DNA of 64,000 nucleotides from Caldicellulosiruptor hydrothermalis 108. GTDB lineage: Bacteria; Bacillota; Thermoanaerobacteria; Caldicellulosiruptorales; Caldicellulosiruptoraceae. The first letter of the stretch is position 1. Every line of letters starts with the position of its first letter. Positions 1 to 64,000 of this stretch are shown piece after piece. Below the pieces are notes generated by a model that ran no database searches, was not told the origin of the DNA, and saw nothing but the letters and a program-made list of their open reading frames with translations. The stretch lies in the NCBI RefSeq assembly GCF_000166355.1, contig NC_014652.1, positions 526,001-590,000 on the forward strand. Reading direction: 5' to 3'. The translations under genes were made by a program, and so were the position numbers.

Positions 1-2
1 AT

Positions 3-401
3 GAAGCTAAGATATTTGGACCTGAAGTAATATTAGCGGATGCAGGTTATGATTGTGCGAAGTGGTTTGAGGTGGCAGATAGACTTGAGATAAAGTTTGT
101 AGCGGCGGTAAATAAGAGAAATAGTAAGGATTTTAGTAATGTAAAAAATATTTTGAGGGTAAAAAATATGGAATTTTTAAGAAGTGAGGAAGGACAAAGG
201 TTATATAAGCAAAGGACAAAAATTGAAAGATTATTTGGGAAGTTAAAAGGAGAATACAATTTAGAACAAATAAGGTTAAGAGGTTTTAGAACATATAAGA
301 GGCATGTGGACTGGATAATGATTACTTATTTGATAGAGGTCTATATTCAAAAAATTGAAAACTGTAAATTTTCTTTTAAATACACGTGGAATAATTTATA
401 G
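3..401 (+). CDS. IS4/IS5-type DDE transposase, C-terminal part (cut by window edge)
   Basis: The frame is open from the first bases of the window, so only the C-terminal ~130 residues are visible and the true start lies outside. It contains LADAGYD, typical of the second catalytic Asp region of DDE transposases. It also has the block RTKIERLFGKLK, where the Glu of the DDE triad normally sits, followed by a helical tail. This is the usual architecture of the IS4/IS5 superfamily, which moves DNA by cut-and-paste. The stop at 399-401 is followed closely by a toxin-gene stub, which suggests the element landed in or next to a toxin gene. The exact IS family cannot be named without the upstream half and the terminal repeats. 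Confidence 0.8.
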   Translation, partial: EAKIFGPEVILADAGYDCAKWFEVADRLEIKFVAAVNKRNSKDFSNVKNILRVKNMEFLRSEEGQRLYKQRTKIERLFGKLKGEYNLEQIRLRGFRTYKRHVDWIMITYLIEVYIQKIENCKFSFKYTWNNL

Positions 402-445
402 TTCTATATAATAACATTAATGGTATAATTATTTATTCAACAACT

Positions 446-526
446 TGGATTATATATAAGGTAGAAAAAGAACAGTTTACAGTTTACATTTATGAAATTG
501 GTCCAAGAGGGGATATATACAAATAA
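446..526 (+). pseudogene. RelE/ParE-type toxin remnant (C-terminal end only)
   Basis: Reading this frame gives about 26 residues ending in YEIGPRGDIYK and a stop at 524-526. The pattern WIIYKVEK..TVYI..IGPRGDIYK matches the last beta-strands of RelE-family ribonuclease toxins (I-Y-x-I ... V-x-I ... IGxRGDIY). No start codon or N-terminal two-thirds is present. The fragment begins about 45 bp after the transposase stop, so an IS insertion probably removed the rest. A similar remnant is at 8773-8865 and an intact toxin at 49130-49504. The remainder of 402-537 shows no other gene; a TATAAT at 528-533 could be the -10 of the riboswitch transcript, but no good -35 is seen. Confidence 0.6.
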
Positions 527-537
527 ATATAATTAGC

Positions 538-690
538 ACTCCTTTTGAAAAGCTGAATTCCCAGGGGAAAAGGCCTGGGATACGGGGGACCCAATTTTCT
601 GGGGTGAATCAGAAGCCAAAAGCTTCTGTAGGGCTAACCCTTTCGGCCCGAACCCGTCAGCTAACCTCGGAAGCTTTGAAAGGGGAGGCA
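538..690 (+). promoter_or_regulatory. c-di-AMP riboswitch aptamer (ydaO/yuaA class)
   Basis: The segment carries the hallmark blocks of the ydaO/yuaA RNA. GGGGTGAATC is near 600 and AGGGCTAACCCTTTCGGCCCGAACCCGTCAGCTAACCTCG spans 629-669; these positions are the key conserved core. The outer helix is formed by CTCCTTTT..AAGC near 540-555 and GCTTTGAAAGGGGAG near 673-688, with G-U pairs. The class binds cyclic di-AMP and usually shuts off genes for K+ uptake, wall hydrolases and osmolytes. Extra hairpins (GGCAAAAG 688-695 with CTTTTGCC 733-740) lie between aptamer and terminator. The target is the aminomutase at 828. Confidence 0.9.
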
Positions 691-750
691 AAAGGGGTTT
701 TACGCCTTTTTATAGGCGCAAAAGAAGGCGTTCTTTTGCCTTTGATTTCA

Positions 751-790
751 AAGCAGCCAAATTCCGAGGTTATGGAGTTTGGCTGCTTTT
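751..790 (+). terminator. Riboswitch-controlled intrinsic terminator with antiterminator loop
   Basis: AAGCAGCCAAA (751-761) pairs with TTTGGCTGCTT (778-788), an 11-bp stem followed by T residues. The 16-nt loop contains TTCCGAGGTTA (762-772), the exact reverse complement of TAACCTCGGAA (662-672) in the conserved 3' core of the aptamer. Pairing of loop to aptamer cannot coexist with the terminator stem. Ligand binding, which buries the core strand, should free the terminator, and absence of ligand should let transcription continue. This predicts an OFF switch. Confidence 0.88.
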
Positions 791-827
791 ATTTTCGGCA
801 AAAATTTTGAAAGGAGGTTTTATAGAT

Positions 828-2057
828 ATGGAAAAGTTAAATGTTATCAACAACAACGAAAGGTTTGAAAAGTTAAAAGAAGCTATTAAAGACTACTTAG
901 AAGTCAGAGACACAATCAAAACGGGCATAGAGGATGAAGAAAAGATTGAATATCAAAAAAGAAAGATTCTTTCCTACTTTGGTGCAAGCGAAAAAGACTG
1001 GGGAAATTATAAATGGCAGCTGAAAAATAGAATTACCTCAGCCAAAATATTAAAAGATCTTCTAAACCTTGATGAAAAAGAAGCACAGCAAATAGAACAA
1101 GTAGGAAAGATTTATCGCTTTGCAATCTCACCTTACTATTTGTCGCTAATTGACCCAAATGACCCAAACTGCCCAATAAAAAGACAATCTGTTCCAAGCA
1201 GCTTAGAGCTGGTAGAAAAGGGCGATCTTGACCCAATGGACGAAGAGCACACATCACCTACCAAGATAGTAACTCAGCGCTATCCAGATAGGCTCATAAT
1301 AAAGGTTACAAATATATGTGGGATGTTTTGCAGATTTTGCCAAAGAAGAAGGTTTATTGGCGAGACTGACACACACGCATCCTTAGACGATATTACAGAT
1401 GCAATAGAGTATGTGGCACAAAACCCGCACATTCGAGATGTTCTAATTACAGGCGGCGATGCCCTGATGCTTTCTGATGAGATTTTGGAATGGATTTTAA
1501 GGTCACTCAGGCAAATACCTCATGTTGAGATAATCAGAATTGGTACACGAGCACCTGTGACTTTGCCACAAAGAATTACAAAAGATCTTGTTGATATGCT
1601 AAAGAAATATCATCCAATTTATATAAACACCCACTTTAATCACCCACGTGAGATAACGAAAGAATCAAAAAGAGCTTGCGAGATGCTGGCAGATAGCGGC
1701 ATTCCACTTGGTAACCAGATGGTTTTGTTAAATGGGGTCAACAATGACAAGTTTGTTGTTCGAAAGCTCAATCAAGAACTTTTGAAAATTCGGGTAAAGC
1801 CATATTATATCTTTCATCCAAAAAGAGTAAAAGGAACATCGCACTTTTGGGTGACAATTGAGGAGGGCATGGAGATTATTGAGAGCCTCAGAGGTAGAAC
1901 CTCCGGCATGGCAGTGCCAACATACATCATAAATGCACCAAAGGGCAAAGGCAAAACTCCAATCATGCCAAATTATCTTCTTTACTTTGGCAAAGACAAA
2001 GTGGTCTTTAGAAACTGGGAAGGTGAGGTTTTTGAGGTTGAAAATACCTCTTTGTGA
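828..2057 (+). CDS. eam: Glutamate 2,3-aminomutase (radical SAM, PLP), KamA family
   Basis: The 409-residue protein belongs to the lysine 2,3-aminomutase family. It has the radical-SAM triad C164-x3-C168-x2-C171 (CGMFCRFC), a glycine-rich ITGGD block and a PLP-lysine region (NAPKGKGKTPIMPNY, K376). In lysine aminomutase two Asp residues hold the substrate side-chain amine: one in the CDL motif and one just before APGGGGK. Here these are Lys332 (HPKRVKG) and Asn369 (IINAP). From memory these are the substitutions described for glutamate 2,3-aminomutase, which makes beta-glutamate, an osmolyte. The zinc-binding C-terminal tail of lysine aminomutases is absent. Start: ATG at 828 follows AAAGGAGG (810-817); the upstream in-frame TTG at 807 would place the RBS inside the gene. 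Expression is under the c-di-AMP riboswitch. No acetyltransferase (AblB) is adjacent, which also argues against N-acetyl-beta-lysine synthesis. Confidence 0.85.
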   Translation: MEKLNVINNNERFEKLKEAIKDYLEVRDTIKTGIEDEEKIEYQKRKILSYFGASEKDWGNYKWQLKNRITSAKILKDLLNLDEKEAQQIEQVGKIYRFAISPYYLSLIDPNDPNCPIKRQSVPSSLELVEKGDLDPMDEEHTSPTKIVTQRYPDRLIIKVTNICGMFCRFCQRRRFIGETDTHASLDDITDAIEYVAQNPHIRDVLITGGDALMLSDEILEWILRSLRQIPHVEIIRIGTRAPVTLPQRITKDLVDMLKKYHPIYINTHFNHPREITKESKRACEMLADSGIPLGNQMVLLNGVNNDKFVVRKLNQELLKIRVKPYYIFHPKRVKGTSHFWVTIEEGMEIIESLRGRTSGMAVPTYIINAPKGKGKTPIMPNYLLYFGKDKVVFRNWEGEVFEVENTSL

Positions 2058-2114
2058 CCTTAAAATAGCTTTGAAAAAACCTAAGAAAAAATGATTTTAT
2101 TCACCTACTTTTCT

Positions 2115-2139
2115 GATGGCGCTGTGCCATCTTTTTTTT
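2115..2139 (+). terminator. Intrinsic terminator after the aminomutase gene
   Basis: GATGGC (2115-2120) and GCCATC (2126-2131) form a 6-bp stem with a 5-nt loop, followed by eight T residues. It ends the aminomutase transcript and abuts the stop of the convergent ABC ATPase gene. Confidence 0.85.
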
Positions 2140-3613
2140 ATATCCCCATTGCCGTTTTTAAAATCTTATCATAATCCATCTCCTTTTTGGAAAACTCATG
2201 GACTGCCTTGCCTCTGTGAAGTACCAGGATTCTGTCGCACATGCCAATCAGTTCTGAAAAGTCAGAGGAGATGAAAATAATAGCACAACCAATTCTTGCA
2301 AGCTCGTTGATGATATTATAAACTTCTACCTTTGATGCCAAATCCAAGCCCTTTGTTGGCTCATCCAAAATGAACACGTTTGAGCGCGAAAAGAGCCACT
2401 TTGCAATCAATACCTTTTGCTGGTTCCCACCGCTTAAGAACGCAATCTTTTGAGTAATCTCCTTTGGTTTTATCCCAAGCTTTTTAATATACAGATTTGC
2501 AATCTTTTCCTGGCGGGATGAGTCTACAAAAAAGCCGTTTGCGATATTCCAGATGTTAGATGAGATGATATTGTCTGCAATGTTGAGCGTCTTGAAAAGG
2601 CCTGTACCAATCCTGTCTTCGCTCATAAACGCAATACCATTTTTTATTGCATCGGCCGGGCTTGAAAGTTTTAAAAGATTTCCATTCATATAAATCTCGC
2701 CTGAGTCAAGTTTTTCTGCACCAAAAAGAGCCTTTGCCAGAAAACTTCGCCCAGATCCAACAAGCCCGGCAATCCCAAAAATCTCTCCCTCTCTTACATC
2801 AAATGAGATGTTCTCAATTATCCCACGTTTTGTTAAATTTTTAACGCTAAAGATGGTAGAACCTTTTTCAACCTTTAGTTTTGGATATGTTCTGTTTACA
2901 CTGCCGAAGATCAAAGAGATTGCCTTGCTTAAGTTAAAGCTTGTGACATTGTCAGATGCAACAACTTCACCGTCGCGAAGGATTGTTACCCTGTCTGCAA
3001 TAGATAGCGCTTCTTCCACCATGTTTGTCACAAATATTATTACAATTCCTTTTTCTTTTAGCTCTTTTATGATTTTAAAAAGATTTTCTATCTCATATGT
3101 TGTAAGCCCTGCTGTTGGTTCATCGAAAATCAAAACCTTTGCGTTTTGAACAAGCGCCCTGCAGATCTCAATCACCTGAAGCTGAGACTGACCCATGTTT
3201 TTGCAAAGCGCTTCAGGATTGATATATACACCCATTTTGCTTAAAATTTCTGCTGCGTGTTTTATCATTGCCTTATAACTTACAAATCCAAGCTTGTTTT
3301 TTGGCTTGTTATCAATAAAGATGTTCTCAGCAACAGAAAGGTGAGGAAAATACAAAAGCTCCTGATGTACAGTAAATATTCCAAGCGATTTTGCAAGCAT
3401 AGGATTGAGACTTGAAAATTCTTTTCCGTCAATCAAAACCTTTCCGTTTGTTGGCGCTGTGCTTCCGTTTATAATCTTTGTCAGAGTTGTTTTGCCAGAG
3501 CCATTTTTGCCAAGAATGACATTCACCTGACCTTCAAAAAATTCAAGGTTTATATCTTTTAGAGCATAAAAATCATCAAATTTTTTTGAGATGTTTTTAA
3601 GCATAATAGCCAT
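2138..3613 (-). CDS. Orphan sugar ABC transporter ATP-binding protein (RbsA-like, two ATPase domains)
   Basis: This protein of about 491 residues has two ABC ATPase halves, the layout of RbsA/MglA/XylG proteins of CUT2 sugar importers. Half one has Walker A GKNGSGKTT, a degenerate signature (MGQSQLQVIE) and Walker B LIFDEPTAGL. Half two has a modified Walker A GLVGSGRS, as usual in this family, the signature LSGGNQQK and FILDEPTKGLD. The gene follows a DeoR regulator with a 4-bp overlap if TTG 3622 is used. I prefer ATG 3613, about 10 nt after GAGAGG. No permease or binding protein is encoded on this strand. It either shares the divergent permease at 6216 or is a leftover of a lost transporter. 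Confidence 0.85.
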   Translation of the reverse strand: MAIMLKNISKKFDDFYALKDINLEFFEGQVNVILGKNGSGKTTLTKIINGSTAPTNGKVLIDGKEFSSLNPMLAKSLGIFTVHQELLYFPHLSVAENIFIDNKPKNKLGFVSYKAMIKHAAEILSKMGVYINPEALCKNMGQSQLQVIEICRALVQNAKVLIFDEPTAGLTTYEIENLFKIIKELKEKGIVIIFVTNMVEEALSIADRVTILRDGEVVASDNVTSFNLSKAISLIFGSVNRTYPKLKVEKGSTIFSVKNLTKRGIIENISFDVREGEIFGIAGLVGSGRSFLAKALFGAEKLDSGEIYMNGNLLKLSSPADAIKNGIAFMSEDRIGTGLFKTLNIADNIISSNIWNIANGFFVDSSRQEKIANLYIKKLGIKPKEITQKIAFLSGGNQQKVLIAKWLFSRSNVFILDEPTKGLDLASKVEVYNIINELARIGCAIIFISSDFSELIGMCDRILVLHRGKAVHEFSKKEMDYDKILKTAMGI

Positions 3614-3618
3614 AACTT

Positions 3619-4398
3619 TCAAACCTCTCTTTCAAGGTCAGAAAAGTCAAAACTGCAAAATATTTGGGTGCCGTTTTCAAAGAAAAATGACTTGTACTCA
3701 TCCGGCACGTTTGTGTCGCTTATAACCTTTTTGATCTCATCAACCCTTGCTATCTGGAAAAGAGAAATCTTGTCAAACTTTGATGAGTCTGCAACAATAA
3801 TTGTCTCTTTGGCAATTGACTTAAAATACTTATATGCGTTTGCAAACTCAACATTGTTCACTGTAAATCCTCGCTCGAGTGAGACACCGTCAACCTCAAT
3901 AAATGCCTTGTCCACAAATATGTCCATATTAGGATTTACAAGCATTGGCCCTGCCAAGGTGAAGGTATTTCCAACAATATAACCACCTGTCACAATTGTC
4001 TGGATTGAAAGCTTTCCACACTCTATTGCCAAAAGAAGGTCGTTTGTCAAAACTATTATGTTTTGTTTTTCCTTTATATACTTTGGAACAAGCCTCAATA
4101 TATTTCCGCCTGCAAGGATAATTGCCTGGTTACTTTCTATCATGTAAGAGCACACCTTTGCGATTGCCTCTTTTTCAGAGTCTTCTGAGATTGTAGGTGA
4201 TAGAATCTTTGCTGCCTCTTCTTTTAAGATTGCCCCGCCGTATGTTTTTATCAAAAACCCTTCACTTTCAAGCCTGTCCAAGTCACGCCTGATTGTTACC
4301 TCTGAAACGTTCAAAAGCTCTGCAAGTGTTGCAACGTCAATGTGCTTTTTCTGAAGAAGTATCTCCTTTATCTTTTTTAGCCTCTCTGCAACAAGCAT
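3619..4398 (-). CDS. DeoR-family transcriptional regulator
   Basis: The N-terminus has the DeoR winged helix-turn-helix (VATLAELLNVSEVTIRRDLDRL). It is followed by the DeoRC sensor domain, related to ribose-5-phosphate isomerase and binding phosphorylated sugars, with an effector-site-like region TNDLLLAIEC and late VADSSKFDK. The length of about 260 residues is typical. ATG 4398 has GTGGTGA at a suitable distance; the adjacent TTG at 4401 is less likely. The gene heads a two-gene unit with the orphan ABC ATPase and is divergent from the complete sugar ABC operon, its most probable target. DeoR proteins usually repress, and sugar phosphates relieve repression. Confidence 0.88.
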   Translation of the reverse strand: MLVAERLKKIKEILLQKKHIDVATLAELLNVSEVTIRRDLDRLESEGFLIKTYGGAILKEEAAKILSPTISEDSEKEAIAKVCSYMIESNQAIILAGGNILRLVPKYIKEKQNIIVLTNDLLLAIECGKLSIQTIVTGGYIVGNTFTLAGPMLVNPNMDIFVDKAFIEVDGVSLERGFTVNNVEFANAYKYFKSIAKETIIVADSSKFDKISLFQIARVDEIKKVISDTNVPDEYKSFFFENGTQIFCSFDFSDLEREV

Positions 4399-4430
4399 CA
4401 ATATTCACCACTTTTGCAAGTTCTTATGCT

Positions 4431-4459
4431 ATTATACCACCAAAAAAGTTGTATGTGAA
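4431..4459 (-). promoter_or_regulatory. Sigma-A-type promoter for the deoR-like gene
   Basis: On the minus strand TTCACA (4454-4459) and TATAAT (4431-4436) are 17 bp apart, about 35 bp upstream of the DeoR start. The spacing is ideal. Confidence 0.6.
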
Positions 4460-4637
4460 CAAGTTTGATATATTTTCTTTTCTTCAGTGTATTACATTTT
4501 ATCAGGCCTGTCAACAAGCTGAACATTTTTGATAACATTGTTCAAGAAAATAAAATTTTTTTGATTAAAAAAGAAGGATTTTTGATTTTGGTGTAGAATA
4601 TATATAAATAGAAAAGCGAAAGATGGATACAAATAAA

Positions 4638-4654
4638 TAGTTTTACCAAAACTA
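4638..4654. promoter_or_regulatory. Inverted repeat upstream of the sugar ABC operon, possible DeoR operator
   Basis: TAGTTTT (4638-4644) and AAAACTA (4648-4654) form a perfect 7-bp inverted repeat with a 3-bp spacer, 33 bp before the ATG of the divergent operon. A possible promoter lies just upstream (TTGATT at 4582, AT-rich -10 near 4603-4610). The position fits a repressor site, and the adjacent DeoR protein is the likely ligand. This is inferred from position only. Confidence 0.4.
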
Positions 4655-4687
4655 CTATAATCTTTAACAAAGCGAGGTGAGATTTGC

Positions 4688-6187
4688 ATGAAAAGCTCCA
4701 CTGATAGCGAACTTTTAAGGCTGCATGGAATTACAAAGATTTTCCCAGGGACAGTTGCACTTTCTGATGTTTCGTTTTCTGTAAACAAAGCTGAAATTCA
4801 TGCAATAGTTGGTGAAAACGGTGCTGGAAAGTCAACTTTGATGAATATCATATCAGGAAGCCTTCTTCCAGACAAAGGTGAGATATATCTTGAGGGCAAG
4901 AAGGTAAATATCAGGTCTCCAAGAGATGCTCAAAATCTTGGTATTAGCATAGTTCACCAGGAGCTTGCGCTCTGCCCGCATCTTACTGTTGCTGAGAATA
5001 TATACATAGGAAGACTTCCTGAAAAGTCTGCAAAGATAGTGGATTTTAAAAAGCTCAACCAGATGTCGCAAGAAGTTTTGTCTTTGTTTGATGAGGTGAA
5101 CATAAAACCCACTGACAAGGTTGCAAACTTGAACGTTGCGCAACAGCAGATTGTTGAGATTGCAAAGGCAATTACGTTCAACTGCAAGCTTTTGATTTTG
5201 GATGAGCCAACATCGGCTCTGTCTGAAGCTGATGCAGCAGTGCTCTTTAAAATCATAAAAGATTTAAAGGCAAAGGGAATAAGCATTCTTTATATTTCTC
5301 ACAGGCTACGTGAGATTTTTGAGCTTGCAGACAGAATCACTGTCCTTCGAGATGGCAGATACATCACAACGCTAAATACAGCTGAGACAAATCCCGACCA
5401 GGTTGTAAGCCTGATGGTGGGAAGAGAAATCAAAGAGATGTATCCGCCAAAGAGCAGTAAAATTGGCAGAGAAGTTTTCAGGGTTGAGAATATTAGCTCT
5501 GATAAGGTCCAGAATGTATCATTTGCCCTGCACGAAGGTGAAATTTTGGGTTTTGCAGGGCTTGTAGGAAGCGGAAGAACAGAGCTTGCCCAGACAATCT
5601 GCGGAATTTTGCCAAAGCATTGTGGGGAAATTTATCTTGAAGGAAAAAAGATTGAGATAAACTCGTTCGAAGATGCTATCAGGCATAAAATCGGATATGT
5701 TACAGAAGACAGAAAACAGTATGGTCTTTTTCTAAAGCTTCCTGTTGCACACAATGTCTCGGCAATACATCTAAAATACGATTACAAAAGGCTTTTGATT
5801 GACAGGCAAAAAGAACTTTCGCTTGCTCAGGAGTTTGTCAAAAAGCTAAATGTCAAGACCTCATCATATGTTCAACTTGTTATGAGTCTTTCTGGTGGGA
5901 ATCAGCAAAAGGTGATGATAGCAAAATGGCTTGCTATAAAACCGAGGATTTTGATTTTGGATGAGCCGACGCGTGGAATAGACGTTGGCGCAAAGGCAGA
6001 AATTCATAGCCTTTTAAGAGAGCTTGCAAAAAACGGAATAGGGATTATTCTTATCTCATCTGAGCTTCCCGAGATAATTGGAATGTGTGACAGGGTACTT
6101 GTCATGAGAGAAGGAAGGATAACTGGCGAGCTTTCGGGAAGTAGCATCACCGAAGAAAACATTATGCAGCTTGCTGCACACAAATAA
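4688..6187 (+). CDS. Sugar ABC transporter ATP-binding protein (RbsA/XylG-like)
   Basis: This 499-residue protein has tandem ABC ATPase domains. The first has Walker A GENGAGKST, signature LNVAQQQIVE and Walker B LLILDEPTSAL. The second has the family's modified Walker A GLVGSGRT, LSGGNQQK and ILILDEPTRGID. It powers import of a pentose or hexose through the permease encoded next, whose start is 28 bp downstream. ATG 4688 follows GAGGTGAG at a good distance. It differs clearly from the orphan ATPase at 2138-3613, so the two are not a recent duplication. Members of this family act on ribose, xylose, galactose or arabinose; the sequence alone does not decide. Confidence 0.92.
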   Translation: MKSSTDSELLRLHGITKIFPGTVALSDVSFSVNKAEIHAIVGENGAGKSTLMNIISGSLLPDKGEIYLEGKKVNIRSPRDAQNLGISIVHQELALCPHLTVAENIYIGRLPEKSAKIVDFKKLNQMSQEVLSLFDEVNIKPTDKVANLNVAQQQIVEIAKAITFNCKLLILDEPTSALSEADAAVLFKIIKDLKAKGISILYISHRLREIFELADRITVLRDGRYITTLNTAETNPDQVVSLMVGREIKEMYPPKSSKIGREVFRVENISSDKVQNVSFALHEGEILGFAGLVGSGRTELAQTICGILPKHCGEIYLEGKKIEINSFEDAIRHKIGYVTEDRKQYGLFLKLPVAHNVSAIHLKYDYKRLLIDRQKELSLAQEFVKKLNVKTSSYVQLVMSLSGGNQQKVMIAKWLAIKPRILILDEPTRGIDVGAKAEIHSLLRELAKNGIGIILISSELPEIIGMCDRVLVMREGRITGELSGSSITEENIMQLAAHK

Positions 6188-6215
6188 TCTTTGCAAAAGG
6201 AGGGGAAGGTTTGAA

Positions 6216-7202
6216 ATGTCAACGCTATCTTCAAATCAGGCAGCAAACAAAAGCTTTCTCAAAAAAGTGATGGGGTTTAGGGAAATTACTTTGATTTTCA
6301 TCATAATTGTAATAAGTGCTATTATATCGGTCCTAAGCCCAAACTTTTTGACAGCAGAAAACTTGATAACAACAGCTCTGGGTCTTGCAGCAGATGGAAT
6401 CCTCGCAATAGGCATGACTGTTGTGCTTGTCTCAGGTGGCGTTGATCTTTCTGTTGGTTCTGTTCTGGGGCTTTCGGCTGTTATTGCCGGCGGGCTTTAT
6501 CTTAGCTATGGTGTGAACATCTGGATAGGTTCTTTGATAGCTCTTGTTATCTGTGCTCTGATTGGGCTTTTCAATGGATACTTTATAGCGCGAATTGGAA
6601 TTCCACCTCTTATTGTTACGCTTGCTATGATGGGGATTGCAAGAGGTGCTGCATATGTTCTGACCCAGGGTTCGCCTCTTTCGCTTTACGGTAACTTGAA
6701 AGGCTTTGATTTTCTTGGCCAGGGCAAGGTTTTGGGGATTCCATTTTTCATCCTGTTTTTTATCATCCTCATAATCCTATTTGACTTTTTGATGAGAAAG
6801 TCAGCACCGTTCAGACTTGTGTACTACGTAGGAAGTAACGAAAACGCGGCAAAGCTTTCTGGTATAAATGTTCCAAAGGTAAAGATTTCTGTATATGTTT
6901 TAATGTCAGTCTTAGCAGGAATTGCTGGAATATTTACTCTCTCAAGGTTTTCAGTTGCTGCACCAACAGCAGGAAATGGTTCAGAGCTTAACGCAATCTC
7001 AGCATGTGTCATTGGCGGAGCGTCACTGGCAGGCGGTGAAGGAACAGTTCTTGGAGCAATTCTTGGTACAATCCTGGTTGGTATTATCAACAACGCGCTT
7101 GTACTTTTGAACGTCTCTGTCTACTGGCAGAACCTGGTCAGCGGTGTGATTCTGATTGCGGCTGTGACAATTGACTACCTGACACATCAGAAAAAATCAT
7201 AG
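6216..7202 (+). CDS. Sugar ABC transporter permease (RbsC-like)
   Basis: A hydrophobic protein of about 328 residues with 8-10 predicted membrane helices and the BPD_transp_2 signatures of CUT2 permeases: GMTVVLVSGGVDLSVGSVLG near the N-terminus and the late AISACVIGGASLAGGEGTVLG block. It forms the membrane channel for the ATPase at 4688 and the binding protein at 7317. ATG 6216 follows AGGAGGGGAAGG; upstream in-frame codons overlap the ATPase gene and lack a ribosome site. A strong hairpin separates it from the binding-protein gene. Confidence 0.93.
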   Translation: MSTLSSNQAANKSFLKKVMGFREITLIFIIIVISAIISVLSPNFLTAENLITTALGLAADGILAIGMTVVLVSGGVDLSVGSVLGLSAVIAGGLYLSYGVNIWIGSLIALVICALIGLFNGYFIARIGIPPLIVTLAMMGIARGAAYVLTQGSPLSLYGNLKGFDFLGQGKVLGIPFFILFFIILIILFDFLMRKSAPFRLVYYVGSNENAAKLSGINVPKVKISVYVLMSVLAGIAGIFTLSRFSVAAPTAGNGSELNAISACVIGGASLAGGEGTVLGAILGTILVGIINNALVLLNVSVYWQNLVSGVILIAAVTIDYLTHQKKS

Positions 7203-7236
7203 AGGATTTTAAAATTAAAAGCTTGGTTTTAGCTTC

Positions 7237-7270
7237 TGTCGCCTACCTTGAGAAAAGCTTGTAGGCGGCA
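7237..7270 (+). other. Intercistronic RNA hairpin between permease and binding-protein genes
   Basis: TGTCGCCTAC (7237-7246) pairs with GTAGGCGGCA (7261-7270), a 10-bp stem with one G-U pair. It has no T-tract, so it is not an ordinary terminator. Such hairpins can protect or process mRNA so that the downstream binding-protein message is more abundant. Comparable hairpins occur at 11710 and 26234. Confidence 0.7.
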
Positions 7271-7316
7271 GGGGTTAAAATAAATAAAAACTATATTGGA
7301 GGAGGTTCGGTAGGCT

Positions 7317-8354
7317 ATGAAGAAGAACTTTTACAAGTACCTTTCAATCTTTTTGGCGGTTGCGCTCATTGTGTCTTTGGCTTATGCGCTTGTTCCAAGT
7401 TCTAAGGATGTCACACAGGCAAGCAGTGGCAATCCAAAGCTCAAAGGAAGTCCAAAAGAAGAGTATTACATGGTAACTTTTGTGTCTGGTATTGAGTACT
7501 GGAAAGGCTGTTTCAAGGGAATGAAGGCAGCGGCAGACCTGTATGGGGTAAAGGCTATCTACACAGGTGCACCACAGTTTGACGTTAACCAAGAGGTTAC
7601 TGTTCTTCGTCAGGTTATTGCTAAAAAACCAGCTGGAATTTTGGTCACTTGTGCAAACCCTGACGCTCTAAAAGCCCCAATTGATGAGGCGATCAAAAAA
7701 GGAATTCCTGTAATAACATTTGACGCAGATTCACCAAAGTCAAACAGATATTCAGTTTTGGAAACTGGAAACTATAACGCAGGTGCAATGGCTGCAAGAT
7801 ATCTTGGCAAGCTTTTGGGTGGCAAAGGCGAGGTTGGTATCTCAACAGTTGCTGCACAGCTCAATCATGAGCAGAGAAAACAAGGGTTTATTGATACTCT
7901 CAAGAAAGAGTTTCCAGGAATTAAGGTTGTTGCAATTGTAAACGATGAAAACGACCAGACAAAAGCTGCAAGACAGATTTCTGCTATGCTCCAAGCTCAT
8001 CCAAATATCAAAGGAATATTCTGCACAGACGCTCTTGGTGGTGTTGGTGCTGCAACAGCTATCAAAGAAGCTAACAAAGTTGGCAAGGTTAAGATTGTAA
8101 GCTTCGATACCGACAAGGGGACACTTGACCTTATCAAGCAAGGTATCATTGATGCATCAATTGCGCAAGGTACATGGAACATGGGATTCTGGGGCATGAC
8201 ATTCCTGTTCTACTTAAAGCATGGTATTGTCAACCCGGTTGACAACTGGCAAAAATATGGTATAAATCCACTCCCACCATACGTCGACACAGGTACAATG
8301 GTTGTAACAAAGCAGAATGTTGATGCGTTCTATAAGGTTAATGTGATTAAGTAA
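7317..8354 (+). CDS. Sugar-binding protein of ABC transporter (RbsB-like, periplasmic-binding type 1)
   Basis: The 345-residue protein has an N-terminal signal (MKKNFYKYLSIFLAVALIVS). A type-1 periplasmic-binding fold follows: GIEYWKGCFKGMKAAADLYG, PAGILVTCANPDALK, PVITFDADSP, GTLDLIKQGIIDASIAQ. No lipobox Cys follows the signal peptide. A signal anchor could hold the protein on the outer face, since a free binding protein would be lost from a Gram-positive cell. It delivers substrate to the RbsC/RbsA-like proteins upstream. ATG 7317 has GGAGGAGGTT before it. A terminator follows at 8371, closing the operon. Confidence 0.93.
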   Translation: MKKNFYKYLSIFLAVALIVSLAYALVPSSKDVTQASSGNPKLKGSPKEEYYMVTFVSGIEYWKGCFKGMKAAADLYGVKAIYTGAPQFDVNQEVTVLRQVIAKKPAGILVTCANPDALKAPIDEAIKKGIPVITFDADSPKSNRYSVLETGNYNAGAMAARYLGKLLGGKGEVGISTVAAQLNHEQRKQGFIDTLKKEFPGIKVVAIVNDENDQTKAARQISAMLQAHPNIKGIFCTDALGGVGAATAIKEANKVGKVKIVSFDTDKGTLDLIKQGIIDASIAQGTWNMGFWGMTFLFYLKHGIVNPVDNWQKYGINPLPPYVDTGTMVVTKQNVDAFYKVNVIK

Positions 8355-8370
8355 GTTTTAAAACTGTTTA

Positions 8371-8412
8371 AAAGAGCCCCTTTGCCCAAAAGGCAAAGAG
8401 GCTCTTTTTTTT
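8371..8412 (+). terminator. Intrinsic terminator of the RbsA/C/B-like operon
   Basis: AAAGAGCC-CCTTTGCC pairs with GGCAAAG-AGGCTCTTT around a short AAAA loop, followed by a run of eight or more T residues. Confidence 0.93.
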
Positions 8413-8567
8413 GAGTGAGTTGGAGAATTGTATAGCGTAATTTAATAAAAGAATTTAGAGAAGGCATTGTTTTAAAAGAATCGGTGATAAGATACGTAAA
8501 AATCAAGATATTATTTTACTATAAAAAGAGTTATAATAAAAGTGAAGTAAAAACAGTGGTGAGAGTC

Positions 8568-8786
8568 ATGAATAATTTGCTAAGGAACAAATTGAAAGAA
8601 ATTGTGGATAGTCTTCATGAAGAAGAACTTACAGAAGTTATTAATTTTATAGAATATTTAAAGTTTAAGGAAGAAAAAGAAGAAAACGAAATTCTTAATG
8701 ATGTAGAATTAATGGAATCAATTAAAAGAGGTCTTAAAGATATAGAAAACGGTGATGTATACGACTTTGAGGATGTGTTTGAATAG
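8568..8786 (+). CDS. Small antitoxin-like protein of a decayed toxin-antitoxin pair
   Basis: From ATG 8568 the product is about 72 residues, acidic and helical (LRNKLKEIVDSLHEEELTEVINFIEYLK). This resembles the N-terminal dimerisation helix of small DUF2281/RelB-like antitoxins. The C-terminus (LKDIENGDVYDFEDVFE) resembles toxin-neutralising tails. The reading frame could be extended up to 8484, but there is no ribosome site there. The 3' end overlaps, in another frame, the stub of a RelE-type toxin (8773-8865), the usual antitoxin-toxin order. With the toxin lost the antitoxin is probably redundant. Antitoxin identity is moderately supported; the exact family is uncertain. Confidence 0.6.
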   Translation: MNNLLRNKLKEIVDSLHEEELTEVINFIEYLKFKEEKEENEILNDVELMESIKRGLKDIENGDVYDFEDVFE

Positions 8787-8865
8787 GATTATTTACCAAA
8801 TACAAAAAGAAGAAGAGGTTATTTTCATTGTTACTATTGGATATCGTGGAGATGTATATAAGTAA
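8773..8865 (+). pseudogene. RelE/ParE-type toxin with internal deletion (C-terminal stub)
   Basis: An ATG at 8773, inside the end of the antitoxin gene, opens a 30-codon frame whose last 26 residues read RIIYQIQKEEEVIFIV..IGYRGDVYK. This is the C-terminal strand pattern of RelE-type RNase toxins, which normally have 85-95 residues. The first two-thirds is missing, so the gene is a deletion remnant and cannot encode an active toxin. The ending is similar to the stub at 446-526. Confidence 0.62.
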
Positions 8866-8892
8866 AGTACAGTTATCTAGGTATATATTAAA

Positions 8893-9033
8893 ATTGTGAT
8901 AATCAAAAACGTTCCTGCTTTAGTGTGCTCACAATGTGATGAATATTATCTGGATAATGAAACAGCACTAAAAGTTGAAAAGATGGTTGATGAGTTTTTA
9001 AAGAACAAAACAGAGATAACTATAGCAAACTAG
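8893..9033 (+). pseudogene. YgiT/MqsA-type zinc-finger protein remnant
   Basis: The open frame reads IVIIKNVPALVCSQCDEYYL followed by DNETALKVEKMVDEFLKN and a stop at 9031-9033. This resembles the middle and end of small YgiT-type zinc-finger proteins associated with toxin-antitoxin loci. It retains one CxxC, but the first CxxC and the start codon are missing: the frame closes at a TAG at 8878-8880, just upstream. Only a GTG at 8896 could start it and no ribosome site is present. It is therefore called a remnant. Confidence 0.6.
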
Positions 9034-9055
9034 GCAGAAATTGCTGCATGATTCA

Positions 9056-9089
9056 GATGCAAAATCCACTTGCATCATCTTTTTTTTTA
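9056..9089 (+). terminator. Intrinsic terminator
   Basis: GATGCAA (9056-9062) pairs with TTGCATC (9070-9076) around a 7-nt loop. After three bases a run of T residues follows (9080-9088). It separates the toxin-antitoxin remnants from the LacI-family gene. Confidence 0.8.
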
Positions 9090-9131
9090 TTGTAGAAATG
9101 TTTTAGATATTATTTTTAAAAGGAGTTTTAT

Positions 9132-10190
9132 ATGATGGCAACAATAAAAGATATAGCAAAAAAGGCAAATGTTTCACCTGCAACTGTATCCTATGTACTA
9201 AACAACAGTGCGCAAATTAGCCCTGAAACAAGAGAAAGGGTATTAAAGGCTGCTCAAGAGCTTAACTATCAACCTAACAATTTGGCAAAGTCTTTAAGAA
9301 AGAAAAAGAGCATGACAATTGGGGTTATTGCAGAGGATATTACAGTGTTTAGCGCTCCAGAAATTATAGATGGAATTAACAGGTATTTAGAAGAAAAAGG
9401 ATATCATATTATTTTGAACAATCTAAGATTAGTAAAAAAGGTTGGGAATAATTATTCAAAAGTTATTGAGCATCTTGAAGAAATAAAGAAGAGCATAGAA
9501 GTGCTTCTTACAAGACAAGTCGAAGGCATGATTTATATAGGTTTTCATATGAGAGATGTTGCACCATTTATTAAAGGGATAAAAATTCCAATAGTATGTA
9601 CTTATTGTTATTCATCGCTTGGACATATTTCGGTAAATTGTGATGATTATCAAGGTGCGTATGAGGTTACTAAATATTTATTAGAAAACGGTCACAGAAA
9701 AATAGGATTAATTACAGGACCTAATGATTCTTTACCGTCTCAAGAAAGGTTAAAAGGTTTCAAAGATGCATTGAGTGATTTTGGAGTTAAGCTTGATAAC
9801 AAATTAATAAGAGTTGGTAACTGGGAATATGAAAGCGGATATGAAAATACAATGAGTATTTTAAAAGAAAACCGTGAAGTAACTGCAATATTTGCAATGA
9901 ATGACTTAATGGCCTGTGGTGTGATGGATGCTGCAAAAGAGTTGGGTATCAAAGTACCTGATCAACTTTCTGTTGTGGGTTTTGATGATAGAGAATTTAG
10001 TTATTTTCATGATCCAAAGCTTACAACTGTGAAAATGCCTTTGGATAAAATGGGAGAGGAAGCAGCTAAATTAATTTTAGAATGTATAAGTGGAGATAAA
10101 TTAATATGTACTGAAGATGAAAAAGAGATACGTAACTTAAAATTAAAATGTACTGTGATAGAAAGAAAGTCGGTAAAGAAAGTATTATAG
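9132..10190 (+). CDS. LacI-family transcriptional regulator
   Basis: The N-terminus has the LacI helix-turn-helix and hinge (TIKDIAKKANVSPATVSYVL, then NYQPNNLAKSLRKKK). A periplasmic-binding-like effector domain follows, ending in the typical block AIFAMNDLMACGVMDAAKELG and LSVVGFDDREFS. The length of 352 is slightly above usual because of an insertion near residues 100-125. The start is ATG 9132 or 9135 after AAAAGGAG. It lies upstream of a CUT1 sugar transporter and a GH127 arabinosidase. A perfect 16-bp palindrome with the LacI-type AAACGTTT core sits between them, so it most likely represses that operon until an arabino-oligosaccharide or its product binds. Confidence 0.94.
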   Translation: MMATIKDIAKKANVSPATVSYVLNNSAQISPETRERVLKAAQELNYQPNNLAKSLRKKKSMTIGVIAEDITVFSAPEIIDGINRYLEEKGYHIILNNLRLVKKVGNNYSKVIEHLEEIKKSIEVLLTRQVEGMIYIGFHMRDVAPFIKGIKIPIVCTYCYSSLGHISVNCDDYQGAYEVTKYLLENGHRKIGLITGPNDSLPSQERLKGFKDALSDFGVKLDNKLIRVGNWEYESGYENTMSILKENREVTAIFAMNDLMACGVMDAAKELGIKVPDQLSVVGFDDREFSYFHDPKLTTVKMPLDKMGEEAAKLILECISGDKLICTEDEKEIRNLKLKCTVIERKSVKKVL

Positions 10191-10299
10191 TTCAAATAAC
10201 TTATAAGTTACATTTTTAGCATAAAAAGATATTGCAAAAAAGAAAAAGTTGTGATATATTTTTTACAAAGGCATATTAAAATATTTATTGTACTATTTT

Positions 10300-10315
10300 A
10301 TTTAAACGTTTAAAT
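10300..10315. promoter_or_regulatory. LacI-family operator palindrome
   Basis: ATTTAAACGTTTAAAT is a perfect 16-bp palindrome with a central CG pair, the standard form of LacI-family operators. It lies about 120 bp before the sugar-binding protein gene and directly after the LacI-family gene. A possible promoter (TTTACA at 10262-10267 and TATTGT at 10286-10291) lies just upstream, so binding would block transcription. Confidence 0.75.
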
Positions 10316-10432
10316 GACACCAAAAAGGAAGGAGGAGGTTGTAGAAGATAATTAAAAAAGGAAAACTTAAAAACTTTTATTGTTCAAAATTCTGAAAAAA
10401 TCCAAAAATTAAACAAAAAGGAGGTTTTTTTT

Positions 10433-11695
10433 ATGAAAAAGTTTGAGAGGTTTATAGCAGTTCTGGTGGTTTTCGCATTGGCTTTAACATTATTTGTAGC
10501 TTTCAGACCTTCTGAAGCGATTTCCTCATCTAAAAAGGTAACCATCTCAACCAGCATGTGGGGAGATATCAACGCAAAGTATGATTTTATTGCAGCTTTT
10601 GAGAAAAAATATCCCAATATCAAAGTGAATGTAATTAAAGCGCCTGAAAATTATTCCGAAAAATTGCAAGCTATGATTGCAGCAAATAAAGCGCCAGATG
10701 TTCCTCTTGTATGGGAATGCGACATAGGACGATTTGCTAAAAATGGTGTTATTATACCTTTAGATCCTTATATTAAAAAGACTAAAGCATTTACAATGAA
10801 TGACTTCATACCAGCATTCGCAAAACTCACAAAGATGCAGGGGGCAGTTTATGGGCTTCCATGGTGCTTTGCAACAGAGATTATGTATTACAACAAGACT
10901 CTTTTTGATAAAGCAAAAGTTCCTTACCCAACAGATAAATGGACATGGGACGATGTTCTAAATGCTGCAAAGAAACTTACAATAGTAAAGGGTGGGAAAA
11001 CAATTCAATGGGGGATTGACTATCCGCGTTTTGTTGGTATTTGGTATGCACTGATTGGTGCTGCGGGTGATGATGTTGCAGATGAGAAAGGAAATGTTGC
11101 CTTAGGCAAGGGAGTTAAAATTGCTGTTCAATGGGTATATGACCTTGTTAATAAATACAAAGTTATGCCAGCTCCTTCAACAAGCATGGGTGTTACAGAT
11201 TTGTTCGCAAGTGGTAAAGCAGCTATGGCGTTTACAGGGAGCTGGATGATTTCCACATATAGAGATATTAAAGATTTTAAATGGGATATTGCACCTCTTC
11301 CCAAAAAGGTAAGACAGTATTCAAATCTTCACACAGGATTTTATACAATAAGCAAAACTTCAAAATACAAAGAAGAAAGTTGGAAATTTATTGAATTTAT
11401 GCTGAGCGAAGAAGGACAGAAAATCCTTAGTCAGGGTTATAATAACCCAAGTGCAAGAAAAAGCTTAATGGCTAAAGGTTATTATAAAGTTGCAGGACCA
11501 AATGGACCAACAAATTGGAAAGCAATGGATGATACTGCTCAGTTTGCTCAGCTCGGTTATGTTCTTCTGCCTCCTGGTGGTACAGATAAATTTGTCAAGC
11601 GGCTTGAATCAGCGGTTGCAAAGCAAGTTCTAATCGATCAAGCTATTAACGAAGGTATAAAAGAACTTAAAGAAATTACTGCGAGCTATAAGTAA
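10433..11695 (+). CDS. Extracellular sugar-binding protein of CUT1 ABC transporter
   Basis: The 420-residue protein has a signal peptide (FIAVLVVFALALTLFVAF) and the bacterial extracellular binding protein family 1 fold: FIAAFEKKYPNIKVNVIKAP near the N-terminus, APDVPLVWECD, and the late ESWKFIEFMLSEEGQKIL. CUT1 binding proteins capture oligosaccharides. No lipobox is seen. ATG 10433 follows AAAAGGAGG. The operon order (binding protein, two permeases, GH127 hydrolase) and the palindromic operator suggest arabinose-containing oligosaccharides as substrate; this is inferred. The ATPase subunit is not in the operon, as is common for CUT1 systems that share one MsmK-type ATPase. Confidence 0.93.
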   Translation: MKKFERFIAVLVVFALALTLFVAFRPSEAISSSKKVTISTSMWGDINAKYDFIAAFEKKYPNIKVNVIKAPENYSEKLQAMIAANKAPDVPLVWECDIGRFAKNGVIIPLDPYIKKTKAFTMNDFIPAFAKLTKMQGAVYGLPWCFATEIMYYNKTLFDKAKVPYPTDKWTWDDVLNAAKKLTIVKGGKTIQWGIDYPRFVGIWYALIGAAGDDVADEKGNVALGKGVKIAVQWVYDLVNKYKVMPAPSTSMGVTDLFASGKAAMAFTGSWMISTYRDIKDFKWDIAPLPKKVRQYSNLHTGFYTISKTSKYKEESWKFIEFMLSEEGQKILSQGYNNPSARKSLMAKGYYKVAGPNGPTNWKAMDDTAQFAQLGYVLLPPGGTDKFVKRLESAVAKQVLIDQAINEGIKELKEITASYK

Positions 11696-11709
11696 TTTTG
11701 GGTTGATGT

Positions 11710-11743
11710 GAGGGAATGGTTGAGAAAGTCTCTCCATTCCCTC
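11710..11743 (+). other. Intercistronic RNA hairpin after the sugar-binding protein gene
   Basis: GAGGGAATGG (11710-11719) and CCATTCCCTC (11734-11743) form a perfect 10-bp stem. No T-tract follows, so read-through into the permease genes is expected. It probably stabilises the upstream binding-protein message. Confidence 0.75.
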
Positions 11744-11806
11744 CGATATTCTAAAGTAAGATACTTTTACATAATAATGGTGATATCTTGAAAGCAGGTG
11801 AAATGA

Positions 11807-12709
11807 ATGAAATCGAATAAAGAATTAAAAGAGAATCTCACCGCTTATTTGTTTTTACTTCCATGGATTATTGGATTTATTCTTTTCACGGGTGGGCCAA
11901 TTATCTATGCTTTTGTTCTCGGCTTTATGAAATGGGATTTAGTTAGCAAACCAATCTTTGTTGGTATTGAAAATTTTAAAAATCTTTTGGTTAACAATCA
12001 ATCTTTTTATAACAGTCTTAAAGTTACATTGATTTATACATTGTTTGCTGTTATATTTACAAATTTATGGGCACTCTTCTTAGCAGTGTTGTTAAATCAA
12101 AGAGTAAGATTAATTGGTATATTTCAATTTTTTTATTTCATACCTGCGGTTTTGCCTACTGTAGCGTTAGCATTTGTGTTTCAAATAATGTTAGATAAAG
12201 AGGTTGGGGTCTTAAATTATCTTTTATCTTTAATTGGAATAACAAACGGACCAAACTGGCTTATGGATTCAAAATGGGTGATTCCAACGCTTATAGCTCT
12301 ATCTATATATACATACTCTTCAGGTCAAATGATGCTAATATATAATTCAGCATTAAAAGAGGTACCAAAAGAATTATATGAAGCGTTTGAAATTGATGGT
12401 GGAAATGCTTTTCAACGTTTTATACATGTAACTCTACCATCTATATCTCCAATAATACTGTTTAATTTAGTTGTATCAACAATTGCAATTTTAAATAACT
12501 CATTTACTTTTATATACCCTCTTACCGGTGGTGGACCGAACGAAGTTACAAATGTACTGAGTTTAGATATTTATAGAAATGCATTCCAACTATTTAGAAT
12601 GGGATATGCAGCAGCAGAAGGGGTAATACTCTTTATCATTGTAGCTTTGCTGACATTAGCTCAGTTTGTACTTTCTAAAAAATGGGTCTATTATGAAAGC
12701 GAGGGTTAA
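11807..12709 (+). CDS. CUT1 sugar ABC transporter permease (MalF/UgpA-like)
   Basis: This 300-residue protein has six predicted membrane helices and the cytoplasmic EAA loop VPKELYEAFEIDGGNAFQRF with ITLP-like HVTLPSISP. It is one half of the permease pair; the other half begins 5 bp after its stop. The N-terminus (ENLTAYLFLLPWIIGFILF) is typical of MalF-like proteins without the extra periplasmic loop. It acts with the binding protein upstream. Confidence 0.94.
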   Translation: MKSNKELKENLTAYLFLLPWIIGFILFTGGPIIYAFVLGFMKWDLVSKPIFVGIENFKNLLVNNQSFYNSLKVTLIYTLFAVIFTNLWALFLAVLLNQRVRLIGIFQFFYFIPAVLPTVALAFVFQIMLDKEVGVLNYLLSLIGITNGPNWLMDSKWVIPTLIALSIYTYSSGQMMLIYNSALKEVPKELYEAFEIDGGNAFQRFIHVTLPSISPIILFNLVVSTIAILNNSFTFIYPLTGGGPNEVTNVLSLDIYRNAFQLFRMGYAAAEGVILFIIVALLTLAQFVLSKKWVYYESEG

Positions 12710-12714
12710 ACATT

Positions 12715-13551
12715 ATGAAAAGGCAAAATTTGATTGCAAATATTTTGATTTATATGCTAATGCTTTTAATTGCAATAATAATGTTTTTCCCAATTATGTG
12801 GATTATTTCTTCATCATTTAAAACATTGACAAGTATTACCTCTTATCCACCAAAATTGATACCTAAAGAGCCTCAGCTAAGTAATTATATAGAGGTCCTA
12901 ACTCGTCGAAATGCATTAATATATTTACGAAATACATTGATACTGATAGTTGGCAATACAGTAGGAACATTAATTTCAAGTTCCTTAGTTGCATATCCAC
13001 TTGCAAGGATGAAATTTAAAGGTAAAAGGATAGTATTTAGTTTAATATTAGCAACAATGATGGTCCCAAGTGCTGTTACAATTATTCCTCAATTTATTTT
13101 GTTTAGATACTTAAACTGGATTGATACATTATATCCACTTTTTGTTCCAGCATTTTTTGCTTATCCATATAATGTATTTTTATTTAGACAATTTTTCTTA
13201 ACAATTCCAAAAGAATTAGATGAAGCTGCAATGATAGATGGTTGTTCAAGATTCAAAATCTTTTATAAAATTCTTGTTCCTTTAGCAAAGCCAATATTCA
13301 TAACTATTGGTATTTTGTCCTCTATATATTGGTGGAATGAACTTTTTACGCCCTTGATTTATATAAACTCTGAACATTTGAAACCTTTAACCACAGCATT
13401 GATTTCATTTAAAGCTGAAGGACAATTTGTGACACAATGGAACTTGGTTATGGCAATGGCAACGCTAATGATTATTCCACCAATGATTTTGTATATGTTA
13501 GGACAACGCTATTTGGTTGAAGGTATAAAAATGAGTGGTCTTAAAGGTTAA
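12715..13551 (+). CDS. CUT1 sugar ABC transporter permease (MalG/UgpE-like)
   Basis: This 278-residue protein has six predicted membrane helices and the EAA loop IPKELDEAAMIDGCSRFKIF. The cytoplasmic segment SYPLARMKFKGK and the terminal GIKMSGLKG are typical of MalG-type subunits. It pairs with the permease just upstream and is followed at close range by the GH127 gene, so the four genes form one operon. Confidence 0.94.
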   Translation: MKRQNLIANILIYMLMLLIAIIMFFPIMWIISSSFKTLTSITSYPPKLIPKEPQLSNYIEVLTRRNALIYLRNTLILIVGNTVGTLISSSLVAYPLARMKFKGKRIVFSLILATMMVPSAVTIIPQFILFRYLNWIDTLYPLFVPAFFAYPYNVFLFRQFFLTIPKELDEAAMIDGCSRFKIFYKILVPLAKPIFITIGILSSIYWWNELFTPLIYINSEHLKPLTTALISFKAEGQFVTQWNLVMAMATLMIIPPMILYMLGQRYLVEGIKMSGLKG

Positions 13552-13577
13552 AATTTTTAATGTAAAGGGTGATAGTA

Positions 13578-15548
13578 TTGCAGCAAGAAATGAGCTTTTT
13601 AAAACTACTGAATGTTCCAAAAATCAGAGATATAAAAATCAACAGCGATTTTTGGAATAGGTATATTAATCTCATAAAAGAGGTTGTTGTTCCATATCAA
13701 TGGGACATTCTAAATGATAAAGTAGATGGTGTTGAAAAAAGTTCTGCAATTCGCAACTTTAAAATTGCAGCTGGTTTAGAACAAGGTGACTTTTATGGAA
13801 TGGTGTTCCAAGATAGTGACGTTTATAAATGGTTAGAAGCAGCAAGTTATGTTTTAGAATCTCATTATGATGAAGAATTAGATAGAAAAATAAATGAAGT
13901 AATTGATTTGATAGAGAAAGCGCAGTGGGATGATGGATATATAAATACTTACTTTACTATAAAAGAACCGCAAAATAGATGGACAAATCTTCAAGAGTGT
14001 CACGAGCTTTATTGTGCAGGGCATTTAATTGAAGCTGCAGTTGCATATTATAATGCGACTGGAAATGATAGACTGCTCAACATAGCTAAAAAATTTGTTG
14101 ATCACATTAACAGTATATTTGGTCCCGAAGAGGGAAAATTAAAAGGCTATCCTGGACATCAGGAAATAGAACTTGCTCTAATAAAACTTTACGAAGTTAC
14201 AAAAGAAGAGGGATACTTAAATCTTGCGAGATATTTTATTGAAGAGAGAGGAAAAGACCCTTATTATTTTGATTTAGAATGGGAAAAAAGAGGGAGAACT
14301 GAACACTGGCCAGGACTAATAAGAAACTTTGGAAGAGAGTATGCACAAACTCATCTTCCTGTTCGAAAACAAAGAGAAGCAGTGGGTCATGCTGTTAGAG
14401 CAACATATATGTACTCTGCTATGGCTGATATAGCAAGAATTACTAAAGATGAAGAATTATTAGATACTTGTAAAGCTTTATTTAAGGATATTGTAACAAG
14501 GAAAATGTATATCACTGGTGGAATTGGCGCAAGTGCATATGCTGAATCTTTTTCATTTGAATATGATTTGCCAAATGACAGGGCTTATGCAGAAACCTGC
14601 GCATCAGTTGGTCTTATTTTCTTTGCACATAGAATGTTTCTAATAGAGCAGAGTAGCCATTATTATGATATAATTGAGCAAACTCTATACAACAACATAA
14701 TTGCTTCTATGAGTTTGGATGGTAGAAGTTATTTTTATGTGAATCCATTAGAGGTTGTCCCAAGAGCATGTGAAAAAAGGCATGATACTCAGCATGTAAA
14801 AGTTCCAAGGCAAAGATGGTTTGGCTGTGCTTGCTGTCCTCCAAATGTGGCAAGACTGCTGTCATCAATTGGAAAATATGTTTATGCACATTCTGCAAAC
14901 GAGTTATACGTTAATTTGTATATCAGCAATGAATATGAACTAAACATGAATGGAGACGAGGTGAAAATTTATATAAATAGTGAATATCCTTTTGGTGATA
15001 ACGTCTTTATAAAAATTGATACTAAAAAGCCAGTTTATTTTGATTTAAAATTGAGAATACCTAAATGGTGTGAAAGTTTTAAAGTCTATATAAATGATAG
15101 AGAAGAGGGAAAAATTGTAAAAGAAAAAGGTTATATTGTGTTGAGTAGAATATGGAATGGTAATGATGAAATTTTGTTGAAGCTAACTACATTGCCTAAA
15201 AAAATAAGGTCTCATCCTCGGGTAAGAGATAATATTGGTAAAATTACCATTATGAAAGGACCAATCCTGTATTGTTTAGAAGAAGCTGATAATGGTCCAA
15301 ACTTACATGAGCTCTTTATCTCAAAAGATTCAAAACTTGAGCTGAAATTTGAACCAGAAATTTTAAATGGTTTATATGTAATTTATGCGGATGGTTTTAG
15401 AATAGACGAAGAAGATTTTGGTGATGAACTGTATAGGGATGAATATGAATACAAGTTATTGCCAGTAAAACTCAAGTTTATTCCATATTATGCATGGGCT
15501 AATAGAGGGAAAGGTGAAATGAGGGTTTGGATAAGTGAGATAAGGTAA
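13578..15548 (+). CDS. Beta-L-arabinofuranosidase, GH127
   Basis: A cytoplasmic protein of about 656 residues without a signal peptide, so it acts on imported oligosaccharides. It has the GH127 zinc/cysteine active site. Aligned with HypBA1, the acid/base is Glu323 (AYAESFSFEYD), and the metal ligands are E339-x-C341 in YAETCASVG and two cysteines of WFGCACCPPN. Of these, Cys419 is the expected nucleophile and Cys420 its neighbour. Start: TTG 13578 lies just after AAAGGGTGAT; the GTG at 13569 overlaps that site and ATG 13590 is farther away. A close paralogue is encoded at 57535-59499. The family removes beta-L-arabinofuranose from arabino-oligosaccharides of plant glycoproteins. Confidence 0.92.
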   Translation: MQQEMSFLKLLNVPKIRDIKINSDFWNRYINLIKEVVVPYQWDILNDKVDGVEKSSAIRNFKIAAGLEQGDFYGMVFQDSDVYKWLEAASYVLESHYDEELDRKINEVIDLIEKAQWDDGYINTYFTIKEPQNRWTNLQECHELYCAGHLIEAAVAYYNATGNDRLLNIAKKFVDHINSIFGPEEGKLKGYPGHQEIELALIKLYEVTKEEGYLNLARYFIEERGKDPYYFDLEWEKRGRTEHWPGLIRNFGREYAQTHLPVRKQREAVGHAVRATYMYSAMADIARITKDEELLDTCKALFKDIVTRKMYITGGIGASAYAESFSFEYDLPNDRAYAETCASVGLIFFAHRMFLIEQSSHYYDIIEQTLYNNIIASMSLDGRSYFYVNPLEVVPRACEKRHDTQHVKVPRQRWFGCACCPPNVARLLSSIGKYVYAHSANELYVNLYISNEYELNMNGDEVKIYINSEYPFGDNVFIKIDTKKPVYFDLKLRIPKWCESFKVYINDREEGKIVKEKGYIVLSRIWNGNDEILLKLTTLPKKIRSHPRVRDNIGKITIMKGPILYCLEEADNGPNLHELFISKDSKLELKFEPEILNGLYVIYADGFRIDEEDFGDELYRDEYEYKLLPVKLKFIPYYAWANRGKGEMRVWISEIR

Positions 15549-15613
15549 ATGTAATTAAATAAAGGTTGTTGATTATATTTATTAGCTCAGAACTTTTAAG
15601 GATGCTTAAACAA

Positions 15614-15660
15614 AAAGAGTCCACAATCCATTGAAGTCAATAAAATTGTGGACTCTTTAA
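15614..15660. terminator. Bidirectional terminator between GH127 and nfnB
   Basis: AAAGAGTCCACAAT (15614-15627) and ATTGTGGACTCTTT (15645-15658) form a perfect 14-bp stem. T residues follow on both strands, so it can end the plus-strand arabinosidase operon and the minus-strand nfnAB operon. Confidence 0.88.
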
Positions 15661-15761
15661 TTTTTACTTAATAAAATAGTAACAAAATAATGTTATGTAA
15701 AATATAAAAATCCCGTTTTTGGCAAGAATTAAAATATTAACAATGACAATTTTACTTTGTT

Positions 15762-17141
15762 CTAACTACACATGATATATTTATCAATATTCTCAGCAGC
15801 CTTTTTACCCATGCCCATTGCTAATATAACTGTTGCAGCTCCAGTTACAATATCTCCTCCAGCAAATACACCCTCGACATTTGTCATGAGATTTTCATTT
15901 ACCTTAATTGAACCATTTGGATTTAGTTCAAGCTCAGGTATAGCTTTTTTGACAAGCGGATTGGGGCTTTGACCTATAGCAACAATGAAGTTGTCAGCTT
16001 CAAAAATAAAGTTTGAGCCATCTATTGGCTTTACGCTTCTTCTGCCAGAAGAATCCGGCTGTGAAAGCTGCATTTTAACAAGTTCTAAAGCTCTCACGTG
16101 TCCTGTTTCGTCGCCCATGAATCTGACAGGACTTACAAGTTCAAGGATTTTTATTCCCTCTTCTTTTGCGTGATCTATTTCTTCTTTTCTTGCAGGCATC
16201 TCAGCCTCAGTTCTTCGGTAGAGTATGTAAACCTCGCTTCCAAGCCTTCTTGCCACCCTTGCTGCATCCATTGCGACATTCCCACCGCCAATCACTCCAA
16301 CTTTCTTGCCAAGTTTTATTGGAGTATCATATTCAGGGAATTTATATGCTTTCATTAAGTTTACTCTTGTCAAAAACTCATTTGCTGAATATATTCCGTT
16401 TAAAAGCTCACCTTCAATGTTTAAAAAGTTTGGAAGACCTGCACCAGAGCTAATAAACACTGCTTCAAAACCCTCTTGTTTTAAATCTTCTAAGTCAAAA
16501 GTTTTACCAAATACCATATTTGTTCTAAACTCAACACCCATCTTTTTCAAATTCTCAATCTCCCACTCAACAACCTCTTTTGGGAGCCTAAACTCTGGTA
16601 TTCCGTAATATAAAACTCCACCAAGTTTATGGAAAGCTTCAAATATCACAACTTCATACCCTAACTTTGCCAAAGACGAAGCACAAGATAGCCCTGCAGG
16701 GCCAGAGCCAATTATTGCAACTTTTTTGCCATTTGACTCAGGTTTTTCAAACTCAAACTCACAGTTTTGCCTAAACCAGTCAGCGACAAATCTTTCAAGC
16801 TTTCCAATTGCTATTGGCTCACCTTTTATCCCGCGCACACAATTCTTTTCGCATTGAGTCTCTTGTGGGCACACTCTTCCACAAATTGCAGGAAGTAGAT
16901 TTGTCTCAAGAATTTTTAGATAGCTTTCTTTGAATTTTTTTTCTTTTATTAGCCTTATAAACTCAGGGATTTTGACCTCAACAGGACAGCCCTTAATGCA
17001 TGGTGCATTTTTGCACTCAAGACATCTCAAAGCTTCCTGCACAGCTTCATCAGAGCTATAGCCCAAGCAAACCTCATCAAAATTATTTACTCTTTTTTCA
17101 GGCTCTTGCTCTTTTATTGACACTCTTTTTAATACTTCCAA
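15762..17141 (-). CDS. nfnB: NfnB: large subunit of ferredoxin-dependent NADH:NADP+ transhydrogenase
   Basis: This protein of about 459 residues belongs to the glutamate synthase small-subunit/NfnB family. It has two N-terminal [4Fe-4S] cysteine sets (C40, C43, C48, C52 and C87, C91, C97, C101), a GSGPAG FAD site near residue 145 and a second GGGNVAMDAARVA dinucleotide site. NfnAB couples NADH and reduced ferredoxin oxidation to NADP+ reduction by flavin-based electron bifurcation. Pairing with nfnA, instead of a glutamate synthase large subunit, decides the identity. Start: the TTG at 17141 follows GGGGGA by 9 nt and gives the family-like N-terminus EVLKRVSIKEQEPEKR. An ATG at 17171 is the alternative, overlapping nfnA by 25 bp. 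Confidence 0.88.
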   Translation of the reverse strand: MEVLKRVSIKEQEPEKRVNNFDEVCLGYSSDEAVQEALRCLECKNAPCIKGCPVEVKIPEFIRLIKEKKFKESYLKILETNLLPAICGRVCPQETQCEKNCVRGIKGEPIAIGKLERFVADWFRQNCEFEFEKPESNGKKVAIIGSGPAGLSCASSLAKLGYEVVIFEAFHKLGGVLYYGIPEFRLPKEVVEWEIENLKKMGVEFRTNMVFGKTFDLEDLKQEGFEAVFISSGAGLPNFLNIEGELLNGIYSANEFLTRVNLMKAYKFPEYDTPIKLGKKVGVIGGGNVAMDAARVARRLGSEVYILYRRTEAEMPARKEEIDHAKEEGIKILELVSPVRFMGDETGHVRALELVKMQLSQPDSSGRRSVKPIDGSNFIFEADNFIVAIGQSPNPLVKKAIPELELNPNGSIKVNENLMTNVEGVFAGGDIVTGAATVILAMGMGKKAAENIDKYIMCS

Positions 17142-17146
17142 TTTTT

Positions 17147-17989
17147 CTATTCCCCCAATCCAATTTTGCATTTATGTTCTTTATAAGAGAGGTTTTCAAG
17201 GTCCTGATAGTAAGAGTTTCTTTTCATAAGTCCATCAAAATCAACTTCAAATCCATTAAATATTGGTCCATCAACACAAGCAAATTTAATTTCATTTCCA
17301 ATTTTAACTCTACATCCTCCACACATACCTGTTCCATCAACCATAATAGGATTAAGACTTACCAAGGTCTTTATTCCATACTTTTTAGTTATATCAACTA
17401 CTGCTTTCATCATAAGAACAGGACCTACTGCAAAGATTTCATCGTATCTTTTGCCGTTTTCTAAAAGCTGGGTTAAAATGTCTGTGACAAGTCCTTTTTG
17501 ACCATATGAGCCGTCGTTTGTTGAGATGTAAAGACTGCTGCAATATTTTCTAAGTTCTTCTTCAAAAAATATATTTTCTTTTGACCTTCCCCCAACTATT
17601 ATTTCAATATCTTTTCCTTGGCTGTGAAGCATTTTTACTTTCGAATAGATTGCAGGTATTCCAAGGCCGCCCGCAATAAAGAGGTAGCTTTTATCATTTG
17701 AGTCCTGCTCATATGGCATTCCAAGAGGTCCAACAAAATCGGCAATAGAATCACCAATGTTTAACGTTGATAAGATTGAGGTTGTTTTCCCAACAACCTG
17801 AAATATTATAAAAACAATTCCTTTATCTGAATCAAAATCAGCGATAGTCAAAGGTATTCTCTCGCCAGTTTCTGTAACTCTTAATATCACAAACTGGCCG
17901 GGCTTTGCTTTTTTTGCAACCTGTGGAGAGTATATACCCATGAGCCAGACGTTTGGTACTATGTTTTGTTTTATTACAATTTCATTCAT
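17147..17989 (-). CDS. nfnA: NfnA: small subunit of ferredoxin-dependent NADH:NADP+ transhydrogenase
   Basis: This 280-residue protein resembles dihydroorotate dehydrogenase electron-transfer subunits. It has an FAD-binding barrel with the RIPLTIAD motif, an NAD-binding domain (FIAGGLGIPAIYSK) and a C-terminal [2Fe-2S] cysteine cluster (GTGMCGGCRVK then FACVDGP). The NfnB gene follows directly. ATG 17989 has GGGGGATT before it; the outer TTG at 18007 does not. A sigma-A promoter lies at 18029-18057. Confidence 0.88.
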   Translation of the reverse strand: MNEIVIKQNIVPNVWLMGIYSPQVAKKAKPGQFVILRVTETGERIPLTIADFDSDKGIVFIIFQVVGKTTSILSTLNIGDSIADFVGPLGMPYEQDSNDKSYLFIAGGLGIPAIYSKVKMLHSQGKDIEIIVGGRSKENIFFEEELRKYCSSLYISTNDGSYGQKGLVTDILTQLLENGKRYDEIFAVGPVLMMKAVVDITKKYGIKTLVSLNPIMVDGTGMCGGCRVKIGNEIKFACVDGPIFNGFEVDFDGLMKRNSYYQDLENLSYKEHKCKIGLGE

Positions 17990-18028
17990 TTGAATCCCCC
18001 GTATCAAAGATATTAGGAGTTTTAATAT

Positions 18029-18057
18029 ATATTATCAAAAAAGTTTTGAAGATTCAA
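18029..18057 (-). promoter_or_regulatory. Sigma-A-type promoter for nfnAB
   Basis: On the minus strand TTGAAT (18052-18057) and TAATAT (18029-18034) are 17 bp apart and lie about 40 bp before the nfnA start. The 400 bp from here to 18460 show no gene or clear RNA signal. Confidence 0.6.
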
Positions 18058-18464
18058 ATATAAAGTTTGATAAAATAGTAACAATTAATTCTGTTTGTTA
18101 GAATGAACAAGTATTTATAATTATGATAAGGGACAAATTTTCAAAACATGTTATAACGATCAAGTATTAAACTATCAACCAGTCTTAATGTTAATTCAAT
18201 TAGCTAATTTTGATTTTATAGTTTCTTATTTCTTTCTAGAAAATTTTAAAGATTAATTAAAGACAATGATCGTACATTTGTTAGTGAATGCAGTAAAAGA
18301 TTTTCAGCCTCTAACTTTGTGTAGTCAATTCTTTTGATTTTTAAATATATCTTTTGTACTATAAACTATGAGTTATTAGCATTTTACTACTTTATTTTGA
18401 TTAATGGCATGTATATGCAGCATTATATCCAAAAAATATGTAAAAAAATTATAAAAAATAGCAA

Positions 18465-18521
18465 GAGACATTTAACTTATTTTGTGATATAATATCACTC
18501 GAAAATGAAATAATGTTTCAT
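18465..18521 (+). promoter_or_regulatory. Promoter with KdgR-like operator for the sugar-acid cluster
   Basis: GAGACA (18465-18470) and a perfect TATAAT (18488-18493) are 17 bp apart. The -10 lies inside the 15-bp palindrome GTGATATAATATCAC (18484-18498). Just downstream, ATGAAA (18505-18510) and TTTCAT (18516-18521) form an inverted repeat with 5-bp spacer. This form (AATGAAAyaayrTTTCAT) closely resembles KdgR boxes bound by IclR-family regulators. An IclR-family gene and a KDG-kinase-like gene follow in the cluster. The site overlaps the expected transcription start, as for repression. The leader to the first gene is about 240 nt, with no riboswitch recognised. Confidence 0.6.
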
Positions 18522-18742
18522 ATATCAGAACAATAAATATGAAATTGATTAACATATGTCATATAAAGCTCGTTAAATGATTCGTGTAATATATGCAATG
18601 TTGAAATTAAATATCAAAGCGAAAAGATAAAATATGGTAAATATAACAATTTAACTACAAATTTATCGAATATAAGTATAATGAAATTATTAAGTTGCTT
18701 GGTTTTAAGAATAATATGGGCGTAATTATAGGAGGTATATGG

Positions 18743-20029
18743 ATGGCGATAATTGGGGATTATACTGAGATAATAAAAATGTTAAATGAAGTTAAGCTGC
18801 CTAAGTTTGTAAAAGTACGTCAAGTATTTGAAGCTCCTGTTATAAATAATATTTCAGAAGTGCTTATCAATGAGTTAAATAAAGAAAAAATTAAAAAAAT
18901 GTTAAAACCTAAAATGAAAATAGCATTAGCAGTTGGAAGCCGTGGGATAGCAAATCTTGCGTCGATTGTAAAAACAACTGTTGATTTTTTGAAAAGTTGT
19001 GATACAGAACCATTTATTATACCTGCAATGGGTAGTCATGGTGGAGCAACAGCTGAAGGGCAGAAACGGGTGTTAGCAGAATATGGAATTACTGAGCAGA
19101 CGATTGGTGTACCAATTAAATCTTCCATGGAAGTTGAGCAGATCGGAACTGTAGATGGTACGCCGGTTTATGTTGATAAATTTGCTCTTTCGGCGGATGG
19201 TGTAATCTTAATAAATAGAATAAAACCACATACTGCTTTTCGTGGCATTATTGAAAGCGGATTAATTAAAATGAGTGTGATTGGTCTTGGGAAACAAAAG
19301 GGTGCAGAATCATGCCACCAGTTAAGCATGAAAGATTTTGATAAACGATTAATAGAAATGAGTAAAGTTATATTTTCTAAGGTAAAAATACTTTTCGGTA
19401 TAGCTATAATAGAAAATGCTTATGATCAAACAGCTGAGATTCATGCAATTCCTTCATCTGAGATCTTGGAGGTAGAACCAAAATTACTTATAAAAGCAAA
19501 AAGCCTAATGCCAAAGATATTATTTAATCCTTTAGATATCTTAATTGTAGATGAGTTGGGGAAAGATATAAGTGGGGACGGTATGGATCCAAATGTTACA
19601 GGTAGATTTTCCACACGTTACGCAAAAGGAGATCTTGAAGTGGAAAGAATAGTTGTTTTAAGACTCACAGAGAAGACTGAAGGTAATGCAAATGGTATAG
19701 GAGCAGCTGATATTACAACTTTAAAGGTTTTTGAAAATATGAATATGGCAAAAACTTACATAAACGCTATCACTGCTGCTTTTCCACCAACTGTTCGAAT
19801 ACCAATGGTTATGCCTAACGATGAATATGCGATTAAATGTGCTGCAAAAACCTCATATTGTTTAGATTATGAGAAGCTTCGAATTGTAAGAATCAAAAAT
19901 ACTTTACAGGTAGGTGAAATATATATATCTGAATCGCTATTACCTGAGGCTCGTAAAAATCCTCAGATAGAAATATTAAGTGAACCGGAACCACTGAAGT
20001 TTGATGAAGAAGGAAATTTAATATTATAA
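18743..20029 (+). CDS. LarA-like (lactate racemase family, DUF2088) protein, probable hydroxy/sugar-acid racemase or epimerase
   Basis: This 428-residue protein has the LarA-type N-terminal domain: AVGSRGIANL near residue 64, the PAMGSHGGATAEGQ block with His99, and NRIKPHTAFRG (Lys161, His163) followed by ESGLIKM (Lys176). LarA is a nickel-pincer nucleotide enzyme that racemises lactate; homologues act on other 2-hydroxy acids, including aldonic acids. Here it heads a sugar-acid cluster, so an aldonate or 2-hydroxy acid is a better guess than lactate. ATG 18743 follows AGGAGGT by six bases. No larB, larC or larE cofactor genes are in the window, so the cofactor must come from elsewhere if it is used. 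Confidence 0.75.
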   Translation: MAIIGDYTEIIKMLNEVKLPKFVKVRQVFEAPVINNISEVLINELNKEKIKKMLKPKMKIALAVGSRGIANLASIVKTTVDFLKSCDTEPFIIPAMGSHGGATAEGQKRVLAEYGITEQTIGVPIKSSMEVEQIGTVDGTPVYVDKFALSADGVILINRIKPHTAFRGIIESGLIKMSVIGLGKQKGAESCHQLSMKDFDKRLIEMSKVIFSKVKILFGIAIIENAYDQTAEIHAIPSSEILEVEPKLLIKAKSLMPKILFNPLDILIVDELGKDISGDGMDPNVTGRFSTRYAKGDLEVERIVVLRLTEKTEGNANGIGAADITTLKVFENMNMAKTYINAITAAFPPTVRIPMVMPNDEYAIKCAAKTSYCLDYEKLRIVRIKNTLQVGEIYISESLLPEARKNPQIEILSEPEPLKFDEEGNLIL

Positions 20030-20066
20030 ATTCATAAAAATTATAGAAAGGGAAGAATATTTCAAA

Positions 20067-20825
20067 ATGAGCAATATTCAAGTATTAGAAAGAGCTATAA
20101 ACATACTTGAATTGTTAGGAGAAAAACCTAAAGGAATAGGTATAAGTGAGATTTCTCGTGAACTTAATCTTCCTAAAAGTACTGTTCACCGAATCCTTGA
20201 TACACTTTTGCAAAAAGGATATGTTGAAAAAAATATGGAGAATGATAAATATAAACTTGGTTTAAGAATAGTGGAGTTAAGCAACAAAATATTAAGCAAT
20301 ATGGAATTAAGAAATGAAGCACATCCTTATCTGGAAGAATTGATGAACTATTCTAATGAAGTTGTACATCTTTGTGTTTTAAGAGATGGAGAAATGGTAT
20401 ATATAGATAAAGTTGAGTGTCCTAATCCAATTCGATTATACTCACAAATAGGTAGACGTGTTCCAGTACATTGCACTGCAGTTGGAAAAGCCACTTTAGC
20501 ATTTTTACCAAGAGAGGAAGTTATTTCTATATTGCAGAGAAAAGGGATGTCGCGAAGGACTAAAAATACAATTACAGATATGCAAAAGCTTTTAAATCAA
20601 TTGGAAGAAATTAGGGAATTAGGTTATGCTGTTGATGATGTTGAAAACGAAGAGGGTGTACGTGGTATTGGGGCTCCAGTTTTTAATTACACAGGTCGCG
20701 TTGTAGCTGCCATAAGTATAGCTGGACCAGTTTCTCGAATAACAAAAGAAAGAATACCAGACTTAGCGGAAAAATTAAAAGAAACTGCTCAAAAGATTTC
20801 AGAGAGATTGGGTTATTTTAAGTGA
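20067..20825 (+). CDS. IclR-family transcriptional regulator (KdgR-like by context)
   Basis: This 252-residue protein has the IclR winged helix (GISEISRELNLPKSTVHRIL). The IclR effector domain follows, with the markers HCTAVGKATLAFL, GYAVDDVENEEGVRGIGAPVF and AAISIAGP. It is encoded inside the cluster it probably controls. The KdgR-like box at 18505-18521 is its likely site, and 2-keto-3-deoxygluconate or a related acid a plausible effector. Family assignment is firm; the KdgR role is inferred from the box and the adjacent kinase. Confidence 0.92.
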   Translation: MSNIQVLERAINILELLGEKPKGIGISEISRELNLPKSTVHRILDTLLQKGYVEKNMENDKYKLGLRIVELSNKILSNMELRNEAHPYLEELMNYSNEVVHLCVLRDGEMVYIDKVECPNPIRLYSQIGRRVPVHCTAVGKATLAFLPREEVISILQRKGMSRRTKNTITDMQKLLNQLEEIRELGYAVDDVENEEGVRGIGAPVFNYTGRVVAAISIAGPVSRITKERIPDLAEKLKETAQKISERLGYFK

Positions 20826-20943
20826 TTGGAAAATATTTCTTACATTCACATTTTGATACTTGATTTTTGCACTTGATGTAATAGTTTGAGGAGTTCCTTA
20901 TGAGCATTTTGATAAAGCTAATAAATTAAAGAGGAGGAATAAG

Positions 20944-21705
20944 ATGAATTTATTTTGTCGGTTTGAAAAAGATAATAAAATTAATTATGGTATCGTAAAA
21001 GACAATATAGTCCAATCAATAGAAGGAAATATTTTTGGTGATTGGAAAGTCGGAAATGAAAGTTATTTATTGGGTGAAGTTAAATTATTGCCGCCTGTTG
21101 AGCCAAGCAAAATAGTGTGTGTAGGATTAAATTATCATTCTACCATTAAGCGTCTTAATGCGGCTGTTCCTGAAGAGCCAGTAATTTTTCTTAAACCTCC
21201 ATCGGCTATTATTGGAGATGGCGATAATATTATTTTTCCATCTGACGTGAAAGAATTAGGATATGAAGTTGAACTTGCAGTGATTATTAAAGATAAAATT
21301 AAAAGTGTTAATTATAACGAGGCTTTAAAACATGTTTTTGGATATACAATAGCGAATGATCTAACAGCGAAAGATAAAATGACAGGTGGGCCATGGACGA
21401 AAGCTAAATCGTATGATACATTTTTACCTCTCGGTCCCTGGATTGCTACTGATTTAGATCCAAATAACGCAAAATTAGAAATGTATATTAATGGTAATAT
21501 GACTCAAAACGGTAATACATCTGACATGGTGTTTGATGTGGCTTACTTAATTTCTTATATATCAAAAATTATGACTTTATGTCCTGGTGATGTTATTATA
21601 ACCGGAACGCCACCTGGTGCAGGTTTATTAAATCCGGGCGATTATGTTGAAGCAAAAATAGAAGGCATAGGTGTACTAAGAAACTATGTTGTGAAGGAGT
21701 GTTAG
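20944..21705 (+). CDS. Fumarylacetoacetate hydrolase-family protein
   Basis: The 253-residue protein has the FAH fold: VGLNYHSTIKRLN, PVIFLKPPSAIIG, a metal-binding ELGYEVELAVII (Glu-x-Glu), GYTIANDLTAKDK, and the C-terminal DVIITGTPPGAGLLNPGD. FAH enzymes cleave C-C bonds in, or decarboxylate or tautomerise, 2-keto acids. In sugar-acid pathways relatives hydrolyse 2,4-diketo-3-deoxy acids to pyruvate plus a hydroxy acid. Four base pairs separate it from the next kinase gene, so they are co-translated. Reaction and substrate are inferred from context only. Confidence 0.88.
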   Translation: MNLFCRFEKDNKINYGIVKDNIVQSIEGNIFGDWKVGNESYLLGEVKLLPPVEPSKIVCVGLNYHSTIKRLNAAVPEEPVIFLKPPSAIIGDGDNIIFPSDVKELGYEVELAVIIKDKIKSVNYNEALKHVFGYTIANDLTAKDKMTGGPWTKAKSYDTFLPLGPWIATDLDPNNAKLEMYINGNMTQNGNTSDMVFDVAYLISYISKIMTLCPGDVIITGTPPGAGLLNPGDYVEAKIEGIGVLRNYVVKEC

Positions 21706-21708
21706 TAG

Positions 21709-22659
21709 ATGTTAGATGTTGTTACAATCGGTGAAGCAATGGTAGTATTTAATCCAACAGCTTCTGGACCTTTAAGATATGTAAATAACTTTGTTAAAAA
21801 AGTAGGTGGAGCAGAAGCTAATTTTGCAATAGGGATTGTACGCTTAGGACACAAGGCTGGATGGATTAGCAAGTTAGGAAACGACGAATTTGGTAAGTGT
21901 ATACTTTCTGTTATCAGAGGTGAGGGTGTTGATACCTCCCAAGTAAAATTTGATCCAGAAGCACCAACAGGAATTTACTTTAAAGAAATAAGAGAATATG
22001 GTGAAACAAAAGTTTATTATTATCGACGAGGTTCTGCTGCAAGTCGCTTAACACCTGAAGACCTTGATCCGGATTATATTGGTTCAGCAAAATATTTACA
22101 TGTTACAGGTATCACTCCAGCATTAAGTGAATCTTGTTATTTAACTATAAAAGAAGCAATAAAAATTGCAAAAAGCAGAGGAGTAAAAATATCTCTTGAT
22201 CCTAATATTAGATTAAAATTATGGAGCAAAGAACAAGCTCGAAGAGTCATTATGGAATTGGCTGAACAAGCAGACATTGTTTTACCTGGTATAACTGAAG
22301 GTGAAATATTAGTTGGTGAAAAAAATCCAGAGAATATTGCAAAAAAATTCTTGGATTTGGGTGTAAGCATTGTTGTAGTAAAACTAGGTGAAAAAGGAGC
22401 TTATTATGCTACTAAAGACGAAAGTGGATATGTCTCTGGTTTTCCTATTGAGAAAGTAGTTGATCCTATTGGAGCTGGTGATGGATTTGCAGCAGGTTTT
22501 ATAGCCGGCTTACTAAAAAATTATAGTTTAAAAGAGGCTGTTAAATTAGCAAATGCGGTAGGTGCAATAGCAACAACTGTTATTGGAGATTTTGAAGGAT
22601 TACCCACTATGGAAGAGGTTGAAGCATTTATGGGCATAAGGGAAGACGTTAGTCGTTAG
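21709..22659 (+). CDS. kdgK: PfkB-family sugar kinase, probable 2-keto-3-deoxygluconate kinase
   Basis: This 316-residue protein has the ribokinase/PfkB signatures KKVGGAEANFAIGIVRLG near the N-terminus and DPIGAGDGFAAGFIAGLL with the catalytic Asp. The substrate-side segment GIYFKEIREYGETKVYYYRRGSAASRL is typical of KDG kinases. It would phosphorylate 2-keto-3-deoxygluconate to KDPG. No KDPG aldolase is visible in the window, so the next step must be encoded elsewhere. The context (UxuB-like SDR, KdgR-like box) supports the specific call. Confidence 0.85.
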   Translation: MLDVVTIGEAMVVFNPTASGPLRYVNNFVKKVGGAEANFAIGIVRLGHKAGWISKLGNDEFGKCILSVIRGEGVDTSQVKFDPEAPTGIYFKEIREYGETKVYYYRRGSAASRLTPEDLDPDYIGSAKYLHVTGITPALSESCYLTIKEAIKIAKSRGVKISLDPNIRLKLWSKEQARRVIMELAEQADIVLPGITEGEILVGEKNPENIAKKFLDLGVSIVVVKLGEKGAYYATKDESGYVSGFPIEKVVDPIGAGDGFAAGFIAGLLKNYSLKEAVKLANAVGAIATTVIGDFEGLPTMEEVEAFMGIREDVSR

Positions 22660-22854
22660 TAGCCATGTACAACAAAAAAAGATAATATTATAATAGCCAT
22701 TATTTGTTAATATGTAATTATATACATTTATTCTTATGTCATTTACTAATACAAAAAGCAAAATGAGGAGGTGGTTAAATTCAAAAAATAAAAATGTTTA
22801 ATAATGTATGCGTTACTTGTCTTTCAAATCTAATATATGAAGGGGGATTGAGAA

Positions 22855-23853
22855 GTGACTCAACTCAAAGTAGTTGTGACAGATTTTGAATATTCAGACT
22901 TAAGATATGAAGAAGAAGTTTTTAACAGTGCAGGGATTACTTTAATTCCTGCACAGTGTCGAACAGAAGATGAGTTAATAACAGTATGCAAAGAAGCAGA
23001 TGGACTATTGAGTCAATATGCTCAAATAACAAGGCGAGTAATAGAATCATTACCAAAATGCAAAGTTATTGGTCGTTATGGAGTAGGTGTAAACACTATT
23101 GACATTGAAGCAGCTACAGAAAAAGGTATTTGTGTTGTGAATGTACCTGATTACTGTATGGACGAAGTTTCAGATCATGCTTTAGCTCTGATTTTAACGT
23201 TAGCACGTAAAATTGTGTTATTAAACAACTCTGTTAAGAAAGGTATTTGGGATTATAAAATAAGTAAACCTATTTATAGATTGAGAGGAAAAGTGCTTGG
23301 CTTGGTTGGTTTTGGTCGTATTCCCCGAACGTTAGCGCAGAAAGCCAAATCTATTGGTTTTAATATACTGGTCTATGATCCATACATAAGTCCAAATGAT
23401 GCAGAAGCCTATGGTGCAAAATTAGTGAGCTTGGATGAATTAATGACGCAATCTGATTTTATTTCGATACATGTTCCTTTGAACAAGGAAACTTATCACT
23501 TAATTGGTCCACAAGAATTGAAGTTAATGAAACCGACAGCATTTCTTATTAACACTGCAAGAGGTCCTGTCATTGATGAAAAAGCTTTAATTGAAGTATT
23601 ATTAGAAAAACGAATTGCTGGTGCAGCTTTAGATGTAACAGAAGTGGAACCAATTCAAAGTGATAATCCTCTGCTTAAAATGGATAATGTCATAATTACA
23701 CCTCATGTTGCCTGGTATTCTGAAGAAGCTGAAGCTGAGCTAAGAACAAAAGCAGCCCAGGGTATTGCAGATGTGTTATTGGGTTATTGGCCTCGATATC
23801 TTGTAAACAAGGAGGTTATGTCCAAGATAAATTTAAAAGAAAAAGAAAATTGA
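22855..23853 (+). CDS. D-isomer-specific 2-hydroxyacid dehydrogenase
   Basis: The 332-residue protein has the NAD-binding motif GLVGFGRIPRTLAQKAKS and the catalytic set Arg236 (NTARGPVID), Glu265 (EVEP) and His284 (ITPHVAW). The N-terminal domain ends with RYGVGVNTIDIEAATEKGI. This is the 3-phosphoglycerate/glyoxylate reductase superfamily, without the C-terminal ACT domain of SerA. In this cluster it may reduce or oxidise a 2-keto acid from sugar-acid breakdown, together with the LarA-like racemase. GTG 22855 follows GGGGGGATTGAG. The 195 bp before it show no other gene. Confidence 0.9.
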   Translation: MTQLKVVVTDFEYSDLRYEEEVFNSAGITLIPAQCRTEDELITVCKEADGLLSQYAQITRRVIESLPKCKVIGRYGVGVNTIDIEAATEKGICVVNVPDYCMDEVSDHALALILTLARKIVLLNNSVKKGIWDYKISKPIYRLRGKVLGLVGFGRIPRTLAQKAKSIGFNILVYDPYISPNDAEAYGAKLVSLDELMTQSDFISIHVPLNKETYHLIGPQELKLMKPTAFLINTARGPVIDEKALIEVLLEKRIAGAALDVTEVEPIQSDNPLLKMDNVIITPHVAWYSEEAEAELRTKAAQGIADVLLGYWPRYLVNKEVMSKINLKEKEN

Positions 23854-24029
23854 GACAATTTAAATTTCGAGTTTCATAAAAATGTTGCATAAAAGAGAAT
23901 TATTTGATAGAATTATTGAAGAAATATTACAATCATATATTCAATATGCGAAAATTATAATTGAAAGTAAAATAAATGTTAACTTATTTTATTAATACAA
24001 CTTTATTTCCTTGCAAAGGAGGAATCAAT

Positions 24030-24848
24030 GTGGATATTGAAAAGGAATTAAAAGATAAGGTTGTTGTAATTACTGGTGGTGGAGGAATCTTATGCTCTGA
24101 GATGGCAAAGGCATTTGCTAAATATAAAAGCAAGGTAGCAGTATTAGATTTATATAAAGAAAAGACTGAGAAGGTTGTAGAGGAAATTAAAAATAATGGT
24201 GGTCAAGCAATAGGAATAGGCGCAAATGTGCTTGATAAAGAATCGCTGGAAAAAGCAAAAGAAATAATTTTAGATACATTTGGTACAGTGGATATTTTGA
24301 TCAATGGTGCAGGAGGCAATCACGAATCAGCAACTACATCTTCTGAAAAAACGTTTTTTGACTTAAACATTGATGACATTTCAAAAGTCTTCAATTTAAA
24401 CTTTTTAGGTACCGTATTACCATCTCAAATATTTGGCAAAATTATGGCTGAAAAGAAAAAAGGGATAATAATAAACATATCTTCAATGGCTGCAATTAGA
24501 CCACTAACTAGAACTATTGCTTATAGTGCTGCAAAAGCTGCTGTCTCCAATTTTACACAATGGTTAGCTGTATATATGAATCAAGAATATTCACCTCATA
24601 TCCGTGTAAACGCTATAGCACCAGGATTTATAATTACTGATCAAAACAGATATCTACTTATAGACAAAGAGACAGGTGATTTAACCCAAAGAGGACGAAA
24701 TGTTATAAATGCTACTCCAATGGGTAGATTTGGGATGCCAAGCGATTTAATTGGCATTGTTCTTTTCCTCTGTTCAGAATCTGCTTCTTTTATTAATGGA
24801 GCAATAATCCCAGTAGATGGTGCTTTTTCAGCTTATTCTGGAGTTTAA
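24030..24848 (+). CDS. SDR oxidoreductase, UxuB/YjmF-like D-mannonate (fructuronate) oxidoreductase
   Basis: This 272-residue short-chain dehydrogenase has the cofactor motif TGGGGILCSEMA, the distinctive NGAGGNHESAT segment and the catalytic Ser plus Tyr-x3-Lys (ISSMAAIRP...YSAAK). The GAGGNH stretch and the C-terminal PMGRFGMPSDLIG...DGAFSAYSGV are characteristic of the SDR-type D-mannonate oxidoreductases of Firmicutes. These interconvert D-fructuronate and D-mannonate in glucuronate breakdown. Start: GTG 24030 follows AAAGGAGG by about 7 nt; the longer frame from ATG 23976 lacks a ribosome site. Mannonate dehydratase and uronate isomerase are not in the window. Confidence 0.82.
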   Translation: MDIEKELKDKVVVITGGGGILCSEMAKAFAKYKSKVAVLDLYKEKTEKVVEEIKNNGGQAIGIGANVLDKESLEKAKEIILDTFGTVDILINGAGGNHESATTSSEKTFFDLNIDDISKVFNLNFLGTVLPSQIFGKIMAEKKKGIIINISSMAAIRPLTRTIAYSAAKAAVSNFTQWLAVYMNQEYSPHIRVNAIAPGFIITDQNRYLLIDKETGDLTQRGRNVINATPMGRFGMPSDLIGIVLFLCSESASFINGAIIPVDGAFSAYSGV

Positions 24849-25001
24849 AATAAGTATTTTAAAAAGGCTTCTCTTTTCACATTTACCCATAAATATAAAA
24901 CCATAACCAATGGACAGGGAGGAGGGATAAAATAGATATGAGAAAAGGATGAGTTAGGGTAAGAAAAAAGAAGGTGTTATTTGTCAAAAAAATGGGATAG
25001 C

Positions 25002-25018
25002 GTTCCGTAGTGTAGAAC
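25002..25018. promoter_or_regulatory. Possible IclR-type site before the TRAP genes
   Basis: GTTCCGTAGTGTAGAAC is an imperfect inverted repeat (GTTC ... GAAC) resembling the general IclR-box form. It lies in the 340-bp gap (24849-25190) between the SDR and dctP genes. No convincing promoter or other gene is seen in this gap. The call is tentative. Confidence 0.25.
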
Positions 25019-25190
25019 AAAATAATTACTAAAGATGTGGCCAAAAGAAGATTAAAAAACGTAATTAATGACAGATTTTAGCCTATTGAGTAAATACAAA
25101 CGAAAAAATTAAATGTGTGAAATCTGAAGAATGTCAATTAAGATTAACATTTGAAAACAAAGAATATGAAAATAAAGGAGGAAGGGAAAA

Positions 25191-26219
25191 ATGAAAAAGA
25201 TTAGAGTAATATCATTAATAACTGCGATTCTGTTTGCAATAGCAATAAGTGTTTCATGGATTGGGTTCGAAAATTCTAAGGCTCAAAGTAAAGCTCAAAG
25301 TAAAGCTAAATATGTAATTAAGCTTAATCACGTTTTAGCACCAACAGAGCCATATCATCAAGGCTTTTTGAAATGGGCTGCAAATGTAAAAAAGAGAACA
25401 AATGGTGCTGTTGAAATACAAGTATTCCCAAGTGCACAGCTTGGTGTTGAAGAAGATATTATTGAACAAATTAGACAGGGAGCAAACATAGCACAAAATA
25501 CTGATGCGGCAAGATTAGGTATGTATGTTCCACAAATAGCAGTTATGAATGCTCCGTACTTTTTAGATAGCATTGAAGAAGTTCAAAAACTAAAGAATTT
25601 ATCATTAGTTAAAAAGTGGCTAAAAGAATTAGAAGACAAATTTGGAATAAAGGTAATATCATTTAGCTGGGTTCAAGGTTTTAGACATATGCTTACTAAC
25701 AAACCAATTAGGACTCCTAAGGATTTGAAAGGATTAAGAATAAGAACTCCAGGTGCTCCAATTTGGCAAGAATCAATTAGAGCATTAGGTGCTACACCAG
25801 TTGCTATGAACTTTGGAGATGTTTACATGGGAATTCAGCAAAAGGCAATTGATGGTGCCGAACTTGTTTACAGAAACATAACTGGTAACAAACTCTATGA
25901 AGTTGCAAAGTATGTAAGTGAAACTAAACATATCTTATTAATAAACTTTATAATAATGAGCAAAAAATATTTTGACAAATTACCACCAGCATATCAAAAA
26001 ATACTAATCGAAGAATGCGACAAAGCAGGTATTGAGACATCGAAATTAATGGAACAGGAAATTGCTAAAATTAAGCAAGAACTAAAAGCAAAAGGTGTTA
26101 CAATAGTTGAAAATGTAAATATAAGTGAATTTAAGAAGCTCGGAGAAAATGCTTATAGAAAATTGAATTTGCTGACTGTAAGAAATCAAATATACAGAGA
26201 GTTGGGTAAAAAATACTAA
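25191..26219 (+). CDS. dctP: TRAP transporter solute-binding protein (DctP family)
   Basis: The 342-residue protein has an N-terminal signal segment (ISLITAILFAIAISVSWIG). The DctP fold follows: HVLAPTEPYHQGFLKWAANV, FPSAQLGVEEDIIEQIRQG, and the conserved LKGLRIRTPGAPIWQESI with the carboxylate-binding arginine and GATPVAMNFGDVYMGIQ. Substrates of this family are organic and sugar acids. A short tandem repeat (SKAQSKAQSKAK) follows the signal. It works with DctQ and DctM downstream; a strong hairpin separates dctP from dctQ. The cluster context suggests a hexuronate or aldonate substrate. Confidence 0.93.
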   Translation: MKKIRVISLITAILFAIAISVSWIGFENSKAQSKAQSKAKYVIKLNHVLAPTEPYHQGFLKWAANVKKRTNGAVEIQVFPSAQLGVEEDIIEQIRQGANIAQNTDAARLGMYVPQIAVMNAPYFLDSIEEVQKLKNLSLVKKWLKELEDKFGIKVISFSWVQGFRHMLTNKPIRTPKDLKGLRIRTPGAPIWQESIRALGATPVAMNFGDVYMGIQQKAIDGAELVYRNITGNKLYEVAKYVSETKHILLINFIIMSKKYFDKLPPAYQKILIEECDKAGIETSKLMEQEIAKIKQELKAKGVTIVENVNISEFKKLGENAYRKLNLLTVRNQIYRELGKKY

Positions 26220-26233
26220 TATATAAATTATTT

Positions 26234-26261
26234 CCCCCTGGTTGTTTTTGCAACCAGGGGG
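26234..26261 (+). other. Intercistronic RNA hairpin between dctP and dctQ
   Basis: CCCCCTGGTTG (26234-26244) and CAACCAGGGGG (26251-26261) form a perfect 11-bp stem with a 6-nt loop. It has no T-tract. It probably raises the ratio of binding protein to membrane subunits by protecting the dctP message. Confidence 0.8.
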
Positions 26262-26287
26262 AGTAAATTTAAGAAGGGGGATGTAGT

Positions 26288-26749
26288 GTGAAAAAAATTG
26301 ACGAAATTGTTTTTAGATGTGAAAAAATTTTGGCACAGATACTTATAATCAGTATGTCAGCAGCTGTTTTTTTAGCAGCTATTGCAAGAACAATTGGAAG
26401 ACCAATTCAGTGGGGTATTGATTTGGCAACATTTCTTTTTGCATGGTGTGTTTTCATAAGTGGTGATGTTGCTTTAAGAGAAAATAAGCTTATGAATGTG
26501 GATTTTTTACTTAAAAAATTACCATACAATGTTAGGAAATGGATTGAAGTATTTAATTATGTAATAATTCTTATATTCTTACTAACACTTATTGTCTTTG
26601 GTTTTTATCTTTCCTACACAACAAGATATAGAACATTTCAGGGCATACCTAATTTTAGTTATACATGGGTTACAATAAGTGTTCCAATTGGGAGTCTACT
26701 AATGGTGAGAACTGTAGTATTAAAAATAAAAAATTTGCTTAAAAACTAA
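26288..26749 (+). CDS. dctQ: TRAP transporter small permease (DctQ family)
   Basis: The 153-residue protein has four predicted membrane helices and the DctQ pattern RPIQWGIDLATFLFAWCVFISGDVALRE near the middle. It bridges the binding protein and the large permease DctM. The GTG start at 26288 follows AAGGGGGATGTA. It is followed 31 bp later by dctM. Confidence 0.92.
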   Translation: MKKIDEIVFRCEKILAQILIISMSAAVFLAAIARTIGRPIQWGIDLATFLFAWCVFISGDVALRENKLMNVDFLLKKLPYNVRKWIEVFNYVIILIFLLTLIVFGFYLSYTTRYRTFQGIPNFSYTWVTISVPIGSLLMVRTVVLKIKNLLKN

Positions 26750-26780
26750 ATAACTTTACGTAAAGAAAGGAGGTTTAGAT

Positions 26781-28064
26781 GTGATATATGCAATTATAGC
26801 ATTTTTCCTGTTTTTAATATTAGGAATGCCTATAGCTTTTGTTCTTGGAATATCAGGGCTTATTTATTTTCTACTAAACTCAAGTGAATTATCATTAACA
26901 GTTCCTGTTCAACTAAGTGTAAGCCAAACCCAAAACTTTTCACTATTAGCAATACCATTGTTTGTATTATCAGGTAATTTATTAAATGAAAGTGGAATAA
27001 CTAAGAGATTATTGCATTTGGCCTCGGTATTGGCTGGACGACTACCAGCAGGTTTAGCTCAAGCGAATATTGTATTGGCAACATTGATGGGAGGTATTAC
27101 TGGTTCGGCTATTGCTGATGCATCCATGCAAGCTCGAGTTTTAGGTGAACCCATGGTTGAGAAAAAGTACAGTAGAGGTTTTGTTGCATCAGTTTTAGCA
27201 TTTGCGTCATTAATTGTTATAGCAATTCCGCCAGGAATCGGATTGGTATTATACGGCACAATAGCAGAGGTATCAGTAGGTAGATTGTTTGCTGCAGGTA
27301 TTGTTCCAGGGCTTTTATTTGCAATAATTTTTATGATAATTACTGCGATAATAGGGAAGAAAAGAGGATATAAGCCAGAAAAAGATAAGGTAACTTTTGG
27401 AGAAGTAATACATACTCTAATAAGATGTATATGGGCATTTTTGTTCCCATTCCTATTAATTTTTGGATTGAGAATGGGTTTATTTACACCATCAGAAGTA
27501 GGTGCATTTGCAGTTGTATATGCAATATTAGTTGGTATTTTAGCTTATAGAGAATTGTCATTTAAAAAATTTATGGAGGCGACTGAAAAGACCATTGGTG
27601 ATATAGGAATGGTTATGTTGATATTAATATTTTCCACAATATTTGGATATGGTTTTACGTGGGAAATGATACCTCAAAAAATGGCTGAAGCTTTGCTTCA
27701 TTTTACTTCGTCACCAACTATAATAATGCTGATAATGATGTTTATGTTATTTATATTGGGAATGTTTGTAGATTCTACTGCATTGATTTTGCTTTTAACA
27801 CCAATATTAGCACCTGTTGCAAGAGCAGTTGGAGCAGATATGGTTCATTTCGGATTAATATTGGTATTCAGTGCAGCAACAGGCCTTATTACCCCACCTG
27901 TTGGGGCAGTTATGTATATAGTTTGTTCAGTCTTGAAATGTTCGGTAGGTGAATATATAAAAGAAGGATGGCCTTTTATGTTGGCTGTTATACTCGTTCT
28001 ATTGTTAATTTTATTTGTTCCTAATACAGTGTTAATTATTCCAAACGCAATATTTGGAAAATAA
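26781..28064 (+). CDS. dctM: TRAP transporter large permease (DctM family)
   Basis: This 427-residue membrane protein has about 12 predicted helices and DctM signatures: FVLSGNLLNESGITKRLL, MGGITGSAIADASMQARVL, ASLIVIAIPPGIGLVLYG and a C-terminal GLITPPVGAVMYIVCSVLK. It is the ion-coupled transport channel. GTG 26781 follows AAGGAGGTTTAGAT. The stop is 26 bp before the next SDR gene. Confidence 0.94.
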   Translation: MIYAIIAFFLFLILGMPIAFVLGISGLIYFLLNSSELSLTVPVQLSVSQTQNFSLLAIPLFVLSGNLLNESGITKRLLHLASVLAGRLPAGLAQANIVLATLMGGITGSAIADASMQARVLGEPMVEKKYSRGFVASVLAFASLIVIAIPPGIGLVLYGTIAEVSVGRLFAAGIVPGLLFAIIFMIITAIIGKKRGYKPEKDKVTFGEVIHTLIRCIWAFLFPFLLIFGLRMGLFTPSEVGAFAVVYAILVGILAYRELSFKKFMEATEKTIGDIGMVMLILIFSTIFGYGFTWEMIPQKMAEALLHFTSSPTIIMLIMMFMLFILGMFVDSTALILLLTPILAPVARAVGADMVHFGLILVFSAATGLITPPVGAVMYIVCSVLKCSVGEYIKEGWPFMLAVILVLLLILFVPNTVLIIPNAIFGK

Positions 28065-28089
28065 TAGGATAAAAAGGGGGAATGTAAAT

Positions 28090-28857
28090 ATGAATTTTAA
28101 AGATAAGGTGGTCCTAATCACTGGGGCTACTTCTGGGATAGGTAGAACTACAGCAGTTTTATATGCAAAATATGGAGCAAAAGTTGCAGTAAATGGAAGA
28201 GAGCTTAATAAAGATAAAAATGGTGAGACAACAATTGATGAAATTAGAAAAATTGGTGGAGAGTGTATTTTTATTCAGGGGGATGTTTCTAAAAATGATG
28301 ATGCTCAAAGAATTGTAATGGAGACAGTAGAAAAATATGGGAAAATTGATATATTAGTAAACAATGCGGGGATAGTATTACCGGGCAGAGTAGACAACAT
28401 GTCTGAAGAAGATTTTGATAAAACAATGGCTGTTAATGTAAAAGGAGCCTTTTTGGTTTCCAAATATGCAGTTTTGCAAATGAAAAAACAAGGAAAAGGT
28501 GTTATTGTAAATGTTGCTTCAGTAGCGGCTCTTAAGGGGCATACTGATAGAAGTGCTTACAGTGCATCAAAAGGGGCAATTGTTTCATTAACAAAAGCTA
28601 TGGCTGCTGATTATGTAAAAGATAATATTAGAGTAAATTGTGTTTGTCCAGGCACTACTTTAACTCCTGCAGTAGAAGAAAAAATAGTTAATGCACCTGA
28701 TCCAGAAGCTATGAGAGCAGCTTTTATTGCAAGACAGCCAATGGGAAGACTTGGTAGACCAGAAGAAATTGCGTTCGCAATATTATTTGCAAGTTGTGAT
28801 GAAGCAGAGTTTATGAATGGTAGCATAATAGTTATTGACGGTGGGATGACTATATAA
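28090..28857 (+). CDS. SDR oxidoreductase, glucose/3-ketoacyl reductase-like (KduD-type possible)
   Basis: This 255-residue classical SDR has TGATSGIGRTTA (cofactor site), NNAGIV, Ser plus Tyr-x3-Lys (NVASVAALKGHTDRSAYSASK) and C-terminal GRLGRPEEIA...VIDGGMT. ATG 28090 follows AAAAAGGGGG; an upstream in-frame ATG at 28054 lies within dctM. It closes the sugar-acid cluster and may oxidise or reduce a keto-deoxy sugar acid, like KduD or 2-keto-3-deoxy-L-fuconate dehydrogenase. The latter works with an FAH-family hydrolase such as the one at 20944. The specific reaction is unknown. Confidence 0.85.
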   Translation: MNFKDKVVLITGATSGIGRTTAVLYAKYGAKVAVNGRELNKDKNGETTIDEIRKIGGECIFIQGDVSKNDDAQRIVMETVEKYGKIDILVNNAGIVLPGRVDNMSEEDFDKTMAVNVKGAFLVSKYAVLQMKKQGKGVIVNVASVAALKGHTDRSAYSASKGAIVSLTKAMAADYVKDNIRVNCVCPGTTLTPAVEEKIVNAPDPEAMRAAFIARQPMGRLGRPEEIAFAILFASCDEAEFMNGSIIVIDGGMTI

Positions 28858-28968
28858 GGTGGTACGTGGTGAAGACATATTTGCCACCTAATTTATTACA
28901 GAACAAAGAATAAGAAATTCCTGCTTTTTTAGTAAATATTCAAAAAGTTAGGTAGAAAACAAAAATAT

Positions 28969-29752
28969 ATGGGAGGATACCAGACTCTTTGAATTACAAA
29001 TTTTTGAATGGTGTCCTCCCATTCATTGTTATCATTACAGTAATAAGTAAAATCCCATATATCTTTCTATCTTTGAGCTGGTTGAATAAATTCATCTTTT
29101 GTTTTTACATGTCTCAGTATAAATCAATAAAAAGTATTCGTCATCTGTCCTATGTGAATTTTCAATTGCACCCATAAATTAAAAACATCTCATTCCACTT
29201 CCTTGGCTTTCTTTCGCTTCTACCGTAGAATTCTTCTCCCTTGTCCAATGGTTTTTATTGGGTTTTTCACATTATGCGTTCTTATTTTTATCTTCCTTAT
29301 TTTCCTTGGTACGCCATTTCTTTTGAGAATGGATTTTAATTGTGTTTTTAATTATTTTAACGTCTATTTTCTAAGTAGATAAAGTGAAAGACGTGTATAC
29401 TTGAACCCTGTTCTTTGAGACTCCTGAATAATGAAATTTTCAAGTTCATAAGAAAGTTATTTCAAGTTTTAGTCCTTTTTGGTTTGTCCTCAAGAGGACC
29501 ATTAATTGTTCTTCTTACGATATGTCTTGATACACCCAATATTTTAGCAATTTTTTATACGTTTTTATTATTATTTTGAAACACTTTTCGAACTAATTCT
29601 CTTGCTTTTTCAGGAGATATTTTTCTTAGCTCATGATATGGTATAATATTCATAGTAGGCTGCCCTCCCATCCTGATAGTTTTTTGATGTTTCTTTTGAA
29701 TGGGAGATTACACTTTTTAATTATATTCATTTCAGGAGGGAGGCAGCCTCAA
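28969..29752. mobile_element. Decayed insertion sequence (rve-type)
   Basis: This gene-poor stretch carries the two ends of a transposase gene on the minus strand with the middle missing. It also has inverted repeats near both edges: ATGGGAGGATACC at 28969-28981 with GGTGTCCTCCCAT at 29010-29022, and AGGCTGCCCTCCC near 29656 with GGGAGGCAGCCT near 29738. These are probably remains of the element's ends. It separates the sugar-acid cluster from the HD-domain gene. The remaining parts of 28858-29845 hold nothing else recognisable. Confidence 0.6.
29050..29671 (-). pseudogene. Transposase remnant with stops and an internal deletion
   Basis: Reading the minus strand from about 29653 gives NIIPYHELRKISPEKARELV and then, after an in-frame stop, KIAKILGVSRHIVRRTINGP, a helix-turn-helix like those of rve-type transposases. 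Further pieces appear in shifted frames (ESQRTGFKYTRLSLYLLRK as judged across a stop). Near 29165 the frame reads ENSHRTDDEYFLLIYTE, resembling the catalytic-Glu region of DDE integrases. The catalytic Asp segments are absent. The gene is non-functional. Confidence 0.65.
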
Positions 29753-29845
29753 TTCTTTTTATTACTCTCACGTTATTATTTTCGTACATCTTTTCGTTGT
29801 GGTTAATATCTCTACACCTATTCAAGTGATTTTTAAAATTTTTTA

Positions 29846-29874
29846 TTGCAGACATATAAAACTTTTGTTATAAT
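29846..29874 (+). promoter_or_regulatory. Sigma-A-type promoter for the HD-domain gene
   Basis: TTGCAG (29846-29851) and TATAAT (29869-29874) are 17 bp apart. The start codon at 29938 follows about 60 bp later. Confidence 0.7.
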
Positions 29875-29937
29875 AAAAACAACGAACAATTTTTCTCTCA
29901 TAATAAGATAAACATATAATAAATATGGAGAAAGAGA

Positions 29938-31221
29938 ATGAAAGAGAAGTTATATGAATTTCGAGATCCTGTCCATGGTTTTATTTACGTTAGACCTTTG
30001 GAGCTCAAGATAATTGATTCTTCTCCATTTCAAAGGTTACGAAATATAAAACAATTAGCATTTTCACATTATATTTACCATGGAGCAGAACATTCAAGAT
30101 TTGGTCATTCTTTGGGTGTTATGCATCTGGTAACTAAAGCTTTCAATACAGTGGCTGAAAAAACCCAGGCTTTTGATGAAGCAAAAAGAAAATGGTATAC
30201 TCAAATATTGAGAATAATAGCTTTGGTCCATGACTTAGGACATGCACCGTTTTCACATGCATCAGAAGAACTTTTTCCTGAAGGTTGTACACATGAAGAT
30301 TATACTTGTTTGATAGTAACACAAACAGAGATTAGTGATTTCATTAAGGAAATTGGCGAGGAATTCAAGAAAAACTATGGAGATGAATATGATATTACGC
30401 CTGAATTGATATGTTCGATATATAAGGGAGAAAATATAGAAAATCCTGATTTTATATTTCTCAAAAAATTTATGGACAGTGAACTTGATTGTGACAAGAT
30501 GGATTATTTATTACGTGATTCACTTTATTGCGGGGTGAATTACGGTAGATTTGATATAGAGAGACTTATCAACACTCTTACAGTTTGGGAAGATGAAGAT
30601 CATATGTTATATCTTGCAATTGAAAAGGGTGGAATGCACGCTTTTGAGGAATTTGTTCTTGCAAGATATTTCATGTTTACTCAAGTTTATTTCCATAAGA
30701 CAAGAAGATTTTTAGATAATGCCCTTTTTAATTTTCTGAAGGAAGTTTTGCCAAATGGACAATACCCCAAAGATGTTTATGATTTTTTAAACTATGATGA
30801 TATGTACATATTTCAACTTATGAAAGATAATATAAGACAAAATAAATGGGCTGAAAGGATTTTAAAGAGAAAAATCATGAGTAAAGTTTATGAGACTCCA
30901 GAACATGCTGAGAAAAGAGAGCAAGATATTTTTAATTTTATTAAGAATGAATTATCAGAGAGGATTGGCAAAGAAAATCTTCTATTGGATTCAGCAGATA
31001 AACTTATACATCAGATGCCAATAAGATATGAGGTTGATAGTGAAAAAGCAATTCCATTAATTGATGATATAGAAGAAAAGCCTATACCAGTTAGTATAGC
31101 TTCTGAAGTAATAAGGAAGATGACAGAGCCTATTAATATAAAAAGAATTTATGTTACTGAAGATAAAAAAGATGAGGCCATAAATATTGTTTCTGGAATA
31201 CTAAGGAAGATGAGTAGATAA
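29938..31221 (+). CDS. HD-domain phosphohydrolase (YwfO/dNTPase-like)
   Basis: The 427-residue protein has the HD-domain metal set: HSRFGHSLGVMHL, then LVHDLGHAPFSHASEE, and a downstream conserved Asp in DSELDCDKMDYLLRDS. The N-terminal DPVHGFIYVRPLELKIIDS is characteristic of the SAMHD1/Dgt-related YwfO group. These enzymes hydrolyse phosphates from nucleotides. The natural substrate of this group is not firmly settled. The next gene is YwgA-like, the same pairing as ywfO-ywgA in Bacillus, which supports a shared role. Confidence 0.88.
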   Translation: MKEKLYEFRDPVHGFIYVRPLELKIIDSSPFQRLRNIKQLAFSHYIYHGAEHSRFGHSLGVMHLVTKAFNTVAEKTQAFDEAKRKWYTQILRIIALVHDLGHAPFSHASEELFPEGCTHEDYTCLIVTQTEISDFIKEIGEEFKKNYGDEYDITPELICSIYKGENIENPDFIFLKKFMDSELDCDKMDYLLRDSLYCGVNYGRFDIERLINTLTVWEDEDHMLYLAIEKGGMHAFEEFVLARYFMFTQVYFHKTRRFLDNALFNFLKEVLPNGQYPKDVYDFLNYDDMYIFQLMKDNIRQNKWAERILKRKIMSKVYETPEHAEKREQDIFNFIKNELSERIGKENLLLDSADKLIHQMPIRYEVDSEKAIPLIDDIEEKPIPVSIASEVIRKMTEPINIKRIYVTEDKKDEAINIVSGILRKMSR

Positions 31222-31244
31222 GTTTATTTGAAAAAGGAGGGATA

Positions 31245-31793
31245 ATGGTGGATAGTCAAAAATTATTAAAGCTTTTTGATTTAATAAATGAAGTTTCAGA
31301 TTTTTGTACACAGTCAGGGAATAAAGTAGGCAAAAAACTAATTCAAAAAATAGTATACTTACTTCAAAGAAAAGGTATAGATTTTGGTTATACTTTCTCT
31401 ATTCATTATTATGGGCCATATAGCAGCCAATTGGAATTTGACATTCATAGAATGGAACTAAATGGGTTGATAAATATTGAATCAGACGGATATACGCATA
31501 AAATAATTCCTGTTGAAAATAGAAAAGATGTTTTAAATTCTAAGGAGACTTTAAACAACAAAGAATTAATAAAAAGCTTATGTAATTTCACTGCAAGAGA
31601 ACTGGAACTTATTGCTACTGTTGACTATGTTATTAGTCAGATGAAATTAGATAAGCTTGATAATAAAACCGAAAAAATATTAATAGAAAGGATATTCAAA
31701 TTAAAAGGGAATAAATATTCAGAAGAAGAAATAAAAAATGCAATTGAGTTTTTGATAAAATATAATTTTCTAAAACCTGATAAAATTCAGTAA
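31245..31793 (+). CDS. YwgA-like protein of unknown function
   Basis: This 182-residue protein has KKLIQKIVYLLQRKGIDFGY and a following FSIHYYGPYSSQLEFDIHRM. This is the pattern of YwgA and related Panacea/SocA-like small proteins (K-x-x-Y-L-x-x ... Y-G-P-[YF]-S). It begins 23 bp after the HD-domain gene, with AAAAAGGAGG before the ATG. Members of the wider family are found with toxins and defence loci, but no enzymatic residues are evident. Function is unknown; a regulatory partner of the HD protein is a reasonable guess. Confidence 0.65.
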   Translation: MVDSQKLLKLFDLINEVSDFCTQSGNKVGKKLIQKIVYLLQRKGIDFGYTFSIHYYGPYSSQLEFDIHRMELNGLINIESDGYTHKIIPVENRKDVLNSKETLNNKELIKSLCNFTARELELIATVDYVISQMKLDKLDNKTEKILIERIFKLKGNKYSEEEIKNAIEFLIKYNFLKPDKIQ

Positions 31794-31842
31794 AGAAAAT
31801 TATCAGCGGATATAATTCCAAAAAAATGAAATAGATTTGATA

Positions 31843-31870
31843 TTGATTTTTTTTCAAAAAACCATATAAT
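31843..31870 (+). promoter_or_regulatory. Sigma-A-type promoter for the fluoride-riboswitch transcript
   Basis: TTGATT (31843-31848) and TATAAT (31865-31870) are 16 bp apart. Transcription would start about 20 bp before the riboswitch. Confidence 0.65.
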
Positions 31871-31898
31871 AGAAATTGAGAATAAAAAGTTAAATATC

Positions 31899-31962
31899 AA
31901 GGCGATGGAGTTCGCCTTAAAATGCCACAGGGACTGCCCTGGTTGGCTGATAACTCCTGTCC
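31899..31962 (+). promoter_or_regulatory. Fluoride riboswitch (crcB motif)
   Basis: The crcB-motif layout is clear. P1 is AAGGCG (31899-31904) with CGCCTT (31913-31918). Its loop holds GGAGTT (31907-31912), which pairs as a pseudoknot with AACTCC (31952-31957). Between them is a stem built from TGCC..AGGG and CCCT..GGC, followed by the conserved GGCTGATAACTCCTG. The class binds F- and turns genes on. The 3' half of the pseudoknot is also the 5' arm of a terminator, the expected switching arrangement. The gene it controls is not a CrcB or CLC-F protein but a DUF6062-like one. Confidence 0.9.
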
Positions 31963-31988
31963 GTACAAGATGCGGGCAGGAGTTTTTT
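31952..31988 (+). terminator. Fluoride-controlled intrinsic terminator
   Basis: AACTCCTGTCC (31952-31962) pairs with GGGCAGGAGTT (31974-31984), 11 bp with one G-U pair, followed by six T residues. The AACTCC strand is shared with the riboswitch pseudoknot, so fluoride binding should prevent termination. Confidence 0.88.
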
Positions 31989-32038
31989 GCTTTATTAAAG
32001 AGTTTAAAGCCTTTTTGAAGGCTTTGGGGGGATGGACC

Positions 32039-32596
32039 TTGGATATTGTGTATTTTGAAATGATAGAAAACTTCAAAGAAGATAAGTGTATTGTATGCCA
32101 TCTTAAAAACAAGGCAATGGATAAGTTTTTTGATGACTTTCTGTATGAATCAGTAAACGATTACAACTTACGTGACAAAATAAGAAAAGGGGGAATCTGT
32201 CCAAAGCATGCAAGAAAGTTAGAGTCGTTAGGTGATGTGCTTGCCCATGCCATTATATATTCAGACTTGCTAAGTAATTCCAGAAATAGAGACTCTACTG
32301 AAATATTGCCATGTAAAAGGAAAACTCAAAGGCAGCAAAATATGTGCATCTTTTGTGAAAAAGAACAAGGCTTTGAAGATACCTACACAAGAGCATTTTC
32401 CCACTTTTTTGCTACCCAGCCTCAATTTAAATCTGCATTTGCTGAAAGAGGCTTTATGTGTCAAAGGCACCTAAATCAAGTTTTGGAGAAGACAGCTTCT
32501 GTATCTGTGCAAAAGGAGCTTTTGTCAGTTATGGGGGCTAAGATAGTTTACTTAATAGCCCCAGCACATAACATTTTTGATTTTATGTACGTTTAA
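32039..32596 (+). CDS. DUF6062-like cysteine-containing protein under a fluoride riboswitch
   Basis: From TTG 32039, six bases after GGGGGGA, the product is about 185 residues. The outer frame from 31922 would include the riboswitch, so it is rejected. It has two repeats of a C-x2-C ... C-x2-H pattern: CIVCHLKNK with GGICPKHARKL, then CIFCEKEQ with RGFMCQRHLNQV. These look like metal-binding or redox sites typical of DUF6062 proteins. There are no membrane helices or signal peptide. The molecular function is unknown. The riboswitch ties its expression to fluoride. A separate promoter for the next operon begins two bases after its stop. Confidence 0.7.
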   Translation: MDIVYFEMIENFKEDKCIVCHLKNKAMDKFFDDFLYESVNDYNLRDKIRKGGICPKHARKLESLGDVLAHAIIYSDLLSNSRNRDSTEILPCKRKTQRQQNMCIFCEKEQGFEDTYTRAFSHFFATQPQFKSAFAERGFMCQRHLNQVLEKTASVSVQKELLSVMGAKIVYLIAPAHNIFDFMYV

Positions 32597-32597
32597 A

Positions 32598-32625
32598 TTG
32601 ACAAAAAGGCAAAATTTGATACAAT
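32598..32625 (+). promoter_or_regulatory. Strong sigma-A promoter for the MoxR/vWA/ABC operon
   Basis: TTGACA (32598-32603, a perfect -35) and TACAAT (32620-32625) are 16 bp apart, about 65 bp before the first gene. The operon is therefore transcribed independently of the fluoride-controlled gene. Confidence 0.8.
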
Positions 32626-32688
32626 ATATGAAGTAGTAATTTTTGAAAGGGCTATAAAAATAAACCTGTGTGAAAGGAGATTAAACAG

Positions 32689-35103
32689 ATGAGAAAAAGG
32701 CTGGTTGTTGTCTTATTTATTTTTTTATTTTTACTGATAGGAAAGAGTATTACATATGCTAATAATAGCATAGAAATTACCAATATTGAGTATGGAATTG
32801 ATAACAAAGTAAATTTGTACAATTTAATTGAGCTTAAGATAACTTTACAAAACAAAAGTCAAGACTACTTCAAGGGCAAAATTTCTGTTGAATGGTGGGA
32901 GCCCAAAAATGACGCATTTGCCACTCCGGTAGCTTCAAGACCAAAGGAAAAAAAGTTCAGTTTTTCAAAGGAATTTGAGCTTGCAGCAAATTCAAAAAAG
33001 TCTATTATTCTTCCCATGTGTTTTGGCGACATGATATATTCTGCAACATATGTTAAAATTTACAATTCAAAAGGAGATGTGATTTTAAACAAGCAGATAG
33101 TCCCGCCTAAGAAAGGATATAATTTGAGCATTGGTCTTCTTTCAGACCAAAAGGATAAAGTAAAATATTTGATAAAGCCATCTCAACAAGCAACAAGCAG
33201 TATCACTGTGGTTTTATTGGATAGTTCAAATTTTCCTATAACCTCATCGTTATTAGAGAGATTTGATACCATAATAATTCATAATTATAAAACTTCAAAT
33301 CTTTCTGCTGATCAATACAGAGCGTTAAAAAATTATATTATTAGAGGTGGCAAGTTAATTATATTCTTGGGAGAAAATTATCAAAAGAATTTGTCAATTT
33401 TTAAAGATAACTTTTTAGAAGGGAAAATTATGGGTATTAAAAAGGGAGATATCAGTCTTAATATAGATGAACAACAACTCAATTATACCTCTGTCGTGGT
33501 GGATAAAGAAAATTCAGAAGATATTGTCCTGAATGATACAAGATTTGTGGATTTTGTTTTAAAAGATGGAGAAAAGATAAGTCAGTTGCATATTCAGCGA
33601 AAGATAATTGGCAATGGTGTTGTGCTGGTAACCTCATTTGACCCATTTGAATTGGACATACCGGCAGAAAAGAGAGATAAATTATTAGGGTTTCTACTAC
33701 AAAGTTGTTATTCTGAATATTCAAAGCTTTTTCAAGGGATTATTACAAATTCTACCTCTTACTCTTACTCCTTGGGTGTAAGTAACTCAATTTACAATTT
33801 AGCAGTAAACGTAAAATGGCCTCAGAATGGTTTGATAATTATTTTGATAGTTATATACATTTTTATAATTAGCTTCGGGAACTATTTGATACTAAAAAAG
33901 TTTAATAGACGTCACCTTACATGGCAATTTATATTGTTTGGAAGTATAGTTTGGACAGGAGTTATATTTGGTGTTGCTAATGTGTATAAAATTAAACAGC
34001 CAAGCATTACAGAAACAAATTTTATTGTTTACAACACCGACAGGAAAGGATATATAGTGAACAAGTATTACCAGATTTTTACTCCACTTAAGAGTAGCTT
34101 TGAAGTTGAAGCTACTGACAGTCAAAAGATAGAGCCATTGGTCAAATCTTTCAAAGCATTTGTTGTGAACTTGGATTATGCAAATGATTTTGAGTATTAT
34201 CCATGGGAAAAGATTATCTTTAAAAATGTTCCGGCATTTTCTGTAAAGTTTGTAAGGGACTTAGAAACTTATGAACTTCCCAGTCCTTTAGTTGAGATGA
34301 AATTAAATTTAAAGGATATTTTAAAACCATCTGTAGAGATAGAAAATAAATCAAACTATGAAATTAACCATTTGTTTGTATTTTTGTCTAACAACATGGC
34401 TTATGTAGAGAATCTAAAACCCTATGCTAAGGTTGTAAAGTCCTTTTCAAATATAGGCACTGATATTGCAAATGGAATTAGAAACCAGCTTTATAATTTT
34501 AACAAGAACAGACAATTAAACTATATGTACATTAATAGGTTAGTAGACCTTTGTATAACATCAATACCAGAAAATAATTATTCAACTTTTTATGCAATAG
34601 GTTATATCAAAAATTTCAATGATTTGCAGTTAAAAGTAAATTCTAAATTGGTGAAAACCAGAGGTGAAGCAATTTTCAGAGTTGACATAAAACCAACGTG
34701 GCTTGTTGATGGAAAAATGGTTATTCCTTATGGCATTATAGTTCCGGTAATTATTAAAAATACATTCCAAAATTCAACTTCCTATGGACCGGGTGTTCAA
34801 GTATCTTATTATGGAAAAGGAGAGATAGAGATAGAGTACAACGTTGCAAGTGTTTTAGAAGATGTTAAAAAGGTCTCGGTCAGAAATGATTCATTGTATG
34901 GGAGAAATAATGTAAATGAATTTATTTACAACTTCAAAAGCAAGAAATGGGATAGAGTTGATTTGAGCAAGGCTATCTTAATTTCAGAAAGTGATTTTGG
35001 CAAATATCTTTATAGAGGAAAATTACGCATTAAGGTAGTTGGATTTGATAATTCTTCAGTTGCTACCATTCCTCTTATTTCTGTAGAAGGTGGTGGAAAG
35101 TAA
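32689..35103 (+). CDS. Large secreted/membrane protein of unknown function, first gene of MoxR/vWA operon
   Basis: This 804-residue protein has a signal peptide (LVVVLFIFLFLLIGKSITYA) and a long extracellular beta-rich region. A Gly/Leu-rich segment near residues 205-260 (KNYIIRGGKLIIFLGENY) resembles the glutamine-amidotransferase-like folds found in related operons. Two membrane helices follow near residues 380-435 (NGLIIILIVIYIFIISFGNY and WQFILFGSIVWTGVIFGV), then a second extracellular domain. No catalytic motif is seen. ATG 32689 follows AAAGGAG. Its stop is 2 bp before the ABC ATPase gene, and seven further genes follow with little or no spacing. Confidence 0.8.
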   Translation: MRKRLVVVLFIFLFLLIGKSITYANNSIEITNIEYGIDNKVNLYNLIELKITLQNKSQDYFKGKISVEWWEPKNDAFATPVASRPKEKKFSFSKEFELAANSKKSIILPMCFGDMIYSATYVKIYNSKGDVILNKQIVPPKKGYNLSIGLLSDQKDKVKYLIKPSQQATSSITVVLLDSSNFPITSSLLERFDTIIIHNYKTSNLSADQYRALKNYIIRGGKLIIFLGENYQKNLSIFKDNFLEGKIMGIKKGDISLNIDEQQLNYTSVVVDKENSEDIVLNDTRFVDFVLKDGEKISQLHIQRKIIGNGVVLVTSFDPFELDIPAEKRDKLLGFLLQSCYSEYSKLFQGIITNSTSYSYSLGVSNSIYNLAVNVKWPQNGLIIILIVIYIFIISFGNYLILKKFNRRHLTWQFILFGSIVWTGVIFGVANVYKIKQPSITETNFIVYNTDRKGYIVNKYYQIFTPLKSSFEVEATDSQKIEPLVKSFKAFVVNLDYANDFEYYPWEKIIFKNVPAFSVKFVRDLETYELPSPLVEMKLNLKDILKPSVEIENKSNYEINHLFVFLSNNMAYVENLKPYAKVVKSFSNIGTDIANGIRNQLYNFNKNRQLNYMYINRLVDLCITSIPENNYSTFYAIGYIKNFNDLQLKVNSKLVKTRGEAIFRVDIKPTWLVDGKMVIPYGIIVPVIIKNTFQNSTSYGPGVQVSYYGKGEIEIEYNVASVLEDVKKVSVRNDSLYGRNNVNEFIYNFKSKKWDRVDLSKAILISESDFGKYLYRGKLRIKVVGFDNSSVATIPLISVEGGGK

Positions 35104-35105
35104 AA

Positions 35106-36038
35106 ATGCCGCTTTTGGAGATAGAAGGTTTGACAAAGTTTTATGGGAAGAAAAAGGCTGTTGACAATCTTTCTTTTTCGGTTGAAGAAGGTCAAATATT
35201 TGGATTTGTTGGTCCAAATGGTGCTGGAAAAACAACAACAATGAAGATTATGTGCGGGCTTTTAAGAGCAGACGGTGGATGTGTTAAAATTAATGGTATG
35301 GACATCTCCAAAAACTTAAGCAAAGTAAAGTCGCTAATTGGTTATATGCCTGACTTTTTTGGTGTGTATGACAATCTTAAAGTGAATGAATATTTAGAAT
35401 TTTTTGCCCACGCATACCGAATAAAAGGTACAAAAGCTCAAAAGATGATAGATGACCTTCTTGAACTTGTCCGCTTGACAGATAAAAAATATGACTTTGT
35501 TGACTCCCTTTCGCGTGGTATGAAACAGAGACTGTGCTTAGCACGATGTCTTATTCACAATCCTTTGCTTCTTGTGCTTGATGAACCGGCTTCTGGAATG
35601 GACCCACAGTCAAGAATTGAGATGAAAGAGATATTAAAAAACCTAAAAGATATGGGAAAGACGATTATAATAAGTTCACATATCTTACCAGAGCTTTCTG
35701 AACTTTGTACACATGTGGGGATAATAAATCAAGGCAGAATGGTTGCTCAGGGGGATATTGCACAAATTACAATGTTAGCTCATGGTACAAAGAGGATAAA
35801 GGTAAGGTTTGTAGAAGACTTTAAAGAGGCGCTTACAGTGTTTAAGGAATTTCCTGCTGTATCAAATGTTCAGGTTATAGAAAATGGGTACATTTTGAGT
35901 TTTGACGGTGATGATAATGATATGTTCTTGCTTATAAAAGGCTTGATTGACAGGGGAGCAAGAGTATGTGAAGTAGGACTTGTTGAAGGCAGTTTGGAAG
36001 AGGCGTTTATGAAAGCAATTCAAGCAGTTGAAAACTGA
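35106..36038 (+). CDS. ABC transporter ATP-binding protein (ABC-2 type exporter)
   Basis: The 310-residue protein has Walker A GPNGAGKTTT, signature SRGMKQRLCLAR and Walker B LLVLDEPASGMD, followed by a switch His (ISSHILPELSEL). It is of the CcmA/GldA-like class that pairs with ABC-2 permeases. The start of the permease gene lies at or just after its end. It powers export or envelope remodelling of an unknown substrate. Confidence 0.92.
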   Translation: MPLLEIEGLTKFYGKKKAVDNLSFSVEEGQIFGFVGPNGAGKTTTMKIMCGLLRADGGCVKINGMDISKNLSKVKSLIGYMPDFFGVYDNLKVNEYLEFFAHAYRIKGTKAQKMIDDLLELVRLTDKKYDFVDSLSRGMKQRLCLARCLIHNPLLLVLDEPASGMDPQSRIEMKEILKNLKDMGKTIIISSHILPELSELCTHVGIINQGRMVAQGDIAQITMLAHGTKRIKVRFVEDFKEALTVFKEFPAVSNVQVIENGYILSFDGDDNDMFLLIKGLIDRGARVCEVGLVEGSLEEAFMKAIQAVEN

Positions 36039-36069
36039 GGATTTTATTAGGCAAAGGAGTGGTGAGGCT

Positions 36070-36969
36070 TTGCAAAGAGTAAATAAATTTTTAAACTCAA
36101 TATTTGCAAATCCGATTGTTACAAAGGAGATAAAACAAAGAACAAGAAGCATGAAATTTGCTTTGACGCTGGCAGGATGGCTTTTATTGATAACAGTTTT
36201 CAGTTTTATTTTTTTGAAAAACTTTGCCAAGGAGTTCGTTGAGGTTGAAATTTATAAAACTAATGCAATAGGCTTTCAGACATTTTTAATTATCCTTTTA
36301 ACAGCTTTTTTTGGTATGTTAATGGTTATTTTAACCTCACAGGCGATAGCTAAGGAAAGAGAAAATCAGACTCTTGACATTCTTCTTTCAACTACCATGA
36401 GCAACTTTGAAATAGTAATAGGTAAGATGATTGCAGCGGCAGGTGAGGTTATAATTCTATTTTTTGCTACCTTTCCGGTATATGCTTTACTTTATCTTTA
36501 TGGGCTTATGAAATTTCAAGATATATTGGGCATGTTTGTATATATTTTTGTGTTGATTTTATTTTATGGGTCCTTAGGGCTTTTAATGTCCACAGTACTC
36601 AAAAAAAGTATTGGTGCAACAGTAGTGGTAATTGTCGTTGTAGTTGTTATAGTATTAATAAGTTACATTTCAGTAGTAGCTTTGTCAGATGTAATAAGTA
36701 CTTTACCATCTCAGCCGCCAAGGAAGGCTGATTTGATAAAACTTTTGCTTACCTCTTTGAGCCCTCTTTTTGCGTTGGTAGAATATATATTTACCCAAAT
36801 TGGAAGAAGCGACTTGTTTTTTACGTATAGTTATAAAGTAAAAGGTTACCAAGTTCACTTTTTGCTTTGTTTGATAGGAACATTTATTAACATAGCTCTA
36901 AGTAGTTACTTTTTAAATCCTCTAAGAAGAGGGTTTTTCAGAAAAGATACAAGGGCTAAAGGTGTCTGA
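36070..36969 (+). CDS. ABC-2 type permease
   Basis: A protein of about 300 residues with six predicted membrane helices and an N-terminal NPIVTKEIKQRTRSMK element, typical of ABC-2 permeases paired with GldA-like ATPases. The conserved SQAIAKERENQTLDILLST motif sits after the second helix. TTG 36070 follows AAAGGAGTGGTGAGG; the longer frame from TTG 36028 overlaps the ATPase gene and lacks a ribosome site. It is co-transcribed with the ATPase at 35106. Confidence 0.88.
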   Translation: MQRVNKFLNSIFANPIVTKEIKQRTRSMKFALTLAGWLLLITVFSFIFLKNFAKEFVEVEIYKTNAIGFQTFLIILLTAFFGMLMVILTSQAIAKERENQTLDILLSTTMSNFEIVIGKMIAAAGEVIILFFATFPVYALLYLYGLMKFQDILGMFVYIFVLILFYGSLGLLMSTVLKKSIGATVVVIVVVVVIVLISYISVVALSDVISTLPSQPPRKADLIKLLLTSLSPLFALVEYIFTQIGRSDLFFTYSYKVKGYQVHFLLCLIGTFINIALSSYFLNPLRRGFFRKDTRAKGV

Positions 36970-36971
36970 AA

Positions 36972-38459
36972 ATGAAAGATGGCGGAGATTTGATTTTGGA
37001 ATTTTTAAAAAGAGTGCAAAAAAGGCAAATGTTTTGCATATTTTTATCTAAGCTCTGGATATTTGTTGTAATTTGTTCTGTGCAGAACTTAATAATAGAG
37101 TTTTTGTCAAGAAAAGTGCCAGTGTATTTTAAATGGCATTTTCAAATAGGAATTAGTATATTTCTTTTTCTTGGTTATTTAATTTACATTATTAAAAGCA
37201 AACCCTCGCTTGAAAAAACAGCACTCTTGATTGACAGCTTTGGATTTAAAGAGATAATTACAACTTCCTTAGAATTAATTGACAGCTGTGATGAGATTTC
37301 TAAGTATGTCAAAAGCTCAGCTGCCCATATAATTAGAAACATAGATTTGAGAAAGGTTATAAAACCACAGCTTGATGTAAGAAAATGGACAGCTGCTCTA
37401 TTTGTAGTTTTGTCATTTACAGTAATTCTTAGCATTCCCAATCCGAAGATGAAAGAGGCAGAAAGGCTGCACGTTTTTAATGTTGAGAAGAAAAATGAAA
37501 TAAATAAAATTGAAGGTGTCAAAAAAGAGGTTTTCAAAAATCTAAAACTAAATGGGTTAGAAAAAAGAAAAATAGATGAAATTATCATGAAGATGAAAAA
37601 AGAGATAAAAATTGCAAAGTCCAAAGGTGAAATGAACCTTGCAAAGCAGAAGGCGTGGTTTTTGCTTGAAAATTTGAAAAAGGAAAATTTAAAAGCTTCT
37701 GTGCTTGTTTCTGCTGCAACCAGGCTTCAAGACTATATTACTAAAGGCAAAGATGCTGGTAAAAAGAGAAATGAATACGTTGCTTTGCAAAATTCTTCAG
37801 CTAAAAACAATAGCAAAGATTCAAATTCATCTTTATTAAATGGACAAGATACTACTTGGAAGGATAGTTCCAATAAAAAAGATTCTACTGGGAATTCTAA
37901 GACAAAAGCAAGGTCAACAGAAGAAACTGCTGAGAGCTCGGCAAGCAGTTCAAGCTTTTCACAAAATCAAGACAGCTCAACCAGCAGTGAACAGTCAAGT
38001 TTCAAAGGGCAACAAGATAGCAATAAAAGTGGGGCAAACACCGAAGGTCAAGGCAGTAAAGAAAGCAGTTCAGAAAATAGCACAAGTAATGGACAAAGCA
38101 ACAACAATCTACCAGAAGGCAGTGGTAGCCAGATACAGACCAATAACACAGTAAATATGGGCAGTGGACTTGGTGCAGCAATCCCACCGACATCTTCTTT
38201 GGTATCACCACCGCAAATTTTTACAAAAAATCTACATGATATAGAGGCTTCAAACCAAGCTGTACTTAATACTGGCAAGGAAAGTGGAAAGCTGGTCCAG
38301 AAAGAGGGAGTTGGTGAAAGAGGCCAAAAGCTTAACTTTAACAGTGTTTTTTCAGAGTACAAAAAAGAGGCAAACGAGTATCTTGAAACTGATGAAGTTC
38401 CAGCATGGGCAAAAGAGATAACAAAGAGGTATTTTGAAAGCTTAGAAAATTCGAGGTGA
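36972..38459 (+). CDS. Membrane protein with coiled coil and Ser/Asn/Gln-rich linker, unknown function
   Basis: The 495-residue protein has hydrophobic segments near residues 18-42, 57-75 and 138-155. A Lys/Glu-rich helical region of about 110 residues follows, then about 120 residues dominated by Ser, Asn, Gln, Lys and Gly, a disordered linker. The C-terminus is short and helical (NSVFSEYKKEANEYLETDEV). The layout recalls DUF4175-like helical membrane proteins next to MoxR operons, but I do not recognise a family. The compositional bias is strong and unlike the neighbours. It lies 2 bp after the permease gene and 1 bp before moxR. Confidence 0.75.
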   Translation: MKDGGDLILEFLKRVQKRQMFCIFLSKLWIFVVICSVQNLIIEFLSRKVPVYFKWHFQIGISIFLFLGYLIYIIKSKPSLEKTALLIDSFGFKEIITTSLELIDSCDEISKYVKSSAAHIIRNIDLRKVIKPQLDVRKWTAALFVVLSFTVILSIPNPKMKEAERLHVFNVEKKNEINKIEGVKKEVFKNLKLNGLEKRKIDEIIMKMKKEIKIAKSKGEMNLAKQKAWFLLENLKKENLKASVLVSAATRLQDYITKGKDAGKKRNEYVALQNSSAKNNSKDSNSSLLNGQDTTWKDSSNKKDSTGNSKTKARSTEETAESSASSSSFSQNQDSSTSSEQSSFKGQQDSNKSGANTEGQGSKESSSENSTSNGQSNNNLPEGSGSQIQTNNTVNMGSGLGAAIPPTSSLVSPPQIFTKNLHDIEASNQAVLNTGKESGKLVQKEGVGERGQKLNFNSVFSEYKKEANEYLETDEVPAWAKEITKRYFESLENSR

Positions 38460-38460
38460 G

Positions 38461-39444
38461 ATGGATTTGATTTTACAGAATATTGAATATACAATGGAAG
38501 TTTTAAACAAAATAGAAGGTGAAATTACCAAAGTCATAATTGGGCAAAAAGATATTATCAGGAAGGTCTTAATTGCTATCTTCTGCGGTGGAAATGTTCT
38601 TTTAGAGGGTCTGCCAGGCGTGGGAAAGACTCATTTGGTAAAGTCAATTGCAAAAGTTTTAAACCTCAAGTTTTCCAGAATACAATTTACTCCTGATTTA
38701 ATGCCATCAGACATTGTGGGTACAAATATAATTTCCAAAGACAAAGATGGTTTTTTAAATTTTACGTTTCAAAAAGGTCCGATATTTGCCAATATCATTC
38801 TTGCCGATGAGATAAACAGAGCAACACCAAAAACGCAATCGGCATTATTAGAAGCCATGCAAGAAAAAACCGTCACTGTTATGGGCACAACTTACAAGCT
38901 TGATGAGCCGTTTTTTGTGCTTGCAACGCAAAATCCTCTTGAACAGGAAGGGACATATCCACTTCCTGAAGCACAGCAGGATAGGTTCATGTTTAAAGTG
39001 GATGTTCCACTTCCCAGCTTTGATGAGATGATTGAAATTGTCAACCTGACAACTGAAAGTCAAATGCCAGAGCCAAATAAAATAATTGAGGCACAAGAGA
39101 TAATTCAAATTGGTGAGATAATCAGAAAAGTACCGATTGCAAGGCCAGTTTTGGAGTATGCTGCAAGGCTTGTTATGAGTACACAGCCACATATAGATCA
39201 AAATGAGATTGCAAAAAAATACTTGAGGTTTGGAGCAGGTCCAAGGGCTTTGCAGCACATTGTCTTAGGTGCAAAGGCAAATGCACTCTTTGAAGGAAGG
39301 CCGAATGTTGCATTTGACGATATTAAAAGTTTGGCTAAAAGCGTTCTTTGCCACAGAATTGGACTTAACTTTGAGGCAATCTCAGAAGGTAAAAAACCTG
39401 CTGATATTGTTGAGGAGATTTTGCAAAGTCTTAAAGAATGGTAA
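38461..39444 (+). CDS. MoxR-family AAA+ ATPase
   Basis: The 327-residue protein has Walker A GLPGVGKT (residues 50-57), Walker B ILADEINRATPK, sensor-1 region FVLATQNPLEQEGTYPLPEAQQDRF and a C-terminal lid with GPRALQHIV. MoxR ATPases act as chaperones that insert metals or remodel vWA partners. The vWA proteins are encoded directly downstream. ATG 38461 lies right after GAGGTGAG. Confidence 0.95.
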   Translation: MDLILQNIEYTMEVLNKIEGEITKVIIGQKDIIRKVLIAIFCGGNVLLEGLPGVGKTHLVKSIAKVLNLKFSRIQFTPDLMPSDIVGTNIISKDKDGFLNFTFQKGPIFANIILADEINRATPKTQSALLEAMQEKTVTVMGTTYKLDEPFFVLATQNPLEQEGTYPLPEAQQDRFMFKVDVPLPSFDEMIEIVNLTTESQMPEPNKIIEAQEIIQIGEIIRKVPIARPVLEYAARLVMSTQPHIDQNEIAKKYLRFGAGPRALQHIVLGAKANALFEGRPNVAFDDIKSLAKSVLCHRIGLNFEAISEGKKPADIVEEILQSLKEW

Positions 39445-39476
39445 AAAAGGTTATAAGCAAAAGTGGTGATATTTTA

Positions 39477-40337
39477 ATGTTTGGCGGACTTGTTGATGAC
39501 AAGCTTCTTGCAAGTATCAGCAATTTGAAGTTCAAATTTAATATAAGTATAACTTCGCAATTTGAAGGTCAGCAGAAAGCAAAAGGGCGTGGGAATTCCC
39601 TTGAGTTCAGTGACCATCGGGAATACATACCGGGTGATGACTTTAGAAAGGTGAATTTCAAGATATATGCAGCAACTCAAAGGCTTTATGTTAAACTTTT
39701 TGAGCAAGAAAGACAAACAACATATAATTTTTTTATTGATATGTCAAAATCAATGGACTTTGGTAGCAGCACAAAAAAGGGTGATATGGCAAAAGCGCTT
39801 GTTGCATGCCTTTGTTATATTGCTTTGTCGCAACTTGATGGTGTCAATATATTTTTGATCAAAGAGGACCATATTTTGCACTCAGGTCATTTTAAAAGCA
39901 AGCAAAGTTTTGCAAAGATTGTAAAGTTCTTGGAGGATGCACAATTTGAAGGTTTGGCAAATTTTGATAATATCAAAAATGTCTTTATTCCGCGAAAAAG
40001 TATTTCATTTATCTTTTCTGACTTTTTATTCGAAGGTGCAGAGAATGTTTTGAAAATTCTTTTGAGAAAGTCTTCGTTTGTATATTGCTGTCAGGTGTTA
40101 GACAAGCTTGAAGCATTTCCTCAGTTTGATTATTCTTTTTGCGAGCTTATTGATAGTGAAAGTAATAAAAAGGTCAATATTGAGATTTCTGATGCCTTAA
40201 TAAAACAGTATAAGCATGAACTGAGAAATCTTCAAAAGCTATTGAAAGAGCTGGTTCAAAAAGCAAATGGAAGGTTTTATGAGATTTTGACATCAGATAA
40301 TCTAAATAAAATCTTGTTTGGGATGGTTGGAGTATAA
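39477..40337 (+). CDS. DUF58-domain protein (vWA-like)
   Basis: From ATG 39477 the product is about 286 residues. It contains the DUF58 signature GRGNSLEFSDHREYIPGDDFR...NFKIYAATQRLYVKLFEQER and a vWA MIDAS-like IDMSKS motif (DxSxS). It is a cytoplasmic partner that usually follows moxR. The longer frame starting at 39438 overlaps the moxR stop; GTGGTGAT before 39477 supports the later start. Confidence 0.9.
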   Translation: MFGGLVDDKLLASISNLKFKFNISITSQFEGQQKAKGRGNSLEFSDHREYIPGDDFRKVNFKIYAATQRLYVKLFEQERQTTYNFFIDMSKSMDFGSSTKKGDMAKALVACLCYIALSQLDGVNIFLIKEDHILHSGHFKSKQSFAKIVKFLEDAQFEGLANFDNIKNVFIPRKSISFIFSDFLFEGAENVLKILLRKSSFVYCCQVLDKLEAFPQFDYSFCELIDSESNKKVNIEISDALIKQYKHELRNLQKLLKELVQKANGRFYEILTSDNLNKILFGMVGV

Positions 40338-40339
40338 AA

Positions 40340-42151
40340 ATGAGATTCACACAGCCGCTGTATTTACTGTTTCTTTTGAGCATACCTGTACTTGTTGTGT
40401 TGTACATGATAAGACCAAAATATAAAAAGGTGGTTATTTCCAGCACTTATTTGTGGGAAAGGTTAAAAAAACAAAAGAGGGTATCAAAACCAGCACAAAA
40501 ACTGAGACTAAGCCTTCTTTTAATACTGGGGATTTTAACACTTGCTGCATTTTCACTAAATCTTGCAGGTCCATATATTTCTATTACAGACACCAAAAAG
40601 AAGGTCATTTTTGCATTTGATGTGGGTAGCACAATGAACTGCTTTACACATGACAACAAAACCTATCTTGAAAAATCTAAAGAAATTGCAAGAAGTATTT
40701 TAGATACACTGCCCAAAGGCTCTAAGGTGAGCATTGTCACATTTTCTGATAGCATTGAGGTTTTGGCAAAAGATGTTTCTCCCTCTTTTGCAAAAAGTTC
40801 TATTGGTAAAGTGCTGCCAACCTATTATGTCACAAACTTAAAAGAAAGTATCAATGTTATTTCAAAATTGTTTGATGCCTCAAGATATACTCTCTTTTTG
40901 TTTACAGACAAAAAGGTTAAATTGCAGGATAACATACAGGTATTTGAGTTTCCAAAACTAGATGATAATGTTAGCATAGACAATGTATCACTTTCTACTT
41001 TCAGCGATGGCTTTGATGCAGCTGTAGAGGTAACAAACAGGGGAATTAAAAGAGCAAGTTTTGAGATTGAGCTTTTTGCAGACCAAAAACTTGTTGGTGC
41101 AAAAAGCATGATGCTTTTGCCAAAGCAGTCTGAGAGTGTGATTTTTGAGAAAATAAAAGGGAATTACAAGGTTGTATGGGCAAGGATAAACTATCCTGAC
41201 CGCTTAAGAGAAGACAATATTTTTTGGACAATTTTAGCCCCACCGCCAACTAAAAAGAAAGTTTTGTATGTTGGCAAAGGAAACTTTTTCTTGGAAAAAG
41301 CATTTTCAGCTTTTGATGATGTTGAGCTGTACAAGTTACAAGATGTAAAAAATGTAGCTGATGGCTTTGATATTTATGTATTTGACAGTGTTGTCCCCAA
41401 AAGGCTTCCTAAAAAAGGCGGAGTTATATTTATATTACAAAAAGGCAAAGATGTATCTCAACTATTAGAAGTATCAATAGGTAACAAGAAAGACATTGAG
41501 GGGTATGCAAGATTTGTGGAGTCTACCATTTCACAGAACATTGATGGAATGGAATTTGCTGTTCAAAAAGCAATCTCAATTGATGATAAAAAGTTTGAAC
41601 CTGTTGCAAAAGTTAATGGCAAACCAGTTATTTCTTTTGGGGTTGTAAAAAACCTTCCTACAGTATTAATTGGCTTTGCAATTGACGACAGTGACCTTCC
41701 GCTGAAAGTCTCTTTTCCCATATTAATAACCAACATCAAAAATAACTTTGTTAGGGGAAACCAGCCATTTGAGAAGATGACATTCTATCCGGGCGAAGAG
41801 ATAAAAGTTTTTTCATATACAGATGGAAAAGCTGAGATTATTCTACCTAATAGCAAAAGGGAAGTTGTAAATTTTTCTACATACCCTTTGATTCTTCCTA
41901 AAAACGACCGGTTGGGAGTTTATACCTTGAATTTAAGTAATAACACAAGCTACAAATTTGCAGTAAATTATCCTACTTATGCTCTGGATGAATCTGAAGA
42001 AAAAAAGACAGATGCTACTTTAGCTTTTTCGGAAACTGGTGCAAAGACCAATGCTAAAGTTCCGTATCTCTTGAAGGATATATTATTGATACTATCGCTA
42101 ATATTTTTGACTTTTGAGTGGATGGTGTTTATGAATGAGAATAAGTCTTGA
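40340..42151 (+). CDS. BatA-like membrane protein with degenerate vWA domain
   Basis: The 603-residue protein begins with the Aerotolerance/BatA N-terminal pattern (FTQPLYLLFLLSIPVLVVLY, then RLSLLLILGILTLAAFSLNL). A vWA-type region follows, where the MIDAS loop reads FAFDVGSTMNC: the expected DxSxS has Gly in place of the first Ser, so metal binding may be weakened. A final membrane helix lies near the C-terminus (LLILSLIFLTFEWMVF). It overlaps the next gene by 17 bp, suggesting translational coupling. Confidence 0.88.
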   Translation: MRFTQPLYLLFLLSIPVLVVLYMIRPKYKKVVISSTYLWERLKKQKRVSKPAQKLRLSLLLILGILTLAAFSLNLAGPYISITDTKKKVIFAFDVGSTMNCFTHDNKTYLEKSKEIARSILDTLPKGSKVSIVTFSDSIEVLAKDVSPSFAKSSIGKVLPTYYVTNLKESINVISKLFDASRYTLFLFTDKKVKLQDNIQVFEFPKLDDNVSIDNVSLSTFSDGFDAAVEVTNRGIKRASFEIELFADQKLVGAKSMMLLPKQSESVIFEKIKGNYKVVWARINYPDRLREDNIFWTILAPPPTKKKVLYVGKGNFFLEKAFSAFDDVELYKLQDVKNVADGFDIYVFDSVVPKRLPKKGGVIFILQKGKDVSQLLEVSIGNKKDIEGYARFVESTISQNIDGMEFAVQKAISIDDKKFEPVAKVNGKPVISFGVVKNLPTVLIGFAIDDSDLPLKVSFPILITNIKNNFVRGNQPFEKMTFYPGEEIKVFSYTDGKAEIILPNSKREVVNFSTYPLILPKNDRLGVYTLNLSNNTSYKFAVNYPTYALDESEEKKTDATLAFSETGAKTNAKVPYLLKDILLILSLIFLTFEWMVFMNENKS

Positions 42152-44864
42152 AAGACCTCTTATTTTATTGTTAATACCCATTTTAGGAGTAGTTATTTGG
42201 CTTTTGTCAAAAAGGTTTTATAAAGAAGGCTTAGGGAAAAAGTTTGTTGTTGTTCTGAGGATTGTTATATTCCTTCTTATTATATTAGCACTTGCAATAC
42301 CAAAGCTTACAATATCATCAGACAAAGTTGCAACTATTTACCTTGCAGACCTTTCTGATAGCAATGCCAAAAACATTGATAAGATGAAAGACTTTATCCA
42401 AAAAGCGATAAAGCTAAAAAAATCAAATGAAATGCAGTCTGTGGTTGTGTTTGGACAGGATACTAATGTGGAATTTTCCTTAAAGAATAATCCTAAATTT
42501 TCTGAGTTTGGGTCAGTGGTTGATACAAGTGAGACTAACATTGAAAATGCCATAAAGTTTGCAGCAAATTTATTTCCCAAGGACTTTCAAAAAAGACTTG
42601 TGATTTTAACAGATGGGAAAGAAACGGTTGGCAATGCAAAGACTACTATTGATTTGCTCAACAACAATGGCATAGATGTGAAAGTTTTGCTTTTGAAAAG
42701 TGAAAAGGAAAAAGATATTCAGTTTTCAAGCCTCAAAATTCCCCAAAAAGTGGTTAAAAATCAGGAGTTTTCTGTATTTGCTAATATAAACAGTACATAT
42801 CCTGCATCTGCTCAGCTCAAAATTTTCAGAGATGGCAGTTTGATTTTTTCTCAAAAAATAATGCTTGAAAAAGGCGAGAACAGGTTTGTGATTAAAGACA
42901 AACTGCCCAAAGAAGGTATTTACAGGTATCAGGGTGTAATTGAAGCAGAGGATGATGAGGAGGATAAAAACAACTTTGCATATGCAATGTGTCAGGTCAA
43001 AAAACCACAAAAAGTTTTGGTGGTTTACCAGAATATTGATGATGTGAAAAATGTCAGAAGCCTTCTTGATTCATATTCAGCAGATTATGATATGGTAATT
43101 AGCGATAATGTAGATTTTGGGCTTGATAGACTTATGCAGTATTCATTTGTGGTTTTGTGTAATGTATCAAAAAACCATTTGACCGACAAATTTTTAAATG
43201 ATTGCGAAAGGTATGTAAAGGACTTGGGCGGCGGACTTTTGGTGATTGGCGGTGAAAATTCGTACGCACTTGGCAACTATTCAAATTCGGTGCTGGAAAA
43301 GATGTTGCCTGTCAAAATGCAGCTTAAAAACAAAGAGAAAGAAAGAAATGTGGCTGTGGTTCTTGTCATTGACCATTCGGGAAGCATGGGCGAAAGTAAT
43401 TTAGGAAATATAAACAAATTGGAAATTGCCAAAAGCGCTGCTGCAAAGATGATTGACCATCTGGAGAGCTCAGATAGTGTTGGTGTTATTGCCTTTGACC
43501 ATAACTTCTACTGGGCAAGCAAGTTTGGGAAACTAAAAAGTAAAAATGAGGTTATAGAAAACATCTCCGGAATTCAGATAGGTGGTGGGACAGCTATAAT
43601 TCCACCACTAACTGAAGCAGTCAATACGCTTAGAAAATCTAAAGCCAAAGACAAAGTGATTGTTCTTCTCACTGACGGATATGGTGAGGAGGGCGGTTAT
43701 GAATATCCAGCAAGTATTGCTAAAAGAAATAATATAAAGATTACAACAATTGGCGTAGGTTCTTCTATAAATGCGCCAATTTTGAGCTGGATGGCAGCAT
43801 ATACCTCAGGGAGATTTTATTATGTCAAGGATGCTTCAAACCTAATTGATGTGTTTTTGAAAGAGGCAAAGATTATAAAAGGAAAGTATATAAAGGAGAA
43901 AAAATTTGTTCCTAAGGTTGTTGAGACAAATCCTATAAACTCTGCCTTTTCTTCATATCCGCCGCTTTATGGTTACATTGCCACAACAAAAAAGGATATT
44001 GCAACAAGTCTTCTTGTAAGTGATGAGGATGAGCCTATTTTGACAGTTTGGAGATATGGGCTTGGCAAAACTGCTGCGTGGTGTTCAGACTTAAACGGCA
44101 GCTGGTCGCGTGACTGGGTGATGTGGGACAAATTTTCAAAGTTTTTTTCAAATCTTTTCAAATGGCTTGAAAAGGGTGCCGAAGATGACAGTTTTACTTT
44201 TGATGTGCAAAAGGAAAAAGGGCTTGTTGTCAGTATAAATGGGAAGTTTAAAAGCAGTGCTACTGCAACTCTAAAGTGCATCTATCCAAATGGTGCAGAG
44301 AAGATGTTAAAAATGAAAAGGACTTCACCTGACAAGTTTGAAACAACGGCTGAATTTATGCCGGGGAATTACACCTTTGTTGCTTCTGTGACTGAAGATG
44401 GAAAAACAAAAATGTCCACCTTTTTATACTCTATAAATTACTCTGATGAATTTAGAGTGGATTTTGACAGCAGCAGGTTTGAGCAGTTTATTGCACTGTC
44501 AAATGCAAAAGTTGTAAAAAATCCTGAAGATATCTATAAGGGTAAACTTAAAGAAGTGTACTCTCAGCAGGATTTGAGTAATTTTCTTATTATTCTTTGC
44601 ATTTTTCTTTTTCTTTTAGAAATTGCAATCAGGAGATTTGCACTGTATGTTCAGATTGAAAGGTTGTTACTTAAAACATTTAATACTATTAAAAAAGTAA
44701 AGCATCTAAAAATTAAAATGGATTTTAGTAGAAAAGATTTAATCACAAAGGCTAATGACACACGTAAACCAGGAAAAAAAGTAAAACTATTATCTAAAAA
44801 AGAAAAGAAACAGGATGAAAAAGACCACGAGATATTAGATATAAAAAAGTTGAGAAGATTTTAA
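42135..44864 (+). CDS. Large vWA membrane protein with amidotransferase-like region
   Basis: The 909-residue protein has two N-terminal membrane helices. A first vWA-like domain follows (LADLSDSN, residues 71-78, a valid DxSxS), then an Ig-like segment and a class-I-amidotransferase-like fold (GGGLLVIGGENSYALGNY) without the catalytic Cys. A second vWA domain has a perfect MIDAS (VIDHSGSMGES). The block YGLGKTAAWCSDLNGSWSRD follows. A late transmembrane helix (FLIILCIFLFLLEIAI) leads to a basic cytoplasmic tail. Two potential metal-dependent adhesion sites in one chain is a notable feature. It ends the operon. Confidence 0.9.
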   Translation: MRISLERPLILLLIPILGVVIWLLSKRFYKEGLGKKFVVVLRIVIFLLIILALAIPKLTISSDKVATIYLADLSDSNAKNIDKMKDFIQKAIKLKKSNEMQSVVVFGQDTNVEFSLKNNPKFSEFGSVVDTSETNIENAIKFAANLFPKDFQKRLVILTDGKETVGNAKTTIDLLNNNGIDVKVLLLKSEKEKDIQFSSLKIPQKVVKNQEFSVFANINSTYPASAQLKIFRDGSLIFSQKIMLEKGENRFVIKDKLPKEGIYRYQGVIEAEDDEEDKNNFAYAMCQVKKPQKVLVVYQNIDDVKNVRSLLDSYSADYDMVISDNVDFGLDRLMQYSFVVLCNVSKNHLTDKFLNDCERYVKDLGGGLLVIGGENSYALGNYSNSVLEKMLPVKMQLKNKEKERNVAVVLVIDHSGSMGESNLGNINKLEIAKSAAAKMIDHLESSDSVGVIAFDHNFYWASKFGKLKSKNEVIENISGIQIGGGTAIIPPLTEAVNTLRKSKAKDKVIVLLTDGYGEEGGYEYPASIAKRNNIKITTIGVGSSINAPILSWMAAYTSGRFYYVKDASNLIDVFLKEAKIIKGKYIKEKKFVPKVVETNPINSAFSSYPPLYGYIATTKKDIATSLLVSDEDEPILTVWRYGLGKTAAWCSDLNGSWSRDWVMWDKFSKFFSNLFKWLEKGAEDDSFTFDVQKEKGLVVSINGKFKSSATATLKCIYPNGAEKMLKMKRTSPDKFETTAEFMPGNYTFVASVTEDGKTKMSTFLYSINYSDEFRVDFDSSRFEQFIALSNAKVVKNPEDIYKGKLKEVYSQQDLSNFLIILCIFLFLLEIAIRRFALYVQIERLLLKTFNTIKKVKHLKIKMDFSRKDLITKANDTRKPGKKVKLLSKKEKKQDEKDHEILDIKKLRRF

Positions 44865-44903
44865 AATATCCATTGAAAATTAAATAGGCTATTGTTTTTT
44901 GCA

Positions 44904-44932
44904 TTGACTATAGAATTTTCAAAGATTATACT
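44904..44932 (+). promoter_or_regulatory. Sigma-A promoter for gltX-cysE-cysS
   Basis: TTGACT (44904-44909) and TATACT (44927-44932) are 17 bp apart, about 105 bp before gltX. No T-box leader is present in the gap. Confidence 0.75.
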
Positions 44933-45039
44933 TTAAAAAAGAGAATATGTTTTTAATTCTTTCCTAAAGGATAAAATAAATGAGTTATTGAGATACAGAA
45001 ATAATTCATAAAATTCAAAAGAAAGGACTGAAGTATACA

Positions 45040-46497
45040 GTGGAAGTAAGAACAAGATTTGCACCAAGCCCAACAGGGCACCTTCACATTGGCGGTGCAA
45101 GAACAGCACTTTTCAACTACCTTTTTGCCAAAAGATATGGTGGAAAGTTTATATTAAGGATAGAAGACACAGACTTAGAAAGATCGTCTATTGAGTCCGA
45201 AAAGGTTATCATCGAAAGCTTGAGATGGCTTGGGATTGAGTGGGATGAAGGTGTTGAGGTAGGGGGACCTTATGGGCCTTATAGATCAACAGAAAGAGTG
45301 GATATTTACAAAAAATATGTTGATGTTCTTTTTGAAAAAGGCTACGCATACTATTGTTACTGCACAGAAGAGGAGCTTGAGGCTCAAAGACAAGAGCTTT
45401 TATCAAAAGGTCAGATGCCAAGGTATACAGGAAAGTGCAGAAATCTCACTGATGAAGAAAAGAGAAAGCTTGAGGCAGAAGGAAGAAAACCTACTGTGAG
45501 ATTTAAAGTGCCAGAAGGTGTGAAAATAGTTGTTCATGATTTGGTAAGAGGCGATGTTGAGTTTTTGAGTGATGACATAGGCGACTTTGTAATTGTCAAA
45601 TCTGATGGAATTCCCACATATAACTTTGCAGTTGTCATAGATGACCACTTAATGAAGATTTCGCATGTTATAAGAGGTGAAGAGCATCTTTCAAACACTC
45701 CGCGACAGATTCTAATTTACAATGCGCTTGGGTTTGAACTTCCGCAGTTTGCTCATGTTTCGCTTATACTTGGAAAAGACAGAACAAAGATGTCAAAGCG
45801 CCACGGCTCTACTTGGGTTGAGCAGTACAAAGAGCAAGGGTATTTAAAAGAAGGACTTATAAACTTCTTGGCTCTGCTTGGTTGGTCACCACCAGAGGAT
45901 AAAGAAATATTTGACATGGAGTATCTAATTGAGAATTTCTCATTAGAAAGAGTTTCCAAAAATCCTGCAATATTTGACATCGATAAGCTAAATTATATAA
46001 ACTCTCAGCACATTAAACTAAAATCATTGGATGAACTTACCCAGATGTGCATACCGTACTTTGTTGAAGCAGGATATATCAAAGAGGATGAGGCACAGTC
46101 CAAATTTGAATGGCTCAAGAAGATAGTAAAATCTGTGTATGAAGGACTGGATTATCTATCTCAGATCAAAGACAGGGTTGATATCTTCTTTAACAATGAA
46201 GTCAAAATAGAAGAAGATGAGGCAAAAGAGGTCTTAAAATGGGAGCATGTGAAAGATTTAATAAATGTCTTTGAGAATAAAGTAACTCAGCTCAGTGAAT
46301 TGACACCTGAAGCTATTAAGCTACTTTTCAAAGAGATTCAAAAAGAGACAGGTTACAAGGGCAAAAACCTATTTATGCCGATAAGAGTTGTGTTGACTGG
46401 CAAAACTCACGGACCCGAGCTTGTGGAGATAATAGAGATTGTGGGTAAAGAAAACATACTAAAACGATTGGAATTCTTCAAAACGTGGTATAATTAA
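45040..46497 (+). CDS. gltX: Glutamyl-tRNA synthetase
   Basis: This 485-residue class I synthetase attaches Glu to tRNA-Glu. It has the HIGH-type motif PSPTGHLHIGGARTAL at the N-terminus and the KMSKS equivalent RTKMSKRHGSTW. A Cys-rich zinc-like element (YCYCTEEELEAQRQELL, later GKCRNL) lies near residue 108. GTG 45040 follows GAAAGGACTG. It is the first gene of an operon with cysE and cysS, an arrangement common in Firmicutes. Confidence 0.97.
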   Translation: MEVRTRFAPSPTGHLHIGGARTALFNYLFAKRYGGKFILRIEDTDLERSSIESEKVIIESLRWLGIEWDEGVEVGGPYGPYRSTERVDIYKKYVDVLFEKGYAYYCYCTEEELEAQRQELLSKGQMPRYTGKCRNLTDEEKRKLEAEGRKPTVRFKVPEGVKIVVHDLVRGDVEFLSDDIGDFVIVKSDGIPTYNFAVVIDDHLMKISHVIRGEEHLSNTPRQILIYNALGFELPQFAHVSLILGKDRTKMSKRHGSTWVEQYKEQGYLKEGLINFLALLGWSPPEDKEIFDMEYLIENFSLERVSKNPAIFDIDKLNYINSQHIKLKSLDELTQMCIPYFVEAGYIKEDEAQSKFEWLKKIVKSVYEGLDYLSQIKDRVDIFFNNEVKIEEDEAKEVLKWEHVKDLINVFENKVTQLSELTPEAIKLLFKEIQKETGYKGKNLFMPIRVVLTGKTHGPELVEIIEIVGKENILKRLEFFKTWYN

Positions 46498-46538
46498 ATT
46501 AAGAATTTTTATAGGTTTGTAAAGGAGTTTTTGAGAGT

Positions 46539-47243
46539 ATGTTTAGATTTTTCAGGATGATCAAAGAAGAGATGGATGTTATCATGGAAAAGGACCCGGC
46601 TTGCAAGAGCAGGCTGGAAACTCTTTTGTATCCAAGCCTGTGGGCTATTATATACCACAGAATAGCTCACTGGTTTTACAACCGCAGGATGTACTTCATT
46701 GCAAGGTGGATTTCCCAGCGTGCAAGGCACAAAACTGGTATTGAGATACATCCCGGTGCCAAGATTGGTCGAAGGGTATTTATAGACCATGGCATGGGTG
46801 TTGTCATTGGTGAGACAGCTGAGATTGGCGACGATGTTCTGATTTACCAGGGCGTGACGTTGGGCGGCACAGGAAAAGAAAAAGGTAAGCGTCATCCAAC
46901 AATTGGAAACAACGTCTTAATTGGTGCTGGTGCAAAGGTTTTAGGACCATTCAAAGTAGGGGACAATACAAAAATTGGTGCAAACGCAGTTGTTCTTCGC
47001 GAGGTTGAAGAGAACTCGACTGTAGTTGGTGTGCCAGGAAGAGTTGTCAGAAAGGAGAAAAAGGAAAAGCCAACTGTTGAAGAACAGCTTGACCAGGTAA
47101 GATTTCCCGACCCGCTTGCAATGCAGATTTGCAGGCTTGAGGCCAAGATAGAGGCTTTGGAGAAAAAACTTGTCGAGTACGAAAGGAGATTAAAAGAGTA
47201 TGAAGCTTTACAACACTCTGACAATGACAAAAGAGGAGTTTGA
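46539..47243 (+). CDS. cysE: Serine O-acetyltransferase
   Basis: The 234-residue protein has an N-terminal helical SATase domain ([19 protein letters not shown]) and a left-handed beta-helix of hexapeptide repeats ([40 protein letters not shown]). These include the catalytic His-Asp region. It makes O-acetylserine for cysteine synthesis. A longer C-terminal coiled coil ([21 protein letters not shown]) extends beyond the usual length. Its end overlaps cysS by 44 bp, so the two are translationally coupled. Confidence 0.95.
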
Positions 47244-48597
47244 ACCCTTAGAAGAAGGCAAAGTAAAGATGTACGTATGCGGTCCAACTGTCTATGATTT
47301 TATCCACATTGGAAATGCAAGGCCTTTGATTGTGTTTGATACTTTGAGGCGGTATTTTGAGTACAAAGGATATGAGGTTATCTACATTCAAAACTTTACA
47401 GATGTAGAAGATAAGATGATAAACAGAGCAAACAAAGAGGGCATAACCGTCTTTGAACTTGCTGAAAGATTCATACAAGAGTATTACAAAGACGCAGACA
47501 GGCTAAATGTCAAGCGAGCAACCAAAAATCCAAGGGCAACAGAAGAGATAGAAGATATGATAGCCCTGATACAAAGGCTGATTGACAAAGGTTATGCATA
47601 TGTTGTTGATGGTGATGTGTATTTTAGAACAAGAAAATTTGCTGAGTATGGAAAGCTTTCTCACAAGAACATTGAAGAGCTGATGGCTGGCGCGCGCGTT
47701 GACCCGAACGAAAAGAAAGAAGACCCGCTTGATTTTGCCCTGTGGAAGGCTAAAAAAGAGGGTGAGCCGGCATGGAGTTCACCTTGGGGTGAGGGTCGAC
47801 CAGGCTGGCATATAGAGTGTTCTGTTATGGCAATGAAATACCTTGGGCAGACCATTGACATTCATGCAGGCGGACAGGATTTGATCTTTCCTCATCATGA
47901 AAATGAGATTGCACAGAGCGAGGCTGCAACAGGAAAGCCTTTCGCGCGTTTTTGGCTACACAATGGGTATGTGAATATAAACAATGAGAAGATGTCAAAG
48001 TCGCTTGGGAATTTCTTTACTGTGCGTGAGATCATAGAAAAGTACCATCCAGAGGCTCTGAGGCTTTTCATGCTTCAGGCTCACTATAGAAAGCCTCTTA
48101 ATTTCAGTATAGACCTTATTGAACAGGCAGAGGTGGCACTCAAAAGAATTTATACCTGCTATGAAAATCTTGAGTTTTTGATTCAAAATGCAGCCTCTTC
48201 ATCTGAAAATGATGATATGCTAAAAGCTGCGATTGAAGATCTAAAAGCAAAGTTTATAGATGCAATGGAAGATGACTTGAATACTGCCGAGGCAACAGGG
48301 TATTTGTTCGAAATGGTAAGAGAAATTAACACATATGCTAATTCTTGCTCAAAAGAAACTTTAACTTTTGCAAAAGATACATTGAAAGAGCTTTGCAGTA
48401 TACTGGGAATCTTGGAGCAATATAGCGAAAAAGAAGAGGCTATTCCCCAAGAGATATTAGAGTTGGTTAAAAAGAGAAATCAGGCACGAAAGGCGAAAAA
48501 CTTTGCCGAGGCGGATAGAATAAGAGATGAGCTCAAAAGCTTGGGCTATATTGTTCTTGACACCCCTCAGGGGACAAAGATTGAGAGGATAAAATAA
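47200..48597 (+). CDS. cysS: Cysteinyl-tRNA synthetase
   Basis: This 465-residue class I enzyme has the zinc ligand Cys27 in [10 protein letters not shown], the HIGH motif HIGNAR at residues 36-41, the other zinc ligands in WHIECSVMA and [12 protein letters not shown], and KMSKSLGN. It charges tRNA-Cys. The start overlaps the end of cysE, coupling cysteine synthesis with its use. A terminator follows at 48606. Confidence 0.97.
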
Positions 48598-48605
48598 AAC
48601 AAAAA

Positions 48606-48652
48606 AGGCTGCCAGTATATCAAATATTTTAGCTCTGGCGGCCTATTTTTTT
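48606..48652 (+). terminator. Intrinsic terminator of the gltX-cysE-cysS operon
   Basis: AGGCTGCCAG (48606-48615) pairs with CTGGCGGCCT (48635-48644), 10 bp with one G-U pair, followed by a seven-T run. Confidence 0.85.
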
Positions 48653-48675
48653 AAAGTATTATCTTAAAAAAAATC

Positions 48676-48728
48676 ATGAAAATTTTCATTAACTTTTTAT
48701 TGAAATTCTTGTGTACTTCATGTATAAT
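48676..48728 (+). promoter_or_regulatory. Promoter and palindrome for the toxin-antitoxin pair
   Basis: TTGAAA (48700-48705) and TATAAT (48723-48728) are 17 bp apart. Directly upstream is the perfect 14-bp palindrome ATGAAAATTTTCAT (48676-48689), a possible site for autoregulation by the antitoxin-toxin complex. The promoter position rules out translation starts upstream of about 48735. Confidence 0.65.
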
Positions 48729-48762
48729 TTCAAATAGAGGAGCGATGAAGGGTGGTGGAAAA

Positions 48763-49128
48763 ATGTCAGAAGTTAAATTAAGTACTCAACAAATGAAGTT
48801 TCACAACTTGAAAGAATTAGTTTCGCACATGATTTCGATAAGTGAACTTTCGAGAGGCAGAGCTTCAAAAATTATTGATGAAGTTGCTAAAAAGAAAAAG
48901 AATTTTCTTGTTATCAAAAACAACAAGCCCCAGGCTGTTATAATACCTATTGACTTATATGACCAACTTGTAGAGACCCAAGAGGACTATAAACTACTAC
49001 TGCTGGCCCTCAAAAGAACTGAAAATTTAAAACAAGAAGATTGTTCTACTTTCGAACAAGTGGTTGAAGAAGCTGGCTTTACACTTGAAGAAATTGATAA
49101 GTTAGCAGAATCGGTGGAGATAGAATAA
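48763..49128 (+). CDS. Antitoxin of Phd/YefM type
   Basis: From ATG 48763 the product is about 121 residues. A helical N-terminus is followed by RASKIIDEVAKKKKNFLVIKNNKPQAVIIPIDLYDQL, the standard Phd/YefM DNA-binding and beta-strand element. The acidic C-terminal tail (EEAGFTLEEIDKLAESVEIE) is expected to wrap around the toxin. The longer frames upstream begin before the promoter and are rejected. The toxin gene starts one base after its stop. The pair is intact, unlike the remnants at 446 and 8773. Confidence 0.85.
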   Translation: MSEVKLSTQQMKFHNLKELVSHMISISELSRGRASKIIDEVAKKKKNFLVIKNNKPQAVIIPIDLYDQLVETQEDYKLLLLALKRTENLKQEDCSTFEQVVEEAGFTLEEIDKLAESVEIE

Positions 49129-49129
49129 A

Positions 49130-49504
49130 ATGTGGCAAGTAACTTTTTTGCCAGAAGCTAAAAAAGAACTTTTTAAACTTGATAAACAAACTCAGAAAAT
49201 AGTCTTGGCTGGTATATGGAAAGTTAGCAAAAATCCACTTTCTCAAAGTAGGGGTGGATATGGTAAGCCACTTGGAAGCAAGCATACAACTAACTTGACA
49301 GGGTTTTTCAAAATAAAGTTCAAGGATATTGGCATTAGAGTTGTATACGCTCTTGTTCCATCAAAGAAAGTAATGAATATTGTTGCAGTGTTGCCAAGAG
49401 AGGATGAATATTGCTATAAGGTGGCAGAAAAGCGAAAGAAAAAGTATGGTAAAGATTTGTTTACAAAGAGCTTTAAAAGTTTAGAAAATAAAGATTTACA
49501 CTGA
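49130..49504 (+). CDS. RelE/ParE-type toxin
   Basis: The 124-residue basic protein has the RelE/ParE superfamily layout: VTFLPEAKKELFKLDKQTQKIV, GYGKPLGSKHTTNLTGFFKIKF, GIRVVYALVPSK, NIVAVLPREDEYCYKVAEKR. Most members are mRNA endoribonucleases. It has a C-terminal extension of about 25 mostly basic residues beyond the usual length. It is encoded immediately after its antitoxin and is probably functional. Confidence 0.85.
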   Translation: MWQVTFLPEAKKELFKLDKQTQKIVLAGIWKVSKNPLSQSRGGYGKPLGSKHTTNLTGFFKIKFKDIGIRVVYALVPSKKVMNIVAVLPREDEYCYKVAEKRKKKYGKDLFTKSFKSLENKDLH

Positions 49505-49550
49505 TTTTATCAAGTTTTAAGGGAGTTACAATAAAATAAAGAAAATAAAG

Positions 49551-49573
49551 CCGGGCAAAAGCCCGGTTTTTTT
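49551..49573. terminator. Intrinsic terminator after the toxin gene
   Basis: CCGGGC (49551-49556) pairs with GCCCGG (49561-49566) around AAAA, followed by seven T residues. It ends the plus-strand toxin-antitoxin transcript and abuts the stop of the convergent ABC permease gene. Confidence 0.88.
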
Positions 49574-51584
49574 ATAAATCTTTCAAAATCCCTACGTAGA
49601 GAATTCTCTGCGATTTTCCAAAAAAGATAATGTAATATATCTCCTTTTTTGAAGTCTTATAACTACTAAAATGATTCGGATTTTCACAGAGGCGCAGATA
49701 TTTATCTATCAAAGTGTTATCTTTTATTTTCTTTACCTGTTTAATAGCCCCAAAATTTATATCTGCCATCAATGTATCCATCAATTTCTCTGGTTTATCA
49801 TACTTTCCTATGATAGCATAACTTATCTCATCTGGCATGATGCGAGCAAATCTAATGTATCCTTTTTTAGTCAGCCATTTTTCTAACTTTGTAAAACTTT
49901 TTTCAAATGGAACTGCTACATCAAAAGATGGGATTTTGCCCGTGCGGATTGCCTTTTTAAGTTCAATGCAAATATATCCCCAGGGAATTTTTGTTTGGTT
50001 AATTATGTCCTCAAATTTTTCATTGTATATCTCATTTTTTAATATCTTTAAAAATTCAGATATGTCAAAGGGCTTAATAGAAAACTTTGAGTTTTGGTAT
50101 ACAGATGCAGGAGAATAATTGTAGTATTTATCAAATGAAATTGACTTCACATTTGAGGGAGAGATTTTCAAAATAGTATAAATATTATATTTGAATGCAT
50201 GATTTTCATAAAGAGGCTTTAAATAACTTGACAACTGTAAAACATCTATCTCATACATTCTCTTTATCTTTTTGCCGTCTTTTAAATTGTAGGTTATATA
50301 AAGAGTTGTATTGAATGGAGAATTAGAATCTTTCTGTCTTAAAAGTACTTGTTTTTGTCTGATAATTTCTCGGTGAAGATTGGTAATCATTTTAATTATT
50401 TCTGGATTTTTATGAATGTTTCCTTCCTCAAAAGTATTCCACAAAAAGATGTAATCTTTAAAAACTACACTTTGGATTTCCTCTTCCTGCGGGACGTATT
50501 TTTCAAAGCCGAATAGGTCTGATTTTATTACTCCAATTACTATTAACAAGAAAATTACAAAATAAATATACCTCAAAAGTGACCTATTGAAAACATTTAT
50601 CCGCTTGCTTAAAATCATCTCTGCAAATAAAAAGCATATGAAAGAGGCAATTAAATATCCCAATATTGCTAAAGCATAATATTTTTCCTGGTTAAGATAA
50701 GGAAAATACAGTCCCACTAAAAGTGCACCGCACAGAGCAGCACCGTATCTAAAAATATGCTTGAAAAACTCAAATACAATAGATTGTCCTGCGCTTTCAA
50801 TCTTGCGAAGCTTATATAACATGGCTCCAAGAACAATCAAAAAAATTGAAATACTAAAGTATGCAGCGTACTCAATTGATTTAAGTGAAGAAGAAGGTGG
50901 CACGGGAGCAATAATTCTTAAAAGTGGGTTTATCTTTTCAACAACCGTGCTGCTTGGCGATGGATAGTAACCAAATACCCAGCTTTTGAGGTTTGAGATG
51001 AAAGTGTAATATAAAAATGAAGGCAGCATAAGTACAACAAAGCTCAGAAAAATCTGGACAAAAGGTGTGCCTGTAATAATTGCACAGCATGTTGCAACTG
51101 AAAAAAATAGTAAAGATAAGGCAGTTATATTTAAGCCCCATATCAGTATCTCATTCAATTCTATTTGGAATTTGTTTTCTAGGGCTAATTTTAACAATAT
51201 CAAAATAGAAGTATTTATCATTATTGGCAGCATTAATAGCAAAAGAGAAGACAGTACATTTGAGATATAAAGGGATATTCGTTTTGGAGGAAGGCTGTGA
51301 ATATAGTCTGCAGCATCTTTTGAATGTAAATAATTAAATACAAGTGAGCAGAGGGCAAAAGAAATTAGTAAACTGACAAAAATACAATATCCTTGAGTCC
51401 TTAGTACAACATCCTTAGAAATTATGTGGTAATTAGGATATCTTGAAAGTAGAGGTAATTCAAACAAGATAATAGAAAATGGAATTACTGACAAAGCCAA
51501 AAAATATATAACTCCTACAAACCAAAACCTTTTAAGAGTCACAAAAAAGAATCTTTTATTAATCCAAGATTTGGACAAGCTCAT
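49572..51584 (-). CDS. ABC transporter permease, YtrC/DUF6449-like
   Basis: The 670-residue protein has N-terminal membrane helices with LHSKDAADYIHSLPPKRISLYISN, a motif seen in large ABC-2 permeases of GntR/YtrA operons. The total is about 10 predicted helices. A long extracellular or cytoplasmic C-terminal domain of about 300 residues has no known motif. It pairs with the ATPase encoded just upstream on the minus strand (overlap of 26 bp). The operon resembles ytrABC of Bacillus, induced by cell-wall antibiotics; substrate unknown. Confidence 0.82.
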   Translation of the reverse strand: MSLSKSWINKRFFFVTLKRFWFVGVIYFLALSVIPFSIILFELPLLSRYPNYHIISKDVVLRTQGYCIFVSLLISFALCSLVFNYLHSKDAADYIHSLPPKRISLYISNVLSSLLLLMLPIMINTSILILLKLALENKFQIELNEILIWGLNITALSLLFFSVATCCAIITGTPFVQIFLSFVVLMLPSFLYYTFISNLKSWVFGYYPSPSSTVVEKINPLLRIIAPVPPSSSLKSIEYAAYFSISIFLIVLGAMLYKLRKIESAGQSIVFEFFKHIFRYGAALCGALLVGLYFPYLNQEKYYALAILGYLIASFICFLFAEMILSKRINVFNRSLLRYIYFVIFLLIVIGVIKSDLFGFEKYVPQEEEIQSVVFKDYIFLWNTFEEGNIHKNPEIIKMITNLHREIIRQKQVLLRQKDSNSPFNTTLYITYNLKDGKKIKRMYEIDVLQLSSYLKPLYENHAFKYNIYTILKISPSNVKSISFDKYYNYSPASVYQNSKFSIKPFDISEFLKILKNEIYNEKFEDIINQTKIPWGYICIELKKAIRTGKIPSFDVAVPFEKSFTKLEKWLTKKGYIRFARIMPDEISYAIIGKYDKPEKLMDTLMADINFGAIKQVKKIKDNTLIDKYLRLCENPNHFSSYKTSKKEIYYIIFFGKSQRILYVGILKDL

Positions 51585-52458
51585 CTTTCAACCCTCCCAT
51601 TTCGTAGATAAATATCTCCTCAAGCGAAAGGGGCAGAATATCAAGTACCACCGGTTCAAATCCTTTTAATGTATCTAAGATTTCTTCTCTGTTGCCCTTT
51701 GCAATGATTACCTCAATATTACCTTTTTTAGAGTAAGAGATTACCTTGAATCTACTCAAACTTTCAGGTAGAAAATTCTTTTTGAACACAGCTTGAATTT
51801 TGCAAGTATCCAATTTCAACTCCTCTATATTGCTGCAAAGCAACACTTTTCCTTCATGAAGAATTGCAATAGTGTCGCAGTAATCTTCAAGTTCTCTTAA
51901 ATTGTGGGATGATATTATTACTGTTGTGCTTCTATCGGCAACATCTTCTATTAGCAGCTTTTTTACACTCTGCCTTATAACAGGGTCAAGACCATCAAAA
52001 GGCTCATCCAGTACAAGTACCTCTGGACGTGATGAGAGAGCAAAAAGGACTGCACATTGTTTTTGCATACCTTTTGAGAATTTTGAGATTCTTTTTTTCA
52101 GTGGAAGATTAAAAATCTTTAAAAGATTTTCAAAGTGGTGGCTGTCCCAGCTATTATAAATTCCTTTATAAAAATTTGCCATATCATAAATTGAAAAGCT
52201 TCCAAAAAAGTATGGATTGTCTGGTACAAAAAATATTTTTGACTTTACCTGCGGATTTTCAAACACAGATTTGCTCTCAATAGAAACTATGCCACTGTCC
52301 TGTTTGTACACCCCTGTCAGAATTTTTAACAAGGTAGTTTTGCCAGCACCGTTTCTTCCAACAATTCCAAAGATAGAACCTCTTTGAATTTTGAGAGTTA
52401 CTCCCTTTAATGCCTCAACCTCGTCAAATCTTTTATAAACATTTTCTACTTTTATCAA
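51559..52458 (-). CDS. ABC transporter ATP-binding protein, YtrB-like
   Basis: The 299-residue protein has Walker A GRNGAGKTT, signature SKGMQKQCAVLFA and Walker B VLVLDEPFDGLD, with a switch His (ISSHNLRELEDY). The signature SKGMQKQ replaces the usual LSGGQ, common in this exporter class. It is encoded between the GntR regulator (4-bp overlap) and the permease. Confidence 0.93.
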   Translation of the reverse strand: MIKVENVYKRFDEVEALKGVTLKIQRGSIFGIVGRNGAGKTTLLKILTGVYKQDSGIVSIESKSVFENPQVKSKIFFVPDNPYFFGSFSIYDMANFYKGIYNSWDSHHFENLLKIFNLPLKKRISKFSKGMQKQCAVLFALSSRPEVLVLDEPFDGLDPVIRQSVKKLLIEDVADRSTTVIISSHNLRELEDYCDTIAILHEGKVLLCSNIEELKLDTCKIQAVFKKNFLPESLSRFKVISYSKKGNIEVIIAKGNREEILDTLKGFEPVVLDILPLSLEEIFIYEMGGLKDELVQILD

Positions 52459-52841
52459 GAGTTATCGCCTCCTTTTAGCTCTTTTTCAATTTCCTCAATA
52501 AGTTTGATAAGTTCATCCTTCGAAATTCCAATGAATAATGCCTCAAAAACAATTTTTTTGAATTGAGATTTTATCTTTTCTTCCTTTTCGGCTTTTATCT
52601 TTGATTTTACAGGTGCAACAAAGTTTCCCTTGCCAGGGATTGAGTAAATATAACCTTCTCTTTCAAGCTCTTGATATGCTTTTTGGATTGTATTTGGATT
52701 GATGGTGAGCTCTTTTGAAAGAGACCTCACAGATGGCAACTGTTCATTTTCTTTCAAAACCTCCTTTAAGATTAGCTCTTTTATCCTCTCCACAAGCTGT
52801 TTGTAGATTGGGATTCTGCTCTTCCAGTCAATCTCGAACAT
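52455..52841 (-). CDS. GntR-family regulator, YtrA subfamily
   Basis: This 128-residue protein has the GntR winged helix with PIYKQLVERIKELILKEVLK, PSVRSLSKELTINPNTIQKAY and EREGYIYSIPGKGNFV. Only a short C-terminal helix follows, as in the YtrA subfamily, which commonly controls adjacent ABC exporters. A 32-bp nested palindrome lies at its own promoter (52858-52889), so it probably represses its operon. Confidence 0.94.
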   Translation of the reverse strand: MFEIDWKSRIPIYKQLVERIKELILKEVLKENEQLPSVRSLSKELTINPNTIQKAYQELEREGYIYSIPGKGNFVAPVKSKIKAEKEEKIKSQFKKIVFEALFIGISKDELIKLIEEIEKELKGGDNS

Positions 52842-52857
52842 TTACTTCACCACTTTT

Positions 52858-52922
52858 CTGTATTAACTGTACTATGAGTATTAATACAGTTATATTATAA
52901 ATGATTTTTTGCAAAGTGTAAA
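52858..52922 (-). promoter_or_regulatory. Promoter and palindromic operator of the ytrA-like operon
   Basis: On the minus strand TTTACA (52917-52922) and TATAAT (52894-52899) are 17 bp apart. Just downstream is a nested palindrome: outer arms CTGTATTAA (52858-52866) and TTAATACAG (52881-52889) match perfectly, with an inner TACT/AGTA pair. The site covers the transcription start, the expected place for a GntR dimer. Confidence 0.78.
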
Positions 52923-52983
52923 GTTATTTGAGAAAATTTTTTGAAACGTGTTGGAGTATAAAAAATGGTTAGATAGGTGTAAC

Positions 52984-53023
52984 AAAAAAAAGAGAGAATA
53001 AAGCCTTTTTGCCTTATTCTCTC
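52984..53023 (-). terminator. Intrinsic terminator of the GGCT-like gene
   Basis: GAGAGAATAA (52992-53001) and TTATTCTCTC (53014-53023) form a perfect 10-bp stem. On the minus strand the stem is followed by eight T residues. It overlaps the last codons of the gene. Confidence 0.82.
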
Positions 53024-53370
53024 CAAGGCTGCTTTTCGAAGGGAATGTAGTCTTTTTCATCAACATCAAGTAAATACACATATGTCCACGTCCTCAGAAC
53101 TTCAGCATCATTTAGAATGACCTCTACCTCTTGCCGTCTGTAAAGCTCACCTTCATCTTCAAAATTGTCTATTTCCTTGATTAGAGTCTCATCAACCTCA
53201 TATACCTCTCCTGCTACTTTTGAGCCTTCTTTTGGCACAATTGCAGGGTACCAGCTGACTTTGTAGAGTCCATAGCCTTCTAACACCGCTTTTCCAATAA
53301 ATTTACATCCACTTAAAAGATAATTATGGCTGTTGTGAGAAAGAAGAGTACCATATACAAAAAGGTACAT
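53014..53370 (-). CDS. Gamma-glutamylcyclotransferase-like protein (AIG2/YtfP family)
   Basis: The 118-residue protein has the family opening LFVYGTLLS, a Gly-rich GYGLYKVSWYPAIVP, the VAGEVYEVDE strand and the catalytic-Glu region DNFEDEGELYRRQ. The fold cyclises gamma-glutamyl amines and related compounds. The substrate of these small bacterial proteins is mostly unknown. It lies between two regulators and is a single-gene unit ending in its own terminator. Confidence 0.88.
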   Translation of the reverse strand: MYLFVYGTLLSHNSHNYLLSGCKFIGKAVLEGYGLYKVSWYPAIVPKEGSKVAGEVYEVDETLIKEIDNFEDEGELYRRQEVEVILNDAEVLRTWTYVYLLDVDEKDYIPFEKQPWRE

Positions 53371-53424
53371 TTTTAACTATACCTCCGAATCTTCGTTGAT
53401 GAGATTTTTTGCATTTTTAAGAGA

Positions 53425-53811
53425 CTACTCTTCTTGTAGATTGCACAGCTCTTCATTGCATAAATTGTACTTTATCTTATACCCAAAATAATCATACTTG
53501 TCAGCCCAGTCGCACATCATATCCAAAATTGGCAATACTTCTTTTCCTTTCTCAGTGAGGCTGTACTCTACTTTCACAGGAACTTCAGGGTATACCTTTC
53601 TTCTAATTAGTCCATGCTCTTCAAGCTCTCTCAGCTGCTTAGTTAAAATGCGGTGAGTGATGTCAGGAATAAGGTGCTGAATCTGAGCAAATCTAAGTGT
53701 TCCGTATTCTCCCAAATACCACAAAATCAAAGGCTTCCATTTTCCACCTATTACCTCGAATGCAACTTCAATCTCGCATGTTGCTTCTTTAACCTTCTGC
53801 TTTTGGGACAT
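53425..53811 (-). CDS. HxlR-family transcriptional regulator
   Basis: From ATG 53811 the product is about 128 residues. It has the HxlR core CEIEVAFEVIGGKWKPLILWYLGE, then ITHRILTKQLRELEEHGLIRR and VEYSLTEKG. AAGGAAGG precedes 53811; the longer start at 53838 overlaps the operator palindrome and lacks a ribosome site. HxlR proteins often sense reactive aldehydes. The divergent gene is an alcohol dehydrogenase, the probable target. Three Cys residues near the C-terminus could act as sensors. Confidence 0.92.
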   Translation of the reverse strand: MSQKQKVKEATCEIEVAFEVIGGKWKPLILWYLGEYGTLRFAQIQHLIPDITHRILTKQLRELEEHGLIRRKVYPEVPVKVEYSLTEKGKEVLPILDMMCDWADKYDYFGYKIKYNLCNEELCNLQEE

Positions 53812-53831
53812 AGAAAAAACACCTTCCTTTG

Positions 53832-53897
53832 GTATCATCTATGATACTTTATATCAAAAAAGTGCACTCTTGTAAACGATATCAAGTATATTATACT
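53832..53897. promoter_or_regulatory. Divergent promoters and HxlR operator
   Basis: GTATCAT (53832-53838) and ATGATAC (53841-53847) form a perfect 7-bp inverted repeat at the hxlR-like start. The minus-strand promoter is TTTACA (53871-53876) and TATAAA (53848-53853), 17 bp apart. The plus-strand promoter is TTGTAA (53870-53875) and TATACT (53892-53897), 16 bp apart. The two -35 boxes overlap almost entirely, so the two genes must compete for, or share, regulation. Confidence 0.7.
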
Positions 53898-53956
53898 ATA
53901 AACTTAAAAGAGCTTGTATTTTAGTATTTTCAAATTTACAAATGTGGAGGTAATAC

Positions 53957-55147
53957 ATGATGGAAAACTTGGTTTTCAATTATTTTATACCCACAAAAAT
54001 TTTATTTGGACCAGGAAGTTTGAACAGGCTCAAAGACGAAAATTTGCCCGGAAAGAAAGCTCTGATTGTCATATCTGCTGGAACATCTATGAAAAAGTAT
54101 GGTTATCTGGACAGGCTTACAGCGATATTAAAAGAAAAGGGAATTGAGTATGTTGTATTTGATAAGATTTTGCCAAATCCTATTAAAAAGCATGTAATGG
54201 AAGGAGCAAAGATTGCAAAAGAAGAAAAGTGTGACTTTGTAATTGGTCTTGGTGGTGGAAGCAGCATCGACTCTGCAAAAAGCATCGCTCTGATGGCAAA
54301 ACACGATGGTGATTACTGGGATTATATAGTAGGCGGTACAGGCAAAGGCAAAGTACCTGTAAATGGTGCACTTCCAATTGTTGCAATAACAACAACAGCT
54401 GGAACTGGAACAGAGGCTGACCCTTGGACTGTTATAACAAATGAAGAGACAAACGAAAAGATAGGCTATGGCAACCAGAACACATTCCCAACTTTGTCGG
54501 TTGTAGACCCAGAGCTTATGCTAAGTGTACCGCCGCATCTTACTGCATATCAGGGGTTTGACGCTTTCTTCCATGCGGTTGAAGGATATATTGCAAAGAT
54601 TGCAACTCCAGTAAGTGATATGTTTGCACTCAAAAGTGTTGAGCTTATAGCAAAATACTTGCCGCTTTGTGTAAAAGATGGGACAAATATAGAGGCAAGA
54701 ACATATGTAGCACTTGCAAACACTTTGGCAGGGTTTGTTGAGTCGACTTCCAGCTGTACATCAGAGCATTCAATGGAACATGCACTCTCTGCATTTTATC
54801 CAGATTTGCCACACGGTGCCGGGCTTATAATGCTGTCTGAGGCTTATCACACCTTCTTTGCATCAAAAGTGCCTCAAAGGTATATCCAGCTTGCAAGAGC
54901 AATGGGTGTTGATGTAGATTCTTTACCAGAGGATGAAAGACCATTTGCATTTGTCAAGGCAATGAAAAAGCTTCAGGAAGAGTGTGGAGTTGGGAATTTA
55001 AAGATGTCTGACTATGGAATTAAAGAGGATGAGATTGAAAAGCTTGCTGACAACGCTATAAAAACAATGGGTGGACTTTTTGAGGTTGACCCGTATAAGC
55101 TTTCTTTTGAGGAGACAGTAGGAATTATGAGAAATGCGTATAAATAA
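53957..55147 (+). CDS. Iron-containing alcohol dehydrogenase
   Basis: This 396-residue group III alcohol dehydrogenase has the NAD(P) motif GLGGGSSIDSAKSIA. The metal-site helices are GFDAFFHAVEGYIA (Asp and His ligands) and SEHSMEHALSAFYPDLPHGAG (His ligands). TTTAGTGTEADP is also typical. It reduces aldehydes to alcohols or butanal-like substrates with NAD(P)H. It is divergent from the HxlR regulator, and a terminator follows. Ethanol or butanol formation is possible, but detoxification of aldehydes fits the regulator better. Confidence 0.93.
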   Translation: MMENLVFNYFIPTKILFGPGSLNRLKDENLPGKKALIVISAGTSMKKYGYLDRLTAILKEKGIEYVVFDKILPNPIKKHVMEGAKIAKEEKCDFVIGLGGGSSIDSAKSIALMAKHDGDYWDYIVGGTGKGKVPVNGALPIVAITTTAGTGTEADPWTVITNEETNEKIGYGNQNTFPTLSVVDPELMLSVPPHLTAYQGFDAFFHAVEGYIAKIATPVSDMFALKSVELIAKYLPLCVKDGTNIEARTYVALANTLAGFVESTSSCTSEHSMEHALSAFYPDLPHGAGLIMLSEAYHTFFASKVPQRYIQLARAMGVDVDSLPEDERPFAFVKAMKKLQEECGVGNLKMSDYGIKEDEIEKLADNAIKTMGGLFEVDPYKLSFEETVGIMRNAYK

Positions 55148-55180
55148 ATGTGGGCAGAAATATGGCAGAAAAAATAAAAA

Positions 55181-55223
55181 GACATAGCCAGCGTGCGCAA
55201 AGCAGTTGGCTATGTCCTTTTTT
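55181..55223. terminator. Bidirectional terminator between adh and kimA
   Basis: GACATAGCCA (55181-55190) and TGGCTATGTC (55207-55216) form a perfect 10-bp stem followed on the plus strand by a T-run. The A-rich 5' side (about 55170-55180) gives T residues on the minus strand, so it may also end the minus-strand kimA-like gene. Confidence 0.88.
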
Positions 55224-55229
55224 TATTAC

Positions 55230-57119
55230 TTAGTCTTCCTCTAATATCTTCCACAAAGGTTTATTCTTTTTCTTCAAAACCACATCATCATCTTTCAGCT
55301 GCAGTGGCATGACAGATACAACAATGTGCTTGTGTTTTAAAAGTTCTTTTTCTATAAACAGCCATGTATGGTTGTGCAGAATTTTTTGCCACCAGCGCTG
55401 TACGGTAAATTTGGGTATGATGACTGTTATCATGTCACCCTTTTGGTAGTTATATTCTTCTGACTTTATATACTCTAAAAGCGGTTCTAATATTTTTCTA
55501 TAAGGTGAATACCTTATTACAAGTGGGATGGAGCAGTTGAGTATTTTATATCTTTCTTGGAGCTTTTTTGCCTGCTCTTCATTTATTGATACATTAAAAG
55601 CAATTACATTGTCTGAGATTGTCTTTGCAAATCTCAAAGCACGAATGCTTGCCTTGTTTAAACTTTCAATTGGAACAATAACCCTGTTTCTATATATATT
55701 GTGTTCAACATCCAAAAGTTCTTTATCTTCAGGCGTTACTCTTAACTGGTCGGCAACGGCAATATAATGAAGCTTTACCTTTATCATTGCAAAGACAAGT
55801 AGAGGAATTAAAAGAACAACAATCCACGCACCTTCTTTGAATTTAGTTATTGCAATTATAATGACAACAACAAATGTTGTGAGTGCACCAAATCCGTTTA
55901 TAAATGCTTTTATGTGCCAATGACTACCTTTGTTCTTAAGCCATCTTACAAACATACCTGATTGAGATAGTGTAAATGATATAAAAACACCAACCGCATA
56001 AAGTCCAATGAGTGCTGTGACGTTACCATTAAATGCTACAATCAAAAGTGCGGATACCAAAGCAAGGATGATAATTCCATTTGAGTAGCTAAGCTTATCA
56101 CCTTTCATGCTCAGCTGTCTTGGAACAAATTCTTCTTTTGCCATGACAGCAACAAGCATTGGAAAGCCCGAAAATGCAGTGTTTGCAGCAAAAACAAGGA
56201 TTATAAAGGTTGTTGCAGCAACAATGTAATACATAATACTTTTGCCAAATATTTCTTGTGCCATCAAAACAAGCATAGCACCTTCAGTAGGAACTATATG
56301 GTAGTGTGTTGCCAAAAGTGTTGTTCCACCAAATAACACAAGGATTATCAACGATAATAAAAGCAAAACAGTTTTAGCATGTTTTGTTGCCGGGTCTTTA
56401 AAGTTTGGAACAGCATTTGATACAGCTTCAATACCGGTCAGTGCTGTGCACCCGCTTGCAAATGCCTTTAAAAGTAAAACTAGTGTAACCGGATGTGGAG
56501 AATAATTTATTTTAGGCTCAGGTGGAACATATCCAGTTTTTAGCTTTATATATCCCCCTATAATTAAAGCCAAAATTGAAAACATAAAAGCATAAGCAGG
56601 TATACCAAATATTCTGGATGATTCTCTTATTCCTCGTAAATTTCCAATCATCAAAAATAGAACTAAAAATAGACACAGGGCAATCTTATAAGGCTTTAAA
56701 AATTCAAGTGCGGTTACAATCTGGTCAACACCCGACGAGATAGAAACTGCTACTGTCAAGATGTAGTCAACTGACAAAGCTGCTCCTGCCACAATGCCTG
56801 CCAAAACGCCGAGGTTATCCTTCGCGACAATAAAAGCACCGCCGCCATTTGGATAGTTTTCAATAGTTTGCCTGTAAGAAAGCATTAAAATAAAAAGAAG
56901 TATTATGATTGCGGCAGTTACAACAGATATTTCTTTAAAAGCGAGAAATCCTATTGTAGGCAAAAGGACATACAAAATTTCTTGTCCAGCGTACGCAACA
57001 GATGATATAGCATCGCTTGACAAAATGGGAAGGCCCCACAGCACACCATACTTTTCTGTCTTTTCAGCTTCGTTTGGTAGAGGTTTTCCTATGAGAATTC
57101 TTTTGAGCTTCTCAAACAA
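55230..57119 (-). CDS. KimA-like potassium importer (APC family)
   Basis: The 629-residue protein has about 12 membrane helices and matches the KimA/YdaO pattern: LPILSSDAISSVAYAGQEIL near the N-terminus, LSYRQTIENYPNGGGAFIVAKDNLG, SVDYILTVAVSISSGVDQI, LLKAFASGCTALTGIEAVSNA. A cytosolic C-terminal domain spans about residues 460-629. KimA imports K+ with protons and is inhibited by c-di-AMP. TTG 57119 follows AAAGGAGG by 9 nt. No c-di-AMP riboswitch lies upstream of this copy, although one controls the aminomutase at 828. Amino-acid transport is the alternative, less likely given the close match. Confidence 0.85.
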   Translation of the reverse strand: MFEKLKRILIGKPLPNEAEKTEKYGVLWGLPILSSDAISSVAYAGQEILYVLLPTIGFLAFKEISVVTAAIIILLFILMLSYRQTIENYPNGGGAFIVAKDNLGVLAGIVAGAALSVDYILTVAVSISSGVDQIVTALEFLKPYKIALCLFLVLFLMIGNLRGIRESSRIFGIPAYAFMFSILALIIGGYIKLKTGYVPPEPKINYSPHPVTLVLLLKAFASGCTALTGIEAVSNAVPNFKDPATKHAKTVLLLLSLIILVLFGGTTLLATHYHIVPTEGAMLVLMAQEIFGKSIMYYIVAATTFIILVFAANTAFSGFPMLVAVMAKEEFVPRQLSMKGDKLSYSNGIIILALVSALLIVAFNGNVTALIGLYAVGVFISFTLSQSGMFVRWLKNKGSHWHIKAFINGFGALTTFVVVIIIAITKFKEGAWIVVLLIPLLVFAMIKVKLHYIAVADQLRVTPEDKELLDVEHNIYRNRVIVPIESLNKASIRALRFAKTISDNVIAFNVSINEEQAKKLQERYKILNCSIPLVIRYSPYRKILEPLLEYIKSEEYNYQKGDMITVIIPKFTVQRWWQKILHNHTWLFIEKELLKHKHIVVSVMPLQLKDDDVVLKKKNKPLWKILEED

Positions 57120-57173
57120 GCTAAAATTCCTCCTTTAACTTAGTGATTTAAGTTGATTTCAGATGATTACAAA

Positions 57174-57202
57174 ATTATATTCCCCGGAAAGCTTTATTTC
57201 AA
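57174..57202 (-). promoter_or_regulatory. Sigma-A promoter for the kimA-like gene
   Basis: On the minus strand TTGAAA (57197-57202) and TATAAT (57174-57179) are exactly 17 bp apart, about 55 bp before the start. The rest of 57203-57534 is AT-rich with no gene or RNA motif recognised. Confidence 0.75.
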
Positions 57203-57534
57203 TTGTTATTTTGATGTTTTAAAATGAGAGGAGTACAAGGAATTGTAGAGGTTTTGCACTAAAGATAAACACTTTCAAAAAACAAGCAAAGAGCTTGATT
57301 TTACTTATCTTTTTCAAATATAAACCAAAATAAGGTAATAAAAATATGTACAAAAACAAAAGAGACAATTTGGTGAAAATTTATATTTTCCATTGATAAA
57401 TTTGAGTGTCGTTTAAAAAGATTTAGCTAATTTTCTTAGGTAATTTTAGATTTTTCATCTTGAAAAATGAATAAAAATATTAGAAAATAAAATTAGTTTA
57501 GAAAAATAAAAAATATTTTAGGCAGGTGAAAAAT

Positions 57535-59499
57535 ATGAAAGATAAAGATTTTATAAGCTATTTGAATTCTCCCAGAATAAAAGATGTTTCAATCACAGAC
57601 GCGTTATGGAAAAAATATATAGACCTTGTGAAAGATGTGGTAGTTCCATATCAATGGGAGATACTTAATGATAATGTCGATATTCCAGTCAAAAGCCATG
57701 CAATAAAGAATTTCAGGATAGCAGCAGGATTTGAGGAAGGCGAATTTGAAGGGTTTGTTTTTCAAGATAGCGATGTTGCAAAGTGGCTTGAAGCAGCTTC
57801 ATATGTTCTTGAAAAGTACCCAAATCCTGATTTGGAAAAGAAGATTGACGAGGTCATAGAGCTGATTGGTAAGGCTCAGTGGGAAGATGGATACCTCAAT
57901 ACATATTTTACCATCAAAGAAAAGGGTAAAAGGTGGACCAATTTAGAAGAGTGTCATGAGCTTTACACTGCAGGGCACATGATAGAGGCAGGTTGTGCAC
58001 ATTTTCTGGCAACTGGCAAAACAAGCCTTTTGGAGATTGTAAAAAAGCTTGCAGACCACATATACAGCATTTTTGGCAAAGAAGAAGGTAAAATCCCTGG
58101 GTATGATGGTCATCCAGAGATTGAACTTGCGCTTGTAAAGCTCTATGAAGTGACAGGGGATAGAAAATATTTAGAGCTTGCAAAGTTTTTTGTTGATGAA
58201 AGAGGTCAAGAGCCTTACTACTTTGATATTGAGTATGAAAAAAGAGAGAAAAAAAGTCACTGGCCAGGGTTTAAAAGTCTTGGCAGGGAGTATTTGCAGG
58301 CACACAAACCTTTAAGGCAGCAGAAAGAGGCTGTTGGTCATGCAGTCAGAGCAGTTTATCTTTATTCTGGGGCTGCAGATGTTGCAGCATATACACAGGA
58401 TAAAGAGCTTTTTGATGTGTGCAAGACTCTCTTTGATGACATAGTCAAGAGGAAGATGTATATTACAGGTGCAATTGGTTCATCTGCTCATGGTGAGGCA
58501 TTTACATTTGAGTATGATTTGCCAAGTGATGCAGCGTATGCTGAGACTTGTGCATCTGTAGGTCTTATCTTTTTTGCGCATCGCTTAAACAAAATAGAGC
58601 CGCATGCTAAGTATTACGATGTTGTAGAAAGGGCTCTTTATAACACCGTTATTGGTTCTATGTCGCAGGATGGTAAAAAGTATTTTTATGTGAACCCTCT
58701 TGAGGTATATCCGAAAGAAGTGGAAAAGAGGTTTGACAGACACCACGTAAAACCCGAACGTCAACCTTGGTTTGGATGTGCGTGCTGTCCGCCAAATGTT
58801 GCAAGGCTTTTAGCGTCTTTAGGAAGGTATGTTTATAGCTACAACCATGATGGGATTTACGTGAATTTATACATTGGCAGCAGTGTCCAGGTTGAAGTAG
58901 GTGGTGTTAAGGTTTTACTCCAACAAGTCTCAAGTTATCCTTTTGAAGACATGGTCAAGATAGATTTAAAACCTTCAAAAGAGGCAAGATTTAAGCTTTA
59001 TCTTAGGATTCCAGGCTGGTGTGAAAACTATGAGGTTTATGTAAATGGGAAGAAAGAGGAGATGCAGAAACTGCCCAGCGGCTATGTTTGCATTGAGAGG
59101 TTGTGGAAAGAAAATGACCAAGTTGTATTAAAGATTCCAACAGAGGTTAAGATGGTAAGTTCACACCCGCAGGTGAGGAGTAATGTAGGTAAAGTAGCAG
59201 TTGTGAAAGGCCCGGTTGTATTTTGTGCAGAAGAAGCAGACAATGGCAAGGATTTGCATTTGGTTTTTGTTGATGTAAATGGCAAATGCAAGTTAGAATT
59301 CGATAGCAATATTTTAGGAGGTTTGTACACAGTTGAAGTAGATGGTTTTAGGATGGCAGAAGATGATTTTGGAGAAGAGCTTTACAAGAGTCACAGGCCA
59401 AAGTTTGTTCCAGCAAAAATAAAGCTCATTCCTTATTATGCTTGGGCAAATAGGGGGACTAATGAGATGAGGGTGTGGCTGTGGCGATCGTCTTTTTAA
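57535..59499 (+). CDS. Beta-L-arabinofuranosidase, GH127 (second copy)
   Basis: This protein of about 654 residues is a close paralogue of the enzyme at 13578: same length and the same WFGCACCPPN and AYAETCASVG blocks. By comparison with HypBA1 the active-site residues are Glu321 (acid/base, HGEAFTFEYD), Glu337, Cys339, Cys417 (nucleophile) and Cys418. There is no signal peptide, so it is cytoplasmic. ATG 57535 follows AGGTGA; the GTG at 57526 overlaps that site. Unlike the first copy it stands alone without a transporter. Divergence from the other copy is spread along the chain, so they are old paralogues that may differ in substrate. Confidence 0.92.
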   Translation: MKDKDFISYLNSPRIKDVSITDALWKKYIDLVKDVVVPYQWEILNDNVDIPVKSHAIKNFRIAAGFEEGEFEGFVFQDSDVAKWLEAASYVLEKYPNPDLEKKIDEVIELIGKAQWEDGYLNTYFTIKEKGKRWTNLEECHELYTAGHMIEAGCAHFLATGKTSLLEIVKKLADHIYSIFGKEEGKIPGYDGHPEIELALVKLYEVTGDRKYLELAKFFVDERGQEPYYFDIEYEKREKKSHWPGFKSLGREYLQAHKPLRQQKEAVGHAVRAVYLYSGAADVAAYTQDKELFDVCKTLFDDIVKRKMYITGAIGSSAHGEAFTFEYDLPSDAAYAETCASVGLIFFAHRLNKIEPHAKYYDVVERALYNTVIGSMSQDGKKYFYVNPLEVYPKEVEKRFDRHHVKPERQPWFGCACCPPNVARLLASLGRYVYSYNHDGIYVNLYIGSSVQVEVGGVKVLLQQVSSYPFEDMVKIDLKPSKEARFKLYLRIPGWCENYEVYVNGKKEEMQKLPSGYVCIERLWKENDQVVLKIPTEVKMVSSHPQVRSNVGKVAVVKGPVVFCAEEADNGKDLHLVFVDVNGKCKLEFDSNILGGLYTVEVDGFRMAEDDFGEELYKSHRPKFVPAKIKLIPYYAWANRGTNEMRVWLWRSSF

Positions 59500-59587
59500 G
59501 CAAAACTTTTGATGACGAAAAGGCAGAAGATTTAAATTTGTGGTAAAATAACTCTAAACAAATGAAATTTGAGAAGTGAGTTTAAAG

Positions 59588-60664
59588 ATGCAACTGAGCA
59601 AAATCTTGTTTATGTTATTTTCAATAGCCTTTGCAACAGGTGTTATTGATAAAATCTTTGGTGACAAGCTCAAACTTGGGTCAAAAATTGAAGAAGGCTT
59701 TATAATCATGGCAAAAGCCGTTTTTTCGATGCTGGGCATTCTTTATTTATATCCATTTTTGGGTATGTTGCTGGTAAAACCTTCAAAGTTTTTAGCGCAG
59801 CTTTTTCATACCGACAGTGCAATATTAATTTCTTGTTTTTTACCTATAGATATGGGTGGGTATCATATATCCCAGCAAGTATCAAAAGATGAAATGGCTA
59901 AGGTAATAGGCGGTATTCTACTTAGCTCAAATTTGGGAGCAACCATTGGTTTTACATACCCTGTTGCATTTGGAATTTTAAAAGGTGAGTCAAAAGAGGA
60001 TTTTATAAAAGGAAGTCTTATTGGAATTGGATGTATTCCCATTGCAGTCGTGTTTACAAGCATGCTTTGGGGATATAATGTACTGAGGACATTAAAACTG
60101 GTAGCTATTGTTGTGATTGTTACTTTTGTGCTTGCCATTGGGGTTTCAAGAGGATGGCGTTTTTTGATAACTGCAATGAAATTTTTGGGTAGTACAATGA
60201 CCTTTGTTAACCTTGTAGGACTTGCGTTATTGGGATACCATATATTAACAAGCAAAGCTTTATTTCCTATAAAAACAGCTTTGCAAGACTGTATAGTCCT
60301 TCCGCTTAAAATGGCAGTTTTAATTGGTGGCAGCTATGTATTTTTTACAGTTATATACAATTTTCTAATAAATAGATTCAGGCTTTTGAAAGGTTCATAT
60401 ACTTTAAATCAAGCAGGGCTGGAAGGAATGTTGATGCTGCTTGTGAACTGTGTTCCTACACTTTACCTTTTTGATAAGATGGACAAAAGGTCAAAAATTT
60501 TAGCATCTGCCCTGTGCATGACGGCAGCTTCGGCATTGGGTCCTCAGCTGGCATTTGTGGCAACATTTGCTCCTGCCCATGTTTCGCTTTTTCTTCTGAA
60601 CAAGCTCATAAGCGCAGCTGTAGCGGTTGCAGCCACGCTTATATATTTAAAATTTGGCAAATAA
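59588..60664 (+). CDS. EutH-like ethanolamine transporter family protein
   Basis: A membrane protein of about 358 residues with 10-11 predicted helices and the EutH markers SCFLPIDMGGYHISQQVSKDE, GATIGFTYPVAFGI and a conserved C-terminal FDKMDKRSKILASALCMTAASALGPQLAF. EutH carries ethanolamine into the cell in eut operons, but no other eut gene is near, so this copy may serve a different amine. ATG 59588 follows GAAGTGAG. The stop coincides with a bidirectional terminator. Confidence 0.85.
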   Translation: MQLSKILFMLFSIAFATGVIDKIFGDKLKLGSKIEEGFIIMAKAVFSMLGILYLYPFLGMLLVKPSKFLAQLFHTDSAILISCFLPIDMGGYHISQQVSKDEMAKVIGGILLSSNLGATIGFTYPVAFGILKGESKEDFIKGSLIGIGCIPIAVVFTSMLWGYNVLRTLKLVAIVVIVTFVLAIGVSRGWRFLITAMKFLGSTMTFVNLVGLALLGYHILTSKALFPIKTALQDCIVLPLKMAVLIGGSYVFFTVIYNFLINRFRLLKGSYTLNQAGLEGMLMLLVNCVPTLYLFDKMDKRSKILASALCMTAASALGPQLAFVATFAPAHVSLFLLNKLISAAVAVAATLIYLKFGK

Positions 60665-60888
60665 AAAAAGAGGCTTTTTAGCCTCTTTTTTGCAATAAGG
60701 TTTGTTTTGTCTTCTTTAGAGTTAGTGTTTTTTACCTCTTGTGCCTCTTTTAAGTCTTTTGCAAAGTAATGATACACAAGCACAGGAATCTTAATCTGAT
60801 CCTTTTGTGCAAAAGTTTGCGCAGGAAATACTACCATAACTGCAAACGCTAATAAAGTTAGTAGCAATATATAGAATCCCTTTTTCAT
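60544..60888 (-). pseudogene. Truncated polysaccharide deacetylase (N-terminal signal only)
   Basis: From ATG 60888 with an upstream AAGGTGA, the frame gives a signal peptide (GFYILLLTLLAFAVMVVFPAQ) and IKIPVLVYHYFAKDLKEAQE. This is the opening of NodB-type polysaccharide deacetylases (IPVLxYH). After about 60 residues the homologous part ends. The frame then runs through the terminator into the antisense of eutH, where the sequence is not family-like. All catalytic motifs after the first His are missing, so the gene is a 3'-deleted remnant. Confidence 0.75.
60665..60691. terminator. Bidirectional terminator after eutH
   Basis: AAAAAGAGGC (60665-60674) and GCCTCTTTTT (60681-60690) form a 10-bp stem with A-runs and T-runs on either side, able to act on both strands. 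Confidence 0.82.
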
Positions 60889-61018
60889 TGCCACGTCACC
60901 TTCTTTTGAGCATACATAAGAGACATCGCAATAAAAAAATTATAAAAGTAGTTTGTGTGAATTTGTTTAAAAAAATATTACAAAAGTTGGGTAAGGCAGA
61001 TTGAGAGATGAAAGGGAT

Positions 61019-61066
61019 AAAAAAAGACTGCCGCACTTTTATCAAATATCAAATTATGCGGCAGCC
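61019..61066 (-). terminator. Intrinsic terminator of the secreted-protein gene
   Basis: CTGCCGCA (61028-61035) and TGCGGCAG (61057-61064) form a perfect 8-bp stem. On the minus strand a T-run follows (complement of 61019-61025). Confidence 0.78.
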
Positions 61067-61094
61067 CAAGATATTAATTTACATAATTACATGT

Positions 61095-62147
61095 TTATTT
61101 TATTTGCTGCATTTTAGTAACAAAATTCTCGATTAATTTCAAAAGACCGACTAAGTCTACCTGACTGGATTGTTGTTTTATCATATTTTGAGAAATTTGA
61201 GGAAACTTAACGTCATTTCCTGTCAAAATATTTGTTATTTCAACTCTTGATGAAACTCCACCACCGGTTGCAAGTGAATTTTTAATTATTATCTTTACAA
61301 CTTTTCCTGTCTTTTCGTCAACATAAAAGCTTATCTTATAATCATCCAATTTTATTGAGCTAATAAGCTTGGAAAGATTGCTTTCAAGCTGTTTTGAAAT
61401 CTCGCTTGATGAGAGTTTACTTACATCGATGTTTAAAGATCTCAAAGCCTTCTTTTCATCGTCTGTCAAAGATTTTAAATAAACATCGAGCATAATGCTT
61501 AGCTGAGAAAGTGCAGATTTTGAAGATGTAGATAAAAATTCTTTAAACGCAGGTTCTAAAACCTTGCTTGGCAAGGTAGCGCTAAGTTGCCAGCAGCTTA
61601 TCTTTTTTGAACCAACAGATGTTGTTGTCTTGTACGCACTTTTTACAATTGAAGATGATTGAGAGTTTAAGTAGTTCAATATGCTCTGGTAAAACTTGCT
61701 TATAGGCTGAGAAATCGAGCTGTCAAGCATATTGATGCTTATCCAAAAAGTAGCTGGTATGGTGCTAAGCACGTACTTGTTATCCTTTGGGTCTTGTGTG
61801 TAAATATTTTGTCCATTCAAGAAAACTATTTTGTTTACACTGTCCTTTTTTGTTTGAACAAAGAATTTTTTATTTTTTCTGTCAAAAGAAACCTTATAAG
61901 TTTTTGTTTCATTGACAATAAGATTTAAACCATATCCAAAAGATTTTTGCCCGGTTGAGGTGGTGATTATGTCACATGAAAGAGGAGAGTCAGGATTTAG
62001 AATTTTTGAAAGCTCTGCTTTGAAAGTTTTTTCTAACAAAGATGCTTGGGCTTGCTGACTCGATATAGCAAAAATTGAAGATGATAGCGAAAAGGTTATA
62101 AAGCAAATTGTCACAATCACTGAAAGTACCCTTGCAGCTCTTATCAT
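61095..62147 (-). CDS. Secreted protein of unknown function
   Basis: The 350-residue protein has a signal peptide (VLSVIVTICFITFSLSSSIF) with a likely cleavage after an Ala near residue 28. The middle is Ser/Lys-rich and beta-rich (KTYKVSFDRKNKKFFVQT, FLNGQNIYTQDPKDNKYVLS). The C-terminal part reads YKISFYVDEKTGKVVKIII. This last pattern resembles LolA/LppX-like lipoprotein-sorting folds, where a beta-sheet carries a lipid or polysaccharide. No catalytic motif is seen. ATG 62147 follows GGAGGTGAAAC. It is a single-gene unit with its own terminator. Confidence 0.72.
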   Translation of the reverse strand: MIRAARVLSVIVTICFITFSLSSSIFAISSQQAQASLLEKTFKAELSKILNPDSPLSCDIITTSTGQKSFGYGLNLIVNETKTYKVSFDRKNKKFFVQTKKDSVNKIVFLNGQNIYTQDPKDNKYVLSTIPATFWISINMLDSSISQPISKFYQSILNYLNSQSSSIVKSAYKTTTSVGSKKISCWQLSATLPSKVLEPAFKEFLSTSSKSALSQLSIMLDVYLKSLTDDEKKALRSLNIDVSKLSSSEISKQLESNLSKLISSIKLDDYKISFYVDEKTGKVVKIIIKNSLATGGGVSSRVEITNILTGNDVKFPQISQNMIKQQSSQVDLVGLLKLIENFVTKMQQIK

Positions 62148-62219
62148 TGTTTCACCTCCAGGAATTTTGAATAGGAATATTCCAAATAATATTATATCAC
62201 TCTTCGAAAAAAATGACTA

Positions 62220-62369
62220 TCAGTTTTGTTTTTTGTCATCCCTCTTTTTATCTTTTGAAATTTTATTTCTAACTGTTTGAGCACTGATTTCAGTAGTGCT
62301 TGATGCCCTGGCAAGTTCTTTTAAAACACCTACAAAAATTTTGCATCCTGCTGCAACGTTTGCGACAGC
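62220..62369 (-). pseudogene. Small coding remnant, family unknown
   Basis: An open minus-strand frame of 49 codons reads AVANVAAGCKIFVGVLKELA followed by RASSTTEISAQTVRNKIS and a basic tail. It has no start codon: a TAA lies directly before it. It looks like the C-terminal part of a helical protein whose 5' end was deleted, but no family is recognised. The rest of 62148-62618 holds no gene. An inverted repeat (AGTAACA 62394-62400, TGTTACT 62415-62421) lies nearby. Confidence 0.4.
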
Positions 62370-62618
62370 TTAAGGGGTGCGTAAAATGAGCCAAGTAACA
62401 TTTTTAACTTATTATGTTACTAAGTAAACATAATAAATATACATAAATAGTGAAAATTATAGTCGACCAATGTTTTAAATCAAGAACATCAATTGGATTT
62501 CCAAGTAAATTGCTTGTCTTTCTTAAAAACCATTGAATTGGAAAGGTAAAAAGGGTAAAATTAGACTAACGAAAGGGGCAGTAGATAAATTCTCGTTTAG
62601 AAAGGATGAAAAGGATGT

Positions 62619-64000
62619 ATGAAAGAAACTTCGGTTGATTTATGGATAAAGGATTTTATAGAGCTTACTGATACCCAGTTTGAAAGGTTTGAGCAGGCAA
62701 TAAAATCAGAAAGAGGATTTTGGCTATACGATATCAAAGAAAAGAAGATTTATCTGTCAGACGGCGTTGTGTATCTTACAATACAAAGTGAGAATATTGA
62801 GGACTATGTCAAAAAGCTTATGGCTGAAAATGAATTTATCCACCTTTTAAATCTTGCAAAAGAAAGTATAGAGAATAAACAAAATGGTTTTTCTATCAGA
62901 GTAAAACTAAAGGAAGGCAGATGGATTTTTGTTTGTGCCACCATCCTCTATAAAAAGGGGATACCATTTAGGATAGTGGGGACATTTGAAGATGTAACAC
63001 CCCATGTTTCATGTGATTTAAGACTGAACAGGTATATTGAGCTTATTGCATATTATGATGATGTAACTGGGCTTCCAAATAGAAACTTTTTAAACGAAAA
63101 GATTAGAGAGAGAATAGAGGAGAGCAAGAAAGAGAATTCAAAATTTTGGGTAATATTTATTGAGGTTGGTAATTTTAGTTATATCAATGAAATATTTGGA
63201 CACGCAGTAGGAGATGAATTTTTAAAGTCGATAGCAATGGAGATAAAAAAGTTTTTGCCAAGAGAATGGATTTTCAGCAGGTTTGGCGGGGATGAATTTG
63301 TAGTAGTGACAACAGATGTAGAGAAAGCTTCGGTTGTACAAATTGTAGAAAATCTTGTAGAAAGATTTTCAAGAAGTTGGAGTGTAATGGGGAAGTGGTT
63401 ATATACAAACATCAACATAGGGATTGCTGGATACCCGCAGGATGGCACAGAAGCTGATACAATTTTGCAAAATGCAGAAATTGCCCTCACAATGGCCAAA
63501 AAGCGTGGAAAGGATATGGGCAAAAGTCTTTATGAGTTTTACGAAAGGTCTATGACAGAAGAGATTTTGAGAAGAGTTGAAATTGAGTCTGAAATCTTGA
63601 GAGGAATTCAAAATAAACAGTTCTTTTTAGTATATCAGCCAAAAGTATCCCGTGATGGTAGGACGGTAGTCGGTTTTGAGGCACTTCTGAGATGGAACTC
63701 CCAGAGAGGGATTTTGACCCCAGACAAGTTTATCCAGATTGCAGAAGAGAGCGGCCTTGTGTATGATTTAAACAGGCTCATATTGGATATTGTTTGCAGA
63801 GATATAAAATATATAAAAGAAAATGGTTTCAAGAAAGTGCCGGTTGCTATAAATTTGTCAGGCAAAGAGTTTGCCATGTATAATATGATAGGTATTTTAA
63901 GCGAATATCTGGAAAAACACGATGTGACTTCTAAAGATATTGAGATAGAAGTAACTGAAAGGATAATTTTGAATAATTTAGAACTTTCAAAAGAAATTTT
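62619..64000 (+). CDS. PAS-GGDEF-EAL protein (c-di-GMP turnover), cut by window edge
   Basis: The frame from ATG 62619 (AAAGGATG upstream) stays open to the window end, so about 460 N-terminal residues are visible. Residues 1-130 resemble a PAS-type sensor (FEQAIKSERGFWLYDIKEKKI). A GGDEF domain follows (DDVTGLPNRNFL, then FGGDEFVVV near 222-229), expected to make c-di-GMP. Next is an EAL domain beginning GFEALLRW (ExLxR near residue 354) with AINLSGKEFA and EVTERII, which hydrolyses c-di-GMP. No membrane helix is seen, so it is cytoplasmic. Which activity dominates cannot be judged because the rest of the EAL domain lies outside. Confidence 0.92.
   Translation, partial: MKETSVDLWIKDFIELTDTQFERFEQAIKSERGFWLYDIKEKKIYLSDGVVYLTIQSENIEDYVKKLMAENEFIHLLNLAKESIENKQNGFSIRVKLKEGRWIFVCATILYKKGIPFRIVGTFEDVTPHVSCDLRLNRYIELIAYYDDVTGLPNRNFLNEKIRERIEESKKENSKFWVIFIEVGNFSYINEIFGHAVGDEFLKSIAMEIKKFLPREWIFSRFGGDEFVVVTTDVEKASVVQIVENLVERFSRSWSVMGKWLYTNINIGIAGYPQDGTEADTILQNAEIALTMAKKRGKDMGKSLYEFYERSMTEEILRRVEIESEILRGIQNKQFFLVYQPKVSRDGRTVVGFEALLRWNSQRGILTPDKFIQIAEESGLVYDLNRLILDIVCRDIKYIKENGFKKVPVAINLSGKEFAMYNMIGILSEYLEKHDVTSKDIEIEVTERIILNNLELSKEI

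Follow-up and report, generated by a model that had tools for sequence, protein, structure and literature searches.

A fluoride riboswitch paired with a DUF6062 gene in Caldicellulosiruptor hydrothermalis points to a probable and recurrent component of the bacterial fluoride response

The genes that lie behind fluoride riboswitches are switched on under fluoride poisoning, and the best understood of these targets are exporters and known enzymes. What, then, is such a riboswitch doing ahead of a gene that encodes a domain of unknown function, and is the pairing an accident of one genome or an arrangement that recurs among bacteria? The question is raised by a locus in the window, by which we mean the whole stretch of 64,000 nucleotides of Caldicellulosiruptor hydrothermalis 108 that was analysed. 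Our answer, which we consider very probable, is that a gene of the DUF6062 family is under the transcriptional control of a fluoride ON switch and that this family recurs as a hitherto unrecognised part of the fluoride response. The RNA elements on which this answer builds are the following.

31843-31870, + strand: promoter-like TTGATT-16-TATAAT for the riboswitch transcript (10/12 in a consensus scan; weak, shuffled sequences yielding about as many)
31892-31966, + strand: fluoride riboswitch aptamer, RF01734 (Rfam, 49.3 bits against a gathering cut-off of 34, E 1.2e-10)
31901-31916, + strand: P1 hairpin, its loop holding the 5' pseudoknot strand GGAGTT at 31907-31912 (Rfam alignment)
31952-31957, + strand: 3' pseudoknot strand AACTCC, common to aptamer and terminator (pseudoknot covariation in 18 DUF6062-linked aptamers)
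31952-31988, + strand: intrinsic terminator, the expression platform (14-pair stem at 31952-31984, then a T run)

A sequence-only reading of this DNA had described a crcB motif with a pseudoknot and an overlapping terminator, and this description is borne out by the RF01734 match, by the GGAGTT/AACTCC pairing and by the stem at 31952-31984; the Rfam search that it proposed returned a match above the cut-off, although the start that it had given, 31899, lies 7 bases inside the match. The six bases AACTCC are at once the 3' strand of the pseudoknot and the 5' arm of the terminator stem, and the folding energy of the riboswitch region is -46.5 kcal/mol, versus -26.4 +/- 3.1 kcal/mol for shuffled sequences (z -6.5). 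In its aptamer, pseudoknot, overlapping terminator and expected ON behaviour, the window element is like other systems of the crcB motif (Weinberg 2010, PMC2864571; reviewed in PMC11139923); it differs from them in controlling DUF6062, which is absent among the targets named in the literature examined. By analogy with the fluoride riboswitches that have been studied, AACTCC would enter the terminator stem when there is little fluoride, and transcription would stop before the DUF6062 gene; fluoride and Mg2+ together would stabilise the pseudoknot, no terminator would form, and the gene would be transcribed. Far upstream in the window, at 541-690 (+ strand), there is also a c-di-AMP riboswitch (RF00379, 102 bits).

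What does the switch control? The gene and its immediate surroundings can be laid out as follows.

32026-32031, + strand: GGGGGG, a ribosome-binding-like site (read in the sequence; conserved in the genus)
32039-32596, + strand: DUF6062 gene, 185 aa, C-terminally truncated (PF19538; alignment with relatives)
32087-32209, + strand: first CxxC...CxxH module, residues 17-57 (invariant in the alignment)
32345-32470, + strand: second CxxC...CxxH module, residues 103-144 (invariant in the alignment)
32543-32593, + strand: 17 family-unrelated residues that replace ~43 residues including the conserved C-terminal module (alignment of genus orthologues)
32598-32625, + strand: promoter-like TTGACA-16-TACAAT of the next gene (11/12 in a consensus scan)

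The gene likely starts, as judged from its sequence, at the TTG at 32039; an open reading frame start at 31922 was rejected because the frame runs through the aptamer. The product matches the PF19538/DUF6062 profile with 62.4 bits (cut-off 27; profile positions 10-183 of 243), and neither the NCBIfam profiles nor the PF02537 (Fluc/CrcB) profile matched it, in agreement with the earlier statement that the target is DUF6062-like and not a fluoride exporter. The repeated CxxC/CxxH sites noticed at the same time are real as well: the four motifs C17-x2-C20, C54-x2-H57, C103-x2-C106 and C141-x2-H144 are invariant over 30 aligned sequences, and the window copy keeps all eight ligand residues. From the motifs and their invariance, DUF6062 is probably a metal-binding protein, with zinc as the likely metal. 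The window copy thus shares with PF19538 its family and the two CxxC/CxxH modules, without the C-terminal K-DYR...DAW module; its similarity to relatives breaks off near residue 168, where the 17 unrelated residues take over, whereas the segment is present in the genus orthologues and in most relatives. The sequence-only reading had not remarked on this truncation. The missing piece was not found elsewhere within the window, and its loss may have left this copy partly or wholly inactive. Over the shared part, pairwise dN/dS values of the window copy are 0.06-0.22, near those of intact copies. AlphaFold models are confident and all-helical both for the window protein (pLDDT 89.0, pTM 0.81) and for a full-length member from Omnitrophota (pLDDT 93.4, pTM 0.86). 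Sequence and fold searches of the PDB found no relative, with no Foldseek match at E < 1 and a best VIA-align Z of 4.6, although a new fold does not follow from this, and the longer DUF6062 members L169 and L206 showed no fusion with a named domain.

How constant is the pair among close relatives? The source genome has two fluoride riboswitches, of which the second precedes two tandem crcB/fluc genes in the usual exporter arrangement; it also has a second DUF6062 gene, which is full-length, lies elsewhere and is without a riboswitch within 5 kb. Fluoride riboswitches are found in all 13 genomes of the order, and in 12 of the 13 a short DUF6062 gene closely follows one of them. Over 14 copies, the genes that flank the pair fall into 7 groups on the upstream side and 6 on the downstream side; the flanks change and the pair stays, and it is therefore the pair, not the neighbourhood, that is conserved. 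Intact genus copies have a median dN/dS of 0.11, i.e. they are under purifying selection, and the P1 hairpin, including the GGAGTT loop, is identical across all of them. The DUF6062 gene that follows the riboswitch in genome G007 is broken, and at two loci (L030 and L031; G006 and a second copy in G002) the riboswitch is followed by an internally deleted DUF6062 remnant beside a gltX-like gene. The aptamer loops of these two remnant loci read GAAATT and GGAATT where the loop is otherwise GGAGTT, and no intact copy is altered; with the changes confined to the remnants, the RNA has therefore decayed together with the gene. Being truncated in the window, broken in G007 and deleted in G006, DUF6062 is dispensable in some lineages.

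For the survey beyond the genus, we used a phylum sample of 398 genomes, 54 of which have DUF6062 and 155 a fluoride riboswitch, and searched the flanks of the DUF6062 genes, about 5 kb to either side, using a covariance model derived from 36 riboswitches. A link was called direct if the riboswitch preceded the gene on the same strand by at most 125 bases, and 45 loci outside the genus had enough upstream sequence for this call. Direct links were found at 15 of the 45 (14 by our own covariance model and L139 by Rfam itself), where chance would give at most about 0.05 on an assumed rough rate of one to three riboswitches per 2500 genes; at 9 more, a riboswitch lies within about 5 kb but not directly 5'. 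The 15 loci span ten family codes of the search tool, a grouping of our own. Direct linkage exceeds Rfam's own cut-off at L114, L115, L117, L121, L125, L133, L139, L153 and L157, and the links below this cut-off retain GATGG...C as the hallmark, most of them together with an overlapping terminator, L134 being the weakest. In the 18 DUF6062-linked aptamers, 96% of the pseudoknot cells are paired and 5 of its 6 pairs show compensatory changes, whereas in slid controls only about half of the cells are paired. On a tree of 77 proteins, many of whose inner branches are weak, the label 'directly linked' is scattered and changes 12 times, 5 of these changes being forced by strong branches; the linkage is therefore not a single inherited event. 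A scan of GTDB contigs gave 33 DUF6062 loci. In Omnitrophota, RF01734 accompanies DUF6062 at 5 of 5 loci, directly upstream in L175, L179, L186 and L193 and with one intervening gene in L174, and in L205, from Planctomycetota, three fluoride riboswitches lie no more than about 2 kb from DUF6062. The association, which the sequence-only reading would have given up had it been a peculiarity of one genome, is thus not unique to C. hydrothermalis, given the 15 direct and 9 nearby loci and those of Omnitrophota. At about half of the sampled loci, the 5 kb around DUF6062 contain no riboswitch, and the family is therefore not fluoride-only; a relaxed scan of these riboswitch-less loci gave chance-level matches only.

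Could the window riboswitch nevertheless serve a different gene, or a gene that is dead? Next to DUF6062, at 32689-36969 of the window, lies an ABC-2-like operon whose first product is an 804-aa membrane-anchored protein with a weak ABC_transp_aux match, followed by an ATPase and a permease that were named by reading the open reading frames. If this ABC-transporter-like operon were the true target, the truncated DUF6062 would be a leftover in between; no terminator was found between the end of the DUF6062 gene (32596) and the next gene (32689), and with DUF6062 truncated, read-through is possible. We nonetheless hold this reading to be very improbable, as the downstream gene varies among genomes while DUF6062 is constant, as DUF6062 comes first after the switch in many unrelated families, and as a separate promoter-like site precedes the downstream gene at 32598-32625, where the sequence-only reading had also placed a promoter. 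A possible reading, in our estimate somewhat unlikely, is that the window locus is a decaying cassette with a working riboswitch and a dead gene, a fate that the lost C-terminal module and the broken or deleted copies of G007, G006 and G002 (its second copy) would fit. It has to contend with an open reading frame, two CxxC/CxxH modules and an aptamer that are all intact in the window, with dN/dS values close to those of intact copies, and with a truncated protein that is still modelled confidently. Control of DUF6062 by a fluoride ON switch is therefore the reading that we carry forward, and under it fluoride would induce the gene and, we infer, the protein would raise fluoride tolerance.

What company does DUF6062 keep? 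The open reading frames of 92 loci were clustered and the cluster representatives named with Pfam, and 40 riboswitch-linked loci were set against 44 others. In these counts, from which shared ancestry is not removed and in which L139 is placed in the near and not the direct class, neighbours at linked versus other loci number 16 versus 0 for MFS proteins, 13 versus 0 for HEAT/zinc-ribbon proteins, 13 versus 0 for dynamin-like GTPases, 6 versus 0 for MutS-V, 8 versus 1 for Na+/H+ exchangers, 6 versus 1 for Usp, 5 versus 1 for enolase and 3 versus 5 for membrane pyrophosphatase. Antiporters, pyrophosphatase and enolase are known targets of fluoride riboswitches (PMC11139923), as is mutS (PMC2864571). 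DUF6062 thus sits inside fluoride-gene clusters, and fluoride genes are expected at riboswitch loci anyway. For example, the order at L133 is riboswitch, DUF6062, crcB, and at L114 crcB lies about 2.5 kb from DUF6062. The Na+/H+ antiporter, enolase, pyrophosphatase, mutS and Usp genes that cluster with riboswitch-linked DUF6062 have known biochemical activities of their own, unlike DUF6062. The most telling neighbour for the role of DUF6062 is the dynamin-like GTPase, whose gene adjoins DUF6062 at L138, L142, L143, L151, L158, L161 and L167 and which is, from its genomic placement, a candidate second fluoride-response gene; a literature search for fluoride riboswitches together with dynamin found nothing relevant.

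Some details of these clusters deserve mention in their own right. A small HEAT-repeat protein with a zinc-ribbon-like start (L125 4269-4676, and cluster c5 with 13 loci) occurs at riboswitch-linked DUF6062 loci only. At L163, an M-box magnesium riboswitch (6598-6762, + strand) lies ~30 bases past the DUF6062 gene within a fluoride cluster, and at L175 two DUF6062 genes (475-1155 and 3985-4674) share one Omnitrophota fluoride cluster with enolase and membrane pyrophosphatase.

What might the protein do? The suggestion of an undescribed fluoride-response protein, made by the sequence-only reading, stands as far as the recurrent riboswitch-DUF6062 pair is concerned and is weakened by the truncation of the window copy and by the half of loci that are without a riboswitch. 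Our best guess, which we hold with low confidence, is that DUF6062 is a cytosolic, zinc-stabilised helical adaptor or a protective protein for some fluoride-sensitive machine; a more speculative version would have the two-zinc helical adaptor and the dynamin-like GTPase, its operon neighbour in several families, protect membranes or GTP-dependent machinery from fluoride, separately from export. The idea first put forward, that DUF6062 detoxifies metal-fluoride complexes, either by sequestering aluminium or beryllium fluoride or as an enzyme shield, draws on the invariant Cys/His sites and on the GTPases and MutS-like ATPases among the neighbours, both being enzyme classes that metal fluorides may inhibit. 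Cys3-His sets, however, are usually structural zinc sites, and aluminium and beryllium prefer oxygen ligands, so that we regard this idea as highly unlikely. A better case, if still a rather unlikely one, can be made for a general zinc-binding stress or housekeeping protein that in some lineages came under fluoride control via a disturbed metal or pH balance: half of the loci are unlinked and stand in fixed non-fluoride contexts, and the long DUF6062 of the source genome has no riboswitch. It accounts less well for the placement of DUF6062 among fluoride genes and for a linkage that is repeated in separate lineages, with a frequency comparable to the values given for the exporters, which are about 15% for Flucs and 30% for CLC-F (PMC11139923).

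DUF6062, as a probable fluoride-response component, shares its riboswitch class with the Fluc/CrcB channel (PF02537) and the CLC-F exporters and differs from them in being soluble and helical, with cysteine/histidine sites and no membrane channel; it is a concrete candidate for a fluoride defence other than export. Beyond the family of C. hydrothermalis, fluoride switches precede it in about ten further bacterial families and also in a second phylum, Omnitrophota, and the riboswitch link offers a first functional handle on this domain of unknown function. Our search, made over the main texts of openly accessible papers, found no literature that names DUF6062 and no recorded function or fluoride link, and the pairing may have been recorded before, with the gene entered as a 'hypothetical protein'. 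Among the DUF6062 genes without a riboswitch, a clade of ten (L140, L144-L147, L149, L150 and relatives) has a fixed context of a different kind, with a nitronate-monooxygenase/FabK-like gene, a FapR-like regulator and dnaB, to which several members add a membrane pyrophosphatase; all of these names except pyrophosphatase were assigned by reading the sequences.
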